A DNA stretch of 64,000 nt from Pseudobdellovibrionaceae bacterium (GTDB taxonomy: Bacteria; Bdellovibrionota; Bdellovibrionia; Bdellovibrionales; Bdellovibrionaceae). The notes under the pieces were generated by a model, which saw only the letters and a list, made by a program, of their open reading frames with translations, ran no database searches and had not been told where the DNA came from. This document shows, in pieces, positions 1 through 64,000 of this stretch. A program made the position numbers and the translations under genes. Each line of letters opens with the position of its first letter. Positions within the stretch are counted from its first letter, which is position 1. The stretch lies in NCBI GenBank assembly GCA_016785955.1, contig JAEUWH010000007.1, positions 1 to 64,000 of the forward strand. The letters run 5' to 3'.

Positions 1-51
1 GGAAGGCTGATCCCGCCTGCAGAGGGCATGGATGCCCTCGTTCAAGTTTAA
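1..51 (+). CDS. 3' end of an unidentified gene (truncated by window edge)
   Basis: Frame 1 is open from the first base and gives GRLIPPAEGMDALVQV followed by TAA at 49-51. The fragment reads like ordinary protein and lies on the same strand as lon, but 16 residues are too few to name a family. The last codons contain a perfect inverted repeat (22-29 against 32-39, 2-base gap). A partial echo of that sequence occurs at 70-87, after the stop. That this is coding sequence is an inference from the open frame alone. Confidence 0.35.
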   Translation, partial: GRLIPPAEGMDALVQV

Positions 52-308
52 ATAAAGCTTCCCTTTGAGTGAGGCCCTCGAATGCCCCGAAATCTTTTAT
101 TGAAAATAACTCCTTTTTAAGATTTGATGAAAAATTTGGGTATACGTATATACATATGAAATCCAGGAAGATCGGCGACAGATTTTAGAAAAACTTTATC
201 TTGGATTTACAAAAAAATGTTAGATCACAAATTATGAATAAAGCTAATTTTTGACCACAGCTTGACATTATTTAGGTGCCGCTCATCTTTGAAATATTAG
301 GAGTGTGT
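52..308. other. Intergenic leader of lon
   Basis: About 257 bases without a gene. The region is AT-rich and holds a 19-bp perfectly alternating purine/pyrimidine tract at 140-158, which includes the 10-bp palindrome TATACGTATA at 141-150. A perfect TTGACA lies at 262-267, but no acceptable -10 element follows at 16-18 bp, so I do not call a promoter from it. The only clear signal is the AGGAG ribosome binding site at 299-303. Confidence 0.5.
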
Positions 309-2696
309 ATGTCATATCCAGTTGGCTTGTTACCAGTTTTACCTTTAAAAAATACAGTAATCTATCCGGGTATCACCCAGACTTTACGTGTTGGTCGAGA
401 TAAGAGTAAAAAGGCGGTGGATCTGTCGTCGGCCCAAGATGGCTGGATATTTGCCGTCGCTCAAAAAGACGCTGAAGCTAATATTGAATCCGAGGTAGAT
501 TTAAATTCATTTGGTACTTTGTGTAAGGTTGAGTCTATTAAGATTACCCCAGATTCAAGTTATTTTGTGGTTGTTCGCGGGTATCACCGTGCTCATGCCG
601 TTAGTTACGCAACGGTGGATGGCTGTTATCAGACAAATTTAGAGCGTCATGATGACGTCATAGATATTGATAAAGCTACAGAAGGAGCATTCTTATCCAG
701 TTTAAAAGCGATGGGTCTAGAGATTCTGAAAGTGCTTCCAGGAAATACCGAGAGCATGGTCGAGCTAGTTAAAGGTGTTGACGATTTAGCATTACTTGGT
801 CACTTGGCGGCTGCGAACATTGATTTACCATTAGCCGAGAAACAGAAGATTTTGGAGGATTTTAATTTAAGAACGCGAACTTTAACGTTGTTAAATATTT
901 TGCAAGAATTTAAGCAAACCCTCATTGTGCAAAATGATATTCGCAATAAATTGAGTTCAAAGTTGGGACAGACTCAGCGCGAGCATATTTTGCGTGAGCA
1001 ACTTAAAACAATTAAAGAAGAGCTGGGCGATGAAGACACGGTGGATATTGATGATGAATATCAAAAGAAAATAGACGAAGCTAAAATGCCAGAAGAGGCG
1101 CACAAATTAGCGATGCAGCAACTAAGGAAATTATCTAATTCGTCGACGCAGTCGCCAGAGTATCAAATGATTAGGACCCATCTGGATTTGATGGTTTCAT
1201 TGCCTTGGAGTCAAAGTGCTGGCGAAAAGGATTTTAATTTGGATGATGCGGAAGCCATTTTAAATGCGGATCACTATGGTTTAGATAAAATTAAAAAACG
1301 TATTCTTCAGCATTTGGCGGTTATCAAGCGTCGAAAAAACAAGAAAGGTTCTATATTGTTATTTATTGGCCCGCCCGGGGTTGGTAAAACGTCACTTGGG
1401 CAAAGTATCGCGCGGGCTTTAGGAAAAAAATATCACCGCTTAAGTCTGGGTGGTGTTCGCGATGAATCTGAAATTCGTGGGCATCGCCGTACTTACATTG
1501 GAGCCTTGCCGGGAAAAATCATTTCGGCTCTATCAAAGGTTAAGCAGAATGATGCATTATTTTTGTTAGACGAGGTTGATAAGCTGTCCCGCAGTTATGG
1601 TGGGGATCCGGCTGCGGCATTACTGGAAGTTTTGGATCCAGAACAAAACAGTGCCTTTGCGGATCATTACTTGGATACATCATTTGATTTGTCGAAGATA
1701 TTTTTTATTGCGACGGCAAATTCTTTGGAAGGAATTCCTGCGCCGCTATTGGATAGAATGGAAATTATCGATTTGACGGGGTACACATCAGCGGAAAAAT
1801 TTAATATTGCGAAAAGCCATATTATTCCCAAGCAAATGGATGAATACAGCTTTCAAAATGAAGAAATTCAAATCAGCGATGAAGCTTTATTGAAAATTGT
1901 TACGCATTACACTCGTGAATCTGGCGTCAGGGATTTGCAACGTAAAGTCAGCGAGATTTTTCGTTATGCCTCAGAAAAATTGCAACGAGGGCAGGCGCGA
2001 GTCACTGTCGGTATTGAAAACTTGGAAGACATTTTCGGCCCCGAGCGCTTTACAAGTGAAGTCGCGGAATTTACGTCTACTCCGGGCGTAGTGACGGGAT
2101 TAGCATGGACTCCTGTCGGCGGTGATATCCTTTTTATCGAGACGGCATTGGTGCCAGGGAAAGGCGATTTGATTATCACGGGTCAATTGGGCGAGGTGAT
2201 GCGTGAGTCGGCTCAGATTGCTAAGTCGTTGGTGAGATCACGATTGTCGATATTGGCTCCGCATTTGGATTTGAATAAATTTGATATCCATTTGCATGTT
2301 CCTTCGGGAGGAATTCCTAAAGATGGCCCGTCAGCAGGGATTACCATATTAACATCGATTGCATCACTGGTTTCCAGAGTTCCCGTAGAGCCGAAGCTAG
2401 CGATGACGGGTGAGATTAGTTTACGTGGAAAAGTGTTACCGGTCGGTGGCATCAAAGAAAAAGTGATTGCAGCACATAGAGCTGGAGTGAGGCAGATCAT
2501 TTTATGTGAGCAGAATAAAAAGGATTTGCGCGAGATTCCTGAAGATATCAAAACGGACATCCAATTTCATTTTGTAAATCATATTAATGAAGTGCTAAGT
2601 GTCGCTTTGAAAATTGATCTCAAAGATTGGACGGATGATTTATTTTTCACCGTAACTTCGGGTATTGGTTCATCTACGCAGGAAGTTAGAAGTTAA
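309..2696 (+). CDS. lon: ATP-dependent Lon protease
   Basis: This is the cytoplasmic AAA+ serine protease that degrades misfolded and regulatory proteins. The 795-residue length is typical of LonA. In order it has the N-terminal substrate-binding domain (about 1-190, opening YPVGLLPVLPLKNTVIYPG), a coiled helical region, the AAA+ module with Walker A GPPGVGKT at about 354-361 and Walker B LFLLDEVDKL, and the C-terminal protease domain. The catalytic serine is in KDGPSAG (about S675) and the lysine in GGIKEK (about K718). I chose ATG 309 because AGGAG lies 5 bases upstream. A GTG at 276 in the same frame would add 11 residues and has no ribosome binding site. rnhA follows after 40 bases and is probably co-transcribed. 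Confidence 0.97.
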   Translation: MSYPVGLLPVLPLKNTVIYPGITQTLRVGRDKSKKAVDLSSAQDGWIFAVAQKDAEANIESEVDLNSFGTLCKVESIKITPDSSYFVVVRGYHRAHAVSYATVDGCYQTNLERHDDVIDIDKATEGAFLSSLKAMGLEILKVLPGNTESMVELVKGVDDLALLGHLAAANIDLPLAEKQKILEDFNLRTRTLTLLNILQEFKQTLIVQNDIRNKLSSKLGQTQREHILREQLKTIKEELGDEDTVDIDDEYQKKIDEAKMPEEAHKLAMQQLRKLSNSSTQSPEYQMIRTHLDLMVSLPWSQSAGEKDFNLDDAEAILNADHYGLDKIKKRILQHLAVIKRRKNKKGSILLFIGPPGVGKTSLGQSIARALGKKYHRLSLGGVRDESEIRGHRRTYIGALPGKIISALSKVKQNDALFLLDEVDKLSRSYGGDPAAALLEVLDPEQNSAFADHYLDTSFDLSKIFFIATANSLEGIPAPLLDRMEIIDLTGYTSAEKFNIAKSHIIPKQMDEYSFQNEEIQISDEALLKIVTHYTRESGVRDLQRKVSEIFRYASEKLQRGQARVTVGIENLEDIFGPERFTSEVAEFTSTPGVVTGLAWTPVGGDILFIETALVPGKGDLIITGQLGEVMRESAQIAKSLVRSRLSILAPHLDLNKFDIHLHVPSGGIPKDGPSAGITILTSIASLVSRVPVEPKLAMTGEISLRGKVLPVGGIKEKVIAAHRAGVRQIILCEQNKKDLREIPEDIKTDIQFHFVNHINEVLSVALKIDLKDWTDDLFFTVTSGIGSSTQEVRS

Positions 2697-2736
2697 CCCC
2701 GTTGAAATTTGGCCTCGGAGGAACTAGGTTTAAGCT

Positions 2737-3459
2737 GTGAAAACAGTTGTGATTTATTCAGACGGGGCATGTAGTGGAAATCCAGGCAGGGGTGGTTGGG
2801 GAGCGGTATTAGGTCTTCCCGATCAACAGGTCATAGAACTTGGCGGTGGCCGAAGTGAAACAACGAATAATCAGATGGAGTTGCAGGGGCTTATCGAGGG
2901 TCTCAATTACATTAGGGATCTCACGTTTGATCAGGTTATTTATTATACGGATTCATCTTATGTGCTGAATGGCGTGATGAAATGGATGAAGGGCTGGGCA
3001 TTTCGTGGGTGGAAGACCTCTGAAGGTAAAGACGTTGCTAACAAAGAATATTGGCAGCTGATTCAAAATCAATTGTTGTATTTTGCCGATAAAAAAATTT
3101 CTTGGAATTATGTACGTGGTCATACGGGCGTTGCGGGGAACGAGCGTTGTGATGAAATTGCGGTGTCATTCTCAACCGGCAGATATGTGCCGTTGTATGA
3201 GGGCGATAATTCTAACTATTCTTTTGATATTTTTAAAACTCCGCTGACGGAGCCTATTCCTGACTCCAGCTTCAAGAAAAAAGAAGTTAATGAATCGGCC
3301 TACTATTTATCTTTGAAAAATGGTGTTTTGGAGCGTCATAAAACTTGGGTGGAGTGTGAACAACGAGTCAAAGGGGCATCGGGAGCCAAGTTTAAAAAAG
3401 TTAAAAATCAAAATGAAGAAGAACAGGTTCTTAAGGGTTGGGGATATAGTAATAAATAA
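2737..3459 (+). CDS. rnhA: Ribonuclease HI with C-terminal hybrid-binding (Cauli_VI-type) domain
   Basis: The protein should cut the RNA strand of RNA:DNA hybrids (primers, R-loops). The catalytic domain spans about residues 1-150 and shows the full set: D9 (YSDGACSGNPG), E48 (NNQMEL), D72 (YTDSSYV), H129 (RGHTG) and D139 (NERCDE). A linker of about 35 residues leads to a second domain at about 188-236 (YYLSLKNGVLE...TWVECEQRVKG...GAKFKKV). It matches the pattern of the RNase H1 hybrid-binding/caulimovirus viroplasmin domain. In eukaryotic and most bacterial RNase H1 proteins that domain is N-terminal; here it follows the nuclease. The start is GTG at 2737, with a purine-rich stretch (GGAGGAACTAGG) upstream. 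Catalytic assignment is firm; the HBD assignment is by motif. Confidence 0.93.
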   Translation: MKTVVIYSDGACSGNPGRGGWGAVLGLPDQQVIELGGGRSETTNNQMELQGLIEGLNYIRDLTFDQVIYYTDSSYVLNGVMKWMKGWAFRGWKTSEGKDVANKEYWQLIQNQLLYFADKKISWNYVRGHTGVAGNERCDEIAVSFSTGRYVPLYEGDNSNYSFDIFKTPLTEPIPDSSFKKKEVNESAYYLSLKNGVLERHKTWVECEQRVKGASGAKFKKVKNQNEEEQVLKGWGYSNK

Positions 3460-3576
3460 AACTTATGGCTTCTATTTTTTAATATAATTTTCAAAAATTT
3501 AGAGAAGCAAAGTTTAGATAATAGTGTTGACCCATTGGTTGTATAACGTTACCAATTAACGCCATTAGGAGGTCTT

Positions 3577-3948
3577 ATGAAAGTGATCTTATCGTTATCT
3601 TTTTTGTTGGCATCATTCGCGTTTGCTAGTTCTTCAAAACCCGCACCATTGGGTGCATTTACGTATAAAAACTATCTTTACGTAACATTTCTTGCTGATT
3701 GCAATACAAAATCAGCAACTCTGCAAGTTGATCCCCTTTGTCACAAAGATCGTGCCACAGATAATGTAGCGACGACATGCGAGACCAAACTTTTGATTGC
3801 AGCGACTCGTATGATTTGTCCTGATGTCGTTGTCGAGCCTAAAGTTTTTGTGTTCGATCTAGCTAACGAGCCGATCGCTGCCGAAGCCAAAGTTTTGAAA
3901 CTCCGTTATTTTGATTCAACATTAAAGGTTAAAATCAATCGCGAATAG
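3577..3948 (+). CDS. Small secreted protein with four evenly spaced cysteines
   Basis: A 123-residue protein with a clear Sec signal peptide (MKVILSLSFLLASFAFA, cleavage likely after residue 17). Translation starts at ATG 3577 behind a strong AGGAGG at 3567-3572. The mature part has four cysteines at residues 42, 55, 68 and 81, exactly 13 residues apart. They lie in a domain of about 100 residues predicted to be mostly beta, and two disulfides in the periplasm are plausible. I do not recognise a family. It is a single-gene unit: rnhA ends 117 bases upstream and an intrinsic terminator follows at 3984-4008. Confidence 0.8.
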   Translation: MKVILSLSFLLASFAFASSSKPAPLGAFTYKNYLYVTFLADCNTKSATLQVDPLCHKDRATDNVATTCETKLLIAATRMICPDVVVEPKVFVFDLANEPIAAEAKVLKLRYFDSTLKVKINRE

Positions 3949-3983
3949 GATGATAGAGTAATCAACATATCGTTTCGTTAGAA

Positions 3984-4008
3984 AACCTGCTTCGAGCAGG
4001 TTTTTTTA
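3984..4008 (+). terminator. Intrinsic terminator, usable from both strands
   Basis: A 7-bp perfect stem (AACCTGC at 3984-3990, GCAGGTT at 3996-4002) with a 5-base loop is followed by a run of T to 4007. It terminates the small secreted protein gene. The opposite gene's TAA stop (4006-4008) lies in the T run, and the hairpin with TTTT on the other side can serve that convergent gene too. Confidence 0.85.
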
Positions 4009-4602
4009 TTTGCGTGCAAAATCCACTGTGGAAGATCCAACAGGGCCGGTGATCGTAAGTTTGATGCTGGCCGATTGTTCGATCTGTTTCATCGCAACAG
4101 GAAACACAATCGAGTAGGGAGTCGAAAATCTATTATGAAATGGGTAGAGGCTTTGAATTTCTTCCGTTAGTAGCTTCACTTTCGAGACTTTGCCTTCGAA
4201 ACGTTTTCCGTCTACGTCTAAGAATATTTTCCATAGCGTTTTGTTTTTATGTAAATCATCATGTTTTCGCTCGGGTGTGAAGAAGCTTACAAAAAATTCG
4301 GATTCTTTACGAAGTTTATCTTCACTTTTTACTTTTTCTTGAGTGTATTTGTTTTCATCCCAGATATACACACGAGCCATTTGGTCCACTTGAGCTTCGG
4401 ACACCTCTGAATTGATAATCATGCCGGTCATATCGATGGCGTTGTACAGACCGGAATAGACTTGTTCTTGGCGAGCATTTTTTTTGATAGTCTGTTGATA
4501 GTCCGACTCGGAAATCAGTTTCATGGTCGGCGAAGGTGCAATCGATTTGCTGGAGCAAGAGGCCATAAGTGTAAAAATAAAAAGTGAAACTAAAAACTTC
4601 AT
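4006..4602 (-). CDS. Putative lipoprotein, function unknown
   Basis: A 198-residue protein that begins MKFLVSLFIFTLMASCSS, a signal peptide ending in a lipobox (LMASC), so it is probably lipidated and membrane anchored. I use the ATG at 4602 rather than 4611: AAGAGG is directly next to the earlier ATG but correctly spaced for 4602. The 4602 ATG also forms an ATGA overlap with the stop of the upstream hydrolase gene, implying translational coupling. The mature region is mixed alpha/beta with many charged residues and no motif I recognise. The tight coupling suggests a shared role with the hydrolase. Confidence 0.8.
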   Translation of the reverse strand: MKFLVSLFIFTLMASCSSKSIAPSPTMKLISESDYQQTIKKNARQEQVYSGLYNAIDMTGMIINSEVSEAQVDQMARVYIWDENKYTQEKVKSEDKLRKESEFFVSFFTPERKHDDLHKNKTLWKIFLDVDGKRFEGKVSKVKLLTEEIQSLYPFHNRFSTPYSIVFPVAMKQIEQSASIKLTITGPVGSSTVDFARK

Positions 4603-5456
4603 TTCAGCCATCCTCTTAGGTTCTTTTCTAAATCTTGATAGACAGTTTCACGATGGATATCATTGTAATTTTCATGTCGGGCTCCATCGCCGTACACTAT
4701 GATGCGTTTGTTTGGTGCCGAGATAGACTCAAAAAATTCTTTGGCTTTCGCTGAAGATACGACGGGATCGTTTTCTGCAATTTGCATAAATGTTGGCATA
4801 TTAATTTCGTGTGCCCGCGGCAAGACCATTGCGAATCCATCAATCATTCCTAAATAGATCCCCGAAGAAATCACTTGATGGCGAAGATGATCTTTTTCAA
4901 ACTCTAAAATGACTTCAGGATCTCGGGTTAGCATCGTATTATCTAGTTCATTCCCCAGTGTTACTTTTGGCAAGAGAGTATTTAACCAACGTGCGGCTTT
5001 ATCTTTGATCGCGGGGACGGGGACGGAAAAACCAAATAGTGGTGAGCTTAATACTTGGCCCTTGATTGAAAATTTATTTTGATTCGTCAGTAGGAACTTG
5101 GTTTGAATCAGTCCGCCCATAGAGTGTCCAAGCAGAATCACTGGCGCCTTAAACTTGAAGGTTTTAAAAGCCTCGTCCAGAAATAGCTCCATGTCATAGA
5201 CAAAATCATTGAAGTTAGCTGCATATCCACGTTTTCCGTTACTGCGACCATGGCCTCGTAAATCCCAAGCAAAAAAACTGAAGTTGTTGGGTTCGAAATA
5301 TTTTATTAAACGTGAGTACGACTCGGAATGTTCACCCATTCCGTGGGTAATTATAATATTTAATTCGGGATTGCTTTTTTCCCAAGATTGGAAAAATAGC
5401 GATTCGTTTCTGTAGCCCTTAAAGTAGCCTTCGCTCCGTTGATATTTCGATGACAT
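4599..5456 (-). CDS. Alpha/beta hydrolase of the monoacylglycerol lipase / lysophospholipase type
   Basis: A 285-residue serine hydrolase without a signal peptide. It has the oxyanion-region motif THGMGEHS near residue 38, the family block WDLRGHGRSNGKRG at about 64-77, the nucleophile elbow GHSMGG with S112, the acid D230 (AENDPV) and H261 (ARHENYNDIHRE). This is the pattern of the Hydrolase_4 (PldB/monoglyceride lipase) group, which cleaves mono-acyl lipids. It sits 33 bases after nadB on the same strand and overlaps the following lipoprotein gene by 4 bases. The exact substrate cannot be read from the sequence. A lipase working on phospholipid breakdown products is the likeliest role. Confidence 0.88.
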   Translation of the reverse strand: MSSKYQRSEGYFKGYRNESLFFQSWEKSNPELNIIITHGMGEHSESYSRLIKYFEPNNFSFFAWDLRGHGRSNGKRGYAANFNDFVYDMELFLDEAFKTFKFKAPVILLGHSMGGLIQTKFLLTNQNKFSIKGQVLSSPLFGFSVPVPAIKDKAARWLNTLLPKVTLGNELDNTMLTRDPEVILEFEKDHLRHQVISSGIYLGMIDGFAMVLPRAHEINMPTFMQIAENDPVVSSAKAKEFFESISAPNKRIIVYGDGARHENYNDIHRETVYQDLEKNLRGWLK

Positions 5457-5489
5457 ATCAATTATTAGATACGAAAACGTTAGAACGAG

Positions 5490-7109
5490 CTAGTATTTTC
5501 TATACACGACGGAGTTTTTAGGAGTCAGGCCCTGTGTGATTTTTGACTCCGGAGAGTCTAGATTGTAATGAATGCCTATCGAATCGTCCCGTTTTAGCGC
5601 GCACTCGACAATGGCTTGGGCAACGGTGGCAATGTTGCGAAGCTCGATGATGTCTTTGTGAATTTTAAAGTGTGAATAATATTCTTTCACTTCTGACATA
5701 ATATTTTTCAGACGCGATTGCGCCCGCAGTAAACGTTTATTGCTGCGGACAATACCTACATAGTTCCACATAATTTCGCGGATCTCGTTCCACATATGGT
5801 GAATGACGATCATTTCATCATCATCTGTTTTTTGTGGATAAAACCAAGGGTTAGGTGTGGCCAAATGTTCGCGTTTGTTTTCGTTTTTAAGCTGAAGAAA
5901 TAGATTCTCTGCCATGGCCACGCATTCGAGTAGCGAGTTGGAGGCCAATCGATTGGCGCCATGCAGTCCGGTGCATGCGGCTTCACCAATAGCCCAAAGA
6001 CATTTGATATCAGTTCGACCGCTGACATCGGTCACGACACCACCACATAAGTAATGGGCTGCGGGAACTACGGGTATAGGGCTCGTCGTTAAATCGATTT
6101 GAAATTCTAAACACTTTTGATAAATCGATGGAAATCTCTGTTTTAAAAATTCGCCATCATTTAAATGAGTCATGTCTAAATAAACACAAGGAGCCCCTGA
6201 TCGTTTCATTTCAGCATCGATCGAACGTGCGACAATATCTCGAGGTGCTAGTGAGCCGAGTTTGTGATACTTTTTCATGAATGGAACGCCCTGGCTGTCA
6301 ATCAGCTCGCCGCCCTCGCCACGTAACGCTTCCGAGATTAGAAAATTTCGAGAGTCTTTGTGGTATAGACATGTTGGATGAAACTGCATGAATTCTAGAT
6401 TTGCTAAACGTGCCCCGGCCCGGTAAGCCATGGCAATGCCATCGCCAGTAGCGCCGCTCCAATTGGTTGTGTACTTATACACTTTTCCTGATCCACCGGT
6501 AGCCAAGATCACTTGGCTTGCAAGATAAGGCTCGACAAAACCTGTTTTATTATTCAAAGCATATAGTCCCAAACACTCGCTTGGGTTCATATCCCAAACA
6601 TTCAGTTGTTTGTTTAAGATCAAATCAATGGCAAAAGTGTCTTCCATGATTTTAATATTCGGCGTTTGCAATACTCGTTGCAAAAGTCGTTGGTGAATAT
6701 GTTTTCCCGTCTGATCTTCATAGTGAAGAATGCGGCGAAAAGAATGGCCACCCTCTTTTGTAAGATCCATTTCAAAATGGTCGTCCTGAGGATTTTTTTT
6801 ATGGTCAAATTGAACGCCCCAGTTTATTAAATCTTTAATTCTTTCAGGCGCTTGTGATATTATGTTTTCTACTGTGTTTTCATTACATAGCCCCGCTCCG
6901 GCAATCAAAGTATCTTGGATATGGGCCTCAAAACTGTCTTCGCCTGAAAAAACAGCAGCAATTCCACCCTGGGCCCAAGTCGAGTTGGCATTTTGTACTT
7001 TTTCTTTAGTTAAAATAAGTACGTCTCCCAGAGCAGACAATTTGAGAGCGGCTGCCAATCCGGCTAAGCCTGATCCTACTACTAAAAAATCTGTTTTGAT
7101 GTAACTCAT
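5490..7109 (-). CDS. nadB: L-aspartate oxidase
   Basis: This FAD enzyme oxidises L-aspartate to iminoaspartate, the first step of de novo NAD synthesis. The 539-residue length is normal. The FAD-binding GSGLAG is at residues 12-17, followed by STWAQGGIAA at about 43-52. The active-site blocks FMQFHPTCL (H244) and ALRGEGGEL (about 261-269) are present, and the family block IGEAACTGLHGANRLASNSL is intact. The C-terminal three-helix domain is complete. A GAGGT ribosome binding site lies 7 bases before the ATG. No nadA or nadC is nearby, so the pathway is scattered. A succinate dehydrogenase flavoprotein is excluded by the NadB-specific GLHGANRLASNSLLE block and by the absence of sdhB/C. Confidence 0.95.
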   Translation of the reverse strand: MSYIKTDFLVVGSGLAGLAAALKLSALGDVLILTKEKVQNANSTWAQGGIAAVFSGEDSFEAHIQDTLIAGAGLCNENTVENIISQAPERIKDLINWGVQFDHKKNPQDDHFEMDLTKEGGHSFRRILHYEDQTGKHIHQRLLQRVLQTPNIKIMEDTFAIDLILNKQLNVWDMNPSECLGLYALNNKTGFVEPYLASQVILATGGSGKVYKYTTNWSGATGDGIAMAYRAGARLANLEFMQFHPTCLYHKDSRNFLISEALRGEGGELIDSQGVPFMKKYHKLGSLAPRDIVARSIDAEMKRSGAPCVYLDMTHLNDGEFLKQRFPSIYQKCLEFQIDLTTSPIPVVPAAHYLCGGVVTDVSGRTDIKCLWAIGEAACTGLHGANRLASNSLLECVAMAENLFLQLKNENKREHLATPNPWFYPQKTDDDEMIVIHHMWNEIREIMWNYVGIVRSNKRLLRAQSRLKNIMSEVKEYYSHFKIHKDIIELRNIATVAQAIVECALKRDDSIGIHYNLDSPESKITQGLTPKNSVVYRKY

Positions 7110-7168
7110 GAAAGACCTCGTTCGCTTACTTTGTCGACATTTCCCTTGAAGAGGATTTATCGTCGTAC

Positions 7169-7198
7169 TTGCTTCTTTACAAGTAATAACCGTAAAAT
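7169..7198 (+). promoter_or_regulatory. Putative sigma-70 promoter of the histidine kinase operon
   Basis: TTGCTT at 7169-7174 and TAAAAT at 7193-7198 are separated by 18 bp. They lie 22 bases before the kinase start, in the spacer between the divergent nadB and kinase genes. The match is reasonable but not proven. Confidence 0.4.
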
Positions 7199-7220
7199 AG
7201 AAGCAGAATCTAAATAGGAA

Positions 7221-9437
7221 ATGAGTTTGATCAGAATAAGAGTCATTGTAGCTTTAGTTGTTGTTTCCATTCTGTTTTTATCGTTGGTGTACAACAAATT
7301 CGAGCAATCGCTATTTGCAGATAAGATTGAAAGTGTGGAGCTTCAAATGAAGAACCAAATTTCGACGATGGTGACGGCCTACGAAGCCGAATCCAAATTT
7401 CTATTGAAAATGGCGCAAAGTCTGACGGCGGAAGGCACAAGAAGAATTAATTGGACCAGTATGGCTCCTTATTTTGCCGTCGCCCAGTTGAATGACAGAA
7501 ATCAACTAGTCGAATGGTTCTTTCGAGAGTCCTCGCCGGTTTCTTCGCTGAGTAAAGAAACGATCACGCAGATCGTACGCAGTTTTTCGATAAATCATGA
7601 AAGCAATCAAGTCGCTTATCAATTTTTTCAAGATCAAGATAAAAAGCGAATCCTGCTTACGTTGGTGCCGGTCAAAGATAAGCTTTGGGTTTTTGTCAGT
7701 TTGGGAGAAAGCTTGCAAGGACTGATGGATAATCAAAAAACCCTGAGTTCGGCATTGGCTTTGGTAAATAAGGATCTTGTGAGTGTTGCGCACGTGAAAC
7801 CCGAATATATCGGTCAAAAGATCTTTGAAAACGCAGTGATAAAAGATTTGCGCGAGAGTAATAAAACAATGTCCTCTGGATCTTTTGGTATCACCAGTGG
7901 CGAAGAATTTTTTGCGGTTATGGAAAAAGTTCCGAATATGGAATTGTATTTGTACAATCAGTTTTCGTTGTCGGAAATTATTAAAAGTAAGGCAGAGTTT
8001 CGACGGCAGTTCGCTTTTTTCTCGTTCGGTTTTTTGTTTATTTTAGTTGGAATATTATTCTTGCTTATGCCGAAGGAGTCAGTAAAACCGGTCGCCATCG
8101 CGCCGCGAGAAGACGTGACCGCGAAAATTCAAATCTCGACGCTGTCCTCAGTCTCTCAGGAAAAAGACGTGTCAAAATCAGCCGCCGTGGTTGATTCCTC
8201 TAAAGATCGTGTGCAAAACAATATGAAAATTGCATCAGCGATCGGCCACGAAATGAAAGCCCCATTGGTGAAGATTTTATCACTTGTACAAATTGGTAGT
8301 CAGACGGAGTCAAAAGCTGAAATCTACAAACTTCTTGATAGTGTTAAGTCCCAAGTTCGCTCGGCAAATGAGGTGGTTGATAAGCTACTTTTGTTTGCAG
8401 GTGAAAAAGAGCAGAATAAAATTAATACAAAAATTGATACGCCACTTTTAAGAGCCATTAAGAATCTTGAAGGGTTGTGCTCGCAGAAAGTAGTTAAGGT
8501 TTCGAAAGAACTTGTTGCCAGCGAATCGTTTGATATGGATGTAGGGCAGCTGGTGACAGTTTTTGAAAACATTCTTAGAAATGCGATTCAAGCTTTGGAT
8601 CGTAAAGGTAGTAAGGAAATTAAGATTAAATCCTATTCTGAACTGGGCAAAGTGATTGTTCTGTTCGAAGACAATGGCGAGGGGATCCCCAAAGAAATCA
8701 CCGAGAAAGTCTTTGACCCATTTTTTACCTCGATGAATATCAGTCAGCATATGGGCTTGGGGCTGACGGTAGCGTTAGGAATTGTTCGTCAGCATAATGG
8801 AAATATTCGTGTGGATTCCGAGCGTGGCCGGGGCGCGCGAATATTTGTCGAGTTTCCGGTCGAAGTTGTGGATAGATCTCAAACGGCATTGGCAGGATTG
8901 GGATCTTCTACTGTGGCTGTTGTTCCGAATAAGCCCATCAAACCAACTGCGCCGCTAAGGGCCGAGGAAGAGATTACGTTGGTTAATGAAACTGATGCGC
9001 CAGTGAAAGTGGCGGCGGCTCCTGGTGCATTGAATATTCCTAAAATTCAAGATGAAGATGTGATGGAAAGTATTTCGGGCGGATCATCCGACGAGGTTTC
9101 CGTCAAAGAAAAATCAGAAGAAGTTATTGTTCATCAAAATGAAGACAATGAAATGTTTCAGGAGCTTAATTTGTCGACGAAACCGATCAGTATTAAACCT
9201 TTAGACTTAAATGTTGATGTGGACGAGTTATTTGAAGTTTCAAATGATGCACCCAAAGCAAATTCGACGTCCAAAGTGCCGGAAGCACCCGCCGTCGCTC
9301 CAGCGGCTCAGGAAATTGGAGCGGTGACAACCTCGTCTGTGTTTATTACTAAGCCGACCGAGGCGAAAACAGAAACAAAATCGCGACCAAGTGATAGTTT
9401 TAAAGTCAATATCCGAAAACCAGGGAGGCCCGTGTGA
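7221..9437 (+). CDS. Membrane sensor histidine kinase with long disordered C-terminal tail
   Basis: A 738-residue inner-membrane kinase. TM1 is at about 7-24, a periplasmic sensor region at about 25-263, and TM2 at about 264-283. The HisKA-like block has H343 (IGHEMKAPLV). The HATPase_c domain has the N-box ENILRNAIQAL, G1 DNGEGIP, F-box DPFFTS and G2 GLGLTVA. From about residue 565 the chain becomes low-complexity, rich in Pro, Ala, Val and acidic residues, with no receiver domain. The gene overlaps the next one by GTGA. That neighbour has a receiver-like N-terminus, so it is the likely partner. AGGAA precedes the ATG. The signal sensed is unknown. Confidence 0.9.
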   Translation: MSLIRIRVIVALVVVSILFLSLVYNKFEQSLFADKIESVELQMKNQISTMVTAYEAESKFLLKMAQSLTAEGTRRINWTSMAPYFAVAQLNDRNQLVEWFFRESSPVSSLSKETITQIVRSFSINHESNQVAYQFFQDQDKKRILLTLVPVKDKLWVFVSLGESLQGLMDNQKTLSSALALVNKDLVSVAHVKPEYIGQKIFENAVIKDLRESNKTMSSGSFGITSGEEFFAVMEKVPNMELYLYNQFSLSEIIKSKAEFRRQFAFFSFGFLFILVGILFLLMPKESVKPVAIAPREDVTAKIQISTLSSVSQEKDVSKSAAVVDSSKDRVQNNMKIASAIGHEMKAPLVKILSLVQIGSQTESKAEIYKLLDSVKSQVRSANEVVDKLLLFAGEKEQNKINTKIDTPLLRAIKNLEGLCSQKVVKVSKELVASESFDMDVGQLVTVFENILRNAIQALDRKGSKEIKIKSYSELGKVIVLFEDNGEGIPKEITEKVFDPFFTSMNISQHMGLGLTVALGIVRQHNGNIRVDSERGRGARIFVEFPVEVVDRSQTALAGLGSSTVAVVPNKPIKPTAPLRAEEEITLVNETDAPVKVAAAPGALNIPKIQDEDVMESISGGSSDEVSVKEKSEEVIVHQNEDNEMFQELNLSTKPISIKPLDLNVDVDELFEVSNDAPKANSTSKVPEAPAVAPAAQEIGAVTTSSVFITKPTEAKTETKSRPSDSFKVNIRKPGRPV

Positions 9438-10924
9438 ATATTCGTGAAATCGCGCCTCAATTTCAAGTTTTGATATTTTCGCGCAATTTGGATTTAGGTT
9501 CGACAGTGAAGGTGCAAATTAGCCAAGCTGGTTATGAATCATTTTTTATCGAGCACGAGGACAGTTTCTGGGATCGTTTAGGACAAATTGTTCCACATAT
9601 CGTAGTCTTGGATTTGTCGTCGTTAACTCAGCCGTTGAATGATTATGTCGAAAAAATAAATGCGGTCAGTCCTGAAATTTGTTTAATTTTTTTAACAGAA
9701 GAGGAAAACTTTCAGATTTTTGTGAATTATGCTGACTATAATGTTCGCGATGTGATCCACGTGAAACTGCCTTATTTGAAGGAGCGAGTTCTATGGGCTG
9801 TTAACAGAACTTGTGAGTCATTGTTTTTATTATTTAAAAATGAACAGCTCTATAACGAGTTGCAGGAGCGTAAAGCCGATGTAGATAAGGCGGAATTGTT
9901 GCTGGAAAGCACTGCTAAAGTAGAAATTCCAATTTTGAAATCAGTCTCTGAAATTATTAATGATTATAGAATTGCCGAAAGTAAAGAAGACATCATTCGA
10001 ATGTTGTTTCAAAATATGGCCAATGTTCCTTTGCTATTTTTCAAGTTTTTGCCAAGTATGAACTCTTTTGTGCTGTCTCAGGCCTCTATGTTGAATCATC
10101 AAGCTCATGAGGGATTAGGAAGTGCGCTGAACCCTGACGAGACGAAAGACTTAATAAAACAGATTGTCTTAAACATAGTTCCGCCATCGTTCAATCAAGT
10201 GATTATAAATATGTTCACGTTTCAACGCCCTTCATTGATTCCACTTTTTGATCGAGACAATCTAGAAGGGGTATTTGTTTTTGATCAAGAGTCGGCAACA
10301 GAATTAATTCATCAAATGCAAGATTATGTGAGTGCCACAAGTGTGTATTATTCTTTGTACTGTATGGAAAAACGCTTAAGTCAGTTGGAAATTGAAGACC
10401 CGGTTACCGAGTTGTTTAATAAAAAATATTTTAATGAAAAGTTGCGGGATGAATTCGAGCGGGCGAAGCGATTGAAGTTGCCGTTGTCTTTGATAAAAAT
10501 AGCTATCGATGATTTCGAGGAAATTGAAAGGACGATGGGCGAGCCAACGCGTGATTTAATTTTGAAATCCGTTGCAACCGTGATGAATAAGACAGGCCGA
10601 GCCAACGATGTTACGTGTCGTACGGGTATCAATGAATTTTCGATTATACTTCCTCATTGCAGTAAAAAAGGAGCCTCGTTGCGTGCCGAGCGTCTGCGAC
10701 GTTTGATTGAAAGTCACACGCAGATGGACAGTGGACTTAAGGTCACGGTCAGTTTGGGGGCTTCGGAGTATCCTAGTCTGTGTCGAGATCAATCTTCGTT
10801 GGAAGAGTCGTCGGTCAAGTCAATGCGTTTTATTGCGTCTAAAGGTGGTAACCGTATTTGTCTGTATAAAGCACCAGATAATTTTGTGCCTGATTATGGC
10901 GTAGATGAAAATGAGCTGAATTAG
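9434..10924 (+). CDS. Receiver-like / GAF-like / degenerate GGDEF protein
   Basis: A 496-residue cytoplasmic protein starting at GTG 9434 with GGGAGG upstream, coupled (GTGA) to the kinase. Residues about 10-125 have the beta/alpha rhythm of a receiver, with a candidate D60 in VVLDLSS. Residues about 160-310 look GAF-like. Residues about 322-480 are a GGDEF fold (DPVTELFNKKYFNEKL at the start, SLGASEYP near the end). The signature that should read GG(D/E)EF is GINEF at 398-402. The glycine and acidic residues needed for GTP binding and metal chelation are lost, so diguanylate cyclase activity is unlikely. A c-di-GMP or GTP sensor, or a protein-interaction role, is more likely. alr follows after 3 bases. 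Confidence 0.82.
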   Translation: MNIREIAPQFQVLIFSRNLDLGSTVKVQISQAGYESFFIEHEDSFWDRLGQIVPHIVVLDLSSLTQPLNDYVEKINAVSPEICLIFLTEEENFQIFVNYADYNVRDVIHVKLPYLKERVLWAVNRTCESLFLLFKNEQLYNELQERKADVDKAELLLESTAKVEIPILKSVSEIINDYRIAESKEDIIRMLFQNMANVPLLFFKFLPSMNSFVLSQASMLNHQAHEGLGSALNPDETKDLIKQIVLNIVPPSFNQVIINMFTFQRPSLIPLFDRDNLEGVFVFDQESATELIHQMQDYVSATSVYYSLYCMEKRLSQLEIEDPVTELFNKKYFNEKLRDEFERAKRLKLPLSLIKIAIDDFEEIERTMGEPTRDLILKSVATVMNKTGRANDVTCRTGINEFSIILPHCSKKGASLRAERLRRLIESHTQMDSGLKVTVSLGASEYPSLCRDQSSLEESSVKSMRFIASKGGNRICLYKAPDNFVPDYGVDENELN

Positions 10925-10927
10925 GGT

Positions 10928-12097
10928 ATGAACCTTTTTAGAAAGTCCTACGCGGAAATAAATTTAGAGTATTTAAAACATAACTTGTCTTGGATCCGTT
11001 CACATTTTTCCAAAGAAAGTTTTTTTTGTCCGATGGTAAAAGGTAATGGCTATGGTCATGGCGACGTGATCATTGGAAAGTGCCTTGAAAGTGAAGGCGT
11101 TACCCATATGGGAGTTTGCCTGATCGAGGAGGCCTTGTGGTTGCATCAGGCGGGTATCAAAGCCAATATTTTGGTTTTTCGAGGGTTTGACCAGCAAGGG
11201 GCCGAAGAAATTGTGGCTCGAGATTTTATTCCTGTGGTTAGTCAGTGGGATCATCTCGAGTTTTTATCACAAGCCAATAAAGGCAAAGCGATTCCGATAC
11301 ATGTGAAATTTGATACGGGAATGAATCGTTTGGGATTTCCAGTAAGTGACGCGGGAAAAATTGATCAGTATTTGTGGCAGAATAAGAAATTTCGCATAAA
11401 AGGTTTACTGACTCATTTGCATAGCGGCGAGGATGGGATCGAGCCAGAGGGTAAAACGCAAGAACAATTAAGATTGTTGGCCGATGTGGTGCCGGTATTT
11501 AGAAAATATAATCCAGTGGTGCATGCGCTGAATTCCGCAGGAATTTTATCAAAAGCCATGCTTAATGGTGATCAAACAAAAACAAAATTTGATTCGTCAT
11601 TGGGAACCCGGCCGGGGTTATTGCTGTATGGTTATGCTCCCAAGATGAATTTCAAAAACGATTTTCAACAGCAAGTGAAGCCGGTCATGGCGTTGAAGTC
11701 TCATCTTAGCGAGATTCGCTTTGTCAGCAAAGGCAGTGGCGTTTCGTATTCCCATACATGGGTTGCTCAAAAAGACTCGGTTATTGGGGTTGTTCCTATA
11801 GGATATGCCGATGGAGTGCATCGAGGACTGTCTAACAAAGGTCTTGTCAGTGTGCATGATCATTTGGTGCCTATTATTGGCAGTATCTGCATGGATTATC
11901 TGATGATTGATTTGACACCGATTATGAATTTAAAAATTGAAAAAAATGATAGTGTAATACTATTCGGCTACACGCCCACTCTTGGATACAGACAAACGGC
12001 CGTTGCATACGCTGATATTTTAGGAAGTATTCCTTGGGAAATGTTGACCAGTATGAGTATTCGTGTGCCGCGAGTTATCGTCGAGTCTAGTCAATAG
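10928..12097 (+). CDS. alr: Alanine racemase
   Basis: This PLP enzyme interconverts L- and D-alanine, supplying D-Ala for peptidoglycan. The 389 residues show the PLP lysine K38 in PMVKGNGYGHG, the TIM-barrel motif HVKFDTGMNRLGF, GTRPGLLLYGYAP, the second catalytic base Y274 in GVSYSHTWVA, PIGYADG, and the substrate-binding GSICMDYLMIDLT. The start ATG is 3 bases after the previous stop, so it is the last gene of the kinase operon. This placement ties cell-wall precursor supply to a signalling pair; no functional link is proven. Confidence 0.96.
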   Translation: MNLFRKSYAEINLEYLKHNLSWIRSHFSKESFFCPMVKGNGYGHGDVIIGKCLESEGVTHMGVCLIEEALWLHQAGIKANILVFRGFDQQGAEEIVARDFIPVVSQWDHLEFLSQANKGKAIPIHVKFDTGMNRLGFPVSDAGKIDQYLWQNKKFRIKGLLTHLHSGEDGIEPEGKTQEQLRLLADVVPVFRKYNPVVHALNSAGILSKAMLNGDQTKTKFDSSLGTRPGLLLYGYAPKMNFKNDFQQQVKPVMALKSHLSEIRFVSKGSGVSYSHTWVAQKDSVIGVVPIGYADGVHRGLSNKGLVSVHDHLVPIIGSICMDYLMIDLTPIMNLKIEKNDSVILFGYTPTLGYRQTAVAYADILGSIPWEMLTSMSIRVPRVIVESSQ

Positions 12098-12262
12098 TAG
12101 TCATTGGTTTTTTTCTCTGTCTCGCTCTGTCTCTTCTTATTAACATTATTACGTCACGTGGCATGTGTTTAGGTTGTAAGAGTGTGTGGATTAAACAATT
12201 GTTTTCGTCTAGTCTGTTCGTCGTTACGTTGTAAAATGCGAGTAGAAATTCTAAGATAAATC

Positions 12263-13039
12263 ATGGTAACCGCCGTCAGAAATTTTGTGAGTGAAATCGG
12301 TAGTATGGTCGTTTTCATGACGTCGTCATTACGTTTACTTATGTCACCGCCAAATCGCTGGTCTGAAATTTTAAAGCATATGGAATTTATAGGAAATAAG
12401 TCGGTAGGAATAATATCGCTGACTTCTTTGTTTACGGGGTTGGCATTGTCGCTACAAATTTATTTGGGTTTCAAAATCATTAATGCCGTAAATTTGGTGG
12501 GGCCTACGGTGGCTCTGGGAGTTACACGTGAGCTTGGGCCTGTATTAACTGGACTGATTGTGGCCGCCCGAGCCGGAGGCGCAATGGCTGCTCGTTTGGG
12601 GACAATGCGTGTAAATGAACAAATTGATGCGTTGGATGTGATGGGTGTCAACACTCGTCAGTATTTAATTGGCCCACGCATTTTTGCGGCAGTAATTTGC
12701 ATGCCTTTGTTAACGGCGGTATTTGATTTTGTTGCCATGGTTGGCAGTTATATTTTGGTTGTTTTTCTTATTGAACTTGATCAAGCCATTTTCTTAGAGA
12801 AAATTAGGCAAACGGTGCAAGTAAAGCACATCATGGAGGGGCTTTTCAAGTCAGCGGTCTTTGGCTTAGTATTTGGCCTTGTCTGTACGTATCGAGGGTT
12901 CTACACTACGGGTGGAGCTAAAGGGGTCGGCGAGGCAACCAACCAGGGTGTTGTTACAAGTATGGTTTTGGTGATAATTTTAGATTATTTTTTGACAAAC
13001 CTGATTCGTCTTTTCTATTTGGCATTGGGGATTCAATAG
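12263..13039 (+). CDS. mlaE: MlaE-family ABC permease (lipid asymmetry / MCE transport)
   Basis: A 258-residue inner-membrane permease of a phospholipid-type MCE transporter. It has 5-6 hydrophobic segments and the family-defining block RVNEQIDALDVMGVNTRQYL near residues 114-133, preceded by GPVLTGLIVAARAGGAMAA. The GTG of mlaF begins on the last base of this stop codon. About 165 AT-rich bases separate it from alr, and I see no convincing promoter there. With mlaF and mlaD it forms the inner-membrane core that moves phospholipid between inner and outer membranes. mlaA, mlaB and mlaC homologues are not in the window. Confidence 0.94.
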   Translation: MVTAVRNFVSEIGSMVVFMTSSLRLLMSPPNRWSEILKHMEFIGNKSVGIISLTSLFTGLALSLQIYLGFKIINAVNLVGPTVALGVTRELGPVLTGLIVAARAGGAMAARLGTMRVNEQIDALDVMGVNTRQYLIGPRIFAAVICMPLLTAVFDFVAMVGSYILVVFLIELDQAIFLEKIRQTVQVKHIMEGLFKSAVFGLVFGLVCTYRGFYTTGGAKGVGEATNQGVVTSMVLVIILDYFLTNLIRLFYLALGIQ

Positions 13040-13794
13040 TGGAAGCTGCAATCCAAGTTCAAGACGTAAAAAAAAGTTTTGATGGAAAAGATTTTGTCCT
13101 GAAAGGTCTTTCTTTAGAAGTCCCTAAAGAATCTTTGACGGCGATAATCGGGTTTTCGGGTACTGGGAAATCGGTCTTATTAAAACATATTTTAGGTTTG
13201 TATCAACCAACCTATGGAAAGGTAAAAGTTCTAGGAACGGATTTGTCGACTCTCGATCCTAACGAGTTGACCAAGTTTCGTTGCAATTTTGGTGTGCTTT
13301 TTCAATCGGCGGCTCTATTTGATGATATGTCCGTTTTAGAAAATGTCAGTTTTCCATTGATTGAACATCGACGGAGTTTATCTCCTGGCCAGGTGAAAGA
13401 GATTGCCGAAAGAAAATTGCAAATGGTGGGTCTGGACCCAAAGCATTTTCACAAACTTCCTAGTCAGATTAGTGGTGGTATGCAAAAGCGGACTGGACTG
13501 GCGCGTGCGTTGGCCCTAGATCCAGAAATACTTGTCTATGATGAACCAACAACAGGTTTAGATCCCATTCTGACGGAAATGGTTGATAATCTGATATTAG
13601 AAACTCATAAGAACAACAAGGGAACTACATCTATAATGGTGAGCCATGATCTTCAAGCGGCCTTCAGAATTGCCGATTTCGTAGCTATGCTCGATGCGGG
13701 ACAAGTTTTGCTTTTTGGCAAGCCCGAAGATTTTTACAAAAGTGAAATCGAACTTGTGAAGCGATTCGTTTCGAAAGGGATGAAACACGCATGA
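13039..13794 (+). CDS. mlaF: MlaF-type ABC ATPase
   Basis: A 251-residue ATPase that drives the MlaE/MlaD transporter. Walker A is GFSGTGKS at 38-45, the Q-loop is at LFQSAALFDDMSV, the signature is ISGGMQKR at about 144-151, and Walker B is ILVYDEP with D168/E169, followed by TTGLDP and the switch histidine in MVSHD. The SGGM-type signature and the LFDDMSV block are typical of MlaF/Ttg2A rather than of other ABC importers. It starts with GTG and overlaps mlaE by 1 base and mlaD by 4 bases. Confidence 0.95.
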   Translation: MEAAIQVQDVKKSFDGKDFVLKGLSLEVPKESLTAIIGFSGTGKSVLLKHILGLYQPTYGKVKVLGTDLSTLDPNELTKFRCNFGVLFQSAALFDDMSVLENVSFPLIEHRRSLSPGQVKEIAERKLQMVGLDPKHFHKLPSQISGGMQKRTGLARALALDPEILVYDEPTTGLDPILTEMVDNLILETHKNNKGTTSIMVSHDLQAAFRIADFVAMLDAGQVLLFGKPEDFYKSEIELVKRFVSKGMKHA

Positions 13795-15173
13795 GCTTTC
13801 TGGGAACCACCGAATTCAAAGTGGGCGCGTTGGTAGTAGTGGTCGGTGGCCTTATTGGATTGATGTCTATGCAGGTCAGTGACGATCCAACGCTGTTTGG
13901 AAGTTCAAAAAAACGAGCGTGGTTTTTATTGGATAATGCCGCGGGATTGATTAAAAATTCAGGAGTTAAGACTGCGGGTATACCCATTGGTACGGTCAAA
14001 AATATCAGTCTACAAGATGGAAAAGCCCGGGTTGATATCAGTGTCTCTTCGGATATTCCGTTGACGACGTCTGCGGCAGTAGAAATTAAATCGATTGGTA
14101 TTTTGGGAGATAAGCATGTCGAGGTTAATCCGGGGTCTATCTCGGACCCTCCGTTGCCTGATGGTGGGCAAATCCTAATTGTCCGTGATAAAGGGTCATT
14201 AGATAACGTCTTACAGCAGGTGGGCGATATAGCCGGCTCGTTAAAACAAGTCGCCGAAGTTGTGCGGGAATCATTGTCGGACGATGGCTCGCAAAAACAT
14301 GTTTTAGGTCGAATCGTTAAAAATATCGAACAAATTACGGTCGATATCCGAGACATCACCGGGGAAAATAAAGAACAGATCAGCGAGATCGTAGATCAGG
14401 TGAATGATATTACTCGGACATTAGATGAGTTAATTAACGATGAAAGCGAAGAAGGTTTAAAGAAAACATGGAAGAAAACCTTAGCGCGGTTAGATAGTAC
14501 AATGAAAAACATTGATGAGGTCACCACCAAAATCAATAAGGGCGAAGGTACGATTGGTAAACTTATTAATGATGAATCAACAGTTGAAGAGCTTAACAGT
14601 GCAATCACTGGGATTAGCAGTTTGTTTGATACGGCAGGGAAAATCCAAACAGGCTTTGATTATCATGGCGAGTATTTGTCTTCCGTGGGACAGACCAAAT
14701 CCCACATTGGTATTCAGATTCAACCGGGCCTGGATCGATATTACTATCTAGGAATTGTGGATGATCCTGCCGGCGTTGTAGATCGTGAAGAAGCGACGGT
14801 CAGCAGTGGTGGGTCGGTTATCTCGGATACACAGACGATTAAGCGATATAAGAATAAAACCAAATTCACGGCTATTTTTGCGAAAAATTTTTACGACCTG
14901 ACATTGAAGGCGGGTTTAATCGAAAGTACCGGTGGTTTTGGTATTGATTACCATCTATTTAATCGTAAGTTACGCTTCAGTGTCGAGGCTTTTAATTTTG
15001 AGCGCGCCAATTTGCGAGTTTCCGCTAGATATGATTTATTCTATGGAATATATTTGATGGCTGGCCAGCAAGATATTTTGGATAAAGAATCAGCTCGTTC
15101 CAGTTATTTAGGTGCTGGTCTATTCTTAACCAATGATGATCTAAAGTTATTGCTCACAAAATCTCCGTTTTGA
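13791..15173 (+). CDS. mlaD: MlaD-type MCE protein with an extra beta-rich C-terminal region
   Basis: A 460-residue protein, much longer than E. coli MlaD (about 183). One TM helix (about 10-27) anchors it in the inner membrane. A single MCE domain follows at about 42-118 (GLIKNSGVKTAGIPIGTV, IKSIGILGDKHVEVNPG). Residues about 130-290 are helical with coiled-coil character. Residues about 300-460 are rich in alternating beta-strand sequence with many aromatic residues (IGIQIQPGLDRYYYLGIVDD, LYLMAGQQ-like strands) and the chain ends in Phe, reminiscent of an outer-membrane barrel. This suggests a bridge across the periplasm, but the barrel reading is inference. It overlaps mlaF by ATGA. Confidence 0.9.
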   Translation: MSFLGTTEFKVGALVVVVGGLIGLMSMQVSDDPTLFGSSKKRAWFLLDNAAGLIKNSGVKTAGIPIGTVKNISLQDGKARVDISVSSDIPLTTSAAVEIKSIGILGDKHVEVNPGSISDPPLPDGGQILIVRDKGSLDNVLQQVGDIAGSLKQVAEVVRESLSDDGSQKHVLGRIVKNIEQITVDIRDITGENKEQISEIVDQVNDITRTLDELINDESEEGLKKTWKKTLARLDSTMKNIDEVTTKINKGEGTIGKLINDESTVEELNSAITGISSLFDTAGKIQTGFDYHGEYLSSVGQTKSHIGIQIQPGLDRYYYLGIVDDPAGVVDREEATVSSGGSVISDTQTIKRYKNKTKFTAIFAKNFYDLTLKAGLIESTGGFGIDYHLFNRKLRFSVEAFNFERANLRVSARYDLFYGIYLMAGQQDILDKESARSSYLGAGLFLTNDDLKLLLTKSPF

Positions 15174-15288
15174 AAGCGTAAAACGACAATTCAATATTCC
15201 GTGGAACTCCGCGCAGAAAATATCCTCTCTAGAGACTTCGGGTATTTAATGGTACCACATTCTCAAACAAAAACGAGGGTGGTTATCA

Positions 15289-16794
15289 ATGTACAAAAGA
15301 GCTTTGATCAGTGTATCCGACAAAACAGGGTTATATGAATTTCTTAAACCACTTGTTGAAAAAGGTTTGCAGCTTGTTTCAACCGGAGGAACGGCCCAGT
15401 ATCTGCGTGATAATAAATTACCTGTTATGGATGTCAGCGAGGTGACGCAGTTTCCAGAAGTGATGGATGGGCGAGTAAAAACTTTGCATCCAAAAATTCA
15501 TATGGGATTACTTGCGCGTGCAGCTAACCCTAGCGACATTGATACCCTTAAGCGCTTCGAAACGGAAATGTTTGATCTGGTTGTGGTGAATCTTTATCCT
15601 TTTGAAGAATCATTAAAGAAAAGTTTATCCGAGCCAGAAATGATCGAAAAAATAGATATTGGGGGACCAAGTATGTTGAGGTCTGCGGCCAAAAGTTTCC
15701 AGCGAATCACGGTGGTTTGCGACCCTCAAGATTATCAGCGCGTGCATGAGTCGAGTGATCGGATGGCGTTGAATAAACAACTAGCGGCCAAAGTTTTTCA
15801 GCATTGCAGCTACTATGATTCTTTAATCAGCCAGTATTTGAATCCTGAGTCCAAAGATACATTTCTTATCTCTGGCAAATTAGAAAAAGAACTTCGGTAT
15901 GGTGAAAATCCTCATCAAAAAGCACAATGGTATCGATCAGGAAATACGTTGTCTGGTTTTCAAGATTTTCAGATCCTGCAGGGAAAAGAATTATCGTATA
16001 ATAATTTGTTAGATCTGGATGCGGCCTTAACATTATCTTTAGAGATACCAGAACTCAATGCCGTTGCGGTGAAGCATAATAATCCATGCGGGGTCGCGTA
16101 TGGAAATAGTGGCTCAGAAGTAATTCAACGTTTAGTAAAAACAGATCCTGTTAGTATTTTTGGTGGAATTGTTGCGTCTAATGCAACGGTTGATGGCGCT
16201 ATGGCCGAAGAGCTAAATAAAATTTTTCTAGAGTGTGTTGTTGCTCCCGACTATACCAATGAGGCATTGATCGTTTTTTCAAAAAAGAAAAATTTAAGAC
16301 TTTTGAAATACTCCAAAACAGCAAAAAAAAATCCATTCATTGTTAAATCGATCATGGGAGGTTTTTTGGTTCAGGACCAAGATACGTTTCCATCCCCATC
16401 AGAGCAATGGAGAGTTTTTGGCAAGCCGATTCCTCAAAGCTTGATTGCTGATTTTGTATTTGGTGAAAAAGTATGTGGATATTTGAAGTCTAATAGTATT
16501 GCGTTGATTGATAATAAGATGACGATCGGTTTAGGTATGGGGCAAGTGAATCGAGTGGATGCTGTTGAGCAGTCCCTTGGTCGAGCGCTGAAGCACCATC
16601 AGATTACGCCAGAAACAATTTTAGTTTCTGATGCGTTTTTTCCATTTGTCGATTCGATTGAACTGGTAGCAAAACATAAAATTAAATGGGTCTTTCAGCC
16701 AGGTGGGAGTGTGAAGGACGATGAAGTCATCAAACGATGTCAGGAACTAGATGTGAATCTAATTTTTAGTGGCAAAAGGCATTTTAGGCACTAG
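15289..16794 (+). CDS. purH: Bifunctional AICAR formyltransferase / IMP cyclohydrolase
   Basis: This enzyme catalyses the last two steps of purine synthesis, AICAR to FAICAR to IMP. At 501 residues it is near the usual 520. The IMP cyclohydrolase part (about 1-190) begins YKRALISVSDKTGL and contains STGGTAQYL, VTQFPEVMDGRVKTLHPKIH and NLYPF. The transformylase part has LRYGENPHQ, the catalytic K262/H263 in VKHNNPCG, and SDAFFPF near the end. The gene is the first of a same-strand train that continues to about 21883. The next gene starts 9 bases after the stop. Confidence 0.97.
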   Translation: MYKRALISVSDKTGLYEFLKPLVEKGLQLVSTGGTAQYLRDNKLPVMDVSEVTQFPEVMDGRVKTLHPKIHMGLLARAANPSDIDTLKRFETEMFDLVVVNLYPFEESLKKSLSEPEMIEKIDIGGPSMLRSAAKSFQRITVVCDPQDYQRVHESSDRMALNKQLAAKVFQHCSYYDSLISQYLNPESKDTFLISGKLEKELRYGENPHQKAQWYRSGNTLSGFQDFQILQGKELSYNNLLDLDAALTLSLEIPELNAVAVKHNNPCGVAYGNSGSEVIQRLVKTDPVSIFGGIVASNATVDGAMAEELNKIFLECVVAPDYTNEALIVFSKKKNLRLLKYSKTAKKNPFIVKSIMGGFLVQDQDTFPSPSEQWRVFGKPIPQSLIADFVFGEKVCGYLKSNSIALIDNKMTIGLGMGQVNRVDAVEQSLGRALKHHQITPETILVSDAFFPFVDSIELVAKHKIKWVFQPGGSVKDDEVIKRCQELDVNLIFSGKRHFRH

Positions 16795-16803
16795 AATAAC
16801 TTC

Positions 16804-18597
16804 ATGGGTAATGAAGTTAAAGATGTGAATCCTAAGGAGAAGATGTGGTTAGTAAGATCATCTTCTCGTCTGATGGGGCCATACAGTTTAGAGGAAATTG
16901 TCGAGCTTTTGACATACAACCAAGTGTCCTTTGTCGATGAAATTCGTCGCCCAAAATCACGTTGGAATTTTATAAGAGACTATCCGTATTTGACAGAAAC
17001 CGTAAAAAACAATCGTGATAAGTTGAACTTAAACAACACCAAGACAAGTCCGTTAAGTATTATCACCTCAACATTTACAAGAACTGAAAATATTGACAGT
17101 CTAACGGCGACGCCTGTGCCTGAGCCCATCAAAGTTGATTTTGACGAGATCAAAGATATTGAGCCTTTAAAAGAAATTCCTTTTGCATTTAATCCTAAAG
17201 CGACAAAAGCACCGGTATCTCAGCAGTCGGCAGCCGCAGCACGCAGTTATGGATTGCTAAATGATCAAAAAGTTAAAGAAGAAATACGCCAACAGCAACA
17301 AAAGCTGAAGCGAAATGTATTGGTTGTAGCCGCAATTGTTTTTGTAAGCTTTTTAGGATTTAAACTTTTTCAACGAATGAAGGATTCGGAAAAGAATCGT
17401 CAACGAGTTGAAAAAATTGGTCAATTTTATAATTTAAAATTGTACAATAAGTCGTTCCAGCTATTTAGAGAGATGTCCTCAATAGTAGATATTCCTAAAG
17501 AGACACAAGATTTAATTGCCCCGGCACGAATTACGATCGGAAAAGAAATTAGCGAGCTGCGAGGTCCGCTGCAGGTGGCTTCTGATTCTGTAAATCCGAA
17601 AAAACGATCTGAAGTATTTAATCTGATTGGACTAAGCTACCAGATTGAGGGCGATAATATTAAAGCTCAAGATAGTTTTAGAAAAGCGCTTATCCAAGAT
17701 CCGATTAATGAGGTTGCGAACATTAACTGGGGAATCCAGAACTATAAAGTGAATTCAAAGCTTATTTTGAGTAACAGTTCTCGCACCAATTTAAGTGATT
17801 ACTATCGAAACTTTACAAATGTTCGTTATGAAAACTATGAAAACTCTGGTTATTTTAGTTTTGTTCGAGGGCTTTACTTGTTGGATTTCAAGGATATGTT
17901 TCGAGAAGATTTAAACTTAGTTAAAAAAGATATTTTTGATGCGCGAACGAAATCTGCTTTTTTGCGGAGCGAGCTGGCATTATTGAATATTAGTCTTAGT
18001 CGGCTAGATAATACGTTGAATGATTCCAGTTACGTCGATTTTATAGAACTCATTCCTCGTCAATCGATGAATTTTGCAAAAAATCCGGCGTTAGATTGGA
18101 GTTTAGTTGAGTGGAGTCAATTGGATGAAGTCTGCGACCGAGTGTACAACAAAAGTCAATTGTTGATGCCAAAGTTGTTCCGGGCTTTTTGTGCTTTAGA
18201 GTCTGGGCAATTTGGACTAGTGGATAAGTTGTTGGATGAAGCTCATTTGTTGTCTGTTGGTAGTAATCACTATGATTTGCTACAGTTGCATGTGGCCTAT
18301 GCTAAAGGGCAAAAAATTCTTTTAGAATCAATTTTGAAAAAAGCGGACCTTTCAAATTTTGCAGCAACTCATTATTACCGAGGGCAAAATTGCTTAGCTA
18401 ATCGTCAAATTGATTGTGCCCGTGAAGCCTTTTCTACATTAGGCGAAAAGTATCCAGAGTGGGGTTATTTGGCGGCATTGGGACTTTTTCAAATTGATCG
18501 TGTGCAATACTCGCGTAATGTCTTTGAAGGTCTAAAGAAAGAGCCTTTGTTTGTTCCTTTGATTGAAGCCCGTGCGAGTTTGGAAAACCCAGAATGA
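16804..18597 (+). CDS. GYF_2-domain membrane protein with a TPR-like C-terminal region
   Basis: A 597-residue protein with an unusual layout. Residues about 14-62 form a GYF_2-type module (MWLVRSSSRLMGPYSLEEI, then W54), which in other proteins binds proline-rich or C-terminal peptides. A linker at about 65-165 is Pro/Thr/Lys-rich. One TM helix lies at about 170-188. Residues about 200-597 are helix pairs resembling tetratricopeptide repeats, for example SEVFNLIGLSYQIEGDNIKA. The topology would put GYF in the cytoplasm and the repeats in the periplasm. It overlaps the next gene by ATGA. The function is unknown; an envelope scaffold role is plausible. A second GYF_2 protein is at 31083-31922. 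Confidence 0.8.
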   Translation: MGNEVKDVNPKEKMWLVRSSSRLMGPYSLEEIVELLTYNQVSFVDEIRRPKSRWNFIRDYPYLTETVKNNRDKLNLNNTKTSPLSIITSTFTRTENIDSLTATPVPEPIKVDFDEIKDIEPLKEIPFAFNPKATKAPVSQQSAAAARSYGLLNDQKVKEEIRQQQQKLKRNVLVVAAIVFVSFLGFKLFQRMKDSEKNRQRVEKIGQFYNLKLYNKSFQLFREMSSIVDIPKETQDLIAPARITIGKEISELRGPLQVASDSVNPKKRSEVFNLIGLSYQIEGDNIKAQDSFRKALIQDPINEVANINWGIQNYKVNSKLILSNSSRTNLSDYYRNFTNVRYENYENSGYFSFVRGLYLLDFKDMFREDLNLVKKDIFDARTKSAFLRSELALLNISLSRLDNTLNDSSYVDFIELIPRQSMNFAKNPALDWSLVEWSQLDEVCDRVYNKSQLLMPKLFRAFCALESGQFGLVDKLLDEAHLLSVGSNHYDLLQLHVAYAKGQKILLESILKKADLSNFAATHYYRGQNCLANRQIDCAREAFSTLGEKYPEWGYLAALGLFQIDRVQYSRNVFEGLKKEPLFVPLIEARASLENPE

Positions 18598-19292
18598 AGA
18601 AAATATTGGTCCCTTTTGTTTTAATGAGCTTATCAGGCTTTGTTTATGCGTCTGAGCATGCCGCCGTACCAGAGACCGATAAGTCGACAGTTTCAGGGCC
18701 TGTGGTAGAGATTCGCGATATTCCCACTGACTTTAAAATTCCTACTGAACTGTGGGATAAACTAATGGCAGGGGAAGGGGCGGCGGTTACGGGTGGTGGC
18801 CATGGCGGAGACAAAGATAAAGACAAAAAAGATGATGTTTTGATTGTCTGGGTACCAATGGAAGTGTCTTTTTTGGCAAAGCGACCAAATATTCTTATTC
18901 ATGAGTGGGTTCAATATAAATTTCCAAGAGGGGGCGGATCATTAGATTTAGCTAAAGTCACCTCTGGCGATAAAGGTACGTTTTATTTAAACTTTAATAT
19001 GGCCGAGTTTACCAATCGCCCGGCCGTTAAAGTTTATTTTTTGAGTAATGCAAAAAAACGGCGTGTGGATGGTGAAATATATGGGGCCGGTTGTAACACG
19101 TATTTTGATGTTACGAGTGCGATTCAAAAGGCGGTATCGGGCGAGGGTATACGGTTTAATATTACAGACAATCGACATATTTCTACACTCAGCGGTCATT
19201 TTATATTTGTGCAAATTGAAAAAGACAAAGTGTACTTATCCCAAATTGAATTCAGTGACTCCAAAAATAGAGACTACTTATGCAAGAATTAA
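18594..19292 (+). CDS. Secreted protein of unknown function, translationally coupled to the GYF/TPR gene
   Basis: A 232-residue protein with a Sec signal peptide (MKKILVPFVLMSLSGFVYA). After a short linker a Gly/His/Lys/Asp-rich patch (GGGHGGDKDKDKKDD, about 66-80) could bind metal. It leads into a domain of about 150 residues rich in beta strands, with two cysteines near 163 and 230. The start overlaps the upstream stop (ATGA), so it is probably made together with the GYF/TPR protein and may meet its periplasmic repeats. The 3' end overlaps the next gene by 13 bases. I recognise no family. Confidence 0.8.
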   Translation: MKKILVPFVLMSLSGFVYASEHAAVPETDKSTVSGPVVEIRDIPTDFKIPTELWDKLMAGEGAAVTGGGHGGDKDKDKKDDVLIVWVPMEVSFLAKRPNILIHEWVQYKFPRGGGSLDLAKVTSGDKGTFYLNFNMAEFTNRPAVKVYFLSNAKKRRVDGEIYGAGCNTYFDVTSAIQKAVSGEGIRFNITDNRHISTLSGHFIFVQIEKDKVYLSQIEFSDSKNRDYLCKN

Positions 19293-20263
19293 ATAAAGCC
19301 AACAGAATCTTAGTTAAGGACTTGAAAGATAGGGAATCTGTAAACTCGGTTTTCCTAGTTAAAGAAAAAAATCTGGGTATTGGAAAAACTGGTAAATCTT
19401 TTATGTCCATGGTTCTAGGTGATAATACCGGTAACATTGATGGACGAGTTTGGGATCAGGTCGAGGACTTAAACAAAGAATTTGAAACGGGTGATATCGT
19501 TTTAGTCAAAGGCAGCGTTCAAGTTTTTCAAAACAGAAAACAGTTAATTATTTCAAAAATTACGCGTCAGGATCTGAGTTCATTTCAAATTTCAGACTTT
19601 GTCTTGAGTTCAAAAAAGTCAGCCGAGGATATGTTTGCGGAGCTGATGATACTCGCTAAAGAAATCCAAAACGAGCATATTCGGCTGTTAGTTTTGTCTG
19701 TTTTAGAAGATCCAGAAATAAAACCGTTGCTGTTTAAAGCCCCCGCAGCAAAAACAATTCATCATGCATGGTATGGTGGTTTACTTGAGCATATATTGTC
19801 GATTACTAAAATTTTAAAAGATTTAGCCAAACATTATGATTTTTTGAATCGCGATCTATTGTATTTTGGGGCCATTTTTCACGATATTGGAAAATTGTGG
19901 GAGCTTGAGTACGACCATACATTTAGTTATACCAGCCGTGGACGTTTGATTGGCCATATGGAAATAGCCTGCGAGTTGATCGATCGAAAAGCCACACGTA
20001 TTTTGGGTTTTCCGTCAGATCTAAAGGATATCTGCAAACATATTATTTTAAGTCATCATGGTAAACTTGAGTATGGTTCACCGAAGCGGCCCAAATTTAT
20101 TGAGGCGTTTTTAGTGGCATTTGTCGATGATTTAGATAGCAAGATGAGCACTCTGAATTCATTCCTTACGGGAGAACGCAGTAGTGGTGATAGTTGGTCT
20201 CGCTATAATGACTTATTTGAGCGTTATTTTTTGTTGGATGATTTGAAAGAGAAGTATAAGTAA
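19280..20263 (+). CDS. yhaM: YhaM-like 3'-5' exoribonuclease (OB fold plus HD domain)
   Basis: A 327-residue cytoplasmic protein. Residues about 10-95 form an OB-fold nucleic-acid-binding domain ([29 protein letters not shown]). Residues about 155-290 form an HD domain with [11 protein letters not shown] (161-171), the HD pair H201/D202 in GAIFHDIGK, and [11 protein letters not shown]. This order and these motifs are those of YhaM/CBF1, a metal-dependent exonuclease that trims RNA (and DNA) 3' ends. It starts 13 bases inside the previous gene and its TAA overlaps the cysE ATG (TAATG), so translation is coupled on both sides. Confidence 0.9.
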
Positions 20264-20763
20264 TGTTTGTTGAACTCATCACTGCATATAAAAACTATGA
20301 TCCTGCGGCCAAAAGTAAAGTTGAAATTTTATTGCTTTATCCGGGAGTGAAGGCCCTTGTTTTACATCGAGTGGCTCATTTTTTATATGGGATGGAGCTA
20401 TTTTTTTTAGCTCGATTTGTTGCCGAATTTTCGCGTTGGTTGACGGGTATCGAGATTCACCCCGGGGCGAGTCTGGGCGAACGACTGGTTATTGATCATG
20501 GGATGGGAGTCGTGATTGGTGAAACGGCCGTGGTGGGTAATGATTGTGTCATTTTCCACGGAGTGACTTTGGGCGGAACCAAATTCGATATGACTAAACG
20601 TCATCCAACCATTGGCAACAATGTTTTAATTGGAACCGGCGCTAAAATTTTAGGACCTATTACAATTGGTGATAACGCTCGTGTGGGTGCCAATGCTGTT
20701 GTAACGAAATCGGTTGGCAACGATCAGATCGTTGTTGGTAATAATCAGATTATCCATCCTTAG
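20263..20763 (+). CDS. cysE: Serine O-acetyltransferase
   Basis: It makes O-acetylserine from serine and acetyl-CoA, the carbon skeleton for cysteine. The 166-residue form is the short type with a reduced N-terminal helical domain, compared with 273 in E. coli. The left-handed beta-helix repeats carry the CysE-specific blocks [30 protein letters not shown] and HGVTLGGT, then [17 protein letters not shown]. It overlaps the exonuclease gene (TAATG). The missing N-terminal part may alter the contact with cysteine synthase and the oligomeric state. A serine acetyltransferase rather than a general hexapeptide acetyltransferase is supported by [10 protein letters not shown] and HGVTLGGT. Confidence 0.93.
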
Positions 20764-20833
20764 AGGTCGAGAACTCATTAATAGATCTTCTGCTACGGCT
20801 TTAATCTCAGAATGGGAACCACATTGTTTCAGA

Positions 20834-21883
20834 ATGAGATCTTTCGAAAATCAGTTTAAGAATCTTTACGACGCAACCGATAAATTTCACATCATGGGGA
20901 AAGATTTAGACAATTTAGTGCCAATTACGATGGATGACATTGTGCCAAATGTGAATTTGCCAGGTGATGTCTATTTTAAACTCAGTGATGATAACTTTGT
21001 TGTTATCGGTCGAGAAGGTACACGTGAGCAATTTAAAGAACTGCATTTCTTTGATAAAATAAGAAATTCGAATATCTATATTAGAAAGCCTGACTTGAGA
21101 AAGTTTTCTTCTTTAAAAGTACACAGTGCGAATGAAATCATGAAAAGTGATAAGGTGCCGGTTGAAGCCAAGGTAAATGCTTTGTCACACACGTTAAATA
21201 CAGTGTTCACAAGTATTGATCAGTTGGGATTTAGTAACGAAGCCTTGGGTAATACGAAATTTATTGCTAACTCGGTTCTAAAAATCATTAACGACACACC
21301 TAAGTTGACATCTTTGATGACTTTGATGAATAGCATTTCTGAGGATCTTATAAAACATTCGATGGCCGTCAGTATGGTGTCGGCACTTATTTCGCAATCT
21401 AAAGGTTGGAACAATCCTTCAATTCTCGAGAAAATGGCCTTAGGAGCGCTTCTTCACGATATCGGACTCAAAGAATACCCTAAAGAATTTCTAAGTAAAC
21501 CGCGAGTGGATTACACCCCAGAAGATTTAGAGTATTATCAGCGCCATTCATTTAGGGGAATTGAAATTTTACGCACGGTTGAAAATGTGCCACAAGAGGT
21601 AATGGCGATTGTATATGAGCATCACGAGAATTCTATTGGTCAAGGTTATCCTCGAGGCCTCCGGGATGTGCGGTTGCATCCATTTTCTAAGGTGGTCTCA
21701 TTAGCAGACACGTTCTGTGAATTGACTTTTAAGGACGCGCAAAAACCAACGCCACGAGACCCCGAAGAAGCTGTTCAATTCATCGAGCATACTTTGGGGC
21801 AGCCGTTCAACAAGGAATGTTTCACGGCTTTGAAGAACATTCTTACTTTTGGTATTCGGAAAGCTTCAATTAAAATTGTTTAA
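20834..21883 (+). CDS. HD-GYP domain protein (probable c-di-GMP phosphodiesterase)
   Basis: A 349-residue protein. The C-terminal half has the HD pair (LLHDIGLKEYP, H208/D209), a histidine at HSFRGIEIL, EHHE at about 262-265 and the GYP triad at 271-273 (GQGYPRGL), followed by HPFSKVVSLADTF. These are the metal ligands and signature of HD-GYP enzymes that hydrolyse c-di-GMP. The N-terminal half (about 1-110) is a compact domain I do not recognise. The start is uncertain: ATG 20834 is the first ATG after cysE that avoids overlap, but its ribosome binding site is weak. It is the last gene of the purH-cysE train and faces a convergent gene 31 bases on. Confidence 0.87.
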   Translation: MRSFENQFKNLYDATDKFHIMGKDLDNLVPITMDDIVPNVNLPGDVYFKLSDDNFVVIGREGTREQFKELHFFDKIRNSNIYIRKPDLRKFSSLKVHSANEIMKSDKVPVEAKVNALSHTLNTVFTSIDQLGFSNEALGNTKFIANSVLKIINDTPKLTSLMTLMNSISEDLIKHSMAVSMVSALISQSKGWNNPSILEKMALGALLHDIGLKEYPKEFLSKPRVDYTPEDLEYYQRHSFRGIEILRTVENVPQEVMAIVYEHHENSIGQGYPRGLRDVRLHPFSKVVSLADTFCELTFKDAQKPTPRDPEEAVQFIEHTLGQPFNKECFTALKNILTFGIRKASIKIV

Positions 21884-21914
21884 AAATAAAATTCTTTTTC
21901 TAGGGCGTTGTAAC

Positions 21915-22976
21915 CTAATGAGGTGTTTGTGCTGAGTTGTAGTGAGCCAGGTATTTAGCGTACGAAGCTTCACCCATGTGCTTGATGATTTCTTCTTTTG
22001 GCGCATTGACCATATCCACCATAATCATCCCATCAATTGTGTTAAAATCAGGATCGAAATTGAAACTTAAATATTTTGCGTGCATTTTTGAATAACTTTT
22101 CAACAAGGACGGCACTACAGTTCCGTCAAATTTTTTCACCCACTCGTCAAGTTCTGAAAAATTTTGAAATTTATTTGCCAGGTCTTTGAGTTCTTCAGAA
22201 TTTTCAGCTTTTAATTTAACCGGCACACGGGCTTTTACAAACGGACTGAGTTCAGATTTAAAATTCTTTTTTAGGAAGTATATCATTAATAGTTTAGAGC
22301 TTGTGGTATAGCTATTTGAAATACTCACCGGTCCCACCATGTATCGATAGCGAGGATTTTCCGCAAAAAAACAACCAAGGCCTTTCCAGATACAATCCAG
22401 AGCACGCAGCGCTGCACGCCCGGCTTCATCATCTACAAACGAACGGCCAAGTTCGACACCATCAATAAAGTGTGTTTTTAATAAAGCATCGTATTTGAAA
22501 AGGGTGTAACTATAAAGTCCCTCTGGGCCTCGAGATTGCAAAATTTTATCCACGAGTCCAATGCGATAGGCGCCTAGAACTTTATTCGAGACCTCGTCGT
22601 AGGCAATCATGTGATGATAAAATGGGTCGAACTCGTCGATATCGCATGATTTCCCAGTGCCTTCATTTACGGTGCGAAATACTTTTTCGCGCAGGCGGCC
22701 AATTTCTAACATCATGTCGGGGATTAAAAAACCTTGAGCCATGTAAACGCCGATATTAGATCGACCGGTGTCTGAATGGTAAATCAAAGTCATTTTTTTT
22801 ATATTTTCTTGGAGGATATCAATTGGTATTGGCTCGATCAAAGGCTCTAAAGGACGGTGGACTACTTTGCGACCAAAGCGCCCTTTTAAAGAAAAAATAA
22901 TCGTTTTTAAAACTGCGGCTGTTTTTTTTGCGACTTTCTTGGTTACGGCTTTGGACTTGTCTTTGATGGTGATCAT
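21915..22976 (-). CDS. GNAT-like N-acyltransferase (OlsB/hemolysin-type Acetyltransf_5 fold)
   Basis: A 353-residue protein. A basic Lys/Ala-rich N-terminus (about 1-35) precedes the domain. Residues about 75-230 resemble the ornithine-lipid acyltransferase/autoinducer-synthase-like fold: LREKVFRTVNEGTGK, CDIDEFDPFYHHMIAYD, VLGAYRIG, ELGRSFVDDE, LDCIWKGLGCFF and YMVGPVSISNSY. Proteins of this family transfer a fatty acyl group to an amino acid. About 110 extra C-terminal residues have no recognised domain. It lies 71 bases after hrpB on the same strand. Aminolipid synthesis is a reasonable guess, but no second acyltransferase (olsA) is adjacent. Confidence 0.75.
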   Translation of the reverse strand: MITIKDKSKAVTKKVAKKTAAVLKTIIFSLKGRFGRKVVHRPLEPLIEPIPIDILQENIKKMTLIYHSDTGRSNIGVYMAQGFLIPDMMLEIGRLREKVFRTVNEGTGKSCDIDEFDPFYHHMIAYDEVSNKVLGAYRIGLVDKILQSRGPEGLYSYTLFKYDALLKTHFIDGVELGRSFVDDEAGRAALRALDCIWKGLGCFFAENPRYRYMVGPVSISNSYTTSSKLLMIYFLKKNFKSELSPFVKARVPVKLKAENSEELKDLANKFQNFSELDEWVKKFDGTVVPSLLKSYSKMHAKYLSFNFDPDFNTIDGMIMVDMVNAPKEEIIKHMGEASYAKYLAHYNSAQTPH

Positions 22977-23047
22977 AAAGTGAACGTATTGAAAAAACCG
23001 TCACAAAGCAAGGTGCCACCTTAGGTTGTGCGCCACGTCCGGCAAAC

Positions 23048-25552
23048 TTAAGACGACGTGGGATCTTCTGGCCAAGCGTGCTTGGGGTAGCGGCCTTTCA
23101 TTTCTTTACGTATTTCTGGATATGATGTTTTCCAAAATCCTGGAAGATCGTTTGTAATTTGAATGGGGCGCCCGTGGGGACCAAGTAAAACAATTTTCAA
23201 TTTGATTTGACCATTCAAAATTGTTGGATGCTGCGCTAGCCCCAAAAAGTGTTGAAGTCGCGCTGCCACTAGGGGTGTTTCATTCTTTGGATACTGAATT
23301 TTAAATGTGCGATTTAAATTTTTTATCGACAATTCTTTGGGGACATGATGGCGAATTAATTTTTGAGCTTCGAATGACAAGTACGATTCTAAATCAAAGA
23401 CCCAATCCGTGCGGTTTTTTAAAGTGAGGCCTTTGTGAATTTCTTGCTCCAGAATTTCATCCCATGAAATTTCCACAGGTGTCGATGCGTTTTGATTTAG
23501 CCATTTCAAACGAGTCATGAATTCTTCGACCGCGGCCAAGTTCAGAATCATTGTTTCCAAATGAAGCATCAAAATTTCTTGAGTTTTTTCTTTCAGTTCT
23601 TCGGGGGCCAGCGGCTCGGTTGCTAAGGTTTCCAGAGTCATTTTTTTTAATATCAATTCAGTCGTTTTATAGAATTGTTGTTTTGTCGACGAAAATTCTA
23701 TGCGTGAAACATTTTTAGCGAATGGGCGAACAGCCGTCGCCAAGGTGTCTTCATTCACGAAATGGTAGCTAAAGCAGCGGGCCACATTATTTGCATCAAT
23801 AACAGCATTGAAGCTCAGCAGATATTCCAAGGCCGGAAGCTGGTTAGTCTTGGAGGGTTCGCTGATTTGAATTTCTTTTCCGTTCGTTGTTACTGCCCGG
23901 TGCGAAAGACCGTTCTCTTGTCGGCGGCGGCGACAAAGGCGATTGTGGTAAGCAAAAGCCAAGATAAGCTCAAAAGCATTTTCGGTTTTTTTAAAAGACT
24001 GGACGGTCTGAAAGAATATCTTATGTTGAGGCGATGAAAAAAGCCGTTCGAACTCTAAGAGCCAATTGTGTTGTTGAAGCGTTTTTGAAAAACCATTTCT
24101 GAGCTGAGATGCGCGTTTGTCTATTTCGTAGGGACGATTTCTGTTTTGCTGAATGTCATCAAGAGCATCCATTAAAGTACTTTGGCTGCTGTGACCATTT
24201 TGGTTGGCACTGTAATCAGATTCTAAGACAGCGATGACCAAAGCGGCCTTTTCCAGAGAATAAAAAATATAGGACAACGCAAACAAGAGCGTGTTTTCAT
24301 AGCTTAAGCTTAACTCCATAGCGAGTTTGCCTAAGGGAGTGAGCGTGCGGTCAATACACAAGCCTGATTCAATGTAGGTTTCTTGTAAATCGCTTAATAC
24401 TTCGGCCGTGGGCGGCTCGAACCAAGTGAATTGGTGTAGTTGGCCATGCCCCATGTAAGTCAAATATAAACCCAATTCAAAAAGCGAGGATTTTTTTATA
24501 TCGGCGATAGGTGCCTTCTCCATGGATCGTTCATCAAGCTCTGTCCACATTTTAAAGCATAAACCTGGGCCCAAACGATTTGCTCGACCTTGCCGTTGGA
24601 TGGCTGAAAATAAAGAAATTTTCCGTGTATTGAGTTGCTGAATATCGTAGTCGAAATTATACGTGGCTTCACGATGAAGTCCAGAGTCCAGGACGGCGGT
24701 GACGCCGGCGATGGTCAATGACGATTCGGCAATATTAGTGGCTAAAATAATCCGTTGTGGAATGCTGTTGTCATTACGGACAATGCTTTTTTGCGAGTTC
24801 AAGGGAACACTGCCGTGCAGCACTTCGATTTTGTAATTTTTAAATTTCAAATTGTTTTCTAAGGCCAGGCTGGCGCGGCGAATTTCCTTTAGGCCCGGTA
24901 AAAATACAAGAATTTGATGTTTGCCCTTTTGGATAATTTCTTGCAATGACGACAGGAAACTATTTTCAAATTCATCGTTCCATTGATAACGAATCGGTTT
25001 ACGCTGGTAAATCACCTCGATTGGAAAACGAGGTAGCTCTATTTCGATCATGCCCATTTTTTCAAAAAAAGAAATCAATGGGGCTTTGTCAATCGTAGCA
25101 GACAAAAATAACAATTGTATGTTGGCACCCAGTATTTGCATCTCGCGCAGATGACCAATGGCAAGATCCGTCCAAATAGAACGCTCGTGAAATTCGTCGA
25201 AAATGATTAAATCAACGCCTTTAAGCTCTGGATCCGCAATGATTTTTTTTGCCAACAAAGCTTCGGTCAAAAACAAAATACAAGTTTGGGCATTTTTTTT
25301 ACTTTCAAAACGCACTTCATAGCCGACCTGTTCACCTAGCTCCCAGTTTTTTTCTTCGGCGATACGAGCTGATGCATAGATCGCGGCAATTCGGCGTGGT
25401 TCAATAACCAAAATTTTTTTAAATCGAGGTGTTAGATACGGTGGTATACGGGTTGTTTTTCCAGAACCGGGACTGGATTGTACAAGTACATTTTGGTTTT
25501 CCTCTAGAAGTTTCGCGATCGAGGCTAGGTACGGATCAATCGGTAGTTGCAT
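23048..25552 (-). CDS. hrpB: ATP-dependent helicase HrpB
   Basis: An 834-residue DExH-box helicase. Motif I is SSPGSGKTTR (about 26-35), motif Ia EPRRIAA, and motif II DEFH at 119-122, the HrpB form, continuing ERS. Motif III is LSAT at about 151-154, motif V ATNIAESSLTI and motif VI QRQGRANR. The C-terminal half matches the HrpB_C layout, ending ... LGPHGRPIQITNDLPGFW ... EMKGRYPKHAWPEDP, a block highly typical of HrpB. The biological role is poorly known in general (RNA remodelling). It follows rsmI by 3 bases, so the two are in one operon. Confidence 0.96.
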   Translation of the reverse strand: MQLPIDPYLASIAKLLEENQNVLVQSSPGSGKTTRIPPYLTPRFKKILVIEPRRIAAIYASARIAEEKNWELGEQVGYEVRFESKKNAQTCILFLTEALLAKKIIADPELKGVDLIIFDEFHERSIWTDLAIGHLREMQILGANIQLLFLSATIDKAPLISFFEKMGMIEIELPRFPIEVIYQRKPIRYQWNDEFENSFLSSLQEIIQKGKHQILVFLPGLKEIRRASLALENNLKFKNYKIEVLHGSVPLNSQKSIVRNDNSIPQRIILATNIAESSLTIAGVTAVLDSGLHREATYNFDYDIQQLNTRKISLFSAIQRQGRANRLGPGLCFKMWTELDERSMEKAPIADIKKSSLFELGLYLTYMGHGQLHQFTWFEPPTAEVLSDLQETYIESGLCIDRTLTPLGKLAMELSLSYENTLLFALSYIFYSLEKAALVIAVLESDYSANQNGHSSQSTLMDALDDIQQNRNRPYEIDKRASQLRNGFSKTLQQHNWLLEFERLFSSPQHKIFFQTVQSFKKTENAFELILAFAYHNRLCRRRRQENGLSHRAVTTNGKEIQISEPSKTNQLPALEYLLSFNAVIDANNVARCFSYHFVNEDTLATAVRPFAKNVSRIEFSSTKQQFYKTTELILKKMTLETLATEPLAPEELKEKTQEILMLHLETMILNLAAVEEFMTRLKWLNQNASTPVEISWDEILEQEIHKGLTLKNRTDWVFDLESYLSFEAQKLIRHHVPKELSIKNLNRTFKIQYPKNETPLVAARLQHFLGLAQHPTILNGQIKLKIVLLGPHGRPIQITNDLPGFWKTSYPEIRKEMKGRYPKHAWPEDPTSS

Positions 25553-25555
25553 AGA

Positions 25556-26224
25556 CTATCTGGGTTTTACCAGAATCATGAATTCTGCTTTTGTTTTTTT
25601 CAAGTTTTGTTTTACGTGGGCAGGGGAGCCTGTCAATACCTGCTGGTTTACAGTACCTAAATCGGTTGCCAATACAACATGGCACTCGCTGAAATTCAAG
25701 ACGACTTCGTCGATCATTTTTTGCAGACGATAGGGGGTGTCCATCAGGACGACAGGACGTTTACGTTGCTTGAATTCATTTTGAATTTCTTTGTAGGCCG
25801 CCGCGCGTGCCGCCGTTTCTTGGGGAACAAAACCACGAAAAAGAAAATCTTGCAGTTTTACACCAGAAAGGCTGATGAGCCCCATCAAGCTGGAAGCGCC
25901 GAGACAGTTCTCGATTGTGATGCCGTCTTTGCGGCAGCTTTCCACTAAATCACTTCCGGGGTCGCAAAACCCCGGGGTACCGCAATCACTGACTAAGGCA
26001 ACATTTTTTTCTCGGCATAAAGAGGTTAATCGAGTGAGGTCATCTTTTGTTGAGTGTTCATCCAAGACTTCATATATTTTTCCTGCGATACCATGATGAC
26101 GAAGCAACTTAGAGGTCTCTTTCGTTGACTCGCAAACGATAATCTGGGCCTCGCTCAGTTTCCTCAGCGCTTTTATGGTAATTTCATCTAAGTCTCCGAT
26201 AGGAGTCGCGATAACTGTTAACAC
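25556..26224 (-). CDS. rsmI: 16S rRNA (cytidine-1402-2'-O)-methyltransferase family protein
   Basis: RsmI uses SAM to methylate the ribose of C1402 in 16S rRNA at the decoding centre. The 222 residues carry the tetrapyrrole-methylase fold and the RsmI blocks VIATPIGDLDEITIKAL, CESTKETSKLLRHHGI, VALVSDCGTPGFCDPG, GASSLMGLISLSG and FRGFVPQ. It is about 60 residues shorter than E. coli RsmI and stops after the catalytic domain, lacking the C-terminal extension. SDCGTPGFCDPG replaces the usual SDAGTP...DPG. Both features leave some doubt about target identity. It sits between a HAD phosphatase gene (6-base gap) and hrpB (3-base gap). Confidence 0.85.
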   Translation of the reverse strand: MLTVIATPIGDLDEITIKALRKLSEAQIIVCESTKETSKLLRHHGIAGKIYEVLDEHSTKDDLTRLTSLCREKNVALVSDCGTPGFCDPGSDLVESCRKDGITIENCLGASSLMGLISLSGVKLQDFLFRGFVPQETAARAAAYKEIQNEFKQRKRPVVLMDTPYRLQKMIDEVVLNFSECHVVLATDLGTVNQQVLTGSPAHVKQNLKKTKAEFMILVKPR

Positions 26225-26230
26225 TGATCT

Positions 26231-26995
26231 TTACTCGTCATCCAAAAGATAATGCACCAAAGTAAAGATCTCTTCAGGGGGAGCTTCCATGCGCGAGTGG
26301 GTGCTGTCGAAAAAAACCAATTCCACAGTGGGCAGTTCTTTGGCAACTAAGTTAATATTAACAGGTTCATTTTCAAATAAAAAAACAGAAGTCTTGTGAT
26401 CGGTCATGTATGAGTGTAGCCAATCTCGTTTGAATAGGGCGTCGTCCATCGAGCGTTCGGGCTTTAAAACCAGTCGGCTGGACTGGTCATCCAAAGGGAA
26501 ATCCCATTTTTTTAACACGTCTCGCGAGCCAAGCTCCATACGCTTTACGTCTCGTCCAGTTAAGTACACGATGGGAATTTGTAATTGATCGATTTTTTTT
26601 ACAAACTCAACGGATCCTTGATAAGGAACATCGTGGTGAATATATTCGTTAGAGAAAAATTTTTCGGCCCATAAAGTGCGCACTGTTTTAAACAGATCGT
26701 GGTGATCGGGACTGACACCAGCTCGTTTAAGAACATCAACAAAACCCCAATCATTGCGTTGAGTTTTAATATTTTTAAAGTAGGGAATCACATTTGGAAA
26801 TTTTTCCTTGATTATTGGTTCATCCGCCACATCTATAAGCACTTTTTCTAATCTGGGAGCCACGTCAAAGAGGGTTGAATCCAGGTCAAAAACGACCACA
26901 GAATGAGTCTTTTTAGTCAAAGCTAAATCTTTGATTTTATTAAAAATTTCAATAGCTTTGCGTGGTTTTACACCCGGATTCAGTTTCGTCATCAT
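26231..26995 (-). CDS. HAD-superfamily phosphatase-like protein
   Basis: A 254-residue cytoplasmic protein. Motif I is VVFDLDSTLFD with nucleophile D37 and D39. Motif II is YLTGRD with T146. The motif III lysine is probably K178 (LVLKPE). Motif IV is the acidic pair in FLFENEPVN (E208/E210). Large hydrophobic insertions as a cap are at about 45-130. The family dephosphorylates small molecules or proteins, and the substrate here is not predictable. It is the first gene of the minus-strand set with rsmI, hrpB and the acyltransferase. Two adjacent ATG codons make the exact start uncertain by one codon. Confidence 0.83.
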   Translation of the reverse strand: MMTKLNPGVKPRKAIEIFNKIKDLALTKKTHSVVVFDLDSTLFDVAPRLEKVLIDVADEPIIKEKFPNVIPYFKNIKTQRNDWGFVDVLKRAGVSPDHHDLFKTVRTLWAEKFFSNEYIHHDVPYQGSVEFVKKIDQLQIPIVYLTGRDVKRMELGSRDVLKKWDFPLDDQSSRLVLKPERSMDDALFKRDWLHSYMTDHKTSVFLFENEPVNINLVAKELPTVELVFFDSTHSRMEAPPEEIFTLVHYLLDDE

Positions 26996-27138
26996 AGGGC
27001 CTTCACTAATAGACCATGAGCATGTCGATAGGCAACGTAATTTCGGTGGGGTTAGAACTCTGTTAATAGTTTAATCTTTTGTTGGATTTTTAAAAAAATT
27101 TTGTTAGCTTCCAGGCTCATTTTACAAAGGGTGGGGCT

Positions 27139-28047
27139 ATGTTGGTGAAGCGCATACTGATTTCGGTTTTGGCTATTCTGAGCGTCTTGGGATGTACATC
27201 AAATAAAGCCGAACTTGGTTCTAAAGATAATCCCGTTAAAATTCATTTCTTACCCTCCGTTGATGCTAAAGTTTTAGAAGATAATTCAAAATTGTTTAAA
27301 ACTTATTTGGAAGCCAATACGCCTTATAAATACGAATTCGCCGTTCTTCAGTCTTATGTCGCCGTTGTGGAATCTTTTGGAACGAAGAAAGCCGATGTGG
27401 CGGCTTTGAATTCATTTGGGTATCTGCTCGCGCACGATAAATATGGCGCCGAAGCGAAAATCGTAGTTCTCCGTCATGGTTCAGCTACCTATCAGTCTCA
27501 GTTTATCGTAAAGGCCGATAGTAATATTAAAAAGCTGCAAGACCTTGATGGGAAAGTGATCGCGTTTGTTGATCCGTCCTCTACGTCTGGATTCCTACTT
27601 CCCATGAAGACGCTGAAAGATAGAAATATTAACCCAAAGGAAACTATTTTTTCGATGAAGCATGACTCGGTGGTAACAAAAGTATATTTGGGAGAAGTCG
27701 ATGCGGGGGCTACATTTTATACGCCGCCAACCGATGGAAAATTAGAAGACGCTCGTCGATTGGTTTTGACACAATATCCTGATGTCGAGAAAAAAGTAAA
27801 AATTCTTGAGCTTTCGGAGCCAATTCCCAATGATCCCATCGTTTTTCGAAAGGATATGCCTGACGAAATGAAAAAGAAAATTATCGAGGCATTAATGAAA
27901 TTTGTGACCACGGACGAAGGCAAAAAAGCATTTAAAGAAACATATGGCGTGACAGATTTAAAATTAACGACCGATGCAGAATACGAAGGTGTTCGTAAAA
28001 TGTTAGCGCAGATTGGAAAATCGGCTCAGGAAATGTTGGTAAAATAA
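27139..28047 (+). CDS. phnD: Phosphonate/phosphite-type ABC transporter substrate-binding lipoprotein
   Basis: A 302-residue lipoprotein: the signal peptide ends in the lipobox LSVLGC with C19. It has the PhnD-like type II binding-protein fold: IHFLPSVDAKVLEDNSK, an LEANTPYKYEF block, ADVAALNSFGYLLAHDKYG, LDGKVIAFVDPSSTSGF (the phosphonate family motif), EVDAGATFYTPP, and IPNDPIVFRKDMP near the end. It captures substrate for PhnC/PhnE. No C-P lyase, phosphonatase or ptxD genes are adjacent, so the ligand could be phosphonate, phosphite or another small anion. The start is the ATG at 27139, 7 bases after GGGTGGGG-like purines. phnC starts after a single base. Confidence 0.9.
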   Translation: MLVKRILISVLAILSVLGCTSNKAELGSKDNPVKIHFLPSVDAKVLEDNSKLFKTYLEANTPYKYEFAVLQSYVAVVESFGTKKADVAALNSFGYLLAHDKYGAEAKIVVLRHGSATYQSQFIVKADSNIKKLQDLDGKVIAFVDPSSTSGFLLPMKTLKDRNINPKETIFSMKHDSVVTKVYLGEVDAGATFYTPPTDGKLEDARRLVLTQYPDVEKKVKILELSEPIPNDPIVFRKDMPDEMKKKIIEALMKFVTTDEGKKAFKETYGVTDLKLTTDAEYEGVRKMLAQIGKSAQEMLVK

Positions 28048-28048
28048 T

Positions 28049-28822
28049 ATGGCTGAAAATATTCTGTCGATTAAAAATCTGGTCAAAACTTATCCTAACG
28101 GAGTTCAGGCTCTTAAGGGTATCTCATTCGATGTTAAAAAAGGTGAATTTTTAGTTGTTATTGGATTGAGTGGTTCGGGCAAATCGACTTTGCTTCGTTG
28201 TATTAATCGACTTCATGATCCAACGTCAGGACAAATTTTGTTCGATGGTGCAACAGATATTGCGCAGGTTAATGGCGCGAAAGTAAAAGCTATTCGCACA
28301 AAAATTGCGATGATTTTTCAACATTTCAATCTGATTCCTCGACATAGTGTTGTTTCAAATGTTTTGATGGGGCGCTTGGGTCAGACGGGTATAATGAAGT
28401 CAATCTTTGGGCTGTTTTCTTCTGAGGATCGTGCCAACGCACTTAAATATTTGAAACTTGTTGGTATCAGTGAAAAAGCAAAAATTCGTGCCGATCAGTT
28501 ATCTGGAGGACAGCAACAGCGTGTAGCCATTGCCCGCGCGTTGACACAAAATCCAAGTGTATTGTTGGCCGACGAGCCTGTGGCTTCTTTGGATCCGGCA
28601 ACATGTCATACTGTTATGGACTATTTAAAGAAGGTGAATCAGGAACTAGGAATCACGATTGTATGTAATTTGCATTTCCTAAGTTTGGTTCGTCAGTACG
28701 CCACGCGAGTTATTGCCCTTAAAGGCGGACAATTAGTATTTGAAGGCAGTCCCAATGATATCACCGATGAATGGTTTGAAAAAATCTATGGTGAAGGCGC
28801 TAAAGAAGTTCACATCAATTAA
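28049..28822 (+). CDS. phnC: Phosphonate-type ABC transporter ATPase
   Basis: A 257-residue ATPase with Walker A GLSGSGKST (about 39-47), Q-loop MIFQHFNLI, the PhnC-typical VLMGRLG and SIFGLF(S) stretch, signature LSGGQQQR and Walker B VLLADEPVASLDP, then an H-loop in NLHFLSL. These features place it with PhnC rather than with other importers. It lies between phnD (1-base gap) and phnE (14-base gap) and supplies energy for uptake. Confidence 0.94.
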   Translation: MAENILSIKNLVKTYPNGVQALKGISFDVKKGEFLVVIGLSGSGKSTLLRCINRLHDPTSGQILFDGATDIAQVNGAKVKAIRTKIAMIFQHFNLIPRHSVVSNVLMGRLGQTGIMKSIFGLFSSEDRANALKYLKLVGISEKAKIRADQLSGGQQQRVAIARALTQNPSVLLADEPVASLDPATCHTVMDYLKKVNQELGITIVCNLHFLSLVRQYATRVIALKGGQLVFEGSPNDITDEWFEKIYGEGAKEVHIN

Positions 28823-28836
28823 AGATAAGGCAGGCT

Positions 28837-29865
28837 ATGAACGGGTATAAGATAAAGAGATCGATATTTGATGGTTTGTGTATTGGTTTTATCCTTTGCA
28901 TTTTAATTATCGTGGTAACGAATCCCTCGGACGAACAGTGGCTGAACCTTTCCATGAATGCCATTATCGCATTAGGAACAATGATATTTGGTGGCATTGC
29001 GAGTACGGTTTTAAATAATATGGGTATCAAGACGCTGGGCGAGACTTTATTTGAACCAGATTTTCGTAAAGTGCAATCGGAAGAGAAACCATTTTATAAA
29101 CGATTTGCTCAATGGCAGCTCATTGTTTTGCTTTTGTTTTTGTTCGCATCTGGTTTAAAGGCGACCGAGTTTTCTATTTACAAAGTTTTGGATAAAGATG
29201 GATTTGATGGCGCGATGAGAATATTTTCCAAATTGCTTAATCCAAACTTTGCATTGTTACCCAGTGCTGTTTTGAAAATGTTTGAAACTATTTTTATGGC
29301 ATTTTTGGCTACGGCTTTTGCGATTCCGATTGCGTTTGTCTTGAGTTTCTTGTCGGCAAAAAATATCATGAAGCATCCGGCGGCATTTTTGGTCTACCTA
29401 GTTCTTAGAACATTATTGAATGTTGTTCGTTCCGTGGAAGCTTTTATGTGGGCGATAATATTCTCGGTATGGGTCGGAATCGGGGCAAGTGCTGGTATGT
29501 TGGCATTGATGATTCATTCGATTGCGTCGTTAGCTAAACAGTATTCTGAAATTGTTGAGACGGTGGCGGAGGGTCCAATTGAAGGCATTCAAGCCACGGG
29601 CGCGTCGCAATTACAAACGATATGGTATGCGATTGTTCCCCAAGTGATTCTTCCCTATATTTCGTTCACGGTTTATCGATGGGATATCAACGTTCGCATG
29701 GCCACGATTGTTGGTTTTGTTGGTGGTGGTGGTATCGGTAAATTGCTAATCGCGTATCAAGGACAGGCAATGTGGGAAGAAGTCGGCTGTATATTTTTTG
29801 TAATTGCGGTGGTTGTCTGGTTGTTGGATCAAGGTAGCGCGTATATTCGTGAAGCCTTAAAATAG
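28837..29865 (+). CDS. phnE: Phosphonate-type ABC transporter permease
   Basis: A 342-residue inner-membrane permease, about 60-80 residues longer than typical PhnE because of an N-terminal extension with two extra hydrophobic helices (about 11-29 and 43-60) and a soluble link. The core at about 85-340 has the BPD_transp_1 layout: LKMFETIFMAFLATAFAIPIA, then LRTLLNVVRSVEAFMWAIIF, the EAA-loop region EGPIEGIQATGASQLQTIWYAIVPQVILPY, and VGFVGGGGIGKLL near the end. The EGIQATGAS loop contacts the ATPase. A single permease gene is present where some systems have two. Confidence 0.92.
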   Translation: MNGYKIKRSIFDGLCIGFILCILIIVVTNPSDEQWLNLSMNAIIALGTMIFGGIASTVLNNMGIKTLGETLFEPDFRKVQSEEKPFYKRFAQWQLIVLLLFLFASGLKATEFSIYKVLDKDGFDGAMRIFSKLLNPNFALLPSAVLKMFETIFMAFLATAFAIPIAFVLSFLSAKNIMKHPAAFLVYLVLRTLLNVVRSVEAFMWAIIFSVWVGIGASAGMLALMIHSIASLAKQYSEIVETVAEGPIEGIQATGASQLQTIWYAIVPQVILPYISFTVYRWDINVRMATIVGFVGGGGIGKLLIAYQGQAMWEEVGCIFFVIAVVVWLLDQGSAYIREALK

Positions 29866-29883
29866 ATAAAAGGACCAGGGGTT

Positions 29884-30273
29884 ATGCTTCCGTTCAAAAT
29901 AACGATTAAAGAAAATCAAGTCGATATGTTAGGGCATTTAAACAATGCCGTTTATCTTGAATTGTTTGAAGTGGCTCGTTGGGACATCATCCATTCAAAA
30001 GGTTACGGGCTGAAGAAAATTTTACAGCTTCAGCAAGGCCCTGTGTTGTTAGAGTTGAATTTAAAGTTTATGAAAGAGGTTTTGGCTCGCGAAGAAATCA
30101 CTATTCAATCCGAGTTAACGAATTATCAAGGTAAGGTCGGGGAAATCATTCAAAAAATGTATAAGTCAAATGGTGATCAAGCGGCCGAATTAAGAGTTGT
30201 GCTAGGGCTGTTTGATATGAAAACTCGTCGTTTGATTGAGCCTACGCCGGAATGGTTGGCGGCCTTAAAATAG
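29884..30273 (+). CDS. Hotdog-fold acyl-CoA thioesterase (4HBT family)
   Basis: A 129-residue thioesterase of the YbgC/4HBT type: VDMLGHLNNAVYLELFEVARW, with the catalytic Asp likely D14 and the HLNNAVYLE helix start. GPVLLELNLKFMKEV follows. The fold hydrolyses acyl-CoA or related thioesters in the cytoplasm. It starts 18 bases after phnE and may be co-transcribed, although no functional link to phosphonate uptake is evident. The gene ends 5 bases before a convergent response-regulator gene. Confidence 0.85.
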   Translation: MLPFKITIKENQVDMLGHLNNAVYLELFEVARWDIIHSKGYGLKKILQLQQGPVLLELNLKFMKEVLAREEITIQSELTNYQGKVGEIIQKMYKSNGDQAAELRVVLGLFDMKTRRLIEPTPEWLAALK

Positions 30274-30278
30274 TTTCT

Positions 30279-30917
30279 TTATGCAGATTTAAAAAATTTG
30301 CCTTTTTTGCTTTCTAAGTCTTCTTCCATAGAAAACAACAAATCCATTTTTTCCTCGAGTTTATTCAGTATTTCCTCTGGAGAAGACGCTTTCATGTTTC
30401 CCATGCCATCGGTTTGAAGAAAGAACGAGTCCATTTCCTCTTGGGGGATTCGGTCGGTGATAATAATTTTTAGGAAGGAATAGTACTCTCGGAGTTGATC
30501 AATCGTCGAACGGATTTCACCTCGCAGTTTGAAGCTGTCATGTTCGACGATGATTTCTTCGATGGCTTTTTCTAATTTATCCTTTGTTGATGGCTTTTCC
30601 AGTAGTCGAAAAGCGCCAATTTGAAGGGCTTTGAAAATAACTTCTTTCTCTAGGTAGGCTGAAAATAAAATAAATGGAAAGTGATAACCTTGCTCGAAAC
30701 ATTTTTTAATCATGTCGAGTCCGGTCATTTGCGGCATGTTGAAGTCTGAAATTAAGGCATCGAATGGGACATCTTTGTGTGCAGTTAAGTACGCGATAAA
30801 CTCGTTAGGTCTATTGAAAGCAATTACATCGTACGAGTCTTCAAGTAAACTGCTGAATAGTTCTGTTAAATCTACTTCATCATCAATAATTACGACGGTC
30901 TTTTTTGCCTTATTCAT
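30279..30917 (-). CDS. Stand-alone response regulator (receiver domain plus helical tail)
   Basis: A 212-residue protein. Residues about 7-125 are a CheY-like receiver with acidic pocket D12/D13, phospho-acceptor D58 in LISDFNMP, T/S at FSAY and K108 in LLEKPS. The remaining 85 residues are charged and helical with no DNA-binding motif (EEILNKLEEKMDLLFSMEEDLESK), so output may be by protein contact. No kinase gene is adjacent. Expected partners are kinases elsewhere, such as the one at 7221-9437. Confidence 0.88.
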   Translation of the reverse strand: MNKAKKTVVIIDDEVDLTELFSSLLEDSYDVIAFNRPNEFIAYLTAHKDVPFDALISDFNMPQMTGLDMIKKCFEQGYHFPFILFSAYLEKEVIFKALQIGAFRLLEKPSTKDKLEKAIEEIIVEHDSFKLRGEIRSTIDQLREYYSFLKIIITDRIPQEEMDSFFLQTDGMGNMKASSPEEILNKLEEKMDLLFSMEEDLESKKGKFFKSA

Positions 30918-31082
30918 ACTTAAAGTATCGGTACATTTGAGAGTGAGTTAAATAAAAATACGGTAAAAGCTGTCTAGAAATTTGACAAAACTGGGCAAAA
31001 AAATCCACGAAAAAAGGTCCAGCTATCGTAAAGTTAAGAATGGGTTTCCCCGAATAAAGTTCAGTCTAGTAGGGGTAAGTAT

Positions 31083-31922
31083 ATGGCTAAAAACTATTAT
31101 GTCAGTAAAAACAACCAACAAATCGGACCGTTTTCTGAAGATGTTTTGCTTAATAAAATTAAGGCGAAAGAAATCAGTTGGATGGACTACATCTATGATG
31201 ATGTAAAAAAAGATTGGGTTATTATAGTCGAGCACAAGGCGTTTAATAAAATGTTTACAGAAAGTGTATTAAAGCACGCCGTCAGTGATCCAACCTTAAA
31301 TACTGTTAAGACCCGCACGAAAGATCTTTCTCCTGTTGATTCTATAAAAGAGAAGGCATGGTATGTCCTTAAAGACAATAATAATTATGGTCCTTTCTCA
31401 CAAGCAGAAATTATCCAAATGCTGCAAGCGAAGATCATTTACGAGTATGATTTTTTATGGCAGCCCGATATGGAGAGTTGGAAAAGGCTAGCTGAAATTC
31501 CTGACTTTTCACGAACGAATTTGAAAAAATTAATCCAAAGTGGTGACCCCGAGATTTCCGAATTATTTTTTCGTCGTCGTAATGTCCGGGTCAATTATGG
31601 CTGCTCGTTGATTGTCCATAATAATAAGCAAATATTTAAAGGTCGTAGTTTAGAAATTAGTGCGGGTGGTGCCGGCGTGTTTATTGATACCAATCAATTT
31701 GCTCCTGGGCAGAATTTGTTTTTACATTTTCAACCTGGAGATGGTGTTCCGCCTTTTAATGCTGTTTGTACCATTATTAGTAAGGAGTTTCATACCAACC
31801 CTATTAGTAAAGCTAATGAGTATAAATATGGAGTAAAGTTCACCAGCATAAGTCAAAATATTAAACAAAAAATTCAAGAGTTTGCGGAGAAAGAAATTAT
31901 TCACCGGAAGAAGGTTTCGTGA
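31083..31922 (+). CDS. Double GYF_2 domain protein with C-terminal PilZ domain
   Basis: A 279-residue soluble protein. Two GYF_2 modules lie at about 5-52 (YYVSKNNQQIGPFSEDVL, W45) and about 93-140 (WYVLKDNNNYGPFSQAEI, W126/W133). A PilZ-type domain occupies about 162-275. Its candidate c-di-GMP ligands are RRRNVR (164-169) and LEISAGGAG (190-198), where the canonical D/NxSxxG is altered to EISAGG. This resembles a c-di-GMP effector whose GYF modules recruit partners. It overlaps the next lipoprotein gene by GTGA. Binding ability is uncertain because the second motif deviates. Confidence 0.83.
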   Translation: MAKNYYVSKNNQQIGPFSEDVLLNKIKAKEISWMDYIYDDVKKDWVIIVEHKAFNKMFTESVLKHAVSDPTLNTVKTRTKDLSPVDSIKEKAWYVLKDNNNYGPFSQAEIIQMLQAKIIYEYDFLWQPDMESWKRLAEIPDFSRTNLKKLIQSGDPEISELFFRRRNVRVNYGCSLIVHNNKQIFKGRSLEISAGGAGVFIDTNQFAPGQNLFLHFQPGDGVPPFNAVCTIISKEFHTNPISKANEYKYGVKFTSISQNIKQKIQEFAEKEIIHRKKVS

Positions 31923-32881
31923 AGAAAATACTATTTTTGCCACTTTTATTTTTGTTAGGTTGTTCTAATGATGTGGCTTTTAACGTTCGAGAAGAGAGTC
32001 AAAACTTTGCACAAGATGTGAAGTATAATAAGACTGTCGATATTCTATTTATCATCGACGACGGTGAGTCTATGGATATTGTTCAAAAGCAGCTTCATGA
32101 TCAAATTCCCTATTTATTTGATTCGTTAGTTCATCTGAATATGGATATTCATATCGCCACAACAGGAACGACCATTTTAAATGGATTTTCTAATAGTGGT
32201 CGCTTGATCGGTGAGCCTCGTTATATCTCGACAGAAACGCCCAATTTTTTGGAAGAAGTAAAAAAGAAAATTTTCATTGGCAAAGATGGTGGTACGCGTG
32301 AAGAGGGTTTGCGTTCGATGGAAATGGTTTTATCAGAAACATATCGAAACACCGAAGGAAAAGGATTTTTACGTGACGATTCTTTCCTTAACATAATCGT
32401 TCTTAGTAACGAAGATGACTCTAGTCCTGGGGCTTGGCAATACTATGCGGACTACTTGGATAAATTACGCCCTAATCATGCGGATGGAACTAAAGCATGG
32501 TCGTTGAATTTTTTCGGAGTTCTATCTATGCAGGACACCTGTGATAGCTCGAGTTGGGGATTAAAGTTTCCTGGTTATAAGTTTATGGATTTAGTGTCTT
32601 ATTCGGGGGGAGTGCAGGGCTCGTTATGTGGACTGGATTTGTATAAATCAGTTTCCAGCATCAAGTCGCGTATCATTCAAATTCTTACGGACTATAAGTT
32701 GGATCGAAAACCTCAAGAGAGTTCAATTAGAGTCTATGTTGATGGTATTGAAATTCCTAAAGACAGTATTAATGGTTGGGCATATATTGCGGCTGGTAAT
32801 CTGATTCGCTTCAATGGAACCTCGGTTCCTAAAGCTGAAGCAGGAATCCGAGTCGATTTCCTGCCTCATGCAACGGAATAA
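31919..32881 (+). CDS. Lipoprotein with VWA-like domain
   Basis: A 320-residue lipoprotein starting at GTG 31919 (MKKILFLPLLFLLGC; lipobox C15) that overlaps the PilZ gene by GTGA. Residues about 40-250 resemble a von Willebrand A fold: TVDILFIIDDGESMDIVQ gives a MIDAS-like site (D47, D48, S51) with Gly in place of the usual middle serine, and NIIVLSNEDDSSPG gives later acidic/serine residues. Such domains bind metals and partner proteins at the cell surface. Coupling to the GYF/PilZ gene suggests a signal-controlled envelope function; that link is an inference. Confidence 0.8.
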   Translation: MKKILFLPLLFLLGCSNDVAFNVREESQNFAQDVKYNKTVDILFIIDDGESMDIVQKQLHDQIPYLFDSLVHLNMDIHIATTGTTILNGFSNSGRLIGEPRYISTETPNFLEEVKKKIFIGKDGGTREEGLRSMEMVLSETYRNTEGKGFLRDDSFLNIIVLSNEDDSSPGAWQYYADYLDKLRPNHADGTKAWSLNFFGVLSMQDTCDSSSWGLKFPGYKFMDLVSYSGGVQGSLCGLDLYKSVSSIKSRIIQILTDYKLDRKPQESSIRVYVDGIEIPKDSINGWAYIAAGNLIRFNGTSVPKAEAGIRVDFLPHATE

Positions 32882-32911
32882 AAAACACAGACGCGATGGT
32901 TTAGGGCGTCT
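32879..32911 (-). terminator. Probable intrinsic terminator of the minus-strand lipoprotein gene
   Basis: Read on the minus strand, AGACGC pairs with GCGTCT (32911-32906 with 32894-32889) and a T run follows three bases later, reaching into the stop codon of the opposite gene. The stem is only 6 bp. Confidence 0.55.
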
Positions 32912-33309
32912 TACTCACATTTAAAATTAGCGGCAATGAGCTTTTCTTGTATGCGAGTGGAAACTTCCTCGCATTTTTCTTTACCGATGATTTGGCTAGC
33001 AATTGAGCTTGCTTGACCAGCTTTCGTGTAATCCAGTTCACAACCTTGTTCTTTACTTTTGATCGAAAGTTTTCGAACGTCTTGGCCGGAAGTGCATGTA
33101 ACTTCGGTCGCCGTACTAGGTGCCGATGCTTCTTTTGATTTTGATGACTTTGACGCCTCCGTTGAAATCGGAGCTGATTGAGCCGGAGCTTGATTCACCG
33201 CTGGAGTTCCAGAGGGTGTCACGGGCTGAGTGTCTGCTGCTTGTTTTTTTCCAGAACTAGAACAACCAACAATCAAAGATATCGCCAATGTAAAAATAAT
33301 TTTTTTCAT
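32911..33309 (-). CDS. Small lipoprotein, Ser/Ala/Pro-rich
   Basis: A 132-residue lipoprotein (MKKIIFTLAISLIVGCSSS, lipobox C16). A Pro/Ser/Ala/Lys-rich flexible linker at about 20-65 leads to a small domain (about 67-132) with four cysteines at about 71, 89, 113 and 131 that could form disulfides. Such linker-plus-small-domain lipoproteins often reach through the periplasm. No family is recognised. It is monocistronic, with a 379-base spacer upstream. Confidence 0.8.
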   Translation of the reverse strand: MKKIIFTLAISLIVGCSSSGKKQAADTQPVTPSGTPAVNQAPAQSAPISTEASKSSKSKEASAPSTATEVTCTSGQDVRKLSIKSKEQGCELDYTKAGQASSIASQIIGKEKCEEVSTRIQEKLIAANFKCE

Positions 33310-33688
33310 AAAACCTCATTTCAGTTAAGATGCTTTCGCATTTGATTTTTCGCTGATGTCAGTCAAGCCCGGGACTGAACTCATATTTTAACAAGGAATA
33401 TATACGGTTTCAAGTTATACTTAGACGCCGATAGAACGGCTTAAAAAAACTTGTCGCATCTCTGTTGTCGCCACTATTTCACTTTACCTATGAAACCAAA
33501 ACTTTTTCGATTTTTTTTAAAATGAACATCAGCGCCATCTCCAAACCTCGGCGAGCACTATTATCTTGCACTTCCACGCCGAATCACAAGATATTCCACT
33601 ATCCACTATCCACTATCCACTATCCACTATCCACTATCCACTATCCCCTTCCCCTCATCCCCTCTGAAAACCCCCGAAGATACAAAGA
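33310..33688. other. Intergenic region with a 7-bp tandem repeat
   Basis: This 379-base spacer separates the korB stop (minus strand) from the start of the minus-strand lipoprotein gene. It contains the tandem repeat described separately. I see no reliable tRNA, ncRNA or terminator. An open frame crossing it on the plus strand is only the translation of the repeat (alternating Tyr-Pro-Leu-Ser-Thr-Ile-His) and is not a gene. Confidence 0.6.
33596..33644. repeat. Seven-copy perfect heptamer tandem repeat (CCACTAT)n
   Basis: Seven consecutive perfect CCACTAT units (ATAGTGG on the other strand) span 49 bp, followed by a C/T-rich tract. The 7-bp period cannot preserve a reading frame, and the repeat sits in non-coding DNA. 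Perfect short tandem repeats of this kind are prone to length change by slippage. Confidence 0.95.
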
Positions 33689-34732
33689 CTATACAAATTC
33701 TGAAAGAATTTCGTTCCATTGATTTTTGGTCGGCCGCAATTCTGACTCGGCTAAAGAGCTTAGCGGTGCATCGACAAGATTCAGAGTTTCATTTAATGAT
33801 TCTGTTTTTTCATCGATGTAAAATAGTCCCGTAAGAATTTCGTTAGACGATTTACTTTCTTGAAGCACGCGGATAGCGGCAAAACGATCATTGATGTCTA
33901 AGTCATGTTTAGAAAGTTTTTTCAAAGTTAACGTGGAGCCATCGGGAAGCTGGACATTTTGTCGTGCCCCCTCGGCATAGTCGACTTTGATTTCTTCCAT
34001 GGGCTGAACGATGCCCAATTCTTGAAGAGATACATCGTGCTCGCGAACATAGGTGTAGCTTTTGGTGGAGCCGTCGTGATTGTTAAACGTGATACAAGGC
34101 GAGATAATATCAATGACCGCTGTACCTTTGTGTTTCATCGCCGCTTGTAGCAAAGGAACGAGTTGTTTTGCATCACCAGAAAACGATCGCGCCACAAATG
34201 TACAACCTAAATCTAAAGCTAAAGAACAAATATCAATTGTTTCAAATGGATTGTACGCTCCATTTTTTTGTTTAGCGCCTTTATCGGCTGTGGCGCTGAA
34301 TTGGCCTTTTGTTAAACCATACACGCCGTTATTAGCGACCAAGTAACACATTTCTACATTCCTTCGGATTAAATGAGAAAAACCCGCTAGGCCGATACTG
34401 GCTGTGTCGCCATCGCCGCTCATGCCGATAAAATGCATCTTGCCATTCACAACCTTGGCTCCCGTAGAGATTGGCGCCATACGACCGTGCATAGAATTAA
34501 ACCCGAACGATTTAGAAATATAGTACGCGGGTGTCTTTGAACTGCAACCAATGCCTGACATTTTGGCCAAGTTATGTGGATGAATGCCATTTAAAAATGT
34601 TGCATTCATAATGTGGGCTGAAATGGAATCGTGCCCGCACCCTGTACACAATGTTGAGGGGCCTCCGGCGTAATCTTTTTTTTCTAATCCCGCTTTATTT
34701 AAATTTTTTGCAGGAGTTATGTCCGTACTCAT
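33689..34732 (-). CDS. korB: 2-oxoacid:ferredoxin oxidoreductase, beta subunit
   Basis: A 347-residue TPP-binding subunit, probably for 2-oxoglutarate. It shows STLCTGCGHDSIS with Fe-S/TPP-associated cysteines at the N-terminus, GIGCSSKTPAY, MHGRMAPISTGAK, the TPP/Mg motif GMSGDGDTASIGLAGF, then NNGVYGLTKGQFS and IDIISPCITFNNHDGSTKSY. Together with the alpha subunit it converts a 2-oxoacid plus CoA to acyl-CoA, reducing ferredoxin. The gene starts with an ATGA overlap on korA. The GVYGLTKGQ and CITFN blocks favour the KorB type over pyruvate enzymes; substrate choice is not certain. Confidence 0.92.
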   Translation of the reverse strand: MSTDITPAKNLNKAGLEKKDYAGGPSTLCTGCGHDSISAHIMNATFLNGIHPHNLAKMSGIGCSSKTPAYYISKSFGFNSMHGRMAPISTGAKVVNGKMHFIGMSGDGDTASIGLAGFSHLIRRNVEMCYLVANNGVYGLTKGQFSATADKGAKQKNGAYNPFETIDICSLALDLGCTFVARSFSGDAKQLVPLLQAAMKHKGTAVIDIISPCITFNNHDGSTKSYTYVREHDVSLQELGIVQPMEEIKVDYAEGARQNVQLPDGSTLTLKKLSKHDLDINDRFAAIRVLQESKSSNEILTGLFYIDEKTESLNETLNLVDAPLSSLAESELRPTKNQWNEILSEFV

Positions 34733-36579
34733 ACGGTCACCTCAAGGTTTTTCTTTATAGTGTTAACGATTTTATCCGCTGTGATTGGCGTGCCATCGTA
34801 ATGTTTTACGGATGTCAAATAGGGAACCGACGTTGGTAGCTCCATTTTCAATAATTCAAACATCTGTCCATCACGATTTTGATCGACTACGAAAACGTGG
34901 TCATGATTTTTTATAAAATCCAAAATCGTGTCTTGAAAGGGAACGGCGCGAATACGACAATAATCAAAATTTAAATTTTGCTGTCCCATAATGTACATGG
35001 CTTCTTTTATGGACATATCGCTAGAGCCATAAGCGATGATTCCTAATTTGTTTTTACAAACGGCTTTGACATCTTGACTACTGGAGTTCAGCAAGCGCGC
35101 CGATAAGTTTTGCGTGTCACAAAAAACGGGAGCGGGCACATACGTTTTGGCGGTCTGCCATTTTTTAGCCAAACGATCCACGATGTATTGGTACTCATCA
35201 CTTTTTTCTGTATAGGCGGCTTTGCGATTGTGACCACTGCCACGAGTAAAATAGGCCGCTTTGTCATGGGGGGTACCAGGCAATGTGCGGTAGGGAATGC
35301 CATCGCCATCGAGATCGGCGTAACGTTCAAACTGTGCGACCTTTTCCAAATCGGTGGCCGATAAAACTTTGCCGCGATCAAATGGTTTTTCTGGATAGTC
35401 CCAACGTTCTTCCATCCATAAATTCATACCTAAATCCAAATCGCTTAGAACAATAACCAGTTGTTGTAAGCGTTCCGCAACATCAAATGCAGTTTGACCA
35501 AACTCAAAACATTCTTTGATGCTTCCCGGAATCAAGCAGGGATGGCGAGTGTCGCCGTGGGATAAAAACACCGCAGACATCAAATCACCTTGGGCCGTGC
35601 GTGTGGGCATGCCCGTAGATGGACCCACTCGTTGAACATCCCAAATCACGGCGGGAATTTCTGTGAAATAAGCAAAGCCAGCAGATTCGGCCATCAAGCT
35701 GAGACCAGGGCCCGAAGTGGCGGTCACCGCCCGCGCGCCTGACCAACCGGCACCTAGCACCATACAAATTGCTGATAACTCGTCTTCGGCTTGAATGATG
35801 GCCGATTTATTTTTACCCGTATCATCCGTGCGATATTTACTGGCGAATTTAATATAATTTTCGACCACCGAGCTGGAGGGAGTGATGGGATACCAGGCGG
35901 CAAACGTGCAGCCACCAAACAACCAACCCAAAGCACCTGCTGTGTTTCCATCCATCATAATTTTGTTGGCGTTGCGATCAGATTTCTGAGTTTTGAAATT
36001 AAAGGGAATGTTAATGTTTTCTTGAGCAAACAGGAAACCGATTTCAGATGCTTTGCGGTTGACTTCGATGACTGATTCTTTGCCCTCGAATTGGTCCGCG
36101 ATGGTTTCATTTAACGTCAGAACGTCGATACCCAACAGTTGAGCCAGCACGCCCACATAGACCATATTCACCACTAGTTTTTTAATCTTGATGGAGTCGG
36201 TCGATTTATCCACCAGTGGTTTGAATGAAATGGGCAGGATGTGGATCGTCTCGGTTTCTGCGTTCAGTTCTGGCTTTATACCCAAGTCAGAATTGTAAAT
36301 AAAAAATCCACCTTTGCGAACAGTTTTTATATCTTCTTTCAATGTTTGCGGATTCATCGCCACAAAAATATCGGCGTGTTCGCGGCGAGCCACAAAGCCT
36401 TTTTCATCCGCGCGAATCCAAAACCAAGTGGGCAAGCCTGCGATGTTAGAAGGAAAAACGTTTTTGCCGCCAACAGGGATTCCCATTCTAAATAAAGACT
36501 TCAAAAGGATGTTGTTGGCGGATTGAGACCCGCTGCCATTAACAGTTGCAACAGTAATAACAAAATTATTGATGTTCAT
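34729..36579 (-). CDS. korA: 2-oxoacid:ferredoxin oxidoreductase, fused gamma-alpha subunit
   Basis: A 616-residue fused subunit. Residues about 1-200 are the gamma (POR) domain (ATVNGSGSQSANNILLKSL, KNVFPSNIAGLPTWFWIR). Residues about 205-616 are the alpha pyrimidine-binding part: DGNTAGALGWLFGGCTFAAWYPITPSS at its start, then QAEDELSAICMVLGAGWSGARAVTATSGPGLSLM and the central GPSTGMPTRTAQGDL. The acceptor is ferredoxin, with no NAD+-dependent lipoyl components. gcdH is divergent 74 bases away. This enzyme can replace 2-oxoglutarate dehydrogenase in the TCA cycle. Confidence 0.93.
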   Translation of the reverse strand: MNINNFVITVATVNGSGSQSANNILLKSLFRMGIPVGGKNVFPSNIAGLPTWFWIRADEKGFVARREHADIFVAMNPQTLKEDIKTVRKGGFFIYNSDLGIKPELNAETETIHILPISFKPLVDKSTDSIKIKKLVVNMVYVGVLAQLLGIDVLTLNETIADQFEGKESVIEVNRKASEIGFLFAQENINIPFNFKTQKSDRNANKIMMDGNTAGALGWLFGGCTFAAWYPITPSSSVVENYIKFASKYRTDDTGKNKSAIIQAEDELSAICMVLGAGWSGARAVTATSGPGLSLMAESAGFAYFTEIPAVIWDVQRVGPSTGMPTRTAQGDLMSAVFLSHGDTRHPCLIPGSIKECFEFGQTAFDVAERLQQLVIVLSDLDLGMNLWMEERWDYPEKPFDRGKVLSATDLEKVAQFERYADLDGDGIPYRTLPGTPHDKAAYFTRGSGHNRKAAYTEKSDEYQYIVDRLAKKWQTAKTYVPAPVFCDTQNLSARLLNSSSQDVKAVCKNKLGIIAYGSSDMSIKEAMYIMGQQNLNFDYCRIRAVPFQDTILDFIKNHDHVFVVDQNRDGQMFELLKMELPTSVPYLTSVKHYDGTPITADKIVNTIKKNLEVTV

Positions 36580-36653
36580 GGGAAAAGACGTAACATGCTT
36601 TCAAAAGGGAAGCACGCCAAAAAACATCCCTCTCATACCTTGAGGAGCCTAGA

Positions 36654-37820
36654 GTGAAAGCTTTTGAACCGGTCGATTTTTTAGATTTAAATAGCCTGTT
36701 AACATCCGATGAAATTCAGATCCGAGACACTGTTCGTCAATATGTCACGAACGAGATCATGCCCAGGATCGCGGATGACTATGAAAAAGGCAATTTCCCA
36801 GTGGAGTTGATTCCGGGGTTGGCCGAGTTGGGGACGTTGGGTTCGACAATTCAAGGCTATGGCTGCGCCGGCGTTAACTATACGTCCTATGGTTTGATCA
36901 TGCAGGAATTGGAACGTGCGGACAGTGGGATTCGTTCTTTTGTCAGTGTACAAGGGGCGTTGTGTATGTTTCCGATTGCCGAGTTTGGCAGCGAGGCTTT
37001 GAAGCAAAAATATTTGCCTAAAATGGCTAAAGGGGAATGGATTGGTTGTTTTGGTTTAACGGAACCTGATTTTGGCAGCAATCCAGCGGGGATGCGCACG
37101 ACCGCGATCAAAGACGGCAACGAATATGTCCTGAATGGTTCAAAAATGTGGATTACAAATGGTGGCCTCAGTCACTTGGCAATTGTTTGGGCGCGAAATG
37201 AAAATGGTAAAGTGATTGGGTTGGTGGTTGATCGTGATCTGAAGGGCTTTAAAGTCCGGAATATTGAAAAAAAGTTTTCATTGAAGGCCTCCGTGACCAG
37301 CGAATTAATTTTTGAAGACTGTCGCGTGCCGGCTTCTCATAAATTAGATGTCGAGGGGTTAAAGGGGCCATTTGCATGTTTAAATAATGCACGCTTTGGA
37401 ATTTCTTGGGGTGTCGTAGGGGCGTCGATGGCGTGTTACGACGAGGCCGTGAACTATGCTAAAACACGCGTTCAATTTGGCAAACCGATTGGTGGATTTC
37501 AGTTGGTGCAGGCCAAGCTGGTGGAAATGTTGACAGACATCACGCTGGCTCAGGGCTTGTGTTTGCAGTTGGGTCGTTTGAAAGATAAAGGCCTTTGTAC
37601 GCCTCAGCAGATTTCCATGGCCAAGATGAATAATGTATCTAAAGCTTTAAAACATGCGAGGTTAACTCGAGATATTTTGGGGGCCAGTGGGATCACATTT
37701 GAGTATCAATGTGCTCGGCATATGTTGAATCTAGAAAGTGTCAATACGTACGAGGGAACAGAAGATATTCATCGTCTCATCTTGGGCGAACATATCACGG
37801 GATTACCCGCATATAAATAG
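36654..37820 (+). CDS. gcdH: Glutaryl-CoA dehydrogenase-type acyl-CoA dehydrogenase
   Basis: A 388-residue FAD enzyme. The start is GTG 36654 after GAGGAG. Key blocks are FVSVQGALCMFPIAEFGSE, GCFGLTEPDFGSNPAGM, MWITNGG, LKASVTSELIFEDCRVP, FGISWGVVGASMACYDE, RVQFGKPIGGFQLVQ, and the catalytic region TYEGTEDIHRLILGEHITGLPAY. The tail closely follows glutaryl-CoA dehydrogenase, which oxidises and decarboxylates glutaryl-CoA to crotonyl-CoA in lysine/tryptophan breakdown. The electron acceptor would be ETF, not encoded here. A general acyl-CoA dehydrogenase is less likely given the ISWGVVGAS and EDIHRLILG matches. Confidence 0.93.
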   Translation: MKAFEPVDFLDLNSLLTSDEIQIRDTVRQYVTNEIMPRIADDYEKGNFPVELIPGLAELGTLGSTIQGYGCAGVNYTSYGLIMQELERADSGIRSFVSVQGALCMFPIAEFGSEALKQKYLPKMAKGEWIGCFGLTEPDFGSNPAGMRTTAIKDGNEYVLNGSKMWITNGGLSHLAIVWARNENGKVIGLVVDRDLKGFKVRNIEKKFSLKASVTSELIFEDCRVPASHKLDVEGLKGPFACLNNARFGISWGVVGASMACYDEAVNYAKTRVQFGKPIGGFQLVQAKLVEMLTDITLAQGLCLQLGRLKDKGLCTPQQISMAKMNNVSKALKHARLTRDILGASGITFEYQCARHMLNLESVNTYEGTEDIHRLILGEHITGLPAYK

Positions 37821-37828
37821 GAGGAAAA

Positions 37829-38347
37829 ATGCAACCTACAGTGAACGAACTGGTCGTCGAGCAATTCTCGCGCAGCTTGGGAAACTTGAAAAATATTCTG
37901 AAAAAAGCACAAACGCACGCGCAGGAGCGTAAGTTTGATGAGAACTTGTTTTTGCAGTCAAAATTGGCGGCGGATATGTTTCCCTTAATCAAGCAAGTTC
38001 AGATATCCTGCGATATCGTTAAGGCGTCGTGTGCGCGTTTGACGGGAACAACTCCGCCAGCATTTGCTGATGACGAGAAAACAATGGTCGAACTTTTTAG
38101 TCGTATCGATAAAACTTTGGATTACGTGAAAACCTTTGCGACCAATGATTTCAAGGGCTATGAAACGCAAAAAGTTTCCTTTTTTTGGAACCCGGGTAAG
38201 CACATCACGGGGCATGAATACGTGATTTCCTATGCCATTCCTAATTTTTATTTTCATGTGTCGGCGGCCTATGCGATTTTGCGTAGTAATGGCGTGCATC
38301 TAGGGAAAGGTGATTACCTAGGCGAGATGCAATGGAAAGCTAATTAG
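37829..38347 (+). CDS. DUF1993 family protein
   Basis: A 172-residue soluble protein that matches DUF1993 (DinB-like four-helix bundle): LVVEQFSRSLGNLKNIL, LAADMFPLIKQVQISCDIVK, WNPGKHITGHEYVISYAIPNFYFHVSAAYAILRSNGVHLGKGDYLG. The GHEYV and NFYFH histidines sit where related DinB proteins have metal ligands. No activity has been established for the family as far as I know. The start is 8 bases after gcdH behind AGGAGG, so they are co-transcribed. Confidence 0.85.
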   Translation: MQPTVNELVVEQFSRSLGNLKNILKKAQTHAQERKFDENLFLQSKLAADMFPLIKQVQISCDIVKASCARLTGTTPPAFADDEKTMVELFSRIDKTLDYVKTFATNDFKGYETQKVSFFWNPGKHITGHEYVISYAIPNFYFHVSAAYAILRSNGVHLGKGDYLGEMQWKAN

Positions 38348-38373
38348 ACATTCGATCTTGATTTGAAATTCTC

Positions 38374-38402
38374 CAGCAGGCTAAGTGTGTGGCGGCCTGC
38401 TG
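38374..38402. repeat. Inverted repeat downstream of the DUF1993 gene
   Basis: CAGCAGGC at 38374-38381 and GCCTGCTG at 38395-38402 form a perfect 8-bp stem with a 13-base loop. No T run follows on either side, so it is at best a weak terminator or 3' stabiliser between convergent genes. Confidence 0.5.
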
Positions 38403-38441
38403 AAGCGAAGATGTTGTTACGGTGCAAGGGTTGCTTGCTTT

Positions 38442-39917
38442 TTAGTTCTTCATTAAGTTGATTAGGTTTAGTTTTCCTTCGCTGACAGATTTGCCTTTCA
38501 TTGAAGGGATTTTGACGGCAGAGCTGAGAATGGCTTCTTTTACTTCGAGCATGGTTTTTGTTGGGTTATGAGCCCAATACAAGGCTGCTGCGCCAGCAAC
38601 ATGAGGAGCGGCCATGCTGGTTCCTTCCCAGACAGCAATAAATGGAATGGGTCGGTCCGAATATTTTGCATCAACAACGGTGCTGAAAATTTTTACCCCA
38701 GGCGCGCCGATATGTACGGTTTTAGCTCCATAATTAGAGAAGCCACCAAGATTATCTTTTGCATCCAGCGCCGCTACGCTGATGATATTTGAGTAGGGAT
38801 AACTGGCGGGATAGGCGGGAGCGTTGGCTGTATCGTTATCATAGCCTCGTCCACGAAATCCATTTCCCGCAGCTGCGACGAATAGTACACCTTTAGACTC
38901 TGCGTATTGGATGGCTTCGCGAAGGGCCCTGTTCTGTGTGCCTTCGGCCGCATTTTCTCCGATGGACCCCCATGAGTTGTTCAGAACTTTAGCGCCGTTG
39001 TCGACAGCATAACGAATGGCTTTGATGGCGGCGGAGGTTTCGCCGTTACCTTTTTCAGAGATAAAGCGAAGTGCCATGATTTGCGCATGGGGAGCCACGC
39101 CCGAGATACCAATGCCATTTCCACCGCGAGCGGCGATATTGCCTGCGCAATGAGTTCCATGGCCTGGATTGCCGCCACCCAATGCGAGCTGCCATACGGG
39201 AGTTGCCTTGTCGTATGGCAGTGCATCGTTAGAGACAAAGTCATAACCGACAACATCATCGACATAACCGTTACGGTCGTCATCGATTCCATTTGTGGCT
39301 TTGTCACGGCCAGCAGCATCTGTGCCTGTTTCGCCAACATTGCGCCACATGTTTGGCAATAAATCTGGATGCGTGTAATCGACTCCTGAGTCGATGACGG
39401 CCACGATGATAGTTTGATTGTTTTTGGCTTGCGTCCAGGCTTGAGTGGCGCCGATATCAATCATGCCCCATTGTTTACTCAGTAGCGGGTCGGTGCCGAT
39501 TTTAACAGGAGTTGCCATCGGGATCGCAGGGTTGTCATTCCTTGATTTTGTCGAGCGCGCGAACATTTCGGGATCATTTTGCATTAATTCCATCCACTGT
39601 GTTTTTGCATCATTATCTTGCTCGCTGTAGTCTTCGATCAAGCCTAATGCGTAGTCGGGTTGGATGTACTCGATATTTTGACTTTGCATAAGGGCAGAGG
39701 ACTCGGCGGCTTTGCCAGATACTTTTGCCCATTGGTCATCGAGGACTTCGATTTTTTGACCCGCCATTTTAGTGGCCATTGTTGTTTTTCGGACAGCTTC
39801 CATTAAAGCGCGACTCGATTTAAATTTTACGAGATAATTCGTTTGTTTGATTTCCATTGTCTGGGCCCAGCTAGATACAGCCATGGCCAAAGCTGCTAAT
39901 AAAATTAGAGCATTCAT
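38442..39917 (-). CDS. Secreted subtilisin-family serine protease
   Basis: A 491-residue exported protease. I start at ATG 39917 (AGGAGG four bases upstream), which gives signal peptide MNALILLAALAMAVSSWAQ; the longer open frame lacks a signal at its N-terminus. An I9-type propeptide (about 25-90, NYLVKF...EYIQPDYAL) is followed by the S8 catalytic domain with D176 (VIDSGVDYTHPD), H253 (GHGTHCAGN), N352 (AAAGNG) and S434 (EGTSMAAPHVAG). All active-site residues are present and there is no C-terminal extra domain. It would be autoactivated outside the cytoplasm and could digest foreign proteins. No partner gene is adjacent. Confidence 0.95.
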   Translation of the reverse strand: MNALILLAALAMAVSSWAQTMEIKQTNYLVKFKSSRALMEAVRKTTMATKMAGQKIEVLDDQWAKVSGKAAESSALMQSQNIEYIQPDYALGLIEDYSEQDNDAKTQWMELMQNDPEMFARSTKSRNDNPAIPMATPVKIGTDPLLSKQWGMIDIGATQAWTQAKNNQTIIVAVIDSGVDYTHPDLLPNMWRNVGETGTDAAGRDKATNGIDDDRNGYVDDVVGYDFVSNDALPYDKATPVWQLALGGGNPGHGTHCAGNIAARGGNGIGISGVAPHAQIMALRFISEKGNGETSAAIKAIRYAVDNGAKVLNNSWGSIGENAAEGTQNRALREAIQYAESKGVLFVAAAGNGFRGRGYDNDTANAPAYPASYPYSNIISVAALDAKDNLGGFSNYGAKTVHIGAPGVKIFSTVVDAKYSDRPIPFIAVWEGTSMAAPHVAGAAALYWAHNPTKTMLEVKEAILSSAVKIPSMKGKSVSEGKLNLINLMKN

Positions 39918-40292
39918 AACCCCTCCTTGTATTGACGCAGTTTTTGCCCTGCGGACATTACTCAAAACTCCCTGTTTAGAGTAAACCTTTGGTTTTTCCA
40001 TAAGATTAAAGTCGAGTATTATTAAAGTTTGAAAAGTGAAGTTTGTCTAAGGATTTCTACTTGGGTTTCTGTTTAGATTTTTGTATTGGATTTCTGCATT
40101 TTTCTCAGACGATTGCGGTTTTTTTTAGCAGATTGGTCTGGGGAAACTGCTTGAATTTTAGCGCGTAATTGTGGCTTCTTCTTCCAGAGCTAAGCCTGTA
40201 GTTTTACAAATGAACTCTGGCAAATAAACGTGTTGTCAGCGGAATAAAAGTAAAGTACCTCTTAAGAGTCTAGATGAAAACGAGGTGAAAAT
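39918..40292. other. Spacer between divergent protease and nuo genes
   Basis: This 375-base spacer should hold promoters for both sides. It is T-rich on the plus strand and shows three loose GGATTTCTRY-like repeats at about 40051-40060, 40063-40072 and 40088-40097. A short inverted repeat pairs CCAGAG at 40184-40189 with CTCTGG at 40215-40220. TTGTCA at 40233-40238 has no good -10. GAGGTG at 40282-40287 is the nuoB ribosome binding site. Confidence 0.5.
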
Positions 40293-40835
40293 ATGGCTGA
40301 GAAAAGTCTCGATGAAATGTCGCGCTCTTTTGCGTTCACGACCAAGTTGGATGCAATCGTTGCGTGGGGAAGAAAAAATGCGTTGTGGCCATTACCATAC
40401 GGAACTGCCTGCTGTGGTATCGAGTTAATGAGCGTGATGGGGCCGCGATACGACCTCGCTCGCTTTGGCGCCGAGGTGGTGCGATTTTCTCCGCGACAAG
40501 CGGATCTTTTGTTAGTTGCCGGTACAATCACAGAAAAAATGGCGCCCATTTTAGTGCGAATTTATGAACAAATGTTAGAGCCCAAGTATGTTCTTTCGAT
40601 GGGAGCATGTGCCAGCTCGGGTGGATTTTATCGTGCGTACCATGTTCTTCAAGGCGCGGACAAAGTTATTCCTGTCGATGTTTATGTTCCAGGTTGTCCT
40701 CCTACTCCTGAAGCGGTTTTGGATGGTGTGATGTTACTTCAAAGAATGATTGCCTCTAATCAGCCACGTCCTTGGCGTGATAACTGGAAAAACCCATACG
40801 AGGCGCTACAAATCAAAGCGGGATCTCATGAATAG
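40293..40835 (+). CDS. nuoB: NADH-quinone oxidoreductase subunit B
   Basis: A 180-residue soluble-arm subunit that carries the last Fe-S cluster (N2) before quinone. It shows [11 protein letters not shown], then [32 protein letters not shown] and [14 protein letters not shown], which supply the four cysteines. GAGGTG precedes the ATG. It is the first gene of the cluster; no nuoA is upstream, unlike in most operons. It ends in an 8-base overlap with nuoCD. Confidence 0.97.
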
Positions 40836-42510
40836 AATCGAAGAGTTAAAGAGTGATTTAGATAAGCATTTTAATACCAATCAATATCGTTTCCTCCATG
40901 CCGTGGGAGATGATGTTTTAGAGATTCCCAAAGACGACGTGGCGGCGATTCTTCGTCATTTAAAGTTAAATCAAAAATTCGATTTTTTGATGGATGTATG
41001 TGGTGCGGATTATCCTGATCGTGAAAAACGTTTTGATGTGGTGTATTCGTTGTTTTCGTCTCGAGATGGTCGACGTTTGCGTGTAAAAACTCAGGTGGCC
41101 GAAGGTGAGCACGTCGAGACGGCGACTAAGCTTTGGAAGGGTGCCGACTGGTTCGAGCGTGAAGCCTATGATATGTTTGGCATTCGGTTTCAAGGTCATC
41201 CCAATTTGCGAAAAATTTTAACGCATCACCAATTCCAAGGTCATCCGCTGCGAAAAGACTACGAAGCGGATCGTCAGCAGCATTGTACGGACGTATTGCC
41301 CGTGCATTTTGATAATGAGGGTGATGTTCGTGGTGACGTGCTGAATGAAAATTTAGTGCCTCTTAATATTGGTCCGTCGCACCCGGCAATGCATGGAACT
41401 TTGCGTGTGATGGCCGAGCTGGACGGCGAGACGATTGTTCGGGCTAATTGCGAGATTGGTTTTTTACATCGTTGCTTTGAAAAAATGGCTGAGACTCATC
41501 CGTACAATCAAGTTATTCCGTACACGGATCGTTTGAATTACTGTTCGGCGCCAATGAACAATGTTGGGTATTGCAAAGCGGTCGAGCGTTTACTGGGTGT
41601 CGAGGTGCCGCCGAAAGCACAAGCCATGCGGGTGATTCTGTGCGAGCTGTCTCGGGTCATTGATCATATCATTGCTGTAGGTACGGGCGGTGTGGATTTA
41701 GGAGCCTTAACGGCTTTCTTTCACTTGTTCACGTATCGTGAAAAAGTGTACACGTTGTTTGAGCGTCTTTGTGGCGCACGGCTAACGGTCTCTATGACTC
41801 GTATTGGTGGTATGGCTCAAGATGCGCCAGACGGTTGGTTTGACGAGGTCATGGCATTTTGTAAAGAAATGCGTGCGGGCGTGGATGAAATTTCTCGCTT
41901 AATGATCGACAACAAAATTTTTATCAAACGAACGCAAGGTGTTTCGCCGGTTACAGCCGCCGAAGCCATCAGCTGGGGATACACAGGGCCTCTTTTGCGT
42001 GCGTGCGGTGTGAATTTGGATTTACGTAAGACATCGCCTTACTATGGTTATGACGGTTTAAATTTTGACGTGCCGGTGGGAACGAATGGCGATATTTATG
42101 ATCGTTATTTAGTTCGTATCGAAGAAATGCGTCAGAGTATTCGTATTATTGAACAAGTTTGCAAAAATGTCCCCGGGGGGGATTTCACAATTCGTGACAA
42201 AGGCATCGTGCTTCCCGAAAAGAAAGATGTTTATGGAAACATTGAAGGCTTGATGAATCACTTCATGCTTGTGATCAAGGGCTTACGTCCACCTGTAGGT
42301 GAGGTCTATGATGCGACAGAGGCTGCCAATGGAGAGCTTGGTTTTTATTTAGTCAGTGATGGTTCGGCGAATCCATATCGTTTAAAAGTTCGTCCGCCGT
42401 GTTTTGCGATTTATCAGTCGTTTCCGAGTGTGGTGAAGGGGACGATGTTAGCCGACGCGATTGCGACGGTGGCCAGCATGAACGTTATCGCCGGCGAGTT
42501 AGACCGCTAG
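40828..42510 (+). CDS. nuoCD: NADH-quinone oxidoreductase fused subunits C and D
   Basis: A 560-residue fusion. ATG 40828 lies inside the nuoB stop region. Residues about 1-165 are the NuoC 30-kDa type ([51 protein letters not shown]). Residues about 185-560 are NuoD ([46 protein letters not shown], then [20 protein letters not shown]). NuoD forms the quinone-binding site with NuoB. The C-D fusion is seen in E. coli and other groups. No internal frameshift or lost key motif is apparent. Confidence 0.95.
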
Positions 42511-42529
42511 AATTGAAGGAGACAGGATC

Positions 42530-43024
42530 ATGTTAGAAACGAATAAGACTCAATTTCAGTTGTCTGCCGAAGGTTTAGCCGAGGTGAAGAAGGAGCTGGG
42601 TCGCTATGAAACAAAAGAGTCGGCGATCATTCCAGCTTTGTACGTGGCGCAAAAAGAAAACAAAGGTTTTATTTCCACGGATGTCATTCATCATCTGAGT
42701 CAGGTGATGGCTATTCCCGTCAGTAAAATCAATGAAGTATTCAAATTCTATACGATGTTTAATCAAGCCCCAGTCGGAAAGCATCACGTTCAGGTGTGTA
42801 CAAATATTTCGTGTGCGCTTGAAGGTGGTCGTGAACTGACGAGCCACATTTGTCATGAGTTGGGCGTAAAACTGGGGCAAGTCACAACGGACGGGCGATT
42901 TTCAGTTTCGCGTGTGGAGTGTCTGGGTTCGTGTGGTACGGCGCCGATGATGCAAGTGAATGATAAGTATTACGAAAGTTTAACTCCAGAATCAGCGATG
43001 AATATTCTTAGAGGGATGAAATAA
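42530..43024 (+). CDS. nuoE: NADH-quinone oxidoreductase subunit E
   Basis: A 164-residue thioredoxin-fold [2Fe-2S] subunit. The cysteines appear as VQVCTNISCALEGG and VECLGSCGTAPMMQVN, the usual N1a pattern. The N-terminal helices begin with KESAIIPALYVAQKENKGFIS. AAGGAGA precedes the ATG. The stop overlaps the nuoF start as TAATG. It works with NuoF in NADH oxidation. Confidence 0.95.
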   Translation: MLETNKTQFQLSAEGLAEVKKELGRYETKESAIIPALYVAQKENKGFISTDVIHHLSQVMAIPVSKINEVFKFYTMFNQAPVGKHHVQVCTNISCALEGGRELTSHICHELGVKLGQVTTDGRFSVSRVECLGSCGTAPMMQVNDKYYESLTPESAMNILRGMK

Positions 43025-44313
43025 TGGAAACAAAGTTATTATCCGAATTTTACCATTTGGATGAGTTTCGCTATTTAGATGGTTATAAAAAACATGGTGG
43101 CTACGTAAATCTGGCCAAAGCTTTGAATATGCCACCCCAGCAAATCATTGATGACGTGAAAGCCAGTGGTTTGCGAGGCCGTGGTGGCGCCGGTTTTTCG
43201 ACAGGAATGAAGTGGAGTTTCTTGCCTAAGAATAATGAGCCTCGTTATTTGGTGTGTAACGCGGATGAAGGCGAGCCGGGTACATTCAAAGATCGCTTGA
43301 TGATGGAGCGTGCTCCTCATCAGTTGATCGAGGGTATGATTATTTCGGCATTTGCGGTGGGATCAAAGAAAAGTTACATCTATGTCCGTGGAGAATATTA
43401 CTTCCCCGTCGAAGTTTTAGAGCAAGCTATTCAAGAAGCCTACAAGGCCGGTTATCTGGGAAAAAATATTTTAGGTTCTGGTTTTGATCACGATATGGAT
43501 GTGTACCGCGGAGCAGGTGCGTATATCTGCGGTGAAGAAACGGGTTTGATTTCGTCTTTGGAAGGTCAAAAAGGTCAGCCCAAGCTAAAGCCTCCCTTTC
43601 CGGCTGTTAAAGGTTATTTGCAGAAACCAACGATCGTAAATAATGTGGAAACTTTGGCCGCCGTAAAATACATTATTCGTGATGGGGCTGCGGCTTACAA
43701 AAAGTTTGGTACGGAAAAATCACCGGGAACAAAATTATTCTCATTAAGTGGTAACGTTCGTAAACCGGGGAACTATGAAGTGAATCTGGGGTACTCGTTG
43801 AATGATTTGATCAACAATGAAGGCGGCGGAATGAAGCCGGGTCGCAAGTTGAAAGCTGTTATTCCAGGTGGTTCATCCGCGCCGGTGTTAACGGCTGAAG
43901 AGGCGATGAAAGCCACTTTGGATTACGAATGTCTAGCGCAGATGGGAACGATGTTAGGTTCGGGAGCGGTGATCGTGATCGATGACTCGCAATGTATGGT
44001 GGATATGTTGGGTGTGTTGATGCACTTCTATCATCATGAATCATGTGGCCAATGCACTCCGTGCCGTGAAGGAACGGGTTGGTTGAATAAAATCGTGCAT
44101 TCGATTTTGGAAGGCAAAGGTCGTTTGCAAGATATCGATTTATTGGTGAAAGTGGCTGACAATATGAAAGGTCGCACGATTTGTGCGCTTTCTGATGCGG
44201 CGGCATTACCAGTATTGAGTTTCGTAACTAAATTTAGAGATGAATTTGAATTTTATGTTCGTGAAGGTCGTTCAAAAGTGAGAGGAAACTTCTATGCCCA
44301 AATGCACCATTAA
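43024..44313 (+). CDS. nuoF: NADH-quinone oxidoreductase subunit F
   Basis: A 429-residue NADH- and FMN-binding subunit. It has GLRGRGGAGFSTGMKWSF (FMN/NADH), NADEGEPGTFKDR, the GAGAYICGEETGLISSLEG block and the [4Fe-4S] N3 cluster cysteines ESCGQCTPCREGTGW plus a later Cys in TICALSDA. It couples to nuoE (TAATG), and the nuoG start lies 20 bases inside its 3' end. Electrons pass from NADH to FMN and on to the Fe-S chain in NuoG. Confidence 0.97.
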   Translation: METKLLSEFYHLDEFRYLDGYKKHGGYVNLAKALNMPPQQIIDDVKASGLRGRGGAGFSTGMKWSFLPKNNEPRYLVCNADEGEPGTFKDRLMMERAPHQLIEGMIISAFAVGSKKSYIYVRGEYYFPVEVLEQAIQEAYKAGYLGKNILGSGFDHDMDVYRGAGAYICGEETGLISSLEGQKGQPKLKPPFPAVKGYLQKPTIVNNVETLAAVKYIIRDGAAAYKKFGTEKSPGTKLFSLSGNVRKPGNYEVNLGYSLNDLINNEGGGMKPGRKLKAVIPGGSSAPVLTAEEAMKATLDYECLAQMGTMLGSGAVIVIDDSQCMVDMLGVLMHFYHHESCGQCTPCREGTGWLNKIVHSILEGKGRLQDIDLLVKVADNMKGRTICALSDAAALPVLSFVTKFRDEFEFYVREGRSKVRGNFYAQMHH

Positions 44314-45880
44314 TGGAAAAGAAGTCGAAGTAAAAGAGGGACAAACAATCATGGAGGCTTTCTATAAAACAGAAGAGCCGATTGCCCATTATTGTTATCA
44401 CCCAGGTCTGAGTGTGGCCGGGGTTTGCCGTTTATGTATTTGTGATATCGAGGGCAATCCTCGTCCACAAATTGCGTGTAACACGGTTGTAACGGAAGGA
44501 ATGAAAGTTTCTAATAAGTCCGAAAAAATTAAAGATGGCGTGAAATGGGTGTTAGATTTCCATTTGATTAACCATCCTTTGGATTGTCCAATTTGTGATC
44601 AAGCCGGTGAGTGTGGACTGCAAGAGCAGTACATGGAATTTGGCAAGTACGATCCCGAAATGGCCGAGCACAAAGTGAAAAAACACAAGGTGGTTGATTT
44701 AGGACCCACTGTTGTTTTGGACTCTGAACGTTGTATCTTGTGCTCTCGTTGTGTTCGCTTTACAGACGAAGTTTCTAAAACATCAGAATTAGGAATTTTT
44801 AATCGTGGTGATCGTTCTGAAATTGGCACGGTGGAAGGTAAATCGTTAGACAATAAGTATTCTTTAAATACGGTGGATATATGCCCGGTGGGTGCGTTGA
44901 CGTCCAAAGACTTCCGTTTCCGCCAGCGCGTTTGGTATCTAAAGGATTCCGAGACTGTGTGTAATGGATGTTCGACGGGCTGTAATGTAAAAGTATATTT
45001 CAATAAAGAAGGCTTTTTTCGCGTGAAGCCGGTCTACAATGAAAAAGTAAATGGTCATTGGATGTGCGATGAAGGTCGTGACATTTACAAGTTTCTGAAT
45101 AAGGAAAGCCGCTTTACAAAAGGTATTGCTCGCGAAAAAGGCGTGCAGCAGGAAATGGCTCCGGGAGCGCTAGCTAAAGAGTTGGCTCAAGAGATAAAAT
45201 CGAAAAAGGACCATGTTGCGGCGGTATTAACAGGCCAGTACACAGTTGAAGAGTACGAGTCTTTAGTCAGCACTCTGGTGAAAGAACTTCAGATTACAAA
45301 GATCTTTCATTGGGTGAACAACAAAGAGTCTTTTAATTCATTTGATGGTTTGCTACTTCGTGGTGACAAAAATCCAAACACTAAAGGTTTGTTAAATATT
45401 CTTGAGAAATATCAAATCAAAGGTGTTTGGGGCGATTTGGAAAGTGGAATTAAAAACAAATCTATCAAAACATTGATTGTTGCGGGACCGGAAAATAAAG
45501 CGGTGTTTGATAATTTAGAAAATCATATCAAATTATTCTCTCAGGTGGATCATTTAGTTTGGTTGGGGGCGGCAAAAGTGGACTCGTTATTGAGCCTTAC
45601 GAATAAAATTTCGATCGTGCCGTTAAAAACGTTCGTTGAAAAAGAAGGAACATTCATCAATGCCAACGGTATTGAACAAAAATTTAAGCGGGCAACGACC
45701 GTAGTTCATGAGGCTTTGACTTTGACAGAAGCAGCGATTTTGTTATCTGGTAAAAACCTAACTTTACCGACGGCACAGATGGATCGTCCGGCATTTTTAG
45801 AAAACAAACGTCGTCATGATCAGGTTATGTTGGAGAATAGAAAGAAAAACGAATTCGTTTTTAAACGAGGTTCCTTATGA
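44294..45880 (+). CDS. nuoG: NADH-quinone oxidoreductase subunit G (short form)
   Basis: A 528-residue form, shorter than the roughly 900 of E. coli. The N-terminal [2Fe-2S] ferredoxin domain (about 1-80, HYCYHPGLSVAGVCRLCIC) is followed by a His/Cys [4Fe-4S] site (HPLDCPICDQAGECGLQ), a Cys motif ILCSRCVRF, and the N7-like site VCNGCSTGCNV. The C-terminal half (about 260-528) is a truncated molybdopterin-oxidoreductase-like domain without molybdenum ligands visible. This reduced C-terminus resembles that of compact bacterial complexes. It overlaps nuoF by 20 bases and nuoI by 4 bases. Confidence 0.93.
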   Translation: MPKCTINGKEVEVKEGQTIMEAFYKTEEPIAHYCYHPGLSVAGVCRLCICDIEGNPRPQIACNTVVTEGMKVSNKSEKIKDGVKWVLDFHLINHPLDCPICDQAGECGLQEQYMEFGKYDPEMAEHKVKKHKVVDLGPTVVLDSERCILCSRCVRFTDEVSKTSELGIFNRGDRSEIGTVEGKSLDNKYSLNTVDICPVGALTSKDFRFRQRVWYLKDSETVCNGCSTGCNVKVYFNKEGFFRVKPVYNEKVNGHWMCDEGRDIYKFLNKESRFTKGIAREKGVQQEMAPGALAKELAQEIKSKKDHVAAVLTGQYTVEEYESLVSTLVKELQITKIFHWVNNKESFNSFDGLLLRGDKNPNTKGLLNILEKYQIKGVWGDLESGIKNKSIKTLIVAGPENKAVFDNLENHIKLFSQVDHLVWLGAAKVDSLLSLTNKISIVPLKTFVEKEGTFINANGIEQKFKRATTVVHEALTLTEAAILLSGKNLTLPTAQMDRPAFLENKRRHDQVMLENRKKNEFVFKRGSL

Positions 45881-46401
45881 GCGTTGTTCAAAAAGCAGGA
45901 CAAAAAAGTAAGTGGTACTTGCCAGGGATTATTGGTGGCTTAGGGATCACGCTGACCCATATGTTGAAGAATATAGTTTCTAAAAAACAAATGATGACAT
46001 TGAATTACCCTGAGGAAAAGTATGAATACAGTTCTCGGTTTAAGGGAAATCATGTATTGACCGTCAAAAAAGACGGTAACATTCGTTGTACGGCTTGTAT
46101 GTTGTGTGCGACGAATTGTCCTGCTGATTGCATCAAGATCACGGCCAGTGAGAACGCAGACCCTAAGGTTGAAAAATATCCAATCAGTTATGAGATTGAT
46201 ATTCTTCGTTGTGTGTTTTGCGGTTTTTGTGAAGAGGCATGTCCGGTCGATGCGATCCGTTTGGGACCAGAGTGGCAGACGCCAGGCCTCAGTGGGGCAA
46301 ACTTTGTATATGACATTAATCATCTTGCGTATCGTCCATCGCTTAAAGGTGGAATTCAGTCGCATGTGGATGACGAAGAACGCCACAAAGAGGGGATTTA
46401 A
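45877..46401 (+). CDS. nuoI: NADH-quinone oxidoreductase subunit I
   Basis: A 174-residue subunit with two [4Fe-4S] clusters: CTACMLCATNCPADCIKI and CVFCGFCEEACPVDAIRLGP (N6a/N6b). The N-terminal region (about 1-60) has an amphipathic or hydrophobic helix likely to touch the membrane. The start overlaps the nuoG stop (ATGA). It is the last nuo gene here; no nuoH, J, K, L, M or N follows, and a strong terminator begins 114 bases later. Confidence 0.95.
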   Translation: MSVVQKAGQKSKWYLPGIIGGLGITLTHMLKNIVSKKQMMTLNYPEEKYEYSSRFKGNHVLTVKKDGNIRCTACMLCATNCPADCIKITASENADPKVEKYPISYEIDILRCVFCGFCEEACPVDAIRLGPEWQTPGLSGANFVYDINHLAYRPSLKGGIQSHVDDEERHKEGI

Positions 46402-46514
46402 AGTTTCAAGGCGACAATTTAGCGGTCGATAAATTCGATACGAGGAATAGTTGTCACAAAGAACACTTTGCTTGGCCAGCGGGCCTCTTTAAAATATATA
46501 GTTGGTGCAAAAGT

Positions 46515-46564
46515 TCCCCCAATTCGACATACTTAGTGTGTTGTGATTTGGGGGATTTTTTTTT
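46515..46564 (+). terminator. Intrinsic terminator of the nuo cluster, overlapping the eamA translation start
   Basis: TCCCCCAA (46515-46522) pairs perfectly with TTGGGGGA (46548-46555), and a run of nine T follows (46556-46564). The loop is 25 bases. The stem contains the GGGGGA that should serve as ribosome binding site for the next gene, whose TTG start lies at the end of the T run. Transcripts reading through would bury that site in the hairpin. Confidence 0.85.
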
Positions 46565-47456
46565 GAGTTCGTTGCGCAGTTCTGAGTTTTCCGTTGGTGT
46601 TCTGTTTATTTTGCTAGCGGGAATTTGTTTTGGAAGTCTTGGGATTTTTGGCAAATTATTTATTTCTACGGGCCTTGATGTCGGCCATGTTTTATCTATT
46701 CGATTCTTGTTTGCGGCTGCTTTGTTGGGAATGTTTTTTATCGGTTTGAAAGTGTTTAAGGGTATTAATTTGTTTGTCGTTTCAAAGCGGCAATTTTTGA
46801 CCTGTCTATTGTTAGGGGTTTTGGGATACGCCGTTTTTTCGAGCTTCTATTTTATTTCTTTTCGATATTTAAGTGTTGGCATTAGTGCGATGATTTTGTT
46901 TACGTTTCCCATATTTGTGTTCTTGGGATCTGTTTTATTTTTCAAACACCCCTTTGATAGACGGGTAGTCGTTGCATTGCTGGTGGCTTTGTTTGGTTTG
47001 TTTTTACTATTGAAAGATGAGTTTGAAGTTAGGAGTGCTTTAGGTGTTTATGCTGGAATGGCGGCCGCAATGAGCTATTCGGCTTATGTAATACTATCGG
47101 ATCGTTATCAGAAAAATATTCATCCTCTGACTTCTAGCTTTTACGTTATGCTATCGGCAGGAATAACCTTAGCATTGATTTATCAGCCAAATTTTGATCA
47201 TTTCTTTGGGCAAAATTTTTTAAATATGAAGTTATTTGTTGGGTTAAGTATTATCGGAACGATTGCGCCACTCAGTTTATTTTTGGCGGGATTGCAACGT
47301 ATTCCGGGGCCACAGGCCAGTATTTTGGTGATGATCGAGCCAATTACGGCATCGATTCTGGCCTATTTTGTTTTTCATGAGGCGATGTCATTGTGGCAAA
47401 TGGTTGGGATCGGTTTAGTGGTTTTGGCTGATGTGATTATCGTTCGCTTGAGGTGA
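46563..47456 (+). CDS. EamA/DMT-family transporter
   Basis: A 297-residue inner-membrane protein with about ten hydrophobic helices in two EamA repeats: ILLAGICFGSLGIFGKLF starts repeat 1, and GVYAGMAAAMSYSAYVILSD starts repeat 2, with a typical IEPITASILAYFVFHEAMSLWQMVG end. The substrate is unknown; the family exports amino acids, metabolites or nucleotides. The start is uncertain. GTG 46536 lies inside the terminator hairpin and adds 9 residues. TTG 46563, 7 bases after GGGGGA, is better placed. Confidence 0.85.
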   Translation: MSSLRSSEFSVGVLFILLAGICFGSLGIFGKLFISTGLDVGHVLSIRFLFAAALLGMFFIGLKVFKGINLFVVSKRQFLTCLLLGVLGYAVFSSFYFISFRYLSVGISAMILFTFPIFVFLGSVLFFKHPFDRRVVVALLVALFGLFLLLKDEFEVRSALGVYAGMAAAMSYSAYVILSDRYQKNIHPLTSSFYVMLSAGITLALIYQPNFDHFFGQNFLNMKLFVGLSIIGTIAPLSLFLAGLQRIPGPQASILVMIEPITASILAYFVFHEAMSLWQMVGIGLVVLADVIIVRLR

Positions 47457-47497
47457 GCGCGTGCTTTTACTTCGACTCGATCAAGGACATTCTAGGT

Positions 47498-47560
47498 AGC
47501 CCATCTGGGCTGATTTCATTAGCAACCCATCTGTGTCATTACCAACCTATCTAGGCTGAT
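47498..47560. repeat. Three degenerate copies of a 16-17 bp motif upstream of the exported hydrolase
   Basis: Three imperfect copies, centred on CCATCTGGGCTGAT-like sequence, occur at 47498-47514, 47524-47539 and 47544-47560, in a 277-base gene-free spacer. Consensus is about AnCCYATCTRGGCTGAT. They may be regulator-binding repeats or remnants of a decayed tandem duplication. No promoter is called. Confidence 0.45.
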
Positions 47561-47733
47561 GAGAATGTAGAATAATAAAAAAATAGAGCAAAAGCACTAT
47601 CGCCTTAATGTCGGCGTCTTTTGTTATTCCCAAGCAAAAACTGGGTATTTGTGGATTCTATGGCAGCTAAATCGAATTTAACCTGGTTTCACGCTTCAGG
47701 TTTTGGACCTGATTTTGAACCTCTATAAAGATT

Positions 47734-49050
47734 ATGATGAAGTTAAACATGAGTATACTGAATGTTGCGTTGTTGTTTTTATTAATAGGATTTAAAGGTT
47801 TTGCGGCGCCATCAGGCACCGGTATTTGTTATAAATTCTATCATTGGTCAGAAATATCTCGAATTAAACCGGACGTTATTCGTACCCACGACGTTATCTG
47901 GAATCTAGAAAATGACCTGATATATAAAGACAATTTAGCGATTCCATCGCGTTGGAAAAGCATGGTTCAGCACACGTCTAATGTACGAGTTCTTCACCAT
48001 GAAAAAGTTTTTACACGTAGAACGGCGAGTGGTGAAAAGTACGATGTTGCTTACTTTGTTTACCAACCACAGTCGGGAAAGTATAAATCTACAATTGTCC
48101 TTCAGCATGGCTTTGCTGAATCTTCAATTTACTTTAAAACACAAATTCGAACTCTGGTTGCAATGGGTTTTCGGGTTATTGCGATGGATGGAGCCAATTC
48201 AGGAAATACATTGTTGTATACATTGCGAAAGTTGCATCGAGCGCTGTTTGCGCCGAGTCCTGTTGAGGATGGGAGAGCCTTAGCCGAGATCTTGCTCGCC
48301 GAAATTCCTGCTCACGAGAAATTTATTGTTTTAGGTCATTCACGTGGATTTTTAGTGACATCGCTGATGCTTTCGACGGGATTGTTCGATAAACAACTGA
48401 TTCAGCATATCTCTTCCAATGGCTATGACAGTTGGAAAGTTGACGAGTTGGTCGATCGGCCAATCATGAATCCTTTCCGACTTGTGCCTGTGTTAGACAC
48501 TATGACCGACTACTGGATTGGGCAAATGCGTTCGATGGCCCGTCAAGGTGCTAATCAAATTTCTGACCCCATACTTCGCGATAGAGTGATGAGTCACCAA
48601 GGGATGAAATCCCGAGAAGAACTTGGTGTCGAGTTAGCGGACGAGATTACGCGACGTAAGCTGGTTGAGGCGACGATGGGTATTGCCCGTGGCTTGAAAG
48701 GACAAGATCAGGGGCTTCCTGGTATCGAGACATTGTCGTTGTATGAGACTCACTCGGACTTAAAAAATGTGGACAATGGATTTGGATTTGAAGTGGCTAA
48801 CAATCCGCTGAAAATCGGTCATATTTCCGCAGCTGTAAAAGACAGAACGCTGATGGTCTTTGGCGATAAAGATCACTTAGTGTCGATGGAGAGTTCTCGG
48901 AAAATCATCGATCAAGTGGGATTTAAACCAATCGTGTTAGGAAAAGACATTGAGACCGGCGTAGAGGCTACCCACTTTTTGCCAAATGAAAGACCGTTCG
49001 AGTTACTTGAGTTGATTTTGCAAGCGTACAAAGAAAATCGAGATAAGTGA
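47734..49050 (+). CDS. Exported alpha/beta hydrolase
   Basis: A 438-residue protein with a signal peptide (about 1-24, LLFLLIGFKGFA). The catalytic triad fits S203 in GHSRG, D380 (or D378) in FGDKDHLV and H414 in EATHFLP. The core block STIVLQHGFAESSIYF gives the oxyanion region. About 100 residues between the nucleophile and the acid form a lid-like helical insertion. A periplasmic or secreted esterase/lipase on foreign or envelope lipids is plausible. The exact start (two ATG codons) affects the signal by one residue. Followed at 81 bases by another exported enzyme. Confidence 0.82.
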   Translation: MMKLNMSILNVALLFLLIGFKGFAAPSGTGICYKFYHWSEISRIKPDVIRTHDVIWNLENDLIYKDNLAIPSRWKSMVQHTSNVRVLHHEKVFTRRTASGEKYDVAYFVYQPQSGKYKSTIVLQHGFAESSIYFKTQIRTLVAMGFRVIAMDGANSGNTLLYTLRKLHRALFAPSPVEDGRALAEILLAEIPAHEKFIVLGHSRGFLVTSLMLSTGLFDKQLIQHISSNGYDSWKVDELVDRPIMNPFRLVPVLDTMTDYWIGQMRSMARQGANQISDPILRDRVMSHQGMKSREELGVELADEITRRKLVEATMGIARGLKGQDQGLPGIETLSLYETHSDLKNVDNGFGFEVANNPLKIGHISAAVKDRTLMVFGDKDHLVSMESSRKIIDQVGFKPIVLGKDIETGVEATHFLPNERPFELLELILQAYKENRDK

Positions 49051-49131
49051 TTCGGCGAGGTCATCTTCCCCTGTGGTCTGTAAGACAGATATTTAGTTGA
49101 TAAACTTAAGATTTATTTTGATCATATAAAT

Positions 49132-50637
49132 ATGAATATAAATTTATTGCTTGGTTTTTTTTTCTTTATATTTCTAGTACAGAAAATCAGCGCCCGCGAT
49201 GTCAGTAAAGAACTTAATCAGCTCATTCTGAGGCCAATTAATTTTGTGGACGAAGTGAATAAAGGTATTTTGCAGGTGGATACCGGTTTGAAAGGCTCGG
49301 AACAGTGTGTGGAATTTATTTCTGACAAGTTAGGGCGTATCGATTTGCTGCAAAGTAGCAGTTTTTTTCCACAAAATTTGGAAGAAATTCGTCAGTTAGA
49401 AGAAAAAGGCAATGAAACGCTGGGTAAGCTTTTTCAAATTCAACTAACGGTACGCAAAAAACAGCAAGAACTTTCAAAAAAAGGACGACTGACATTTGAA
49501 TGTCTGCAGAATATCAGGCGTTCGACTCGGTACCTTAGATTCATGGAAGATATGCTAATAGAATGGCTAATTGAGCAAAAAAAGATGACCTCGTTCGCTG
49601 AAAATGTTTTAGGTGGGCAGTTCCCACAAGTGATGCGTAATCCAGAAATCAATTCTTCAGAGCCTTTTCTGGTTGGAGATATTTTTTTAATTCGAGGAAA
49701 AAGTATTGTTAGTGCAATGATTGCGCGAATTGGTGATACAGAATTGCAGTTTAGTCATCTGGCCATTATTGGTCTGAACTTGAACAACGAGCGCGTCATT
49801 GTCGAAGCCTTGATTCCTTATGGCACACGGATTACTCCGTTTGATCAGTGGATGAGGCAAAAGGAGGCTCGGGTGGTCCACTTTCGATATAGTGATACCA
49901 GCGTGGCACTGAAAGCAGGCAAAGCGGCTTACGAGTTAGCCAACAGCTATATTAGTAAAAATAAAATCAACATCCCTTATGATTTTCATATGAGTTCGCT
50001 GGATGCGGATCAAATTTTTTGCGCCGAACTGATTGAAAATGCCTATCTGACAGCGTCGGCTTCGAAGGTTTTGTTGCCAGAGTATAAATCAATGACGACC
50101 AAATTTAAATCGACTCCCTTTCTAAAGAATATGGGAATTGAAGCCAGTGAAATATTTGCCCCTGGAGACATTGAGTTTGATTCACGATTTAATTTAGTCG
50201 CCGAATACCGATTTCTGGGAAAAATCGAGAGTGAGGATACGATACCAATTCTGCGCAAAGTGCGTATGCAGGATGCGATTATTCAGAGTTTATATAACTG
50301 GATGACGCTGGAAAACTTTCAGTTTGTAGATTCTTGGAAAATCAATCTAAAAACAATTCTAGCAAAACTGTTTAGGTACTTTGGCTTTTTTAAGGATCGA
50401 ATGCCGACACATATTCCTTATTCATCTTTGAAAACGATCATTCAGTTTGAGGACACAAGTCATTTGCTGCAGAAGCATCTTTTTGAAATGGAAAAAAAGT
50501 TTTATCAACAGCACAAGCACTCGATGCATTTTCAAGAAATGTTACGAGTGCTTGTGGATTATCGAGATGGCATGTGTAGAGACTCTCAGTCTGAATTTGT
50601 AGCTTTAATCAGATCGAATCGCTGTCCTGGAGAATAG
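49132..50637 (+). CDS. Exported YiiX/YebB-like NlpC/P60-fold cysteine hydrolase
   Basis: A 501-residue protein with a signal peptide (MNINLLLGFFFFIFLVQKISA). Residues about 25-170 are helical. The permuted papain-like domain is at about 178-310: LVGDIFLIRG, catalytic-type H209 in FSHLAIIG, an E/N residue near EALIPYG, and C297 in IFCAELIENAY. These give a His-Cys pair like that of YiiX and YebB, which cleave amide or ester bonds in lipids or peptides. The C-terminal part (about 320-501) is helical and unassigned. The ribosome binding site is weak, so start choice is only moderate. Confidence 0.78.
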   Translation: MNINLLLGFFFFIFLVQKISARDVSKELNQLILRPINFVDEVNKGILQVDTGLKGSEQCVEFISDKLGRIDLLQSSSFFPQNLEEIRQLEEKGNETLGKLFQIQLTVRKKQQELSKKGRLTFECLQNIRRSTRYLRFMEDMLIEWLIEQKKMTSFAENVLGGQFPQVMRNPEINSSEPFLVGDIFLIRGKSIVSAMIARIGDTELQFSHLAIIGLNLNNERVIVEALIPYGTRITPFDQWMRQKEARVVHFRYSDTSVALKAGKAAYELANSYISKNKINIPYDFHMSSLDADQIFCAELIENAYLTASASKVLLPEYKSMTTKFKSTPFLKNMGIEASEIFAPGDIEFDSRFNLVAEYRFLGKIESEDTIPILRKVRMQDAIIQSLYNWMTLENFQFVDSWKINLKTILAKLFRYFGFFKDRMPTHIPYSSLKTIIQFEDTSHLLQKHLFEMEKKFYQQHKHSMHFQEMLRVLVDYRDGMCRDSQSEFVALIRSNRCPGE

Positions 50638-50641
50638 GCTT

Positions 50642-50680
50642 AAATAAAAAACCCACTCTGAATAAATTGAGAGTGGGTTT
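50642..50680 (-). terminator. Intrinsic terminator of the aromatic-rich small protein gene
   Basis: On the minus strand AAACCCACTCT (50680-50670) pairs perfectly with AGAGTGGGTTT (50659-50649), an 11-bp stem, and a T run follows from 50650. It lies just after the stop of the gene at 50704-51075. The stem can also slow plus-strand transcripts. Confidence 0.85.
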
Positions 50681-50703
50681 GAACTGGTTGTTCTACAGAA
50701 AAT

Positions 50704-51075
50704 TTATGCAGCGTAAAGGCGTGCAAATTTTTCGTATTTTTTGAAAAATTTTGAGTATTCTTTTTCATAGTGGCCACTATACCCATCAAACAATTCGAAC
50801 AAGAAGTTATAGTATTCGCGGTATACAAATGTCGCCATGAATTGTCCATAAAAGTCTTTTGGTGCATCGGCGTAGAATTCATATTTACGGAAAAAGTGAG
50901 TTACATATTTATTAAAATATGACCACCATTTTTTTGCTTCTTTTTCACGGATAAAGTTACCTACAAAGTAAACTTTATTTCCGCAAGTTAAACCGATTTC
51001 CCATCCTTCACCGGCTGTTTTCCAATAAGTTTTGAACGTGTAATCGCCAAACTTGTACGTTTTAGTTGTGTTCAT
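50704..51075 (-). CDS. Small protein rich in Tyr, Phe and Lys, function unknown
   Basis: A 123-residue cytoplasmic-looking protein without a signal peptide. It is unusually rich in aromatic and lysine residues, with repeated Y/F/K patterns near the C-terminus (EYYNFLFELF, EKEYSKFFKKYEKFARLY), probably amphipathic helices. I recognise no domain. It is a single-gene unit with its own terminator and an AGGAGG ribosome binding site before ATG 51075 (GGAGGAAG on that strand). Aromatic-lysine helices could bind RNA, DNA or membranes, but that is speculation. Confidence 0.75.
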   Translation of the reverse strand: MNTTKTYKFGDYTFKTYWKTAGEGWEIGLTCGNKVYFVGNFIREKEAKKWWSYFNKYVTHFFRKYEFYADAPKDFYGQFMATFVYREYYNFLFELFDGYSGHYEKEYSKFFKKYEKFARLYAA

Positions 51076-51204
51076 TCTTCCTCCTTGTGAGGCTTTATTT
51101 CGTCACAATGGAAACTAAAAGTCATGTGAAGTTATTTCTGACTAGACAGAACGAAGGTCCTAACTCGTGTCATCACTTGGTGTGATCGCTTCTCGCGACA
51201 GTGT

Positions 51205-51234
51205 TTGACAATGAAATTGGAACACGTTTTTATT
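51205..51234 (+). promoter_or_regulatory. Putative promoter of the CcmI-like secreted protein gene
   Basis: A perfect -35 TTGACA at 51205-51210 is followed after 18 bp by TTTATT at 51229-51234. The start codon is 64 bases downstream. The -10 is weak (four of six). Confidence 0.4.
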
Positions 51235-51297
51235 TAGGCCCAGGTGAAACCCGTCTGGGTATTTAGGAAACAACTTTAGAAAATTTTGAGGAGTATT

Positions 51298-51699
51298 ATG
51301 ACGACTACATTCGTATTATTTTTTGTCAGTGTTTTTGCGCTATCAGTACATGCCAAATCTGTGAGTGGCACAGTGACGGTTGATAAAGGTTTGGAAAAGA
51401 GTTTAAAAGGTGGAGTGCTTTTTGTATTTGCCAAGAAGGTGGGAAGTAAGGCTGGTGATGGACAAATGCCGGTGGCTGTTCAGCGTATCGTTGATCCAAA
51501 GTTTCCAGTGCATTTCGAACTCAATGCGACCAATGCGATGGTTCAGGGAACGCCATTTGAGGGGCCATTTTCAATTTCAGCTCGTTATTCGGCAGGCGGC
51601 AATGCCACTGATAAATCTGGTCCAGAAGGATCGACACCCATTGATAAGCCAATTAAAGTTGGTGAGACGGCTGTTTTGATTGAACTTAAAAAGAAGTAA
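51298..51699 (+). CDS. Secreted CcmI/CycH C-terminal-domain-like protein
   Basis: A 133-residue protein starting at ATG 51298 with GAGGAG at 51288-51293; a longer reading from 51286 lacks this spacing. The signal peptide is about 1-19. The mature part VSGTVTVDKGLEKSL, GGVLFVFAKKV, GQMPVAVQRI, FPVHFELNATNAM, FSISARYSAGGNATDKSGP matches the Ig-like C-terminal domain of the cytochrome c maturation protein CcmI (CycH), which contacts apocytochrome. Here the domain stands alone without the TPR part. No ccm genes are adjacent. It may act as a periplasmic chaperone. Confidence 0.75.
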   Translation: MTTTFVLFFVSVFALSVHAKSVSGTVTVDKGLEKSLKGGVLFVFAKKVGSKAGDGQMPVAVQRIVDPKFPVHFELNATNAMVQGTPFEGPFSISARYSAGGNATDKSGPEGSTPIDKPIKVGETAVLIELKKK

Positions 51700-51767
51700 G
51701 AATGGGATTGTTAGTGTACAACTGTGATTAGATTGCGACAGAAAAAAATTTGATCGAGTCTAACGCT

Positions 51768-51795
51768 GATCGCCCGTTTTTTTTGACGGGCGATC
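51768..51795. terminator. Perfect hairpin between convergent genes
   Basis: GATCGCCCGT (51768-51777) pairs with ACGGGCGATC (51786-51795), a 10-bp perfect stem. The T-rich stretch is in the loop rather than after it, so termination is probable but not canonical. It separates the CcmI-like gene from the convergent barrel gene. Confidence 0.6.
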
Positions 51796-51817
51796 TAAGA
51801 ATGAGAATGGCGTGATT

Positions 51818-52420
51818 CTATATTCCGAAACCTAAAATAACTTTCATGTATGTTCCGCTCATATCCAGATCTGGCGTGCCAGCAAAAGTTCCTGACGAGT
51901 CCTTTACGCGGCTCCATTTCATATTTTGATATCCAGCTTCGGCACCAATCAAGAAACCAAGTAGGCCAACCCCCGCTTCTAAACCAACCGAGTAACTGGA
52001 TGTTGAATCGGGAGAGAAATTAGTTGAAGTGGCGCCTTCGGTCCATTTGATGCTGTTCGAGTGTGACATACCCACCGTGGCGATGGGACCTAAATACATG
52101 ATCGTATTGATGAGTCGATAGTTTACAATCAATGATGTTCGTGTGACTTGAGACTTATAATCTAGTCCATTGGACCCGGCATTAAATCCCATATTTTCAT
52201 AACGGATACCGCCACCGATGCCGACGACGGGTATGATAAATAAAGCATCAAAACCAATTCCTGCATTCGGAGCTACTGTGGGAACCGATGTTGTGCCATT
52301 GTATATCGTGGCTAAGTCTGGCTTACTGGCTAACAATCCATAAGTCATGCGAGCTTCGACTAGGGCGTGTGCCGAACTAAAACCGAGTAAACATAATATT
52401 GCAATCCATTGTTTCATCAT
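51818..52420 (-). CDS. Putative outer-membrane beta-barrel protein
   Basis: A 200-residue protein with a signal peptide (about 1-19, MMKQWIAILCLLGFSSAHA) and alternating strands such as GIGGGIRYENMGFNAG, SLIVNYRLINTIMYLGPIATVGMS and SVGLEAGVGLLGFLIGAEAGYQNM. The chain ends FGI, near the usual aromatic barrel end. About eight strands fit a small OmpW/OmpA-like barrel. AGGAGG lies five bases before the ATG. The specific family is not identified. Confidence 0.72.
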   Translation of the reverse strand: MMKQWIAILCLLGFSSAHALVEARMTYGLLASKPDLATIYNGTTSVPTVAPNAGIGFDALFIIPVVGIGGGIRYENMGFNAGSNGLDYKSQVTRTSLIVNYRLINTIMYLGPIATVGMSHSNSIKWTEGATSTNFSPDSTSSYSVGLEAGVGLLGFLIGAEAGYQNMKWSRVKDSSGTFAGTPDLDMSGTYMKVILGFGI

Positions 52421-52527
52421 AACATCCTCCTAAAACATATAGACGATCAGCCCCAATCCTAGTCCTTTGTTCCTATAGGCACAATCAATTTATAGAAAAA
52501 GCAAATTGGATCAGGTCTAATGTAGTT

Positions 52528-53481
52528 ATGGTACTTGAAGCGTTCTCACACCCTGAAGAATGGGATCTAGTAAATTTTCGATTAAAGAACGAGCTGGCGA
52601 CTCAAAATCAAGTGCGCTGTTATATTAATCCATTTTTGGCGAGCTTTGATTTACTGGTCAGCTTGGCGCAATTGTATGCGCATAAACGCAGTATCGCTTG
52701 GGTGACAGGGGCCTCTCCCTTGCTGGAAAATGTGCAGCCGCATTTTGTCCGAGAAGGTTATCAAATTCAAAATATTAAATTATTAGATTTGATTCAGGCT
52801 GCTGACCAAGGACAGAGCGTGATTGACGGTCTGAACAAAGACACTTTGTTTTTAGTTTTTTTTAAAGACAATGCATTGACGGGTGAGTCTTTTGATCATC
52901 AGAAACTTGAAGCATGGGCCGCTGCCAAGAAAATTTTTTTCGTACTTGTTAGCCATCAGGCAGAATCTGATTTTCAGTTGCAGCCGACGTCGTTTGGAAT
53001 CAAGGTTTATGCTTCGGACTTAACTTTGGTTTTTTTACCTGAACGGGCAAAGCTGAATTCGTCGATTGGGGCCTATCAAAATATCCAATGGAAAGACCAA
53101 TGGAGCGAATCAATAAAGAAAAAAAATATCGATCTGCAGGCAGCAATTCAAGAGTGGGAAGATTCCTTGGTCCAGCAAAAATGGCATTATAAAGGACTGC
53201 GCAGTCCGCAACGTTCACTGCTGATTTTTGATGCGGTTCATGGTCAGATCGTCGTCGAAAAATTAAAAGAAAAAGGTTTTTCAAATGCTACGTCTTATGC
53301 AGATTGTGTGTCCCAGAGTCCAAAGTCTATTCGATCATGGATCCAGCCAGAGATATCGGATCAGGTGCTGCGGGGATTAATTAGCTTGTCTTTCAAAGAA
53401 GCCAGGGATATTCCCTCAAAGGAGTTAATTGAAAATATCGTGCGCGATATCCAAACAGATTCTGAATGGACTTTTAAATAA
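52528..53481 (+). CDS. Uncharacterised protein upstream of recO
   Basis: A 317-residue soluble protein. I do not recognise a family with confidence. The N-terminal half shows alternating beta/alpha with blocks such as RSIAWVTGASPLLENV and TLFLVFFKDNALTGESFD that weakly recall a fold-type I PLP (aminotransferase-like) enzyme, but no clear PLP-lysine is visible. If related, it would be catalytically dead. It lies 24 bases before recO and shares its strand. Confidence 0.65.
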   Translation: MVLEAFSHPEEWDLVNFRLKNELATQNQVRCYINPFLASFDLLVSLAQLYAHKRSIAWVTGASPLLENVQPHFVREGYQIQNIKLLDLIQAADQGQSVIDGLNKDTLFLVFFKDNALTGESFDHQKLEAWAAAKKIFFVLVSHQAESDFQLQPTSFGIKVYASDLTLVFLPERAKLNSSIGAYQNIQWKDQWSESIKKKNIDLQAAIQEWEDSLVQQKWHYKGLRSPQRSLLIFDAVHGQIVVEKLKEKGFSNATSYADCVSQSPKSIRSWIQPEISDQVLRGLISLSFKEARDIPSKELIENIVRDIQTDSEWTFK

Positions 53482-53505
53482 AGTCCTTTGAGGGGGGCTT
53501 GGAAC

Positions 53506-54123
53506 TTGATCAAGAAAACAGGAACTTTCATTCTTTTAAAAAAAGTCCGATATGGGGAAGCTGATTTGATTATCACCGGGATCTCGTCGGAAGGAGAAAA
53601 AAAATCGTTCTTGGCGCGTTCGGCATTAAAAAGCCGAAAACGTTTCGGCGGTGGGATCTTAGAGCCTCTTCATCATGTGAAATTAATATATTCGGACAAA
53701 TCTGATAAACATCAACTGTCAACATTAGAAGAAGCCCAGTTGCTGAATGATTTCGCTGCAATTAAAACAGATTATGATTTGCTGCAGTTTGGTTTATTTG
53801 CCGTCGAATGCGCGGCCAAAGTGTCTCAGGAAGGCGATAGTTTGTCGGACTCACTTTACAATTTGTTGGGTCATTGTTTGAAAAATATTTCGTCGCAATC
53901 ATTTCAGCAACAAACACATTTACCAATTTTAAAAATCCAATTTTTTCTAAAGTTACTGGCAGATCAGGGCGTATTAGAACAAGACGTGTGGATGCGTCCG
54001 TTTTTGCATACCCCATTGTCTGATTTTTTAAAGTTAGTACCCCAGGCCAGTGAAGCAAAAGAGCGAATTTCTTATGTGGAAAAAGTAGTGCGTGAGTATC
54101 TAAGTCATGCGCAGCTTTCATAA
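53506..54123 (+). CDS. recO: DNA repair protein RecO
   Basis: A 205-residue protein of the RecF pathway, which loads RecA on SSB-coated DNA and anneals strands. The N-terminal OB-like part is TGTFILLKKVRYGEADLIITGIS...KKSFLARSALKSRKRFGGGILEPLHHVKL, followed by the helical C-terminal part with LPILKIQFFLKLLADQGVL. I favour TTG 53506, about 9 bases after GAGGGGGG; TTG 53488 would put the ribosome binding site inside the gene. The zinc-finger cysteines of some RecO are absent. It converges with the xerC-type gene. Confidence 0.88.
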   Translation: MIKKTGTFILLKKVRYGEADLIITGISSEGEKKSFLARSALKSRKRFGGGILEPLHHVKLIYSDKSDKHQLSTLEEAQLLNDFAAIKTDYDLLQFGLFAVECAAKVSQEGDSLSDSLYNLLGHCLKNISSQSFQQQTHLPILKIQFFLKLLADQGVLEQDVWMRPFLHTPLSDFLKLVPQASEAKERISYVEKVVREYLSHAQLS

Positions 54124-54171
54124 AGACGAGCCTAGAATGTATAACAGCAGCCGTGGTATCAACTATTGTGC

Positions 54172-55107
54172 TTAACGAGCTTTTTTTAATTTTCCTAGTG
54201 GATGCGAGCGTTCTAACGTCTGATAAAGTTGAGATAAGTTTAAATGGGTGTATTTTTCCGTCGCGGATAAAGTGGAATGTCCTAGTAAGTTTTGAATCAC
54301 ACGCAAATTCGCGCCACTGTTCAAAAGATGAGTGGCAAAGCTGTGCCGGAGGGCATGTGGATTTAAATTTTGTATGAGTCCAGCTTGTTGACCAATAGAG
54401 CGAATCCACTCGTATCCCGTGCGTTCACTAATAGAAAGGTCTTCAGGTCGTGATTTTTTCAAACGAAAAAATACGTTAGAAGTTTTTGGGAATGTTTTAA
54501 GATAGTCTTCGTATGAATTCCATTCTGTCCATACAAAGTCGGGACAAACGACGAATCGTTCCTTCGCTCCTTTACCGCGAATCAAAATTTTCTTTTCGAA
54601 GCGATTAATGTCCGTAATTTTTAAATTACATCCTTCTGAAATTCGCAGCCCGGCGCCGTACAGAAATAAAAAAAGCAAACGTTGTTGGCGAAAAATCAAA
54701 TCCTCATCAGAGTTTTTGCTCGAATGACGGCGGCTTAAAAAATCAAGGCACGAGGTGACTTCATCGAACGAGATAAAATGAGGAATTTTGCGAGGAACTT
54801 TGGGGGAGTGATAAAGGTCAGATAAAGGTGAGTCGAGTAGGTGAGTTTCGTACATCCAGTTTAAAAAGCTTTTTAGAGTACCAACTTTACGGTTTCGGGA
54901 GGCCAAGCTGAGGTCGCCAAGACTGACTAATTGAGCTGAAAAGTAGCTTCTGAGATCGTTTTTATGAGGCTTTGAAGTTTTTACAGGTTCGAAAAAGTCG
55001 TCTAGATCCTTTTTATAGGCTCGCTGTGTGTGCGGACTGCATGAGTTTATATTCTCCATATATTTCAGATAGTTATCAATTTGTGCATACGCTTGTTTTG
55101 GCGTCAT
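54172..55107 (-). CDS. xerC: Tyrosine recombinase, XerC/XerD type
   Basis: A 311-residue site-specific recombinase. The N-terminal SAM-like domain (about 8-95) precedes the catalytic domain with R155 (GAGLRISEGCNLK), K180 (GKGAKERF), H251/R254 (HALRHSFATHLL), H277 (LLGHSTL) and Y286 (EKYTHLN), the full RKHRHY set. Xer proteins resolve chromosome dimers at dif. Length and lack of phage context favour housekeeping Xer over a mobile-element integrase. XerC rather than XerD is a guess. A dif site is not seen nearby. Confidence 0.9.
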   Translation of the reverse strand: MTPKQAYAQIDNYLKYMENINSCSPHTQRAYKKDLDDFFEPVKTSKPHKNDLRSYFSAQLVSLGDLSLASRNRKVGTLKSFLNWMYETHLLDSPLSDLYHSPKVPRKIPHFISFDEVTSCLDFLSRRHSSKNSDEDLIFRQQRLLFLFLYGAGLRISEGCNLKITDINRFEKKILIRGKGAKERFVVCPDFVWTEWNSYEDYLKTFPKTSNVFFRLKKSRPEDLSISERTGYEWIRSIGQQAGLIQNLNPHALRHSFATHLLNSGANLRVIQNLLGHSTLSATEKYTHLNLSQLYQTLERSHPLGKLKKAR

Positions 55108-55152
55108 TGTGACAAAATCCTAAAATATTTATAGCACCCTGCAAAAAATTTC

Positions 55153-55182
55153 TTGCAAAAATTACTTAACCTCAGCTATATT
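55153..55182 (+). promoter_or_regulatory. Putative promoter of the sigma-54 activator gene
   Basis: TTGCAA at 55153-55158 and TATATT at 55177-55182 are separated by 18 bp. The gene starts 83 bases later. A well-formed inverted repeat (55184-55219) follows directly. Confidence 0.45.
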
Positions 55183-55183
55183 G

Positions 55184-55219
55184 CACTGCACAAGTCACTA
55201 TGCGTTAATTCGTGCAGTG
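55184..55219 (+). promoter_or_regulatory. Inverted repeat in the leader of the sigma-54 activator gene
   Basis: CACTGCAC (55184-55191) and GTGCAGTG (55212-55219) are perfect inverted 8-mers with a 20-base gap, immediately after the proposed -10. It may be an operator or an RNA hairpin. Confidence 0.5.
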
Positions 55220-55264
55220 AAAAATAACTAGATGAAATGACATTATCACACAAAGGCGGCACGT

Positions 55265-56341
55265 ATGAACGATAATTCAGTTTCCTCGTCTCAGGTCTTA
55301 CCGACGAGTCAATCACAGAACCAAGTTCTGTGGGGAAAACCATTAGAGCAGGCAAAGCCCGCTCAAGCTACTATCACTCGTAGCATCATTTATCAGTCGG
55401 AAGCGATGGGTAACTTGATGAAGATGATTGATCGGGTAGCGCCATCAAATGCCAACGTATTGGTACTTGGCGAATCTGGAACTGGTAAGGAATTACTAGC
55501 TCGCGCGGTTCATGAAAAGTCTACTCGCAAGAGCCGACCTTTTGTAGCCATCAACTGCGGGGCCCTCCGTGAAACCTTATTAGAGAGTGAACTATTTGGT
55601 CATGAAAAAGGATCGTTTACGGGAGCCTACACTCGTAAAATTGGTTTGGCCGAAGTGGCAAACGGCGGGACGCTATTTCTTGATGAAATTGGCGAGTTGT
55701 CTCATGGCATTCAAGCAAAACTTTTGCGCTTTATTCAAGAAGGCGAAATTTTCCGCGTTGGTGGCAAAGACCCCATAAAAGTCGATATTCGTCTGATCTC
55801 GGCAACTAATCGCGAGTTAGATCAAGAAGTTCAGAAAGGTAACTTTCGTGAAGACTTATTCTATCGCATTAACACGATTGTCGTGAACGCTCCACCTTTA
55901 CGTCGTCGAAAAGAAGATATTCCATTGTTGATTCAACATTTCATGAATCAATCCCCGCAGGCTCAATACGGCAAGATGAAAACTATTTCTACCGAGTCCG
56001 TTCAGTTGTTAATGAAATACGATTGGCCGGGAAATATTCGTGAATTGCAAAATGTTTGCGAGCGTTTGCAAATTCTGTCGGAAGGACACCAAATCGAGGT
56101 CGGTGATTTGCCAGACTATATTCAAAGTCCAGAAGTCGAGATTGATTTCTTAGAGTACGATCCAAATATTCCATTGTATGAAATTGAGAAAAAATACATT
56201 TTGAAAGCATTAGGGCACTTCAGTGGAAATAAGACTCAAGCGGCCAATAGCTTAGGTATTACCATTAAGACTTTGTACAACAAACTCCATGAATATGGAG
56301 AGTTTGACAAGTTTGCGGTTCATTCCAAACCAATGAAATAG
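55265..56341 (+). CDS. Sigma-54-dependent transcriptional activator (AAA+ with Fis HTH, no receiver domain)
   Basis: A 358-residue activator. About 40 N-terminal residues are disordered. The AAA+ core has Walker A GESGTGKE (69-76), GSFTGA at 116-121 in the GAFTGA loop position, Walker [11 protein letters not shown], arginine-finger region [14 protein letters not shown] and sensor II. The C-terminal Fis-type helix-turn-helix is at about 312-346 ([20 protein letters not shown]). It would remodel RNA polymerase-sigma54 at target promoters. Without receiver, PAS or GAF domains its activity must be controlled by partners or by expression. The Ala-to-Ser change in GAFTGA is a known natural variant. 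Confidence 0.92.
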
Positions 56342-56361
56342 TCAAAAACTGACTATTTTTT
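56336..56361 (+). terminator. AT-rich terminator overlapping the activator stop codon
   Basis: AAATAGTCA (56336-56344) pairs with TGACTATTT (56350-56358), a 9-bp stem with a 5-base loop, followed by T to 56361. The TAG stop (56339-56341) is inside the stem. It is weak because the stem is AT-rich. Confidence 0.55.
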
Positions 56362-56435
56362 GGATGATCAAATTTATAAATGGGATATGTTGCACGTTAA
56401 TTCCACCATTTCAGCGGAACGTTTGTTGTTTTTTT

Positions 56436-56467
56436 AAGGGCTTTCATAAAAGCCCTTTTCTTTTTTT
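56436..56467 (+). terminator. Strong intrinsic terminator
   Basis: AAGGGCTTT (56436-56444) pairs with AAAGCCCTT (56449-56457) around a 4-base loop, followed by a T-rich run to 56467. It lies 95 bases after the activator gene. It either backs up the weaker terminator or ends a short untranslated transcript starting between them. Confidence 0.85.
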
Positions 56468-56547
56468 GGGACAAAATTTTTCTTAACTTCGTCAAATTGT
56501 CTTTATCTTTTTGCTTAATCTCCCGATTTAGAATTTGGGAGAGTTTC

Positions 56548-57483
56548 GTGAAGGTAAAAGTTGTTGTTCTCAGTTTCCTAATCACCCTATTTTTAAGTTT
56601 GAACTTTGTGATCCCGCAATTAGTCCAGGAGCGTCTCCAGGCCTACATGGGAGACATTCAGCAAAGTGTTATCCAGTATGGATTGCAGCTAGATTTTGAG
56701 GATGTGCGATTGTCCTATATTCCACTGCGTATTCGTGTGAATGGTTTGAAATTAAGTACAAGTGACGGTGGAATGGTGTTTTCGACAAACCGGATTGATT
56801 TTTCAAATTGGTCGCTGGCCGAAGTTGTCAACGTTTCACAAGGGCAAATGAATTTCGCTGAACTGACGAAACTACGTGTTTCCGTTCAAAAGCTTGAGTT
56901 CGATGATATTTACCTTTCGAATCGATTGCAAAAAGCAATGCAAGAACTGGGATATGAAAAATTGGTACTCAATGTTGTTTCGGATTATGACTATGATGCC
57001 GAGACGAAGAATTTATATGTGAACGAGTTTTCAGTTGAAGGTGCGCAGATAGGCAAAATTAGTTTCAATGTGCATTTGACAGAATTTAGAATTCCGACAT
57101 CTGAAGAGATAAAAAATTTGGCTAGTTTAAATCAAGGCTCGGTTAAATCTTTCTCTGTAGAGTACGTGGAAGATTCGTTGGTTAAGAAGTTCAAAATGTT
57201 AGCGGCGAAAAACAACGTGTCGTTAGATCGATATATAGCTCTTGGTAAAAAAATCGATAGCAATCGAGATCCGGCAAGTACAGAAGATGACGTGGTTACA
57301 ACGAGTTTGCAGAAATTTATTAACGATCCGAAGACAATGAAGTTGGTTGTGGCGCCAGAAAAAGAGATTCCATTTAAAGACATATCACTGATGATGATGC
57401 TTTCACCAAATAAACTGGTGGAGTCATTGCAGCCCAGTCTCGAAGTTAATGGTTCGATGGTAAGGCTAGCGCCTAAGGAGTAA
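56548..57483 (+). CDS. Membrane-anchored protein of unknown function (AsmA-like impression)
   Basis: A 311-residue protein with an N-terminal hydrophobic helix (about 3-22). GTG 56548 is preceded by GGGAGAG four bases upstream, so I prefer it to a longer reading from 56497. The rest is periplasmic, beta-rich, with LQLDFEDVRLSYIPLRIRVNGLKLS, resembling the start of AsmA/DUF748-type bridge proteins that link inner and outer membranes. It is short for that family. The adjacent gene is a TonB-dependent receptor, an outer-membrane protein. Confidence 0.68.
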   Translation: MKVKVVVLSFLITLFLSLNFVIPQLVQERLQAYMGDIQQSVIQYGLQLDFEDVRLSYIPLRIRVNGLKLSTSDGGMVFSTNRIDFSNWSLAEVVNVSQGQMNFAELTKLRVSVQKLEFDDIYLSNRLQKAMQELGYEKLVLNVVSDYDYDAETKNLYVNEFSVEGAQIGKISFNVHLTEFRIPTSEEIKNLASLNQGSVKSFSVEYVEDSLVKKFKMLAAKNNVSLDRYIALGKKIDSNRDPASTEDDVVTTSLQKFINDPKTMKLVVAPEKEIPFKDISLMMMLSPNKLVESLQPSLEVNGSMVRLAPKE

Positions 57484-57621
57484 ACCTCGAGATTTGGAAT
57501 AAGATAGGGGGCCCGCTGTGGCGATTTTTCTAACGAAACGGGGCCGGTCTTAGTTTTTAAGTTGGTTTTCAACTAGCAATAAATGATTGAATTCATAAGT
57601 ATTTAGATTAAATCTGATTAA

Positions 57622-59484
57622 ATGAAATCATTTATACAATTGGCCGCTTTGACTTTAGTTCCTGCGTATTTGATCGCGCAAACCACAACAACGACGCCTA
57701 ACCAGGATTCGTCGACACGGTATGAAACGAAAGTCTTTGACACTTCGTTTTCCACCTCGTCTAAAGTCGTCATCGACAAGGAAGAAATTCAAGACTCGAA
57801 AGCGGCAAATATGTCGGCATTGTTGTCTACAAAGGCAAATATTAGTATTACCAACACGGCATTTCAGCCGAATTCAGTGTTAGTTCGAGGTGGCGATGCC
57901 AGTCAGATTCTGATTCTGATTGATGATGTTCCCGTCTATGATGCCTCGACCGTTCAACGCTCGTTTAATTTGAATTCAGTCAGTTTAAATTCTGTGCAAA
58001 GAATCACGGTCATCAAGGGGAGTCAGTCCGTATGGTACGGTGGCCAGGCGTTGAGTGCGGTGATTAAAATCGATACATTGCCAAGAGTCTGGAGCGAAAA
58101 TAGTCGTGTTGATATTCAAGGAGGGGCGGACGATTATCGAGAGATCAGTACAGATCTATTTGGCCGTATTTCTGATAGTTCTTTGACGATCCTTCGGGGG
58201 CAATATCAATTTCAAAATTCAAGTAGCCCTATTGAGAACTCGGAGTTTCGATATAAAAAAAGAAAAGACAATGTTGAGGCGGCCTACCTGTATCGTGATG
58301 ACTATCAGTACAATTTTAAACTTTCACGAAGCACCGATCGCAATGAGAATATAACCGGGGTTTCCGCGATGGATTTTGCGGCGGCGGATACATTAGATTT
58401 TGTATTTGCCAGCGAGACGAATCAGTTTCAGTTTGCGTTTAACAATAACTCTGTTTCGTACAAGCCATTTGTTTCCGTCGGTTTTGTAGAATCGCATCGA
58501 GTCTTTAGTCACAATGTTAATTTTTACAATTCTGTCGAGGAGAATCAGGAATACAAAAGTTATTTGATCCCTATTCGGGGCGAGTTGCGATTGCTCAACC
58601 GTCAGAACTGGAAGTGGGATGTTGGGGCAAGTTGGCAAAAAGAAGTGATGCTGTATGAAATGTTCAAAGAGAAGCAAGCTCAAACCGGCAACGAGATGTC
58701 GGGCGTGTTTACGAAAGTCGAGTGGTTGCCCAGTGCGGCTGTTTCAGTTTTAGCCGGCTATCGATATGAAACGGATTTGCTCTTTCGTGACGTCAATACT
58801 TATCAGGTTGGAATGACCTATCAAAATATTCGTATAGAGCATTCGACGGGACATCGGTTACCATCGCTGTATCAGTTGTACTCGAATAAGGGCAATACAT
58901 CGTTGAGTCCGGAGTCTGCGCGTACGTACACACTTAGTCATGACAAGGTTATTGATGAGCAATGGGAAACTTCGGTGACCTTATTCGAAACTCATATAGA
59001 AAATTTAATTGCGGCCCGAGGAACTCCCCTGCAGTACTATAATGTGGGGCGTACAATCACGAAGGGTGTCGAAGGCGCATTATTTTATCGTTATTCGCCA
59101 GAAGACAAATGGACATTTAATGTGGCTTATCAGGAGCCTCGGGATGTAAATACCGGGCGTTGGTTGGTTCGCCGCCCTTTGCAAAGTGCAAGTATCGTGT
59201 ATTCACAGAAGCGAGATCAGGCCACTTGGAATGTCGAGCTTGTAGGGCGAGGCTCGCGCGACGACACTCGGAATCCATTTCAGACAGTGCGGTTGAATGG
59301 CTATGGCACCGTGAGTACAAGTTATATCTACAAACTATCTGACTATGGTGCCAAGGGATGGGCGATGAAAGAAGCCTCCTTGTATTTCCGAGGACAAAAT
59401 CTGACCTCTGAAAAGTATGACGAAAGTTACGGTTATCGCAGTCCAGGCATGGAATTTTTTGCAGGAGTACGGGCGGGATTTTAG
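57622..59484 (+). CDS. TonB-dependent outer-membrane receptor
   Basis: A 620-residue protein with signal peptide MKSFIQLAALTLVPAYLIAQ. The plug domain (about 40-145) contains VVIDKEEIQDSKAANMSALL, SVLVRGGDASQILILIDDVP and RITVIKGSQSVWYGGQALSAVIKI, typical of BtuB-like receptors. The rest is a 22-strand-type barrel and the chain ends in AGF with an aromatic C-terminus. It imports a siderophore, cobalamin or similar ligand using TonB energy. No riboswitch is recognised in the 138-base leader, which holds an imperfect GC hairpin at about 57507-57547. The ligand is unknown. Confidence 0.9.
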   Translation: MKSFIQLAALTLVPAYLIAQTTTTTPNQDSSTRYETKVFDTSFSTSSKVVIDKEEIQDSKAANMSALLSTKANISITNTAFQPNSVLVRGGDASQILILIDDVPVYDASTVQRSFNLNSVSLNSVQRITVIKGSQSVWYGGQALSAVIKIDTLPRVWSENSRVDIQGGADDYREISTDLFGRISDSSLTILRGQYQFQNSSSPIENSEFRYKKRKDNVEAAYLYRDDYQYNFKLSRSTDRNENITGVSAMDFAAADTLDFVFASETNQFQFAFNNNSVSYKPFVSVGFVESHRVFSHNVNFYNSVEENQEYKSYLIPIRGELRLLNRQNWKWDVGASWQKEVMLYEMFKEKQAQTGNEMSGVFTKVEWLPSAAVSVLAGYRYETDLLFRDVNTYQVGMTYQNIRIEHSTGHRLPSLYQLYSNKGNTSLSPESARTYTLSHDKVIDEQWETSVTLFETHIENLIAARGTPLQYYNVGRTITKGVEGALFYRYSPEDKWTFNVAYQEPRDVNTGRWLVRRPLQSASIVYSQKRDQATWNVELVGRGSRDDTRNPFQTVRLNGYGTVSTSYIYKLSDYGAKGWAMKEASLYFRGQNLTSEKYDESYGYRSPGMEFFAGVRAGF

Positions 59485-59490
59485 TCAGAA

Positions 59491-60279
59491 TCAGTTGATA
59501 AGATTGCGTAAATTTTCGGGAATCGAGTCTTTGTTAAACTCTGAACAGTCTTGTTCGGCAGATTCCAGTTCGGCCGTGATTTCCCATTTCCCATCGATCT
59601 TTTCAATTCTGCCGGGAACACACAGGGTTACAAACTCGGCTTTCTGGGTTGTTGAGTATTTGATCACAACTTCGACGACATCATCGCCGTCCCATTTTTT
59701 AAATTGCACACCAATATTTAAAAACCTCTTGAATTCGGCCGGAGTTTGTTGAGCAATGACTTTGAATGAATCATCATTTTTTTCCACCATCAACCACCCA
59801 TTGAAATTGTGGGGTTGATCTTGGGTAGAAAAGTTTGTTTGGATAGCTCGTTGCCCAGAGGGGGAAAAATATAAAAGGTGAGAGGCCGGGATCTTTGTTC
59901 CATTAGGCAGGAGATAGGTAAACCAAAAATCGTCATTATTTTTAGAGTAGACGCTGAGTACATCAGGGTTAGTTCTGTAGTCGACAATAAAGTTTTCAAT
60001 ATACGTATCGCCAGATTCATCTTTAAATAAAAAGGCCGCTCCAGATTTTGGAGTTACGACAAGCTCTGCGCCTACACGCTCTATCTTGAAGCCAGCGATA
60101 GCTTGATTTAGAATAGGCTGTTCATATTTTAGACTGTTCTCGCTTTGGGGAGATTGATTTTTAGAATCAGTTTCGGTTACCGTTGGCTTTATGTCTTTCA
60201 CGGAATCTGATGAACGGATAAGTTTCAGGCCAAAGGCCGCCGCAATTAGAAATATAAGTGCTACGATATATTTTAGCAT
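59491..60279 (-). CDS. Membrane-anchored protein of unknown function
   Basis: A 262-residue protein with an N-terminal TM helix (about 3-20) and a Ser/Thr/Asn-rich linker to about 55. The remaining region is beta-rich (GFKIERVGAELVVTPKSGAA, WMVEKNDDSF-like) and ends with two Cys at about 218 and 244. It would face the periplasm. It shares no operon neighbour and converges with the TonB receptor after 6 bases. No family is recognised. Confidence 0.7.
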   Translation of the reverse strand: MLKYIVALIFLIAAAFGLKLIRSSDSVKDIKPTVTETDSKNQSPQSENSLKYEQPILNQAIAGFKIERVGAELVVTPKSGAAFLFKDESGDTYIENFIVDYRTNPDVLSVYSKNNDDFWFTYLLPNGTKIPASHLLYFSPSGQRAIQTNFSTQDQPHNFNGWLMVEKNDDSFKVIAQQTPAEFKRFLNIGVQFKKWDGDDVVEVVIKYSTTQKAEFVTLCVPGRIEKIDGKWEITAELESAEQDCSEFNKDSIPENLRNLIN

Positions 60280-60379
60280 GGGATCTCACTGTATTGGGTG
60301 TGTCTTTATTTGCCAAGTGTGAAGCAATAATGTTGATTGCAGAGAACTCAACATAAGCAAATTCGTTGTTTAAATGGTA

Positions 60380-60409
60380 AAAAAAAACCCATCTTGTGAT
60401 GGGTTTTTT
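60380..60409 (-). terminator. Intrinsic terminator of the histone-like gene
   Basis: On the minus strand AAAAAACCCATC (60409-60398) pairs with GATGGGTTTTTT (60393-60382) around a 4-base loop and runs on into T residues to 60380. It lies 20 bases after the stop of the gene at 60430-60951 and also has a T run on the plus strand. Confidence 0.85.
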
Positions 60410-60429
60410 CGCTATAAACCTTTTTGAGG

Positions 60430-60951
60430 TTAAAAATATCCTTCTTCGCCGTCATCTTCATCGTCATCATCGTCGTCTGAATCATCATTGCCAGCGTCAT
60501 CATCGTTTTCTTCCATATCTTCGAATTGCTCGGATGATTCGGCATCGTCCCAGTTGTCATCCTCGTCTTCAGCCGTGGGTTCATCATCTAGATCAGTTAC
60601 TGTTTCCAGTTCTGAATCATCATCGAACTCAGATGTTAACTCGTCTAATGATTTCTCTGTTTCTTCGCTGATGATCATGCCACCTGCAGCCGCTGCGCCT
60701 GCCGCGAGTGCATTTTTTTTGTCTTTTTTAGCTTTTGCAGGAGCCGGCTTTTTAGCAGCTTTCGGAGCGGCTTTTTTAGCTGCTTTTGCTGTCGCTTTTT
60801 TGGGAGCTACTTTTTTTGCTGTGGTTGTAGCCTTTTTAGCAACTTTTTTGGGAGCGGCTTTTTTAGTCGCTTTTGCTTTAGCTTTTGGGGCTGCTTTTTT
60901 TGTGGCTTTTACTGCCTTTTTTGGTTTCGCTGTTTTTTTCTTCTTAGCCAT
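60430..60951 (-). CDS. Histone H1-like, lysine/alanine-rich protein with acidic C-terminal tail
   Basis: A 173-residue bipolar protein. Residues about 1-80 consist of AKKA/APKK-type repeats rich in Lys, Ala, Pro and Thr, like eukaryotic H1 tails and bacterial AlgP/Hc1-like proteins. A short neutral link at about 81-94 leads to residues 95-173, which are dominated by Asp, Glu and Ser (SEFDDDSELETVTDLDDE, DDDDDDEDDGEEGYF). The basic half should bind DNA or RNA, and the acidic half could screen it or bind other proteins. AAGGAG lies seven bases before the ATG. It has its own promoter and terminator. The charge split is seen directly; the nucleoid role is inference. Confidence 0.88.
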   Translation of the reverse strand: MAKKKKTAKPKKAVKATKKAAPKAKAKATKKAAPKKVAKKATTTAKKVAPKKATAKAAKKAAPKAAKKPAPAKAKKDKKNALAAGAAAAGGMIISEETEKSLDELTSEFDDDSELETVTDLDDEPTAEDEDDNWDDAESSEQFEDMEENDDDAGNDDSDDDDDDEDDGEEGYF

Positions 60952-60970
60952 GAAAAACTCCTTCGAGGTC

Positions 60971-61045
60971 CTAATCGATTAGTTACCTTCATGATGCTAA
61001 CGGAGCTTTTTTTTAACGGCAAGGAATTAGTTGTCTAATTCCTTG
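60971..61045 (-). promoter_or_regulatory. Putative promoter and palindromic operators of the histone-like gene
   Basis: On the minus strand TTGCCG (61022-61017) and TAGCAT (60999-60994) are 17 bp apart. A perfect 11-bp inverted repeat with 4-base loop (61020-61045, CAAGGAATTAG/CTAATTCCTTG) touches the -35, and a perfect 12-bp palindrome CTAATCGATTAG (60971-60982) lies just past the expected transcription start. Both share the CTAAT core. This looks like a regulator-controlled promoter; the first repeat could alternatively be a hairpin at the end of the upstream minus-strand gene. Confidence 0.5.
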
Positions 61046-61079
61046 ATGAAAATTGTTAAGATTTAAATAGTGTCGATGT

Positions 61080-61862
61080 TTAATTTAGATAGTACTCGTC
61101 CAAAATTTTACCCAATTTCGGATCAATACGATGGGATAAAAAGTAGCCACCTTTATATTCGCCTTTTTGCGGGACAAACGTCAAATAGCCCAATGCTGGT
61201 TTTGTTTTGTCGGGGCCACGAATCGAGAACATCAATTCGTGGATGATAACACCTGAAATTGGGGGTACGGGATTGAATGAAGTTTCAGCATACAGACCCA
61301 TAGCTTCACCACTTAGGTATAAGTAAACCTTTTTATCTCTATTGGGAGTGAGTAAAATTGCTTTTGAGGGTGGTTCCCCCGCAGGAAAGTAGGGTACGCG
61401 ATCACCATTTGGCAATTTGGCAACGACTTCTGTGACGTTTCGCAGCACATATTTAACGGGAATCGAGAGCGTTAAGAATGGTCGATCATTGACGTATTCA
61501 ACATAGAGCTTCATTCCTGGATATTCGGGGAAGCTCATGCTGAGTAGTACTGGATCGACGATCATCGGGATTCTCAATAGAAAAGAGCCGGTGGCGCGGT
61601 TAAAATCGATCGAGACAACGCCTGATGCGGAAGGGCCTTCCGCTACGGAACCCGTCATGTCGGCATTTTTGATTATGGCTTCCAGTGCTTTGCGATGCTG
61701 GGCTGCGGTTTCGTCCGAAGGTGTGTGTGTTGCCGAGTTGTTGTCTCCGGTATTTGAAGGGTCAGTATTTGGGGACTGATTCGGTCTAAATCCTGGCGCA
61801 CACTGGATCAAGAAAGCTAAACTGAAGCCTAAGAGCATACGTGAATATAACTTCGTATTCAT
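61080..61862 (-). CDS. Lipoprotein of unknown function
   Basis: A 260-residue lipoprotein (lipobox LIQC, C21). A Pro/Asn/Thr-rich linker (about 25-50) precedes a beta-rich domain (about 70-255) containing SVEYPGMKLYVEYVNDRP-like strands and ILLTPNRDKKVYLYL. I recognise no family. It is likely outer-membrane or periplasmic and monocistronic. Confidence 0.75.
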   Translation of the reverse strand: MNTKLYSRMLLGFSLAFLIQCAPGFRPNQSPNTDPSNTGDNNSATHTPSDETAAQHRKALEAIIKNADMTGSVAEGPSASGVVSIDFNRATGSFLLRIPMIVDPVLLSMSFPEYPGMKLYVEYVNDRPFLTLSIPVKYVLRNVTEVVAKLPNGDRVPYFPAGEPPSKAILLTPNRDKKVYLYLSGEAMGLYAETSFNPVPPISGVIIHELMFSIRGPDKTKPALGYLTFVPQKGEYKGGYFLSHRIDPKLGKILDEYYLN

Positions 61863-61999
61863 ATTTTTTCCTTTATTAAGTGGTGCTTCAGAAGTTACAT
61901 GCGATTCACACTCCTAAAATCCATCGGACTAAAGCATAACGGACTTTAGATGTGCGAAAGTAATTCTAAAAAAACTGAGTAACAATAATTTTAGTTTTT

Positions 62000-62038
62000 T
62001 TAAAAAATAGTTTTTCTGCGGACATAGAGCCCGCAGAA
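62000..62038 (-). terminator. Probable intrinsic terminator of the BPL_N-like gene
   Basis: On the minus strand TTCTGCGG (62038-62031) pairs with CCGCAGAA (62021-62014), an 8-bp GC-containing stem, and a T run follows five bases later. It lies about 90 bases after the stop of the gene at 62127. Confidence 0.55.
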
Positions 62039-62126
62039 TGTTTGCGACGAAAGTACTAGATCAAATTGAGACAAGGCGAGGAAGTGACTGTGGCTGTAGA
62101 GCGTGTTGCAAGCCAGTGGCTTAAAA

Positions 62127-63005
62127 TTATAGAGTATTTTGGAAATAGTTTACAAATATGGACTCTAAGATTGGCCATTCGCTGTCAGGATCATGATAAC
62201 GAATGCCCAAAACAGATTGGTTTTCTTCAATCTCTAAGTGAGGTCCCGATAAAAAGACGCGGCCTTTACCAAACTCAAACACAATCATCGCAGGAAAATT
62301 TTTAGAAAACTCGGAGTACATTTTGATGCGTTTTAATTTTGCTTCGGTTTCGTCGACTAAGAATGCAGGGCCTCCCAGAAGTAAAATGCGATAATCTTTT
62401 TTAAAGTTTTGCATGTAGAACTTGAAATCTAACATGCCTCCTTTAAATGGTTTTACTTTTAAAGCGGTTCCGTCAAAGGCGATCCCATTTAAAAGGCCAA
62501 TTCCGTAAGGAGTTGGCATCGGCGTTGGGCCTTGGCGATGTGATGTCGCATAAAATGCTCCGGCACAAATTCCAACATAGTTCCCGCCAGCGTTGACGAA
62601 TTTCAAAATCTCTTGGGCTCCCTTGGAACCCAGGTTTTCATTGTAGATCCAAGATTTTCCGCCGGGCATAATCAGCGTATGAAAGCCACCTTTGTTCAGC
62701 GAGCCATTGAGGATGTCTTTTTCATAGATCACCTTATAAGAGCGACGACGGCTGTATAAAAAGTTTTTCAAGTGACGTTTGCCAAAAAGCCAAGTGCCTT
62801 TGCCATAAAAGAGGCCCACAACTTTGGCTTTACCCGGAAAAATAACTTGGTCGGGCAATTGATCCACTTGGTTATCTTTCAAATCATTCCAAGAGCCTTC
62901 GTCCACACCTTGATATTCCATGTACATAAGACTGCCGTTGTAACCAAAGGCTTGAGTCAGGCTCAGCACAGCTAATATGATTATCGAGTAGAATAATTTT
63001 TGCAT
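62127..63005 (-). CDS. Exported BPL_N / class I glutamine amidotransferase-like protein
   Basis: A 292-residue protein with a signal peptide (about 1-21, LAVLSLTQAFG). The fold matches the biotin-ligase N-terminal (BPL_N)/GATase1-like group: LIMPGGKSWIYNENLG, nucleophile C147 in NYVGICAGAFYAT, and the H256-x-E258 pair in LSGPHLEIE. In cytoplasmic relatives this is an amidotransferase-like or accessory domain; here it is exported and alone. The substrate is unknown. The 3' end is 89 bases before a hairpin terminator. Confidence 0.8.
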   Translation of the reverse strand: MQKLFYSIIILAVLSLTQAFGYNGSLMYMEYQGVDEGSWNDLKDNQVDQLPDQVIFPGKAKVVGLFYGKGTWLFGKRHLKNFLYSRRRSYKVIYEKDILNGSLNKGGFHTLIMPGGKSWIYNENLGSKGAQEILKFVNAGGNYVGICAGAFYATSHRQGPTPMPTPYGIGLLNGIAFDGTALKVKPFKGGMLDFKFYMQNFKKDYRILLLGGPAFLVDETEAKLKRIKMYSEFSKNFPAMIVFEFGKGRVFLSGPHLEIEENQSVLGIRYHDPDSEWPILESIFVNYFQNTL

Positions 63006-63325
63006 AGAATTGATCCTAGTCAGCGATTTGACGACTTGTCATTGAAAAAAACTGAAAATAAATGAAAAAAATAAATGAAAATAAATGGAAGAAATAGACA
63101 AAAAAGTAAAAAAACTAAACGAAAAATTTTGAGTGAAAAGTTTTCTCTAAGTTCTCTAAATTTTGAAAAGTTTTGAAAAATTTTGAAAAATTTAAATTCA
63201 CGCGTTTTTGGCCAGAGTGTAGTATAAAAAGGCATTTATTGAGTTGCAGACGCATTCTATTGTATTTCAGCTGGAATATGTTTCGCATGAGTGAGCCTAA
63301 GGTTCGTCAGAGAAAGGGATCTCAT
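63006..63325. other. AT-rich spacer between divergent exported-protein genes
   Basis: A 320-base, strongly AT-rich region with repeated A/T blocks: GAAAATAAAT-like repeats at about 63054-63088 and a 10-bp repeat at 63161-63190. A TATAAA at 63223-63228 might be a -10 for the downstream gene, but no good -35 is visible at the proper distance. No RNA gene is seen. Confidence 0.5.
63161..63190. repeat. Three 10-bp TTTTGAAAAR tandem units (phased A/T tracts)
   Basis: TTTTGAAAAG, TTTTGAAAAA and TTTTGAAAAA follow one another exactly. The 10-bp period matches one turn of the helix, so the A/T tracts are phased and should bend the DNA. They lie about 135 bases upstream of a start codon. Confidence 0.85.
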
Positions 63326-64000
63326 ATGATCACGAGTAGAAAAGTATACTGGTTCACTCTAGTTTTCATCGTTATGAATACGTCCTTGGCTCGTACGGAA
63401 AAATTTGACGATTTTTTAGTTTCATTAGATAGGCATCTTCCGATTGATACCTCGTTCATGCGGTTGGTTCTTGAAAAACACAATACGCGTCTAGCTCATC
63501 CCAGTATTTTAGAGAGTTGGGGATTGATTAACCGAGACGCGGCAGCCTCGTATCACGAAATTTTAAATACGATTATTTTAAAACCAGAATATACGACAAC
63601 ATATAAACAGGACGATGGACAGAAAAAGGTTCGCGTGAAGACCTATAGCGAGTTACAGCAATCAGAGCCCGTGATATGGTACGTGCGTTTGGGCACGATT
63701 TTTCATGAACTTTCACATGCAGAATTTGCGTGGCTATCTCGTTCGACGGTTGCCGAAGATCAAGCGCTTATGCAATTTTTAAAAATTGACTTTGATGATT
63801 ACCTAAAAGAGAAGCACCCTCAGTACTCGGCGAGCGAACGGAAAATTGCCCGTTCCGAGTTGTTTGCCTATTTTCGGGATGAGTTCATGACTAGACTCAT
63901 CACCACGATTGAGGAAGTGTTTATAGAGAACGGTTACGTCAAAGCCAATCGTAGTTGTAGAAACACCGCTGTGTTTTTAAAAAATCTCGCCGAACATCCA
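63326..64000 (+). CDS. Exported protein with HExxH zinc-protease-like motif (3' end outside window)
   Basis: The open frame from ATG 63326 runs to the window end, 225 codons, with AAAGGG at 63313-63318 as ribosome binding site. A signal peptide covers about residues 1-22 (VYWFTLVFIVMNTSLA). The motif FHELSH at 126-131 (H127, E128, H131) is a candidate zinc site. The remaining sequence is charged and helical. The third ligand lies beyond or is not identified. A peptidase is possible; the family is not recognised. Confidence 0.75.
   Translation, partial: MITSRKVYWFTLVFIVMNTSLARTEKFDDFLVSLDRHLPIDTSFMRLVLEKHNTRLAHPSILESWGLINRDAAASYHEILNTIILKPEYTTTYKQDDGQKKVRVKTYSELQQSEPVIWYVRLGTIFHELSHAEFAWLSRSTVAEDQALMQFLKIDFDDYLKEKHPQYSASERKIARSELFAYFRDEFMTRLITTIEEVFIENGYVKANRSCRNTAVFLKNLAEHP

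Follow-up and report, generated by a model that had tools for sequence, protein, structure and literature searches.

Results

The window, i.e., the whole 64,000-nucleotide stretch of Pseudobdellovibrionaceae DNA that we analysed, contains a minus-strand open reading frame (ORF) whose product joins a basic and an acidic half (hereafter the bipolar protein). The features of this locus, with the basis for each in brackets, are:

60380..60410, minus strand: intrinsic terminator hairpin 3′ of the bipolar gene (folding energy)
60430..60951, minus strand: bipolar protein ORF, 173 aa and a stop codon (ORF translation, homologues, synteny, dN/dS)
60433..60447, minus strand: C-terminal tip EEGYF, residues 169–173 (alignments, synonymous codon variation)
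60433..60666, minus strand: acidic block, residues 96–173 (charge count, dN/dS, alignment)
60511..60561, minus strand: W/F motif within the acidic block, residues 131–147, DDNWDDAESSEQFEDME (alignment column counts)
60622..60666, minus strand: central motif, residues 96–110, EETEKSLDELTSEFD (AlphaFold2, alignments)
60667..60714, minus strand: Ala/Gly-rich hinge, residues 80–95 (read directly)
60715..60951, minus strand: basic Lys/Ala/Pro block, residues 1–79, net charge +33 (charge count, sequence)
60958..60963, minus strand: ribosome-binding site AAGGAG (read directly)
61080..61862, minus strand: putative lipoprotein gene, 260 aa, no Pfam match (synteny, Pfam search)

According to the ORF list, the start codon is an ATG at 60951 on the minus strand, and AAGGAG can be read directly from the sequence 6 nt 5′ of it; ribosome-binding sites also precede the homologues of this gene. 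The stop codon is followed by a hairpin and U-run (−16.2 kcal/mol, z −6.2), which is absent from the output of the consensus terminator scan, probably since A-U pairs take up the U-run. A consensus promoter scan returned no promoter upstream of the gene on the correct strand. The ORF, whose boundaries the initial annotation had placed exactly, is a real gene rather than a low-complexity accident, because it has tail-bearing homologues, a conserved neighbourhood and dN/dS values well below 1 in both halves, and because a ribosome-binding site and a strong hairpin terminator are also present.

The initial annotation had described a Lys/Ala/Pro half and an acidic half in one chain, and the charge count bears this out, with +33 over residues 1–79 (the basic composition begins at residue 2) vs. 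−43 over residues 80–173. The AlphaFold2 model is one of disorder (mean pLDDT 53), with a single weak helix at residues 96–110. This charge split is retained in homologues across the phylum, whose arms average +38.8 and −37.2, with a mean net charge of +1.6. Most homologues have a net charge near zero, certain others are clearly basic overall (up to +49), and the charges of the two arms correlate weakly (Spearman 0.36, p 0.02, a p value that ignores relatedness); exact charge balance is therefore not required.

A single-sequence search retrieved homologues with the acidic tail from 33 of 60 relatives, and a profile built from 24 family members matched 245 of 369 phylum genomes, a number that includes some weak matches that are not orthologues, given such composition. 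The tail is thus kept in homologues, where the initial annotation had named its absence or lack of conservation as an argument against its proposal. Raising the E-value limit revealed divergent members among the apparent absences, three of which retain the tip (DEGYF in G210, DGSYF in G058 and G045), and a bipolar protein in G056 that ends in GMI. Others were AKKA proteins that are unrelated and carry a SWIB-like or a GroES-like domain. By eye, two of the loci (L181 in G015, L186 in G233) represent a further H1-like type within the phylum, a long AKKA/KKKVAKKAT tail joined to a SWIB-like domain, as in Chlamydia, and at a third (L190 in G036) a GroES-like protein has a long N-terminal extension rich in Lys. 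A looser tip pattern, applied to genomes without a profile match, was far too unspecific, and a close-relative scan of the genome contigs matched a single Bdellovibrio record.

In relatives, the gene order is ClpB, a small protein, flagellin (FliC), lipoprotein, bipolar gene, sigma54-type regulator, XerC and RecO, with losses and insertions among them, and the lipoprotein gene lies directly upstream of the bipolar-family gene in most. Since this gene order is conserved, we regard the bipolar genes as orthologous within the taxonomic order. For example, in G189 the bipolar gene (about 2,962,576–2,963,172, plus strand) lies downstream of the lipoprotein gene and a 277-aa flagellin gene, which by gene numbering is probably fliC5, i.e., Bd3052 (PMC2791853). 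The window has at the position of most relatives’ flagellin gene (62127–63005, minus strand) a gene for a BPL_N (biotin-protein-ligase N-terminal)/glutamine-amidotransferase-like protein. Relative to HD100-like DNA, the G035 orthologue (L131/L035, on a 3,769,537-base contig) has a frameshift in the Lys-repeat region, which could reflect slippage, an assembly error or a pseudogene.

The best-conserved feature of the bipolar protein is its C-terminal tip, usually acidic residues followed by Gly-Tyr-Phe-COOH. Among 44 homologues collected regardless of ending (20 distinct, 20 class-level and 4 remote bipolar sequences), 43 end in Phe and 42 in Tyr-Phe: all 20 distinct sequences end in GYF, the class-level homologues in YF (19/20) or LF (1/20), and the remote ones in YF (3/4) or MI (1/4). 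An alignment of 49 members has Phe in 49/49 and Tyr in 48/49 at the end, but it had been filtered for a YF or LF ending, and the unfiltered 44 provide the fair count. From composition, about 0.005 (<0.01) Tyr-Phe ends would be expected in the 49-member alignment, whose sequences have a median pairwise identity of ~45% and differ far more over the remainder of the acidic block than at the tip. The tip codons differ synonymously (GGA TAT TTT, GGT TAC TTC, GGC TAC TTC), from which it follows that selection acts on the protein and that neither an RNA/DNA element nor recent ancestry explains the tip. A pattern scan of the window’s genome did not find the same tip on other credible proteins, the other five sites being in short or unconvincing frames. 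In G005 (L003), the orthologue’s stop at 1995 is followed by an in-frame AQLTREEGYF and a stop, a second EEGYF tip that looks like a partial tandem duplication.

Two internal motifs accompany the tip. The central motif has the aligned pattern S-L-D/E-D/E-L/I ... F-D-D, for which several of the order’s other families have (K)-P-x-V-P-S-L-E-E-I ... N-P-F, and coincides with the sole helix predicted by AlphaFold2. By alignment column counts, position 134 of the W/F motif is W in 23/44 and F in 9/44 sequences, F143 occurs in 30/48 and E144 in 38/49. The initial annotation had overlooked the central motif (~96–110) and, above all, the conserved tip. In the window’s comparisons with unsaturated synonymous sites, dN/dS is about 0.035–0.12 for the acidic half and about 0.16–0.29 for the basic half, values that are rough because synonymous divergence is high (pS about 0.7). 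In the window’s comparisons, purifying selection thus acts more strongly on the acidic than on the basic arm; the direction is consistent except in the G005–G001 pair, where the halves do not really differ.

The bipolar protein genes of families f12 (another class), f22, f24 and f26 adjoin a gene for an HD-domain hydrolase, usually with a Tad-like gene as well, and their products have no YF tip. Those of f12 have an internal YGYGWGY motif in common and often a single aromatic residue at the end; loci L101, L103, L104, L107, L110 and L111 of this family share YGYGWGYEEGLD, with one Tyr or Phe at the C terminus. No bipolar gene lies beside an HD-domain gene in Bdellovibrionales, where the HD-domain gene stands apart from it, often beside flagellin. 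We read the other-class proteins as possibly of one kind with the bipolar protein, each lineage having a docking motif of its own.

Searches of Pfam and NCBIfam gave the bipolar protein no match above a family cut-off, and the known systems that it resembles each differ from it. It shares a disordered Lys/Ala/Pro-rich arm of similar composition with the KPAA tails of Pseudomonas AlgP/PhaF and with chlamydial Hc1/Hc2. To our knowledge, these proteins have neither a long acidic arm nor a conserved aromatic C-terminal tip; the conserved acidic block sets the bipolar protein apart from basic-only H1-like and AlgP/PhaF-type tail proteins. AlgP has in addition a 124-aa N-terminal helical domain (PMC9239181), whereas the only helix predicted here is at 96–110. 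Histone H1 and prothymosin α are disordered, carry opposite high charges and form a tight disordered complex (PMC7661507); they are two proteins, whereas the bipolar protein, which has no evident homology to them, holds both charges in one chain. In Hfq (acidic C-terminal domain) and HMGB1 (acidic tail), an acidic tail likewise lies beside a basic nucleic-acid-binding surface, but both have folded nucleic-acid-binding domains, and AlphaFold2 predicts none in the bipolar protein.

The tip is of the type found on single-stranded DNA-binding protein (SSB), being acidic and ending in Phe: the SSB of the window’s genome ends in DTSEEIPF, and the two proteins have E-E-x-x-F with a terminal Phe-COOH in common, although one tip is GYF and the other IPF. 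SSB itself was rejected as an identity, as the bipolar protein has no OB fold and no Pfam SSB match, and SSB is a separate gene in the genome. A histone fold of the Bd0055 type was rejected as well (no Pfam histone match, a disordered model and a separate HBb-type gene in the genome). The N-terminal part of the sigma factor model NF004560 has the same basic-then-acidic low-complexity order; the match scored 23 bits vs. a cut-off of 711, lacks the sigma domains and is one of composition, as is that to RNase E. The matches to BUD22 (17 bits vs. a cut-off of 37) and to Cdc26 in the PDB (E 0.06) look like chance acidic matches.

Discussion

The reading that we favour, tentatively and with a probability of roughly 45%, is that the bipolar protein is a disordered two-arm adaptor with a polyanion-binding basic arm, a self-complementary acidic arm and a partner-docking aromatic tip. 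By analogy with the similar tails of AlgP, PhaF and histone H1, the N-terminal Lys/Ala/Pro arm would bind a polyanion, most likely DNA and possibly polyphosphate or RNA; a reservation is that RNA, ribosomes and polyphosphate are likewise bound by proteins rich in Lys. In the free protein the acidic arm, with its nearly opposite charge, could rest against the basic arm of its own or of another chain and so lower or tune binding; the tip would dock a specific partner protein and thereby free the basic arm or set its position. We infer all three of these activities, i.e., polyanion binding, masking and docking. A Tyr-Phe end that scarcely varies, together with the conserved central motif, indicates a specific docking partner beyond pure charge masking, and the likeness of EEGYF to the SSB tip EEIPF and to the acidic-aromatic stretches of histone chaperones suggests, by analogy, where candidate partners may lie. 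There are precedents: AlgP KPAA repeats bind DNA, with AlgP/PhaF tied to granule–nucleoid tethering (PMC9239181), two further papers describe autoregulation of the bacterial RNA chaperone Hfq by its acidic C-terminal domains (PMC5606850) and autoinhibition of eukaryotic DNA/RNA-binding proteins by D/E repeats (PMC10250230), and H1 with prothymosin α is a third example (PMC7661507).

Masking could also be the whole function. In a purely electrostatic, self-masking chromatin protein, as the initial annotation had suggested, the acidic half would act as a DNA mimic over the basic half with no specific partner, which agrees with the near-neutral net charge of most homologues, with the charge split kept across the phylum and with the Hfq and D/E-repeat precedents. 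Such a protein would not account for the central motif or for how little the Tyr-Phe end varies, nor for the stronger sequence constraint on the acidic than on the basic half, and we consider it unlikely.

The resemblance of the basic arm to the AlgP KPAA tail also brings to mind an AlgP/PhaF-like function, in tethering storage granules such as those of polyphosphate or in scaffolding a condensate, with the acidic arm setting solubility. AlgP is found at polyphosphate granules, whose spacing depends on it (PMC9239181). The missing N-terminal helical domain and a neighbourhood with no recognisable granule gene argue against this function, which we rate as quite improbable.

It is very doubtful, too, that the bipolar protein is a chaperone for the HBb (Bd0055-type) histone or another basic nucleoid protein, with an acidic aromatic arm that shields or delivers the histone and a basic arm that holds DNA. 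Eukaryotic histone chaperones offer a parallel, having aromatic residues in their acidic stretches. The window’s genome has a gene for a Bd0055-like histone, as do 59 of the 60 genomes that were searched (PF00808 sat at its cut-off, so a Bd0055-type query was used), but as both genes are near-universal in relatives their co-occurrence says little, their linkage is not conserved, and HU or some other basic protein could fill the role just as well. In G010, ~8 kb separate the bipolar gene from a second histone-like gene, which resembles Bd3044 in position and score (contig C1, 3142860–3143030 and 3150652–3151176); the spacing is similar in G035, and in the window’s genome the two are on different contigs.

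Least probable is a modulator associated with RNA polymerase or the ribosome whose acidic arm mimics nucleic acid, in the way of the RNA polymerase delta subunit, with its acidic tail, or of actinobacterial primary sigma factors, with their charge-split N-terminal extension. The best NCBIfam resemblance (E 3.7e-5), to the N-terminal, charge-split portion of the sigma factor model, is far below the family cut-off and accounted for by composition, and the bipolar protein has no sigma or delta domain.

Returning to the two-arm adaptor, a link between it and the predator’s changing nucleoid is a reasonable guess. Part of a review describes nucleoid remodelling in the predator as poorly understood and names HU, IHF, Fis, Dps and two histones as nucleoid proteins, with nothing like the bipolar protein in that part (PMC11318664); a limited literature search found no work on the protein. 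The ingredients are each known; their conserved combination with an aromatic tip that hardly varies appears, from what we have checked, to be undescribed. It is conceivable, if unlikely, that the protein is a linker histone and its own chaperone in one chain, whose Tyr-Phe tip would fit a conserved pocket on a protein of the chromosome or of replication (the HBb histone, HU or an SSB-tip-binding protein), with competition for the tip switching nucleoid compaction. Being conserved, disordered and charge-split, with an almost unvarying tip, the protein is in any case a concrete and easily testable candidate, and the Tyr-Phe tip offers a bait for finding its partner. If the one-chain linker histone and chaperone were true, the Bdellovibrio phylum would have a system of regulated chromatin that differs from the known nucleoid proteins.
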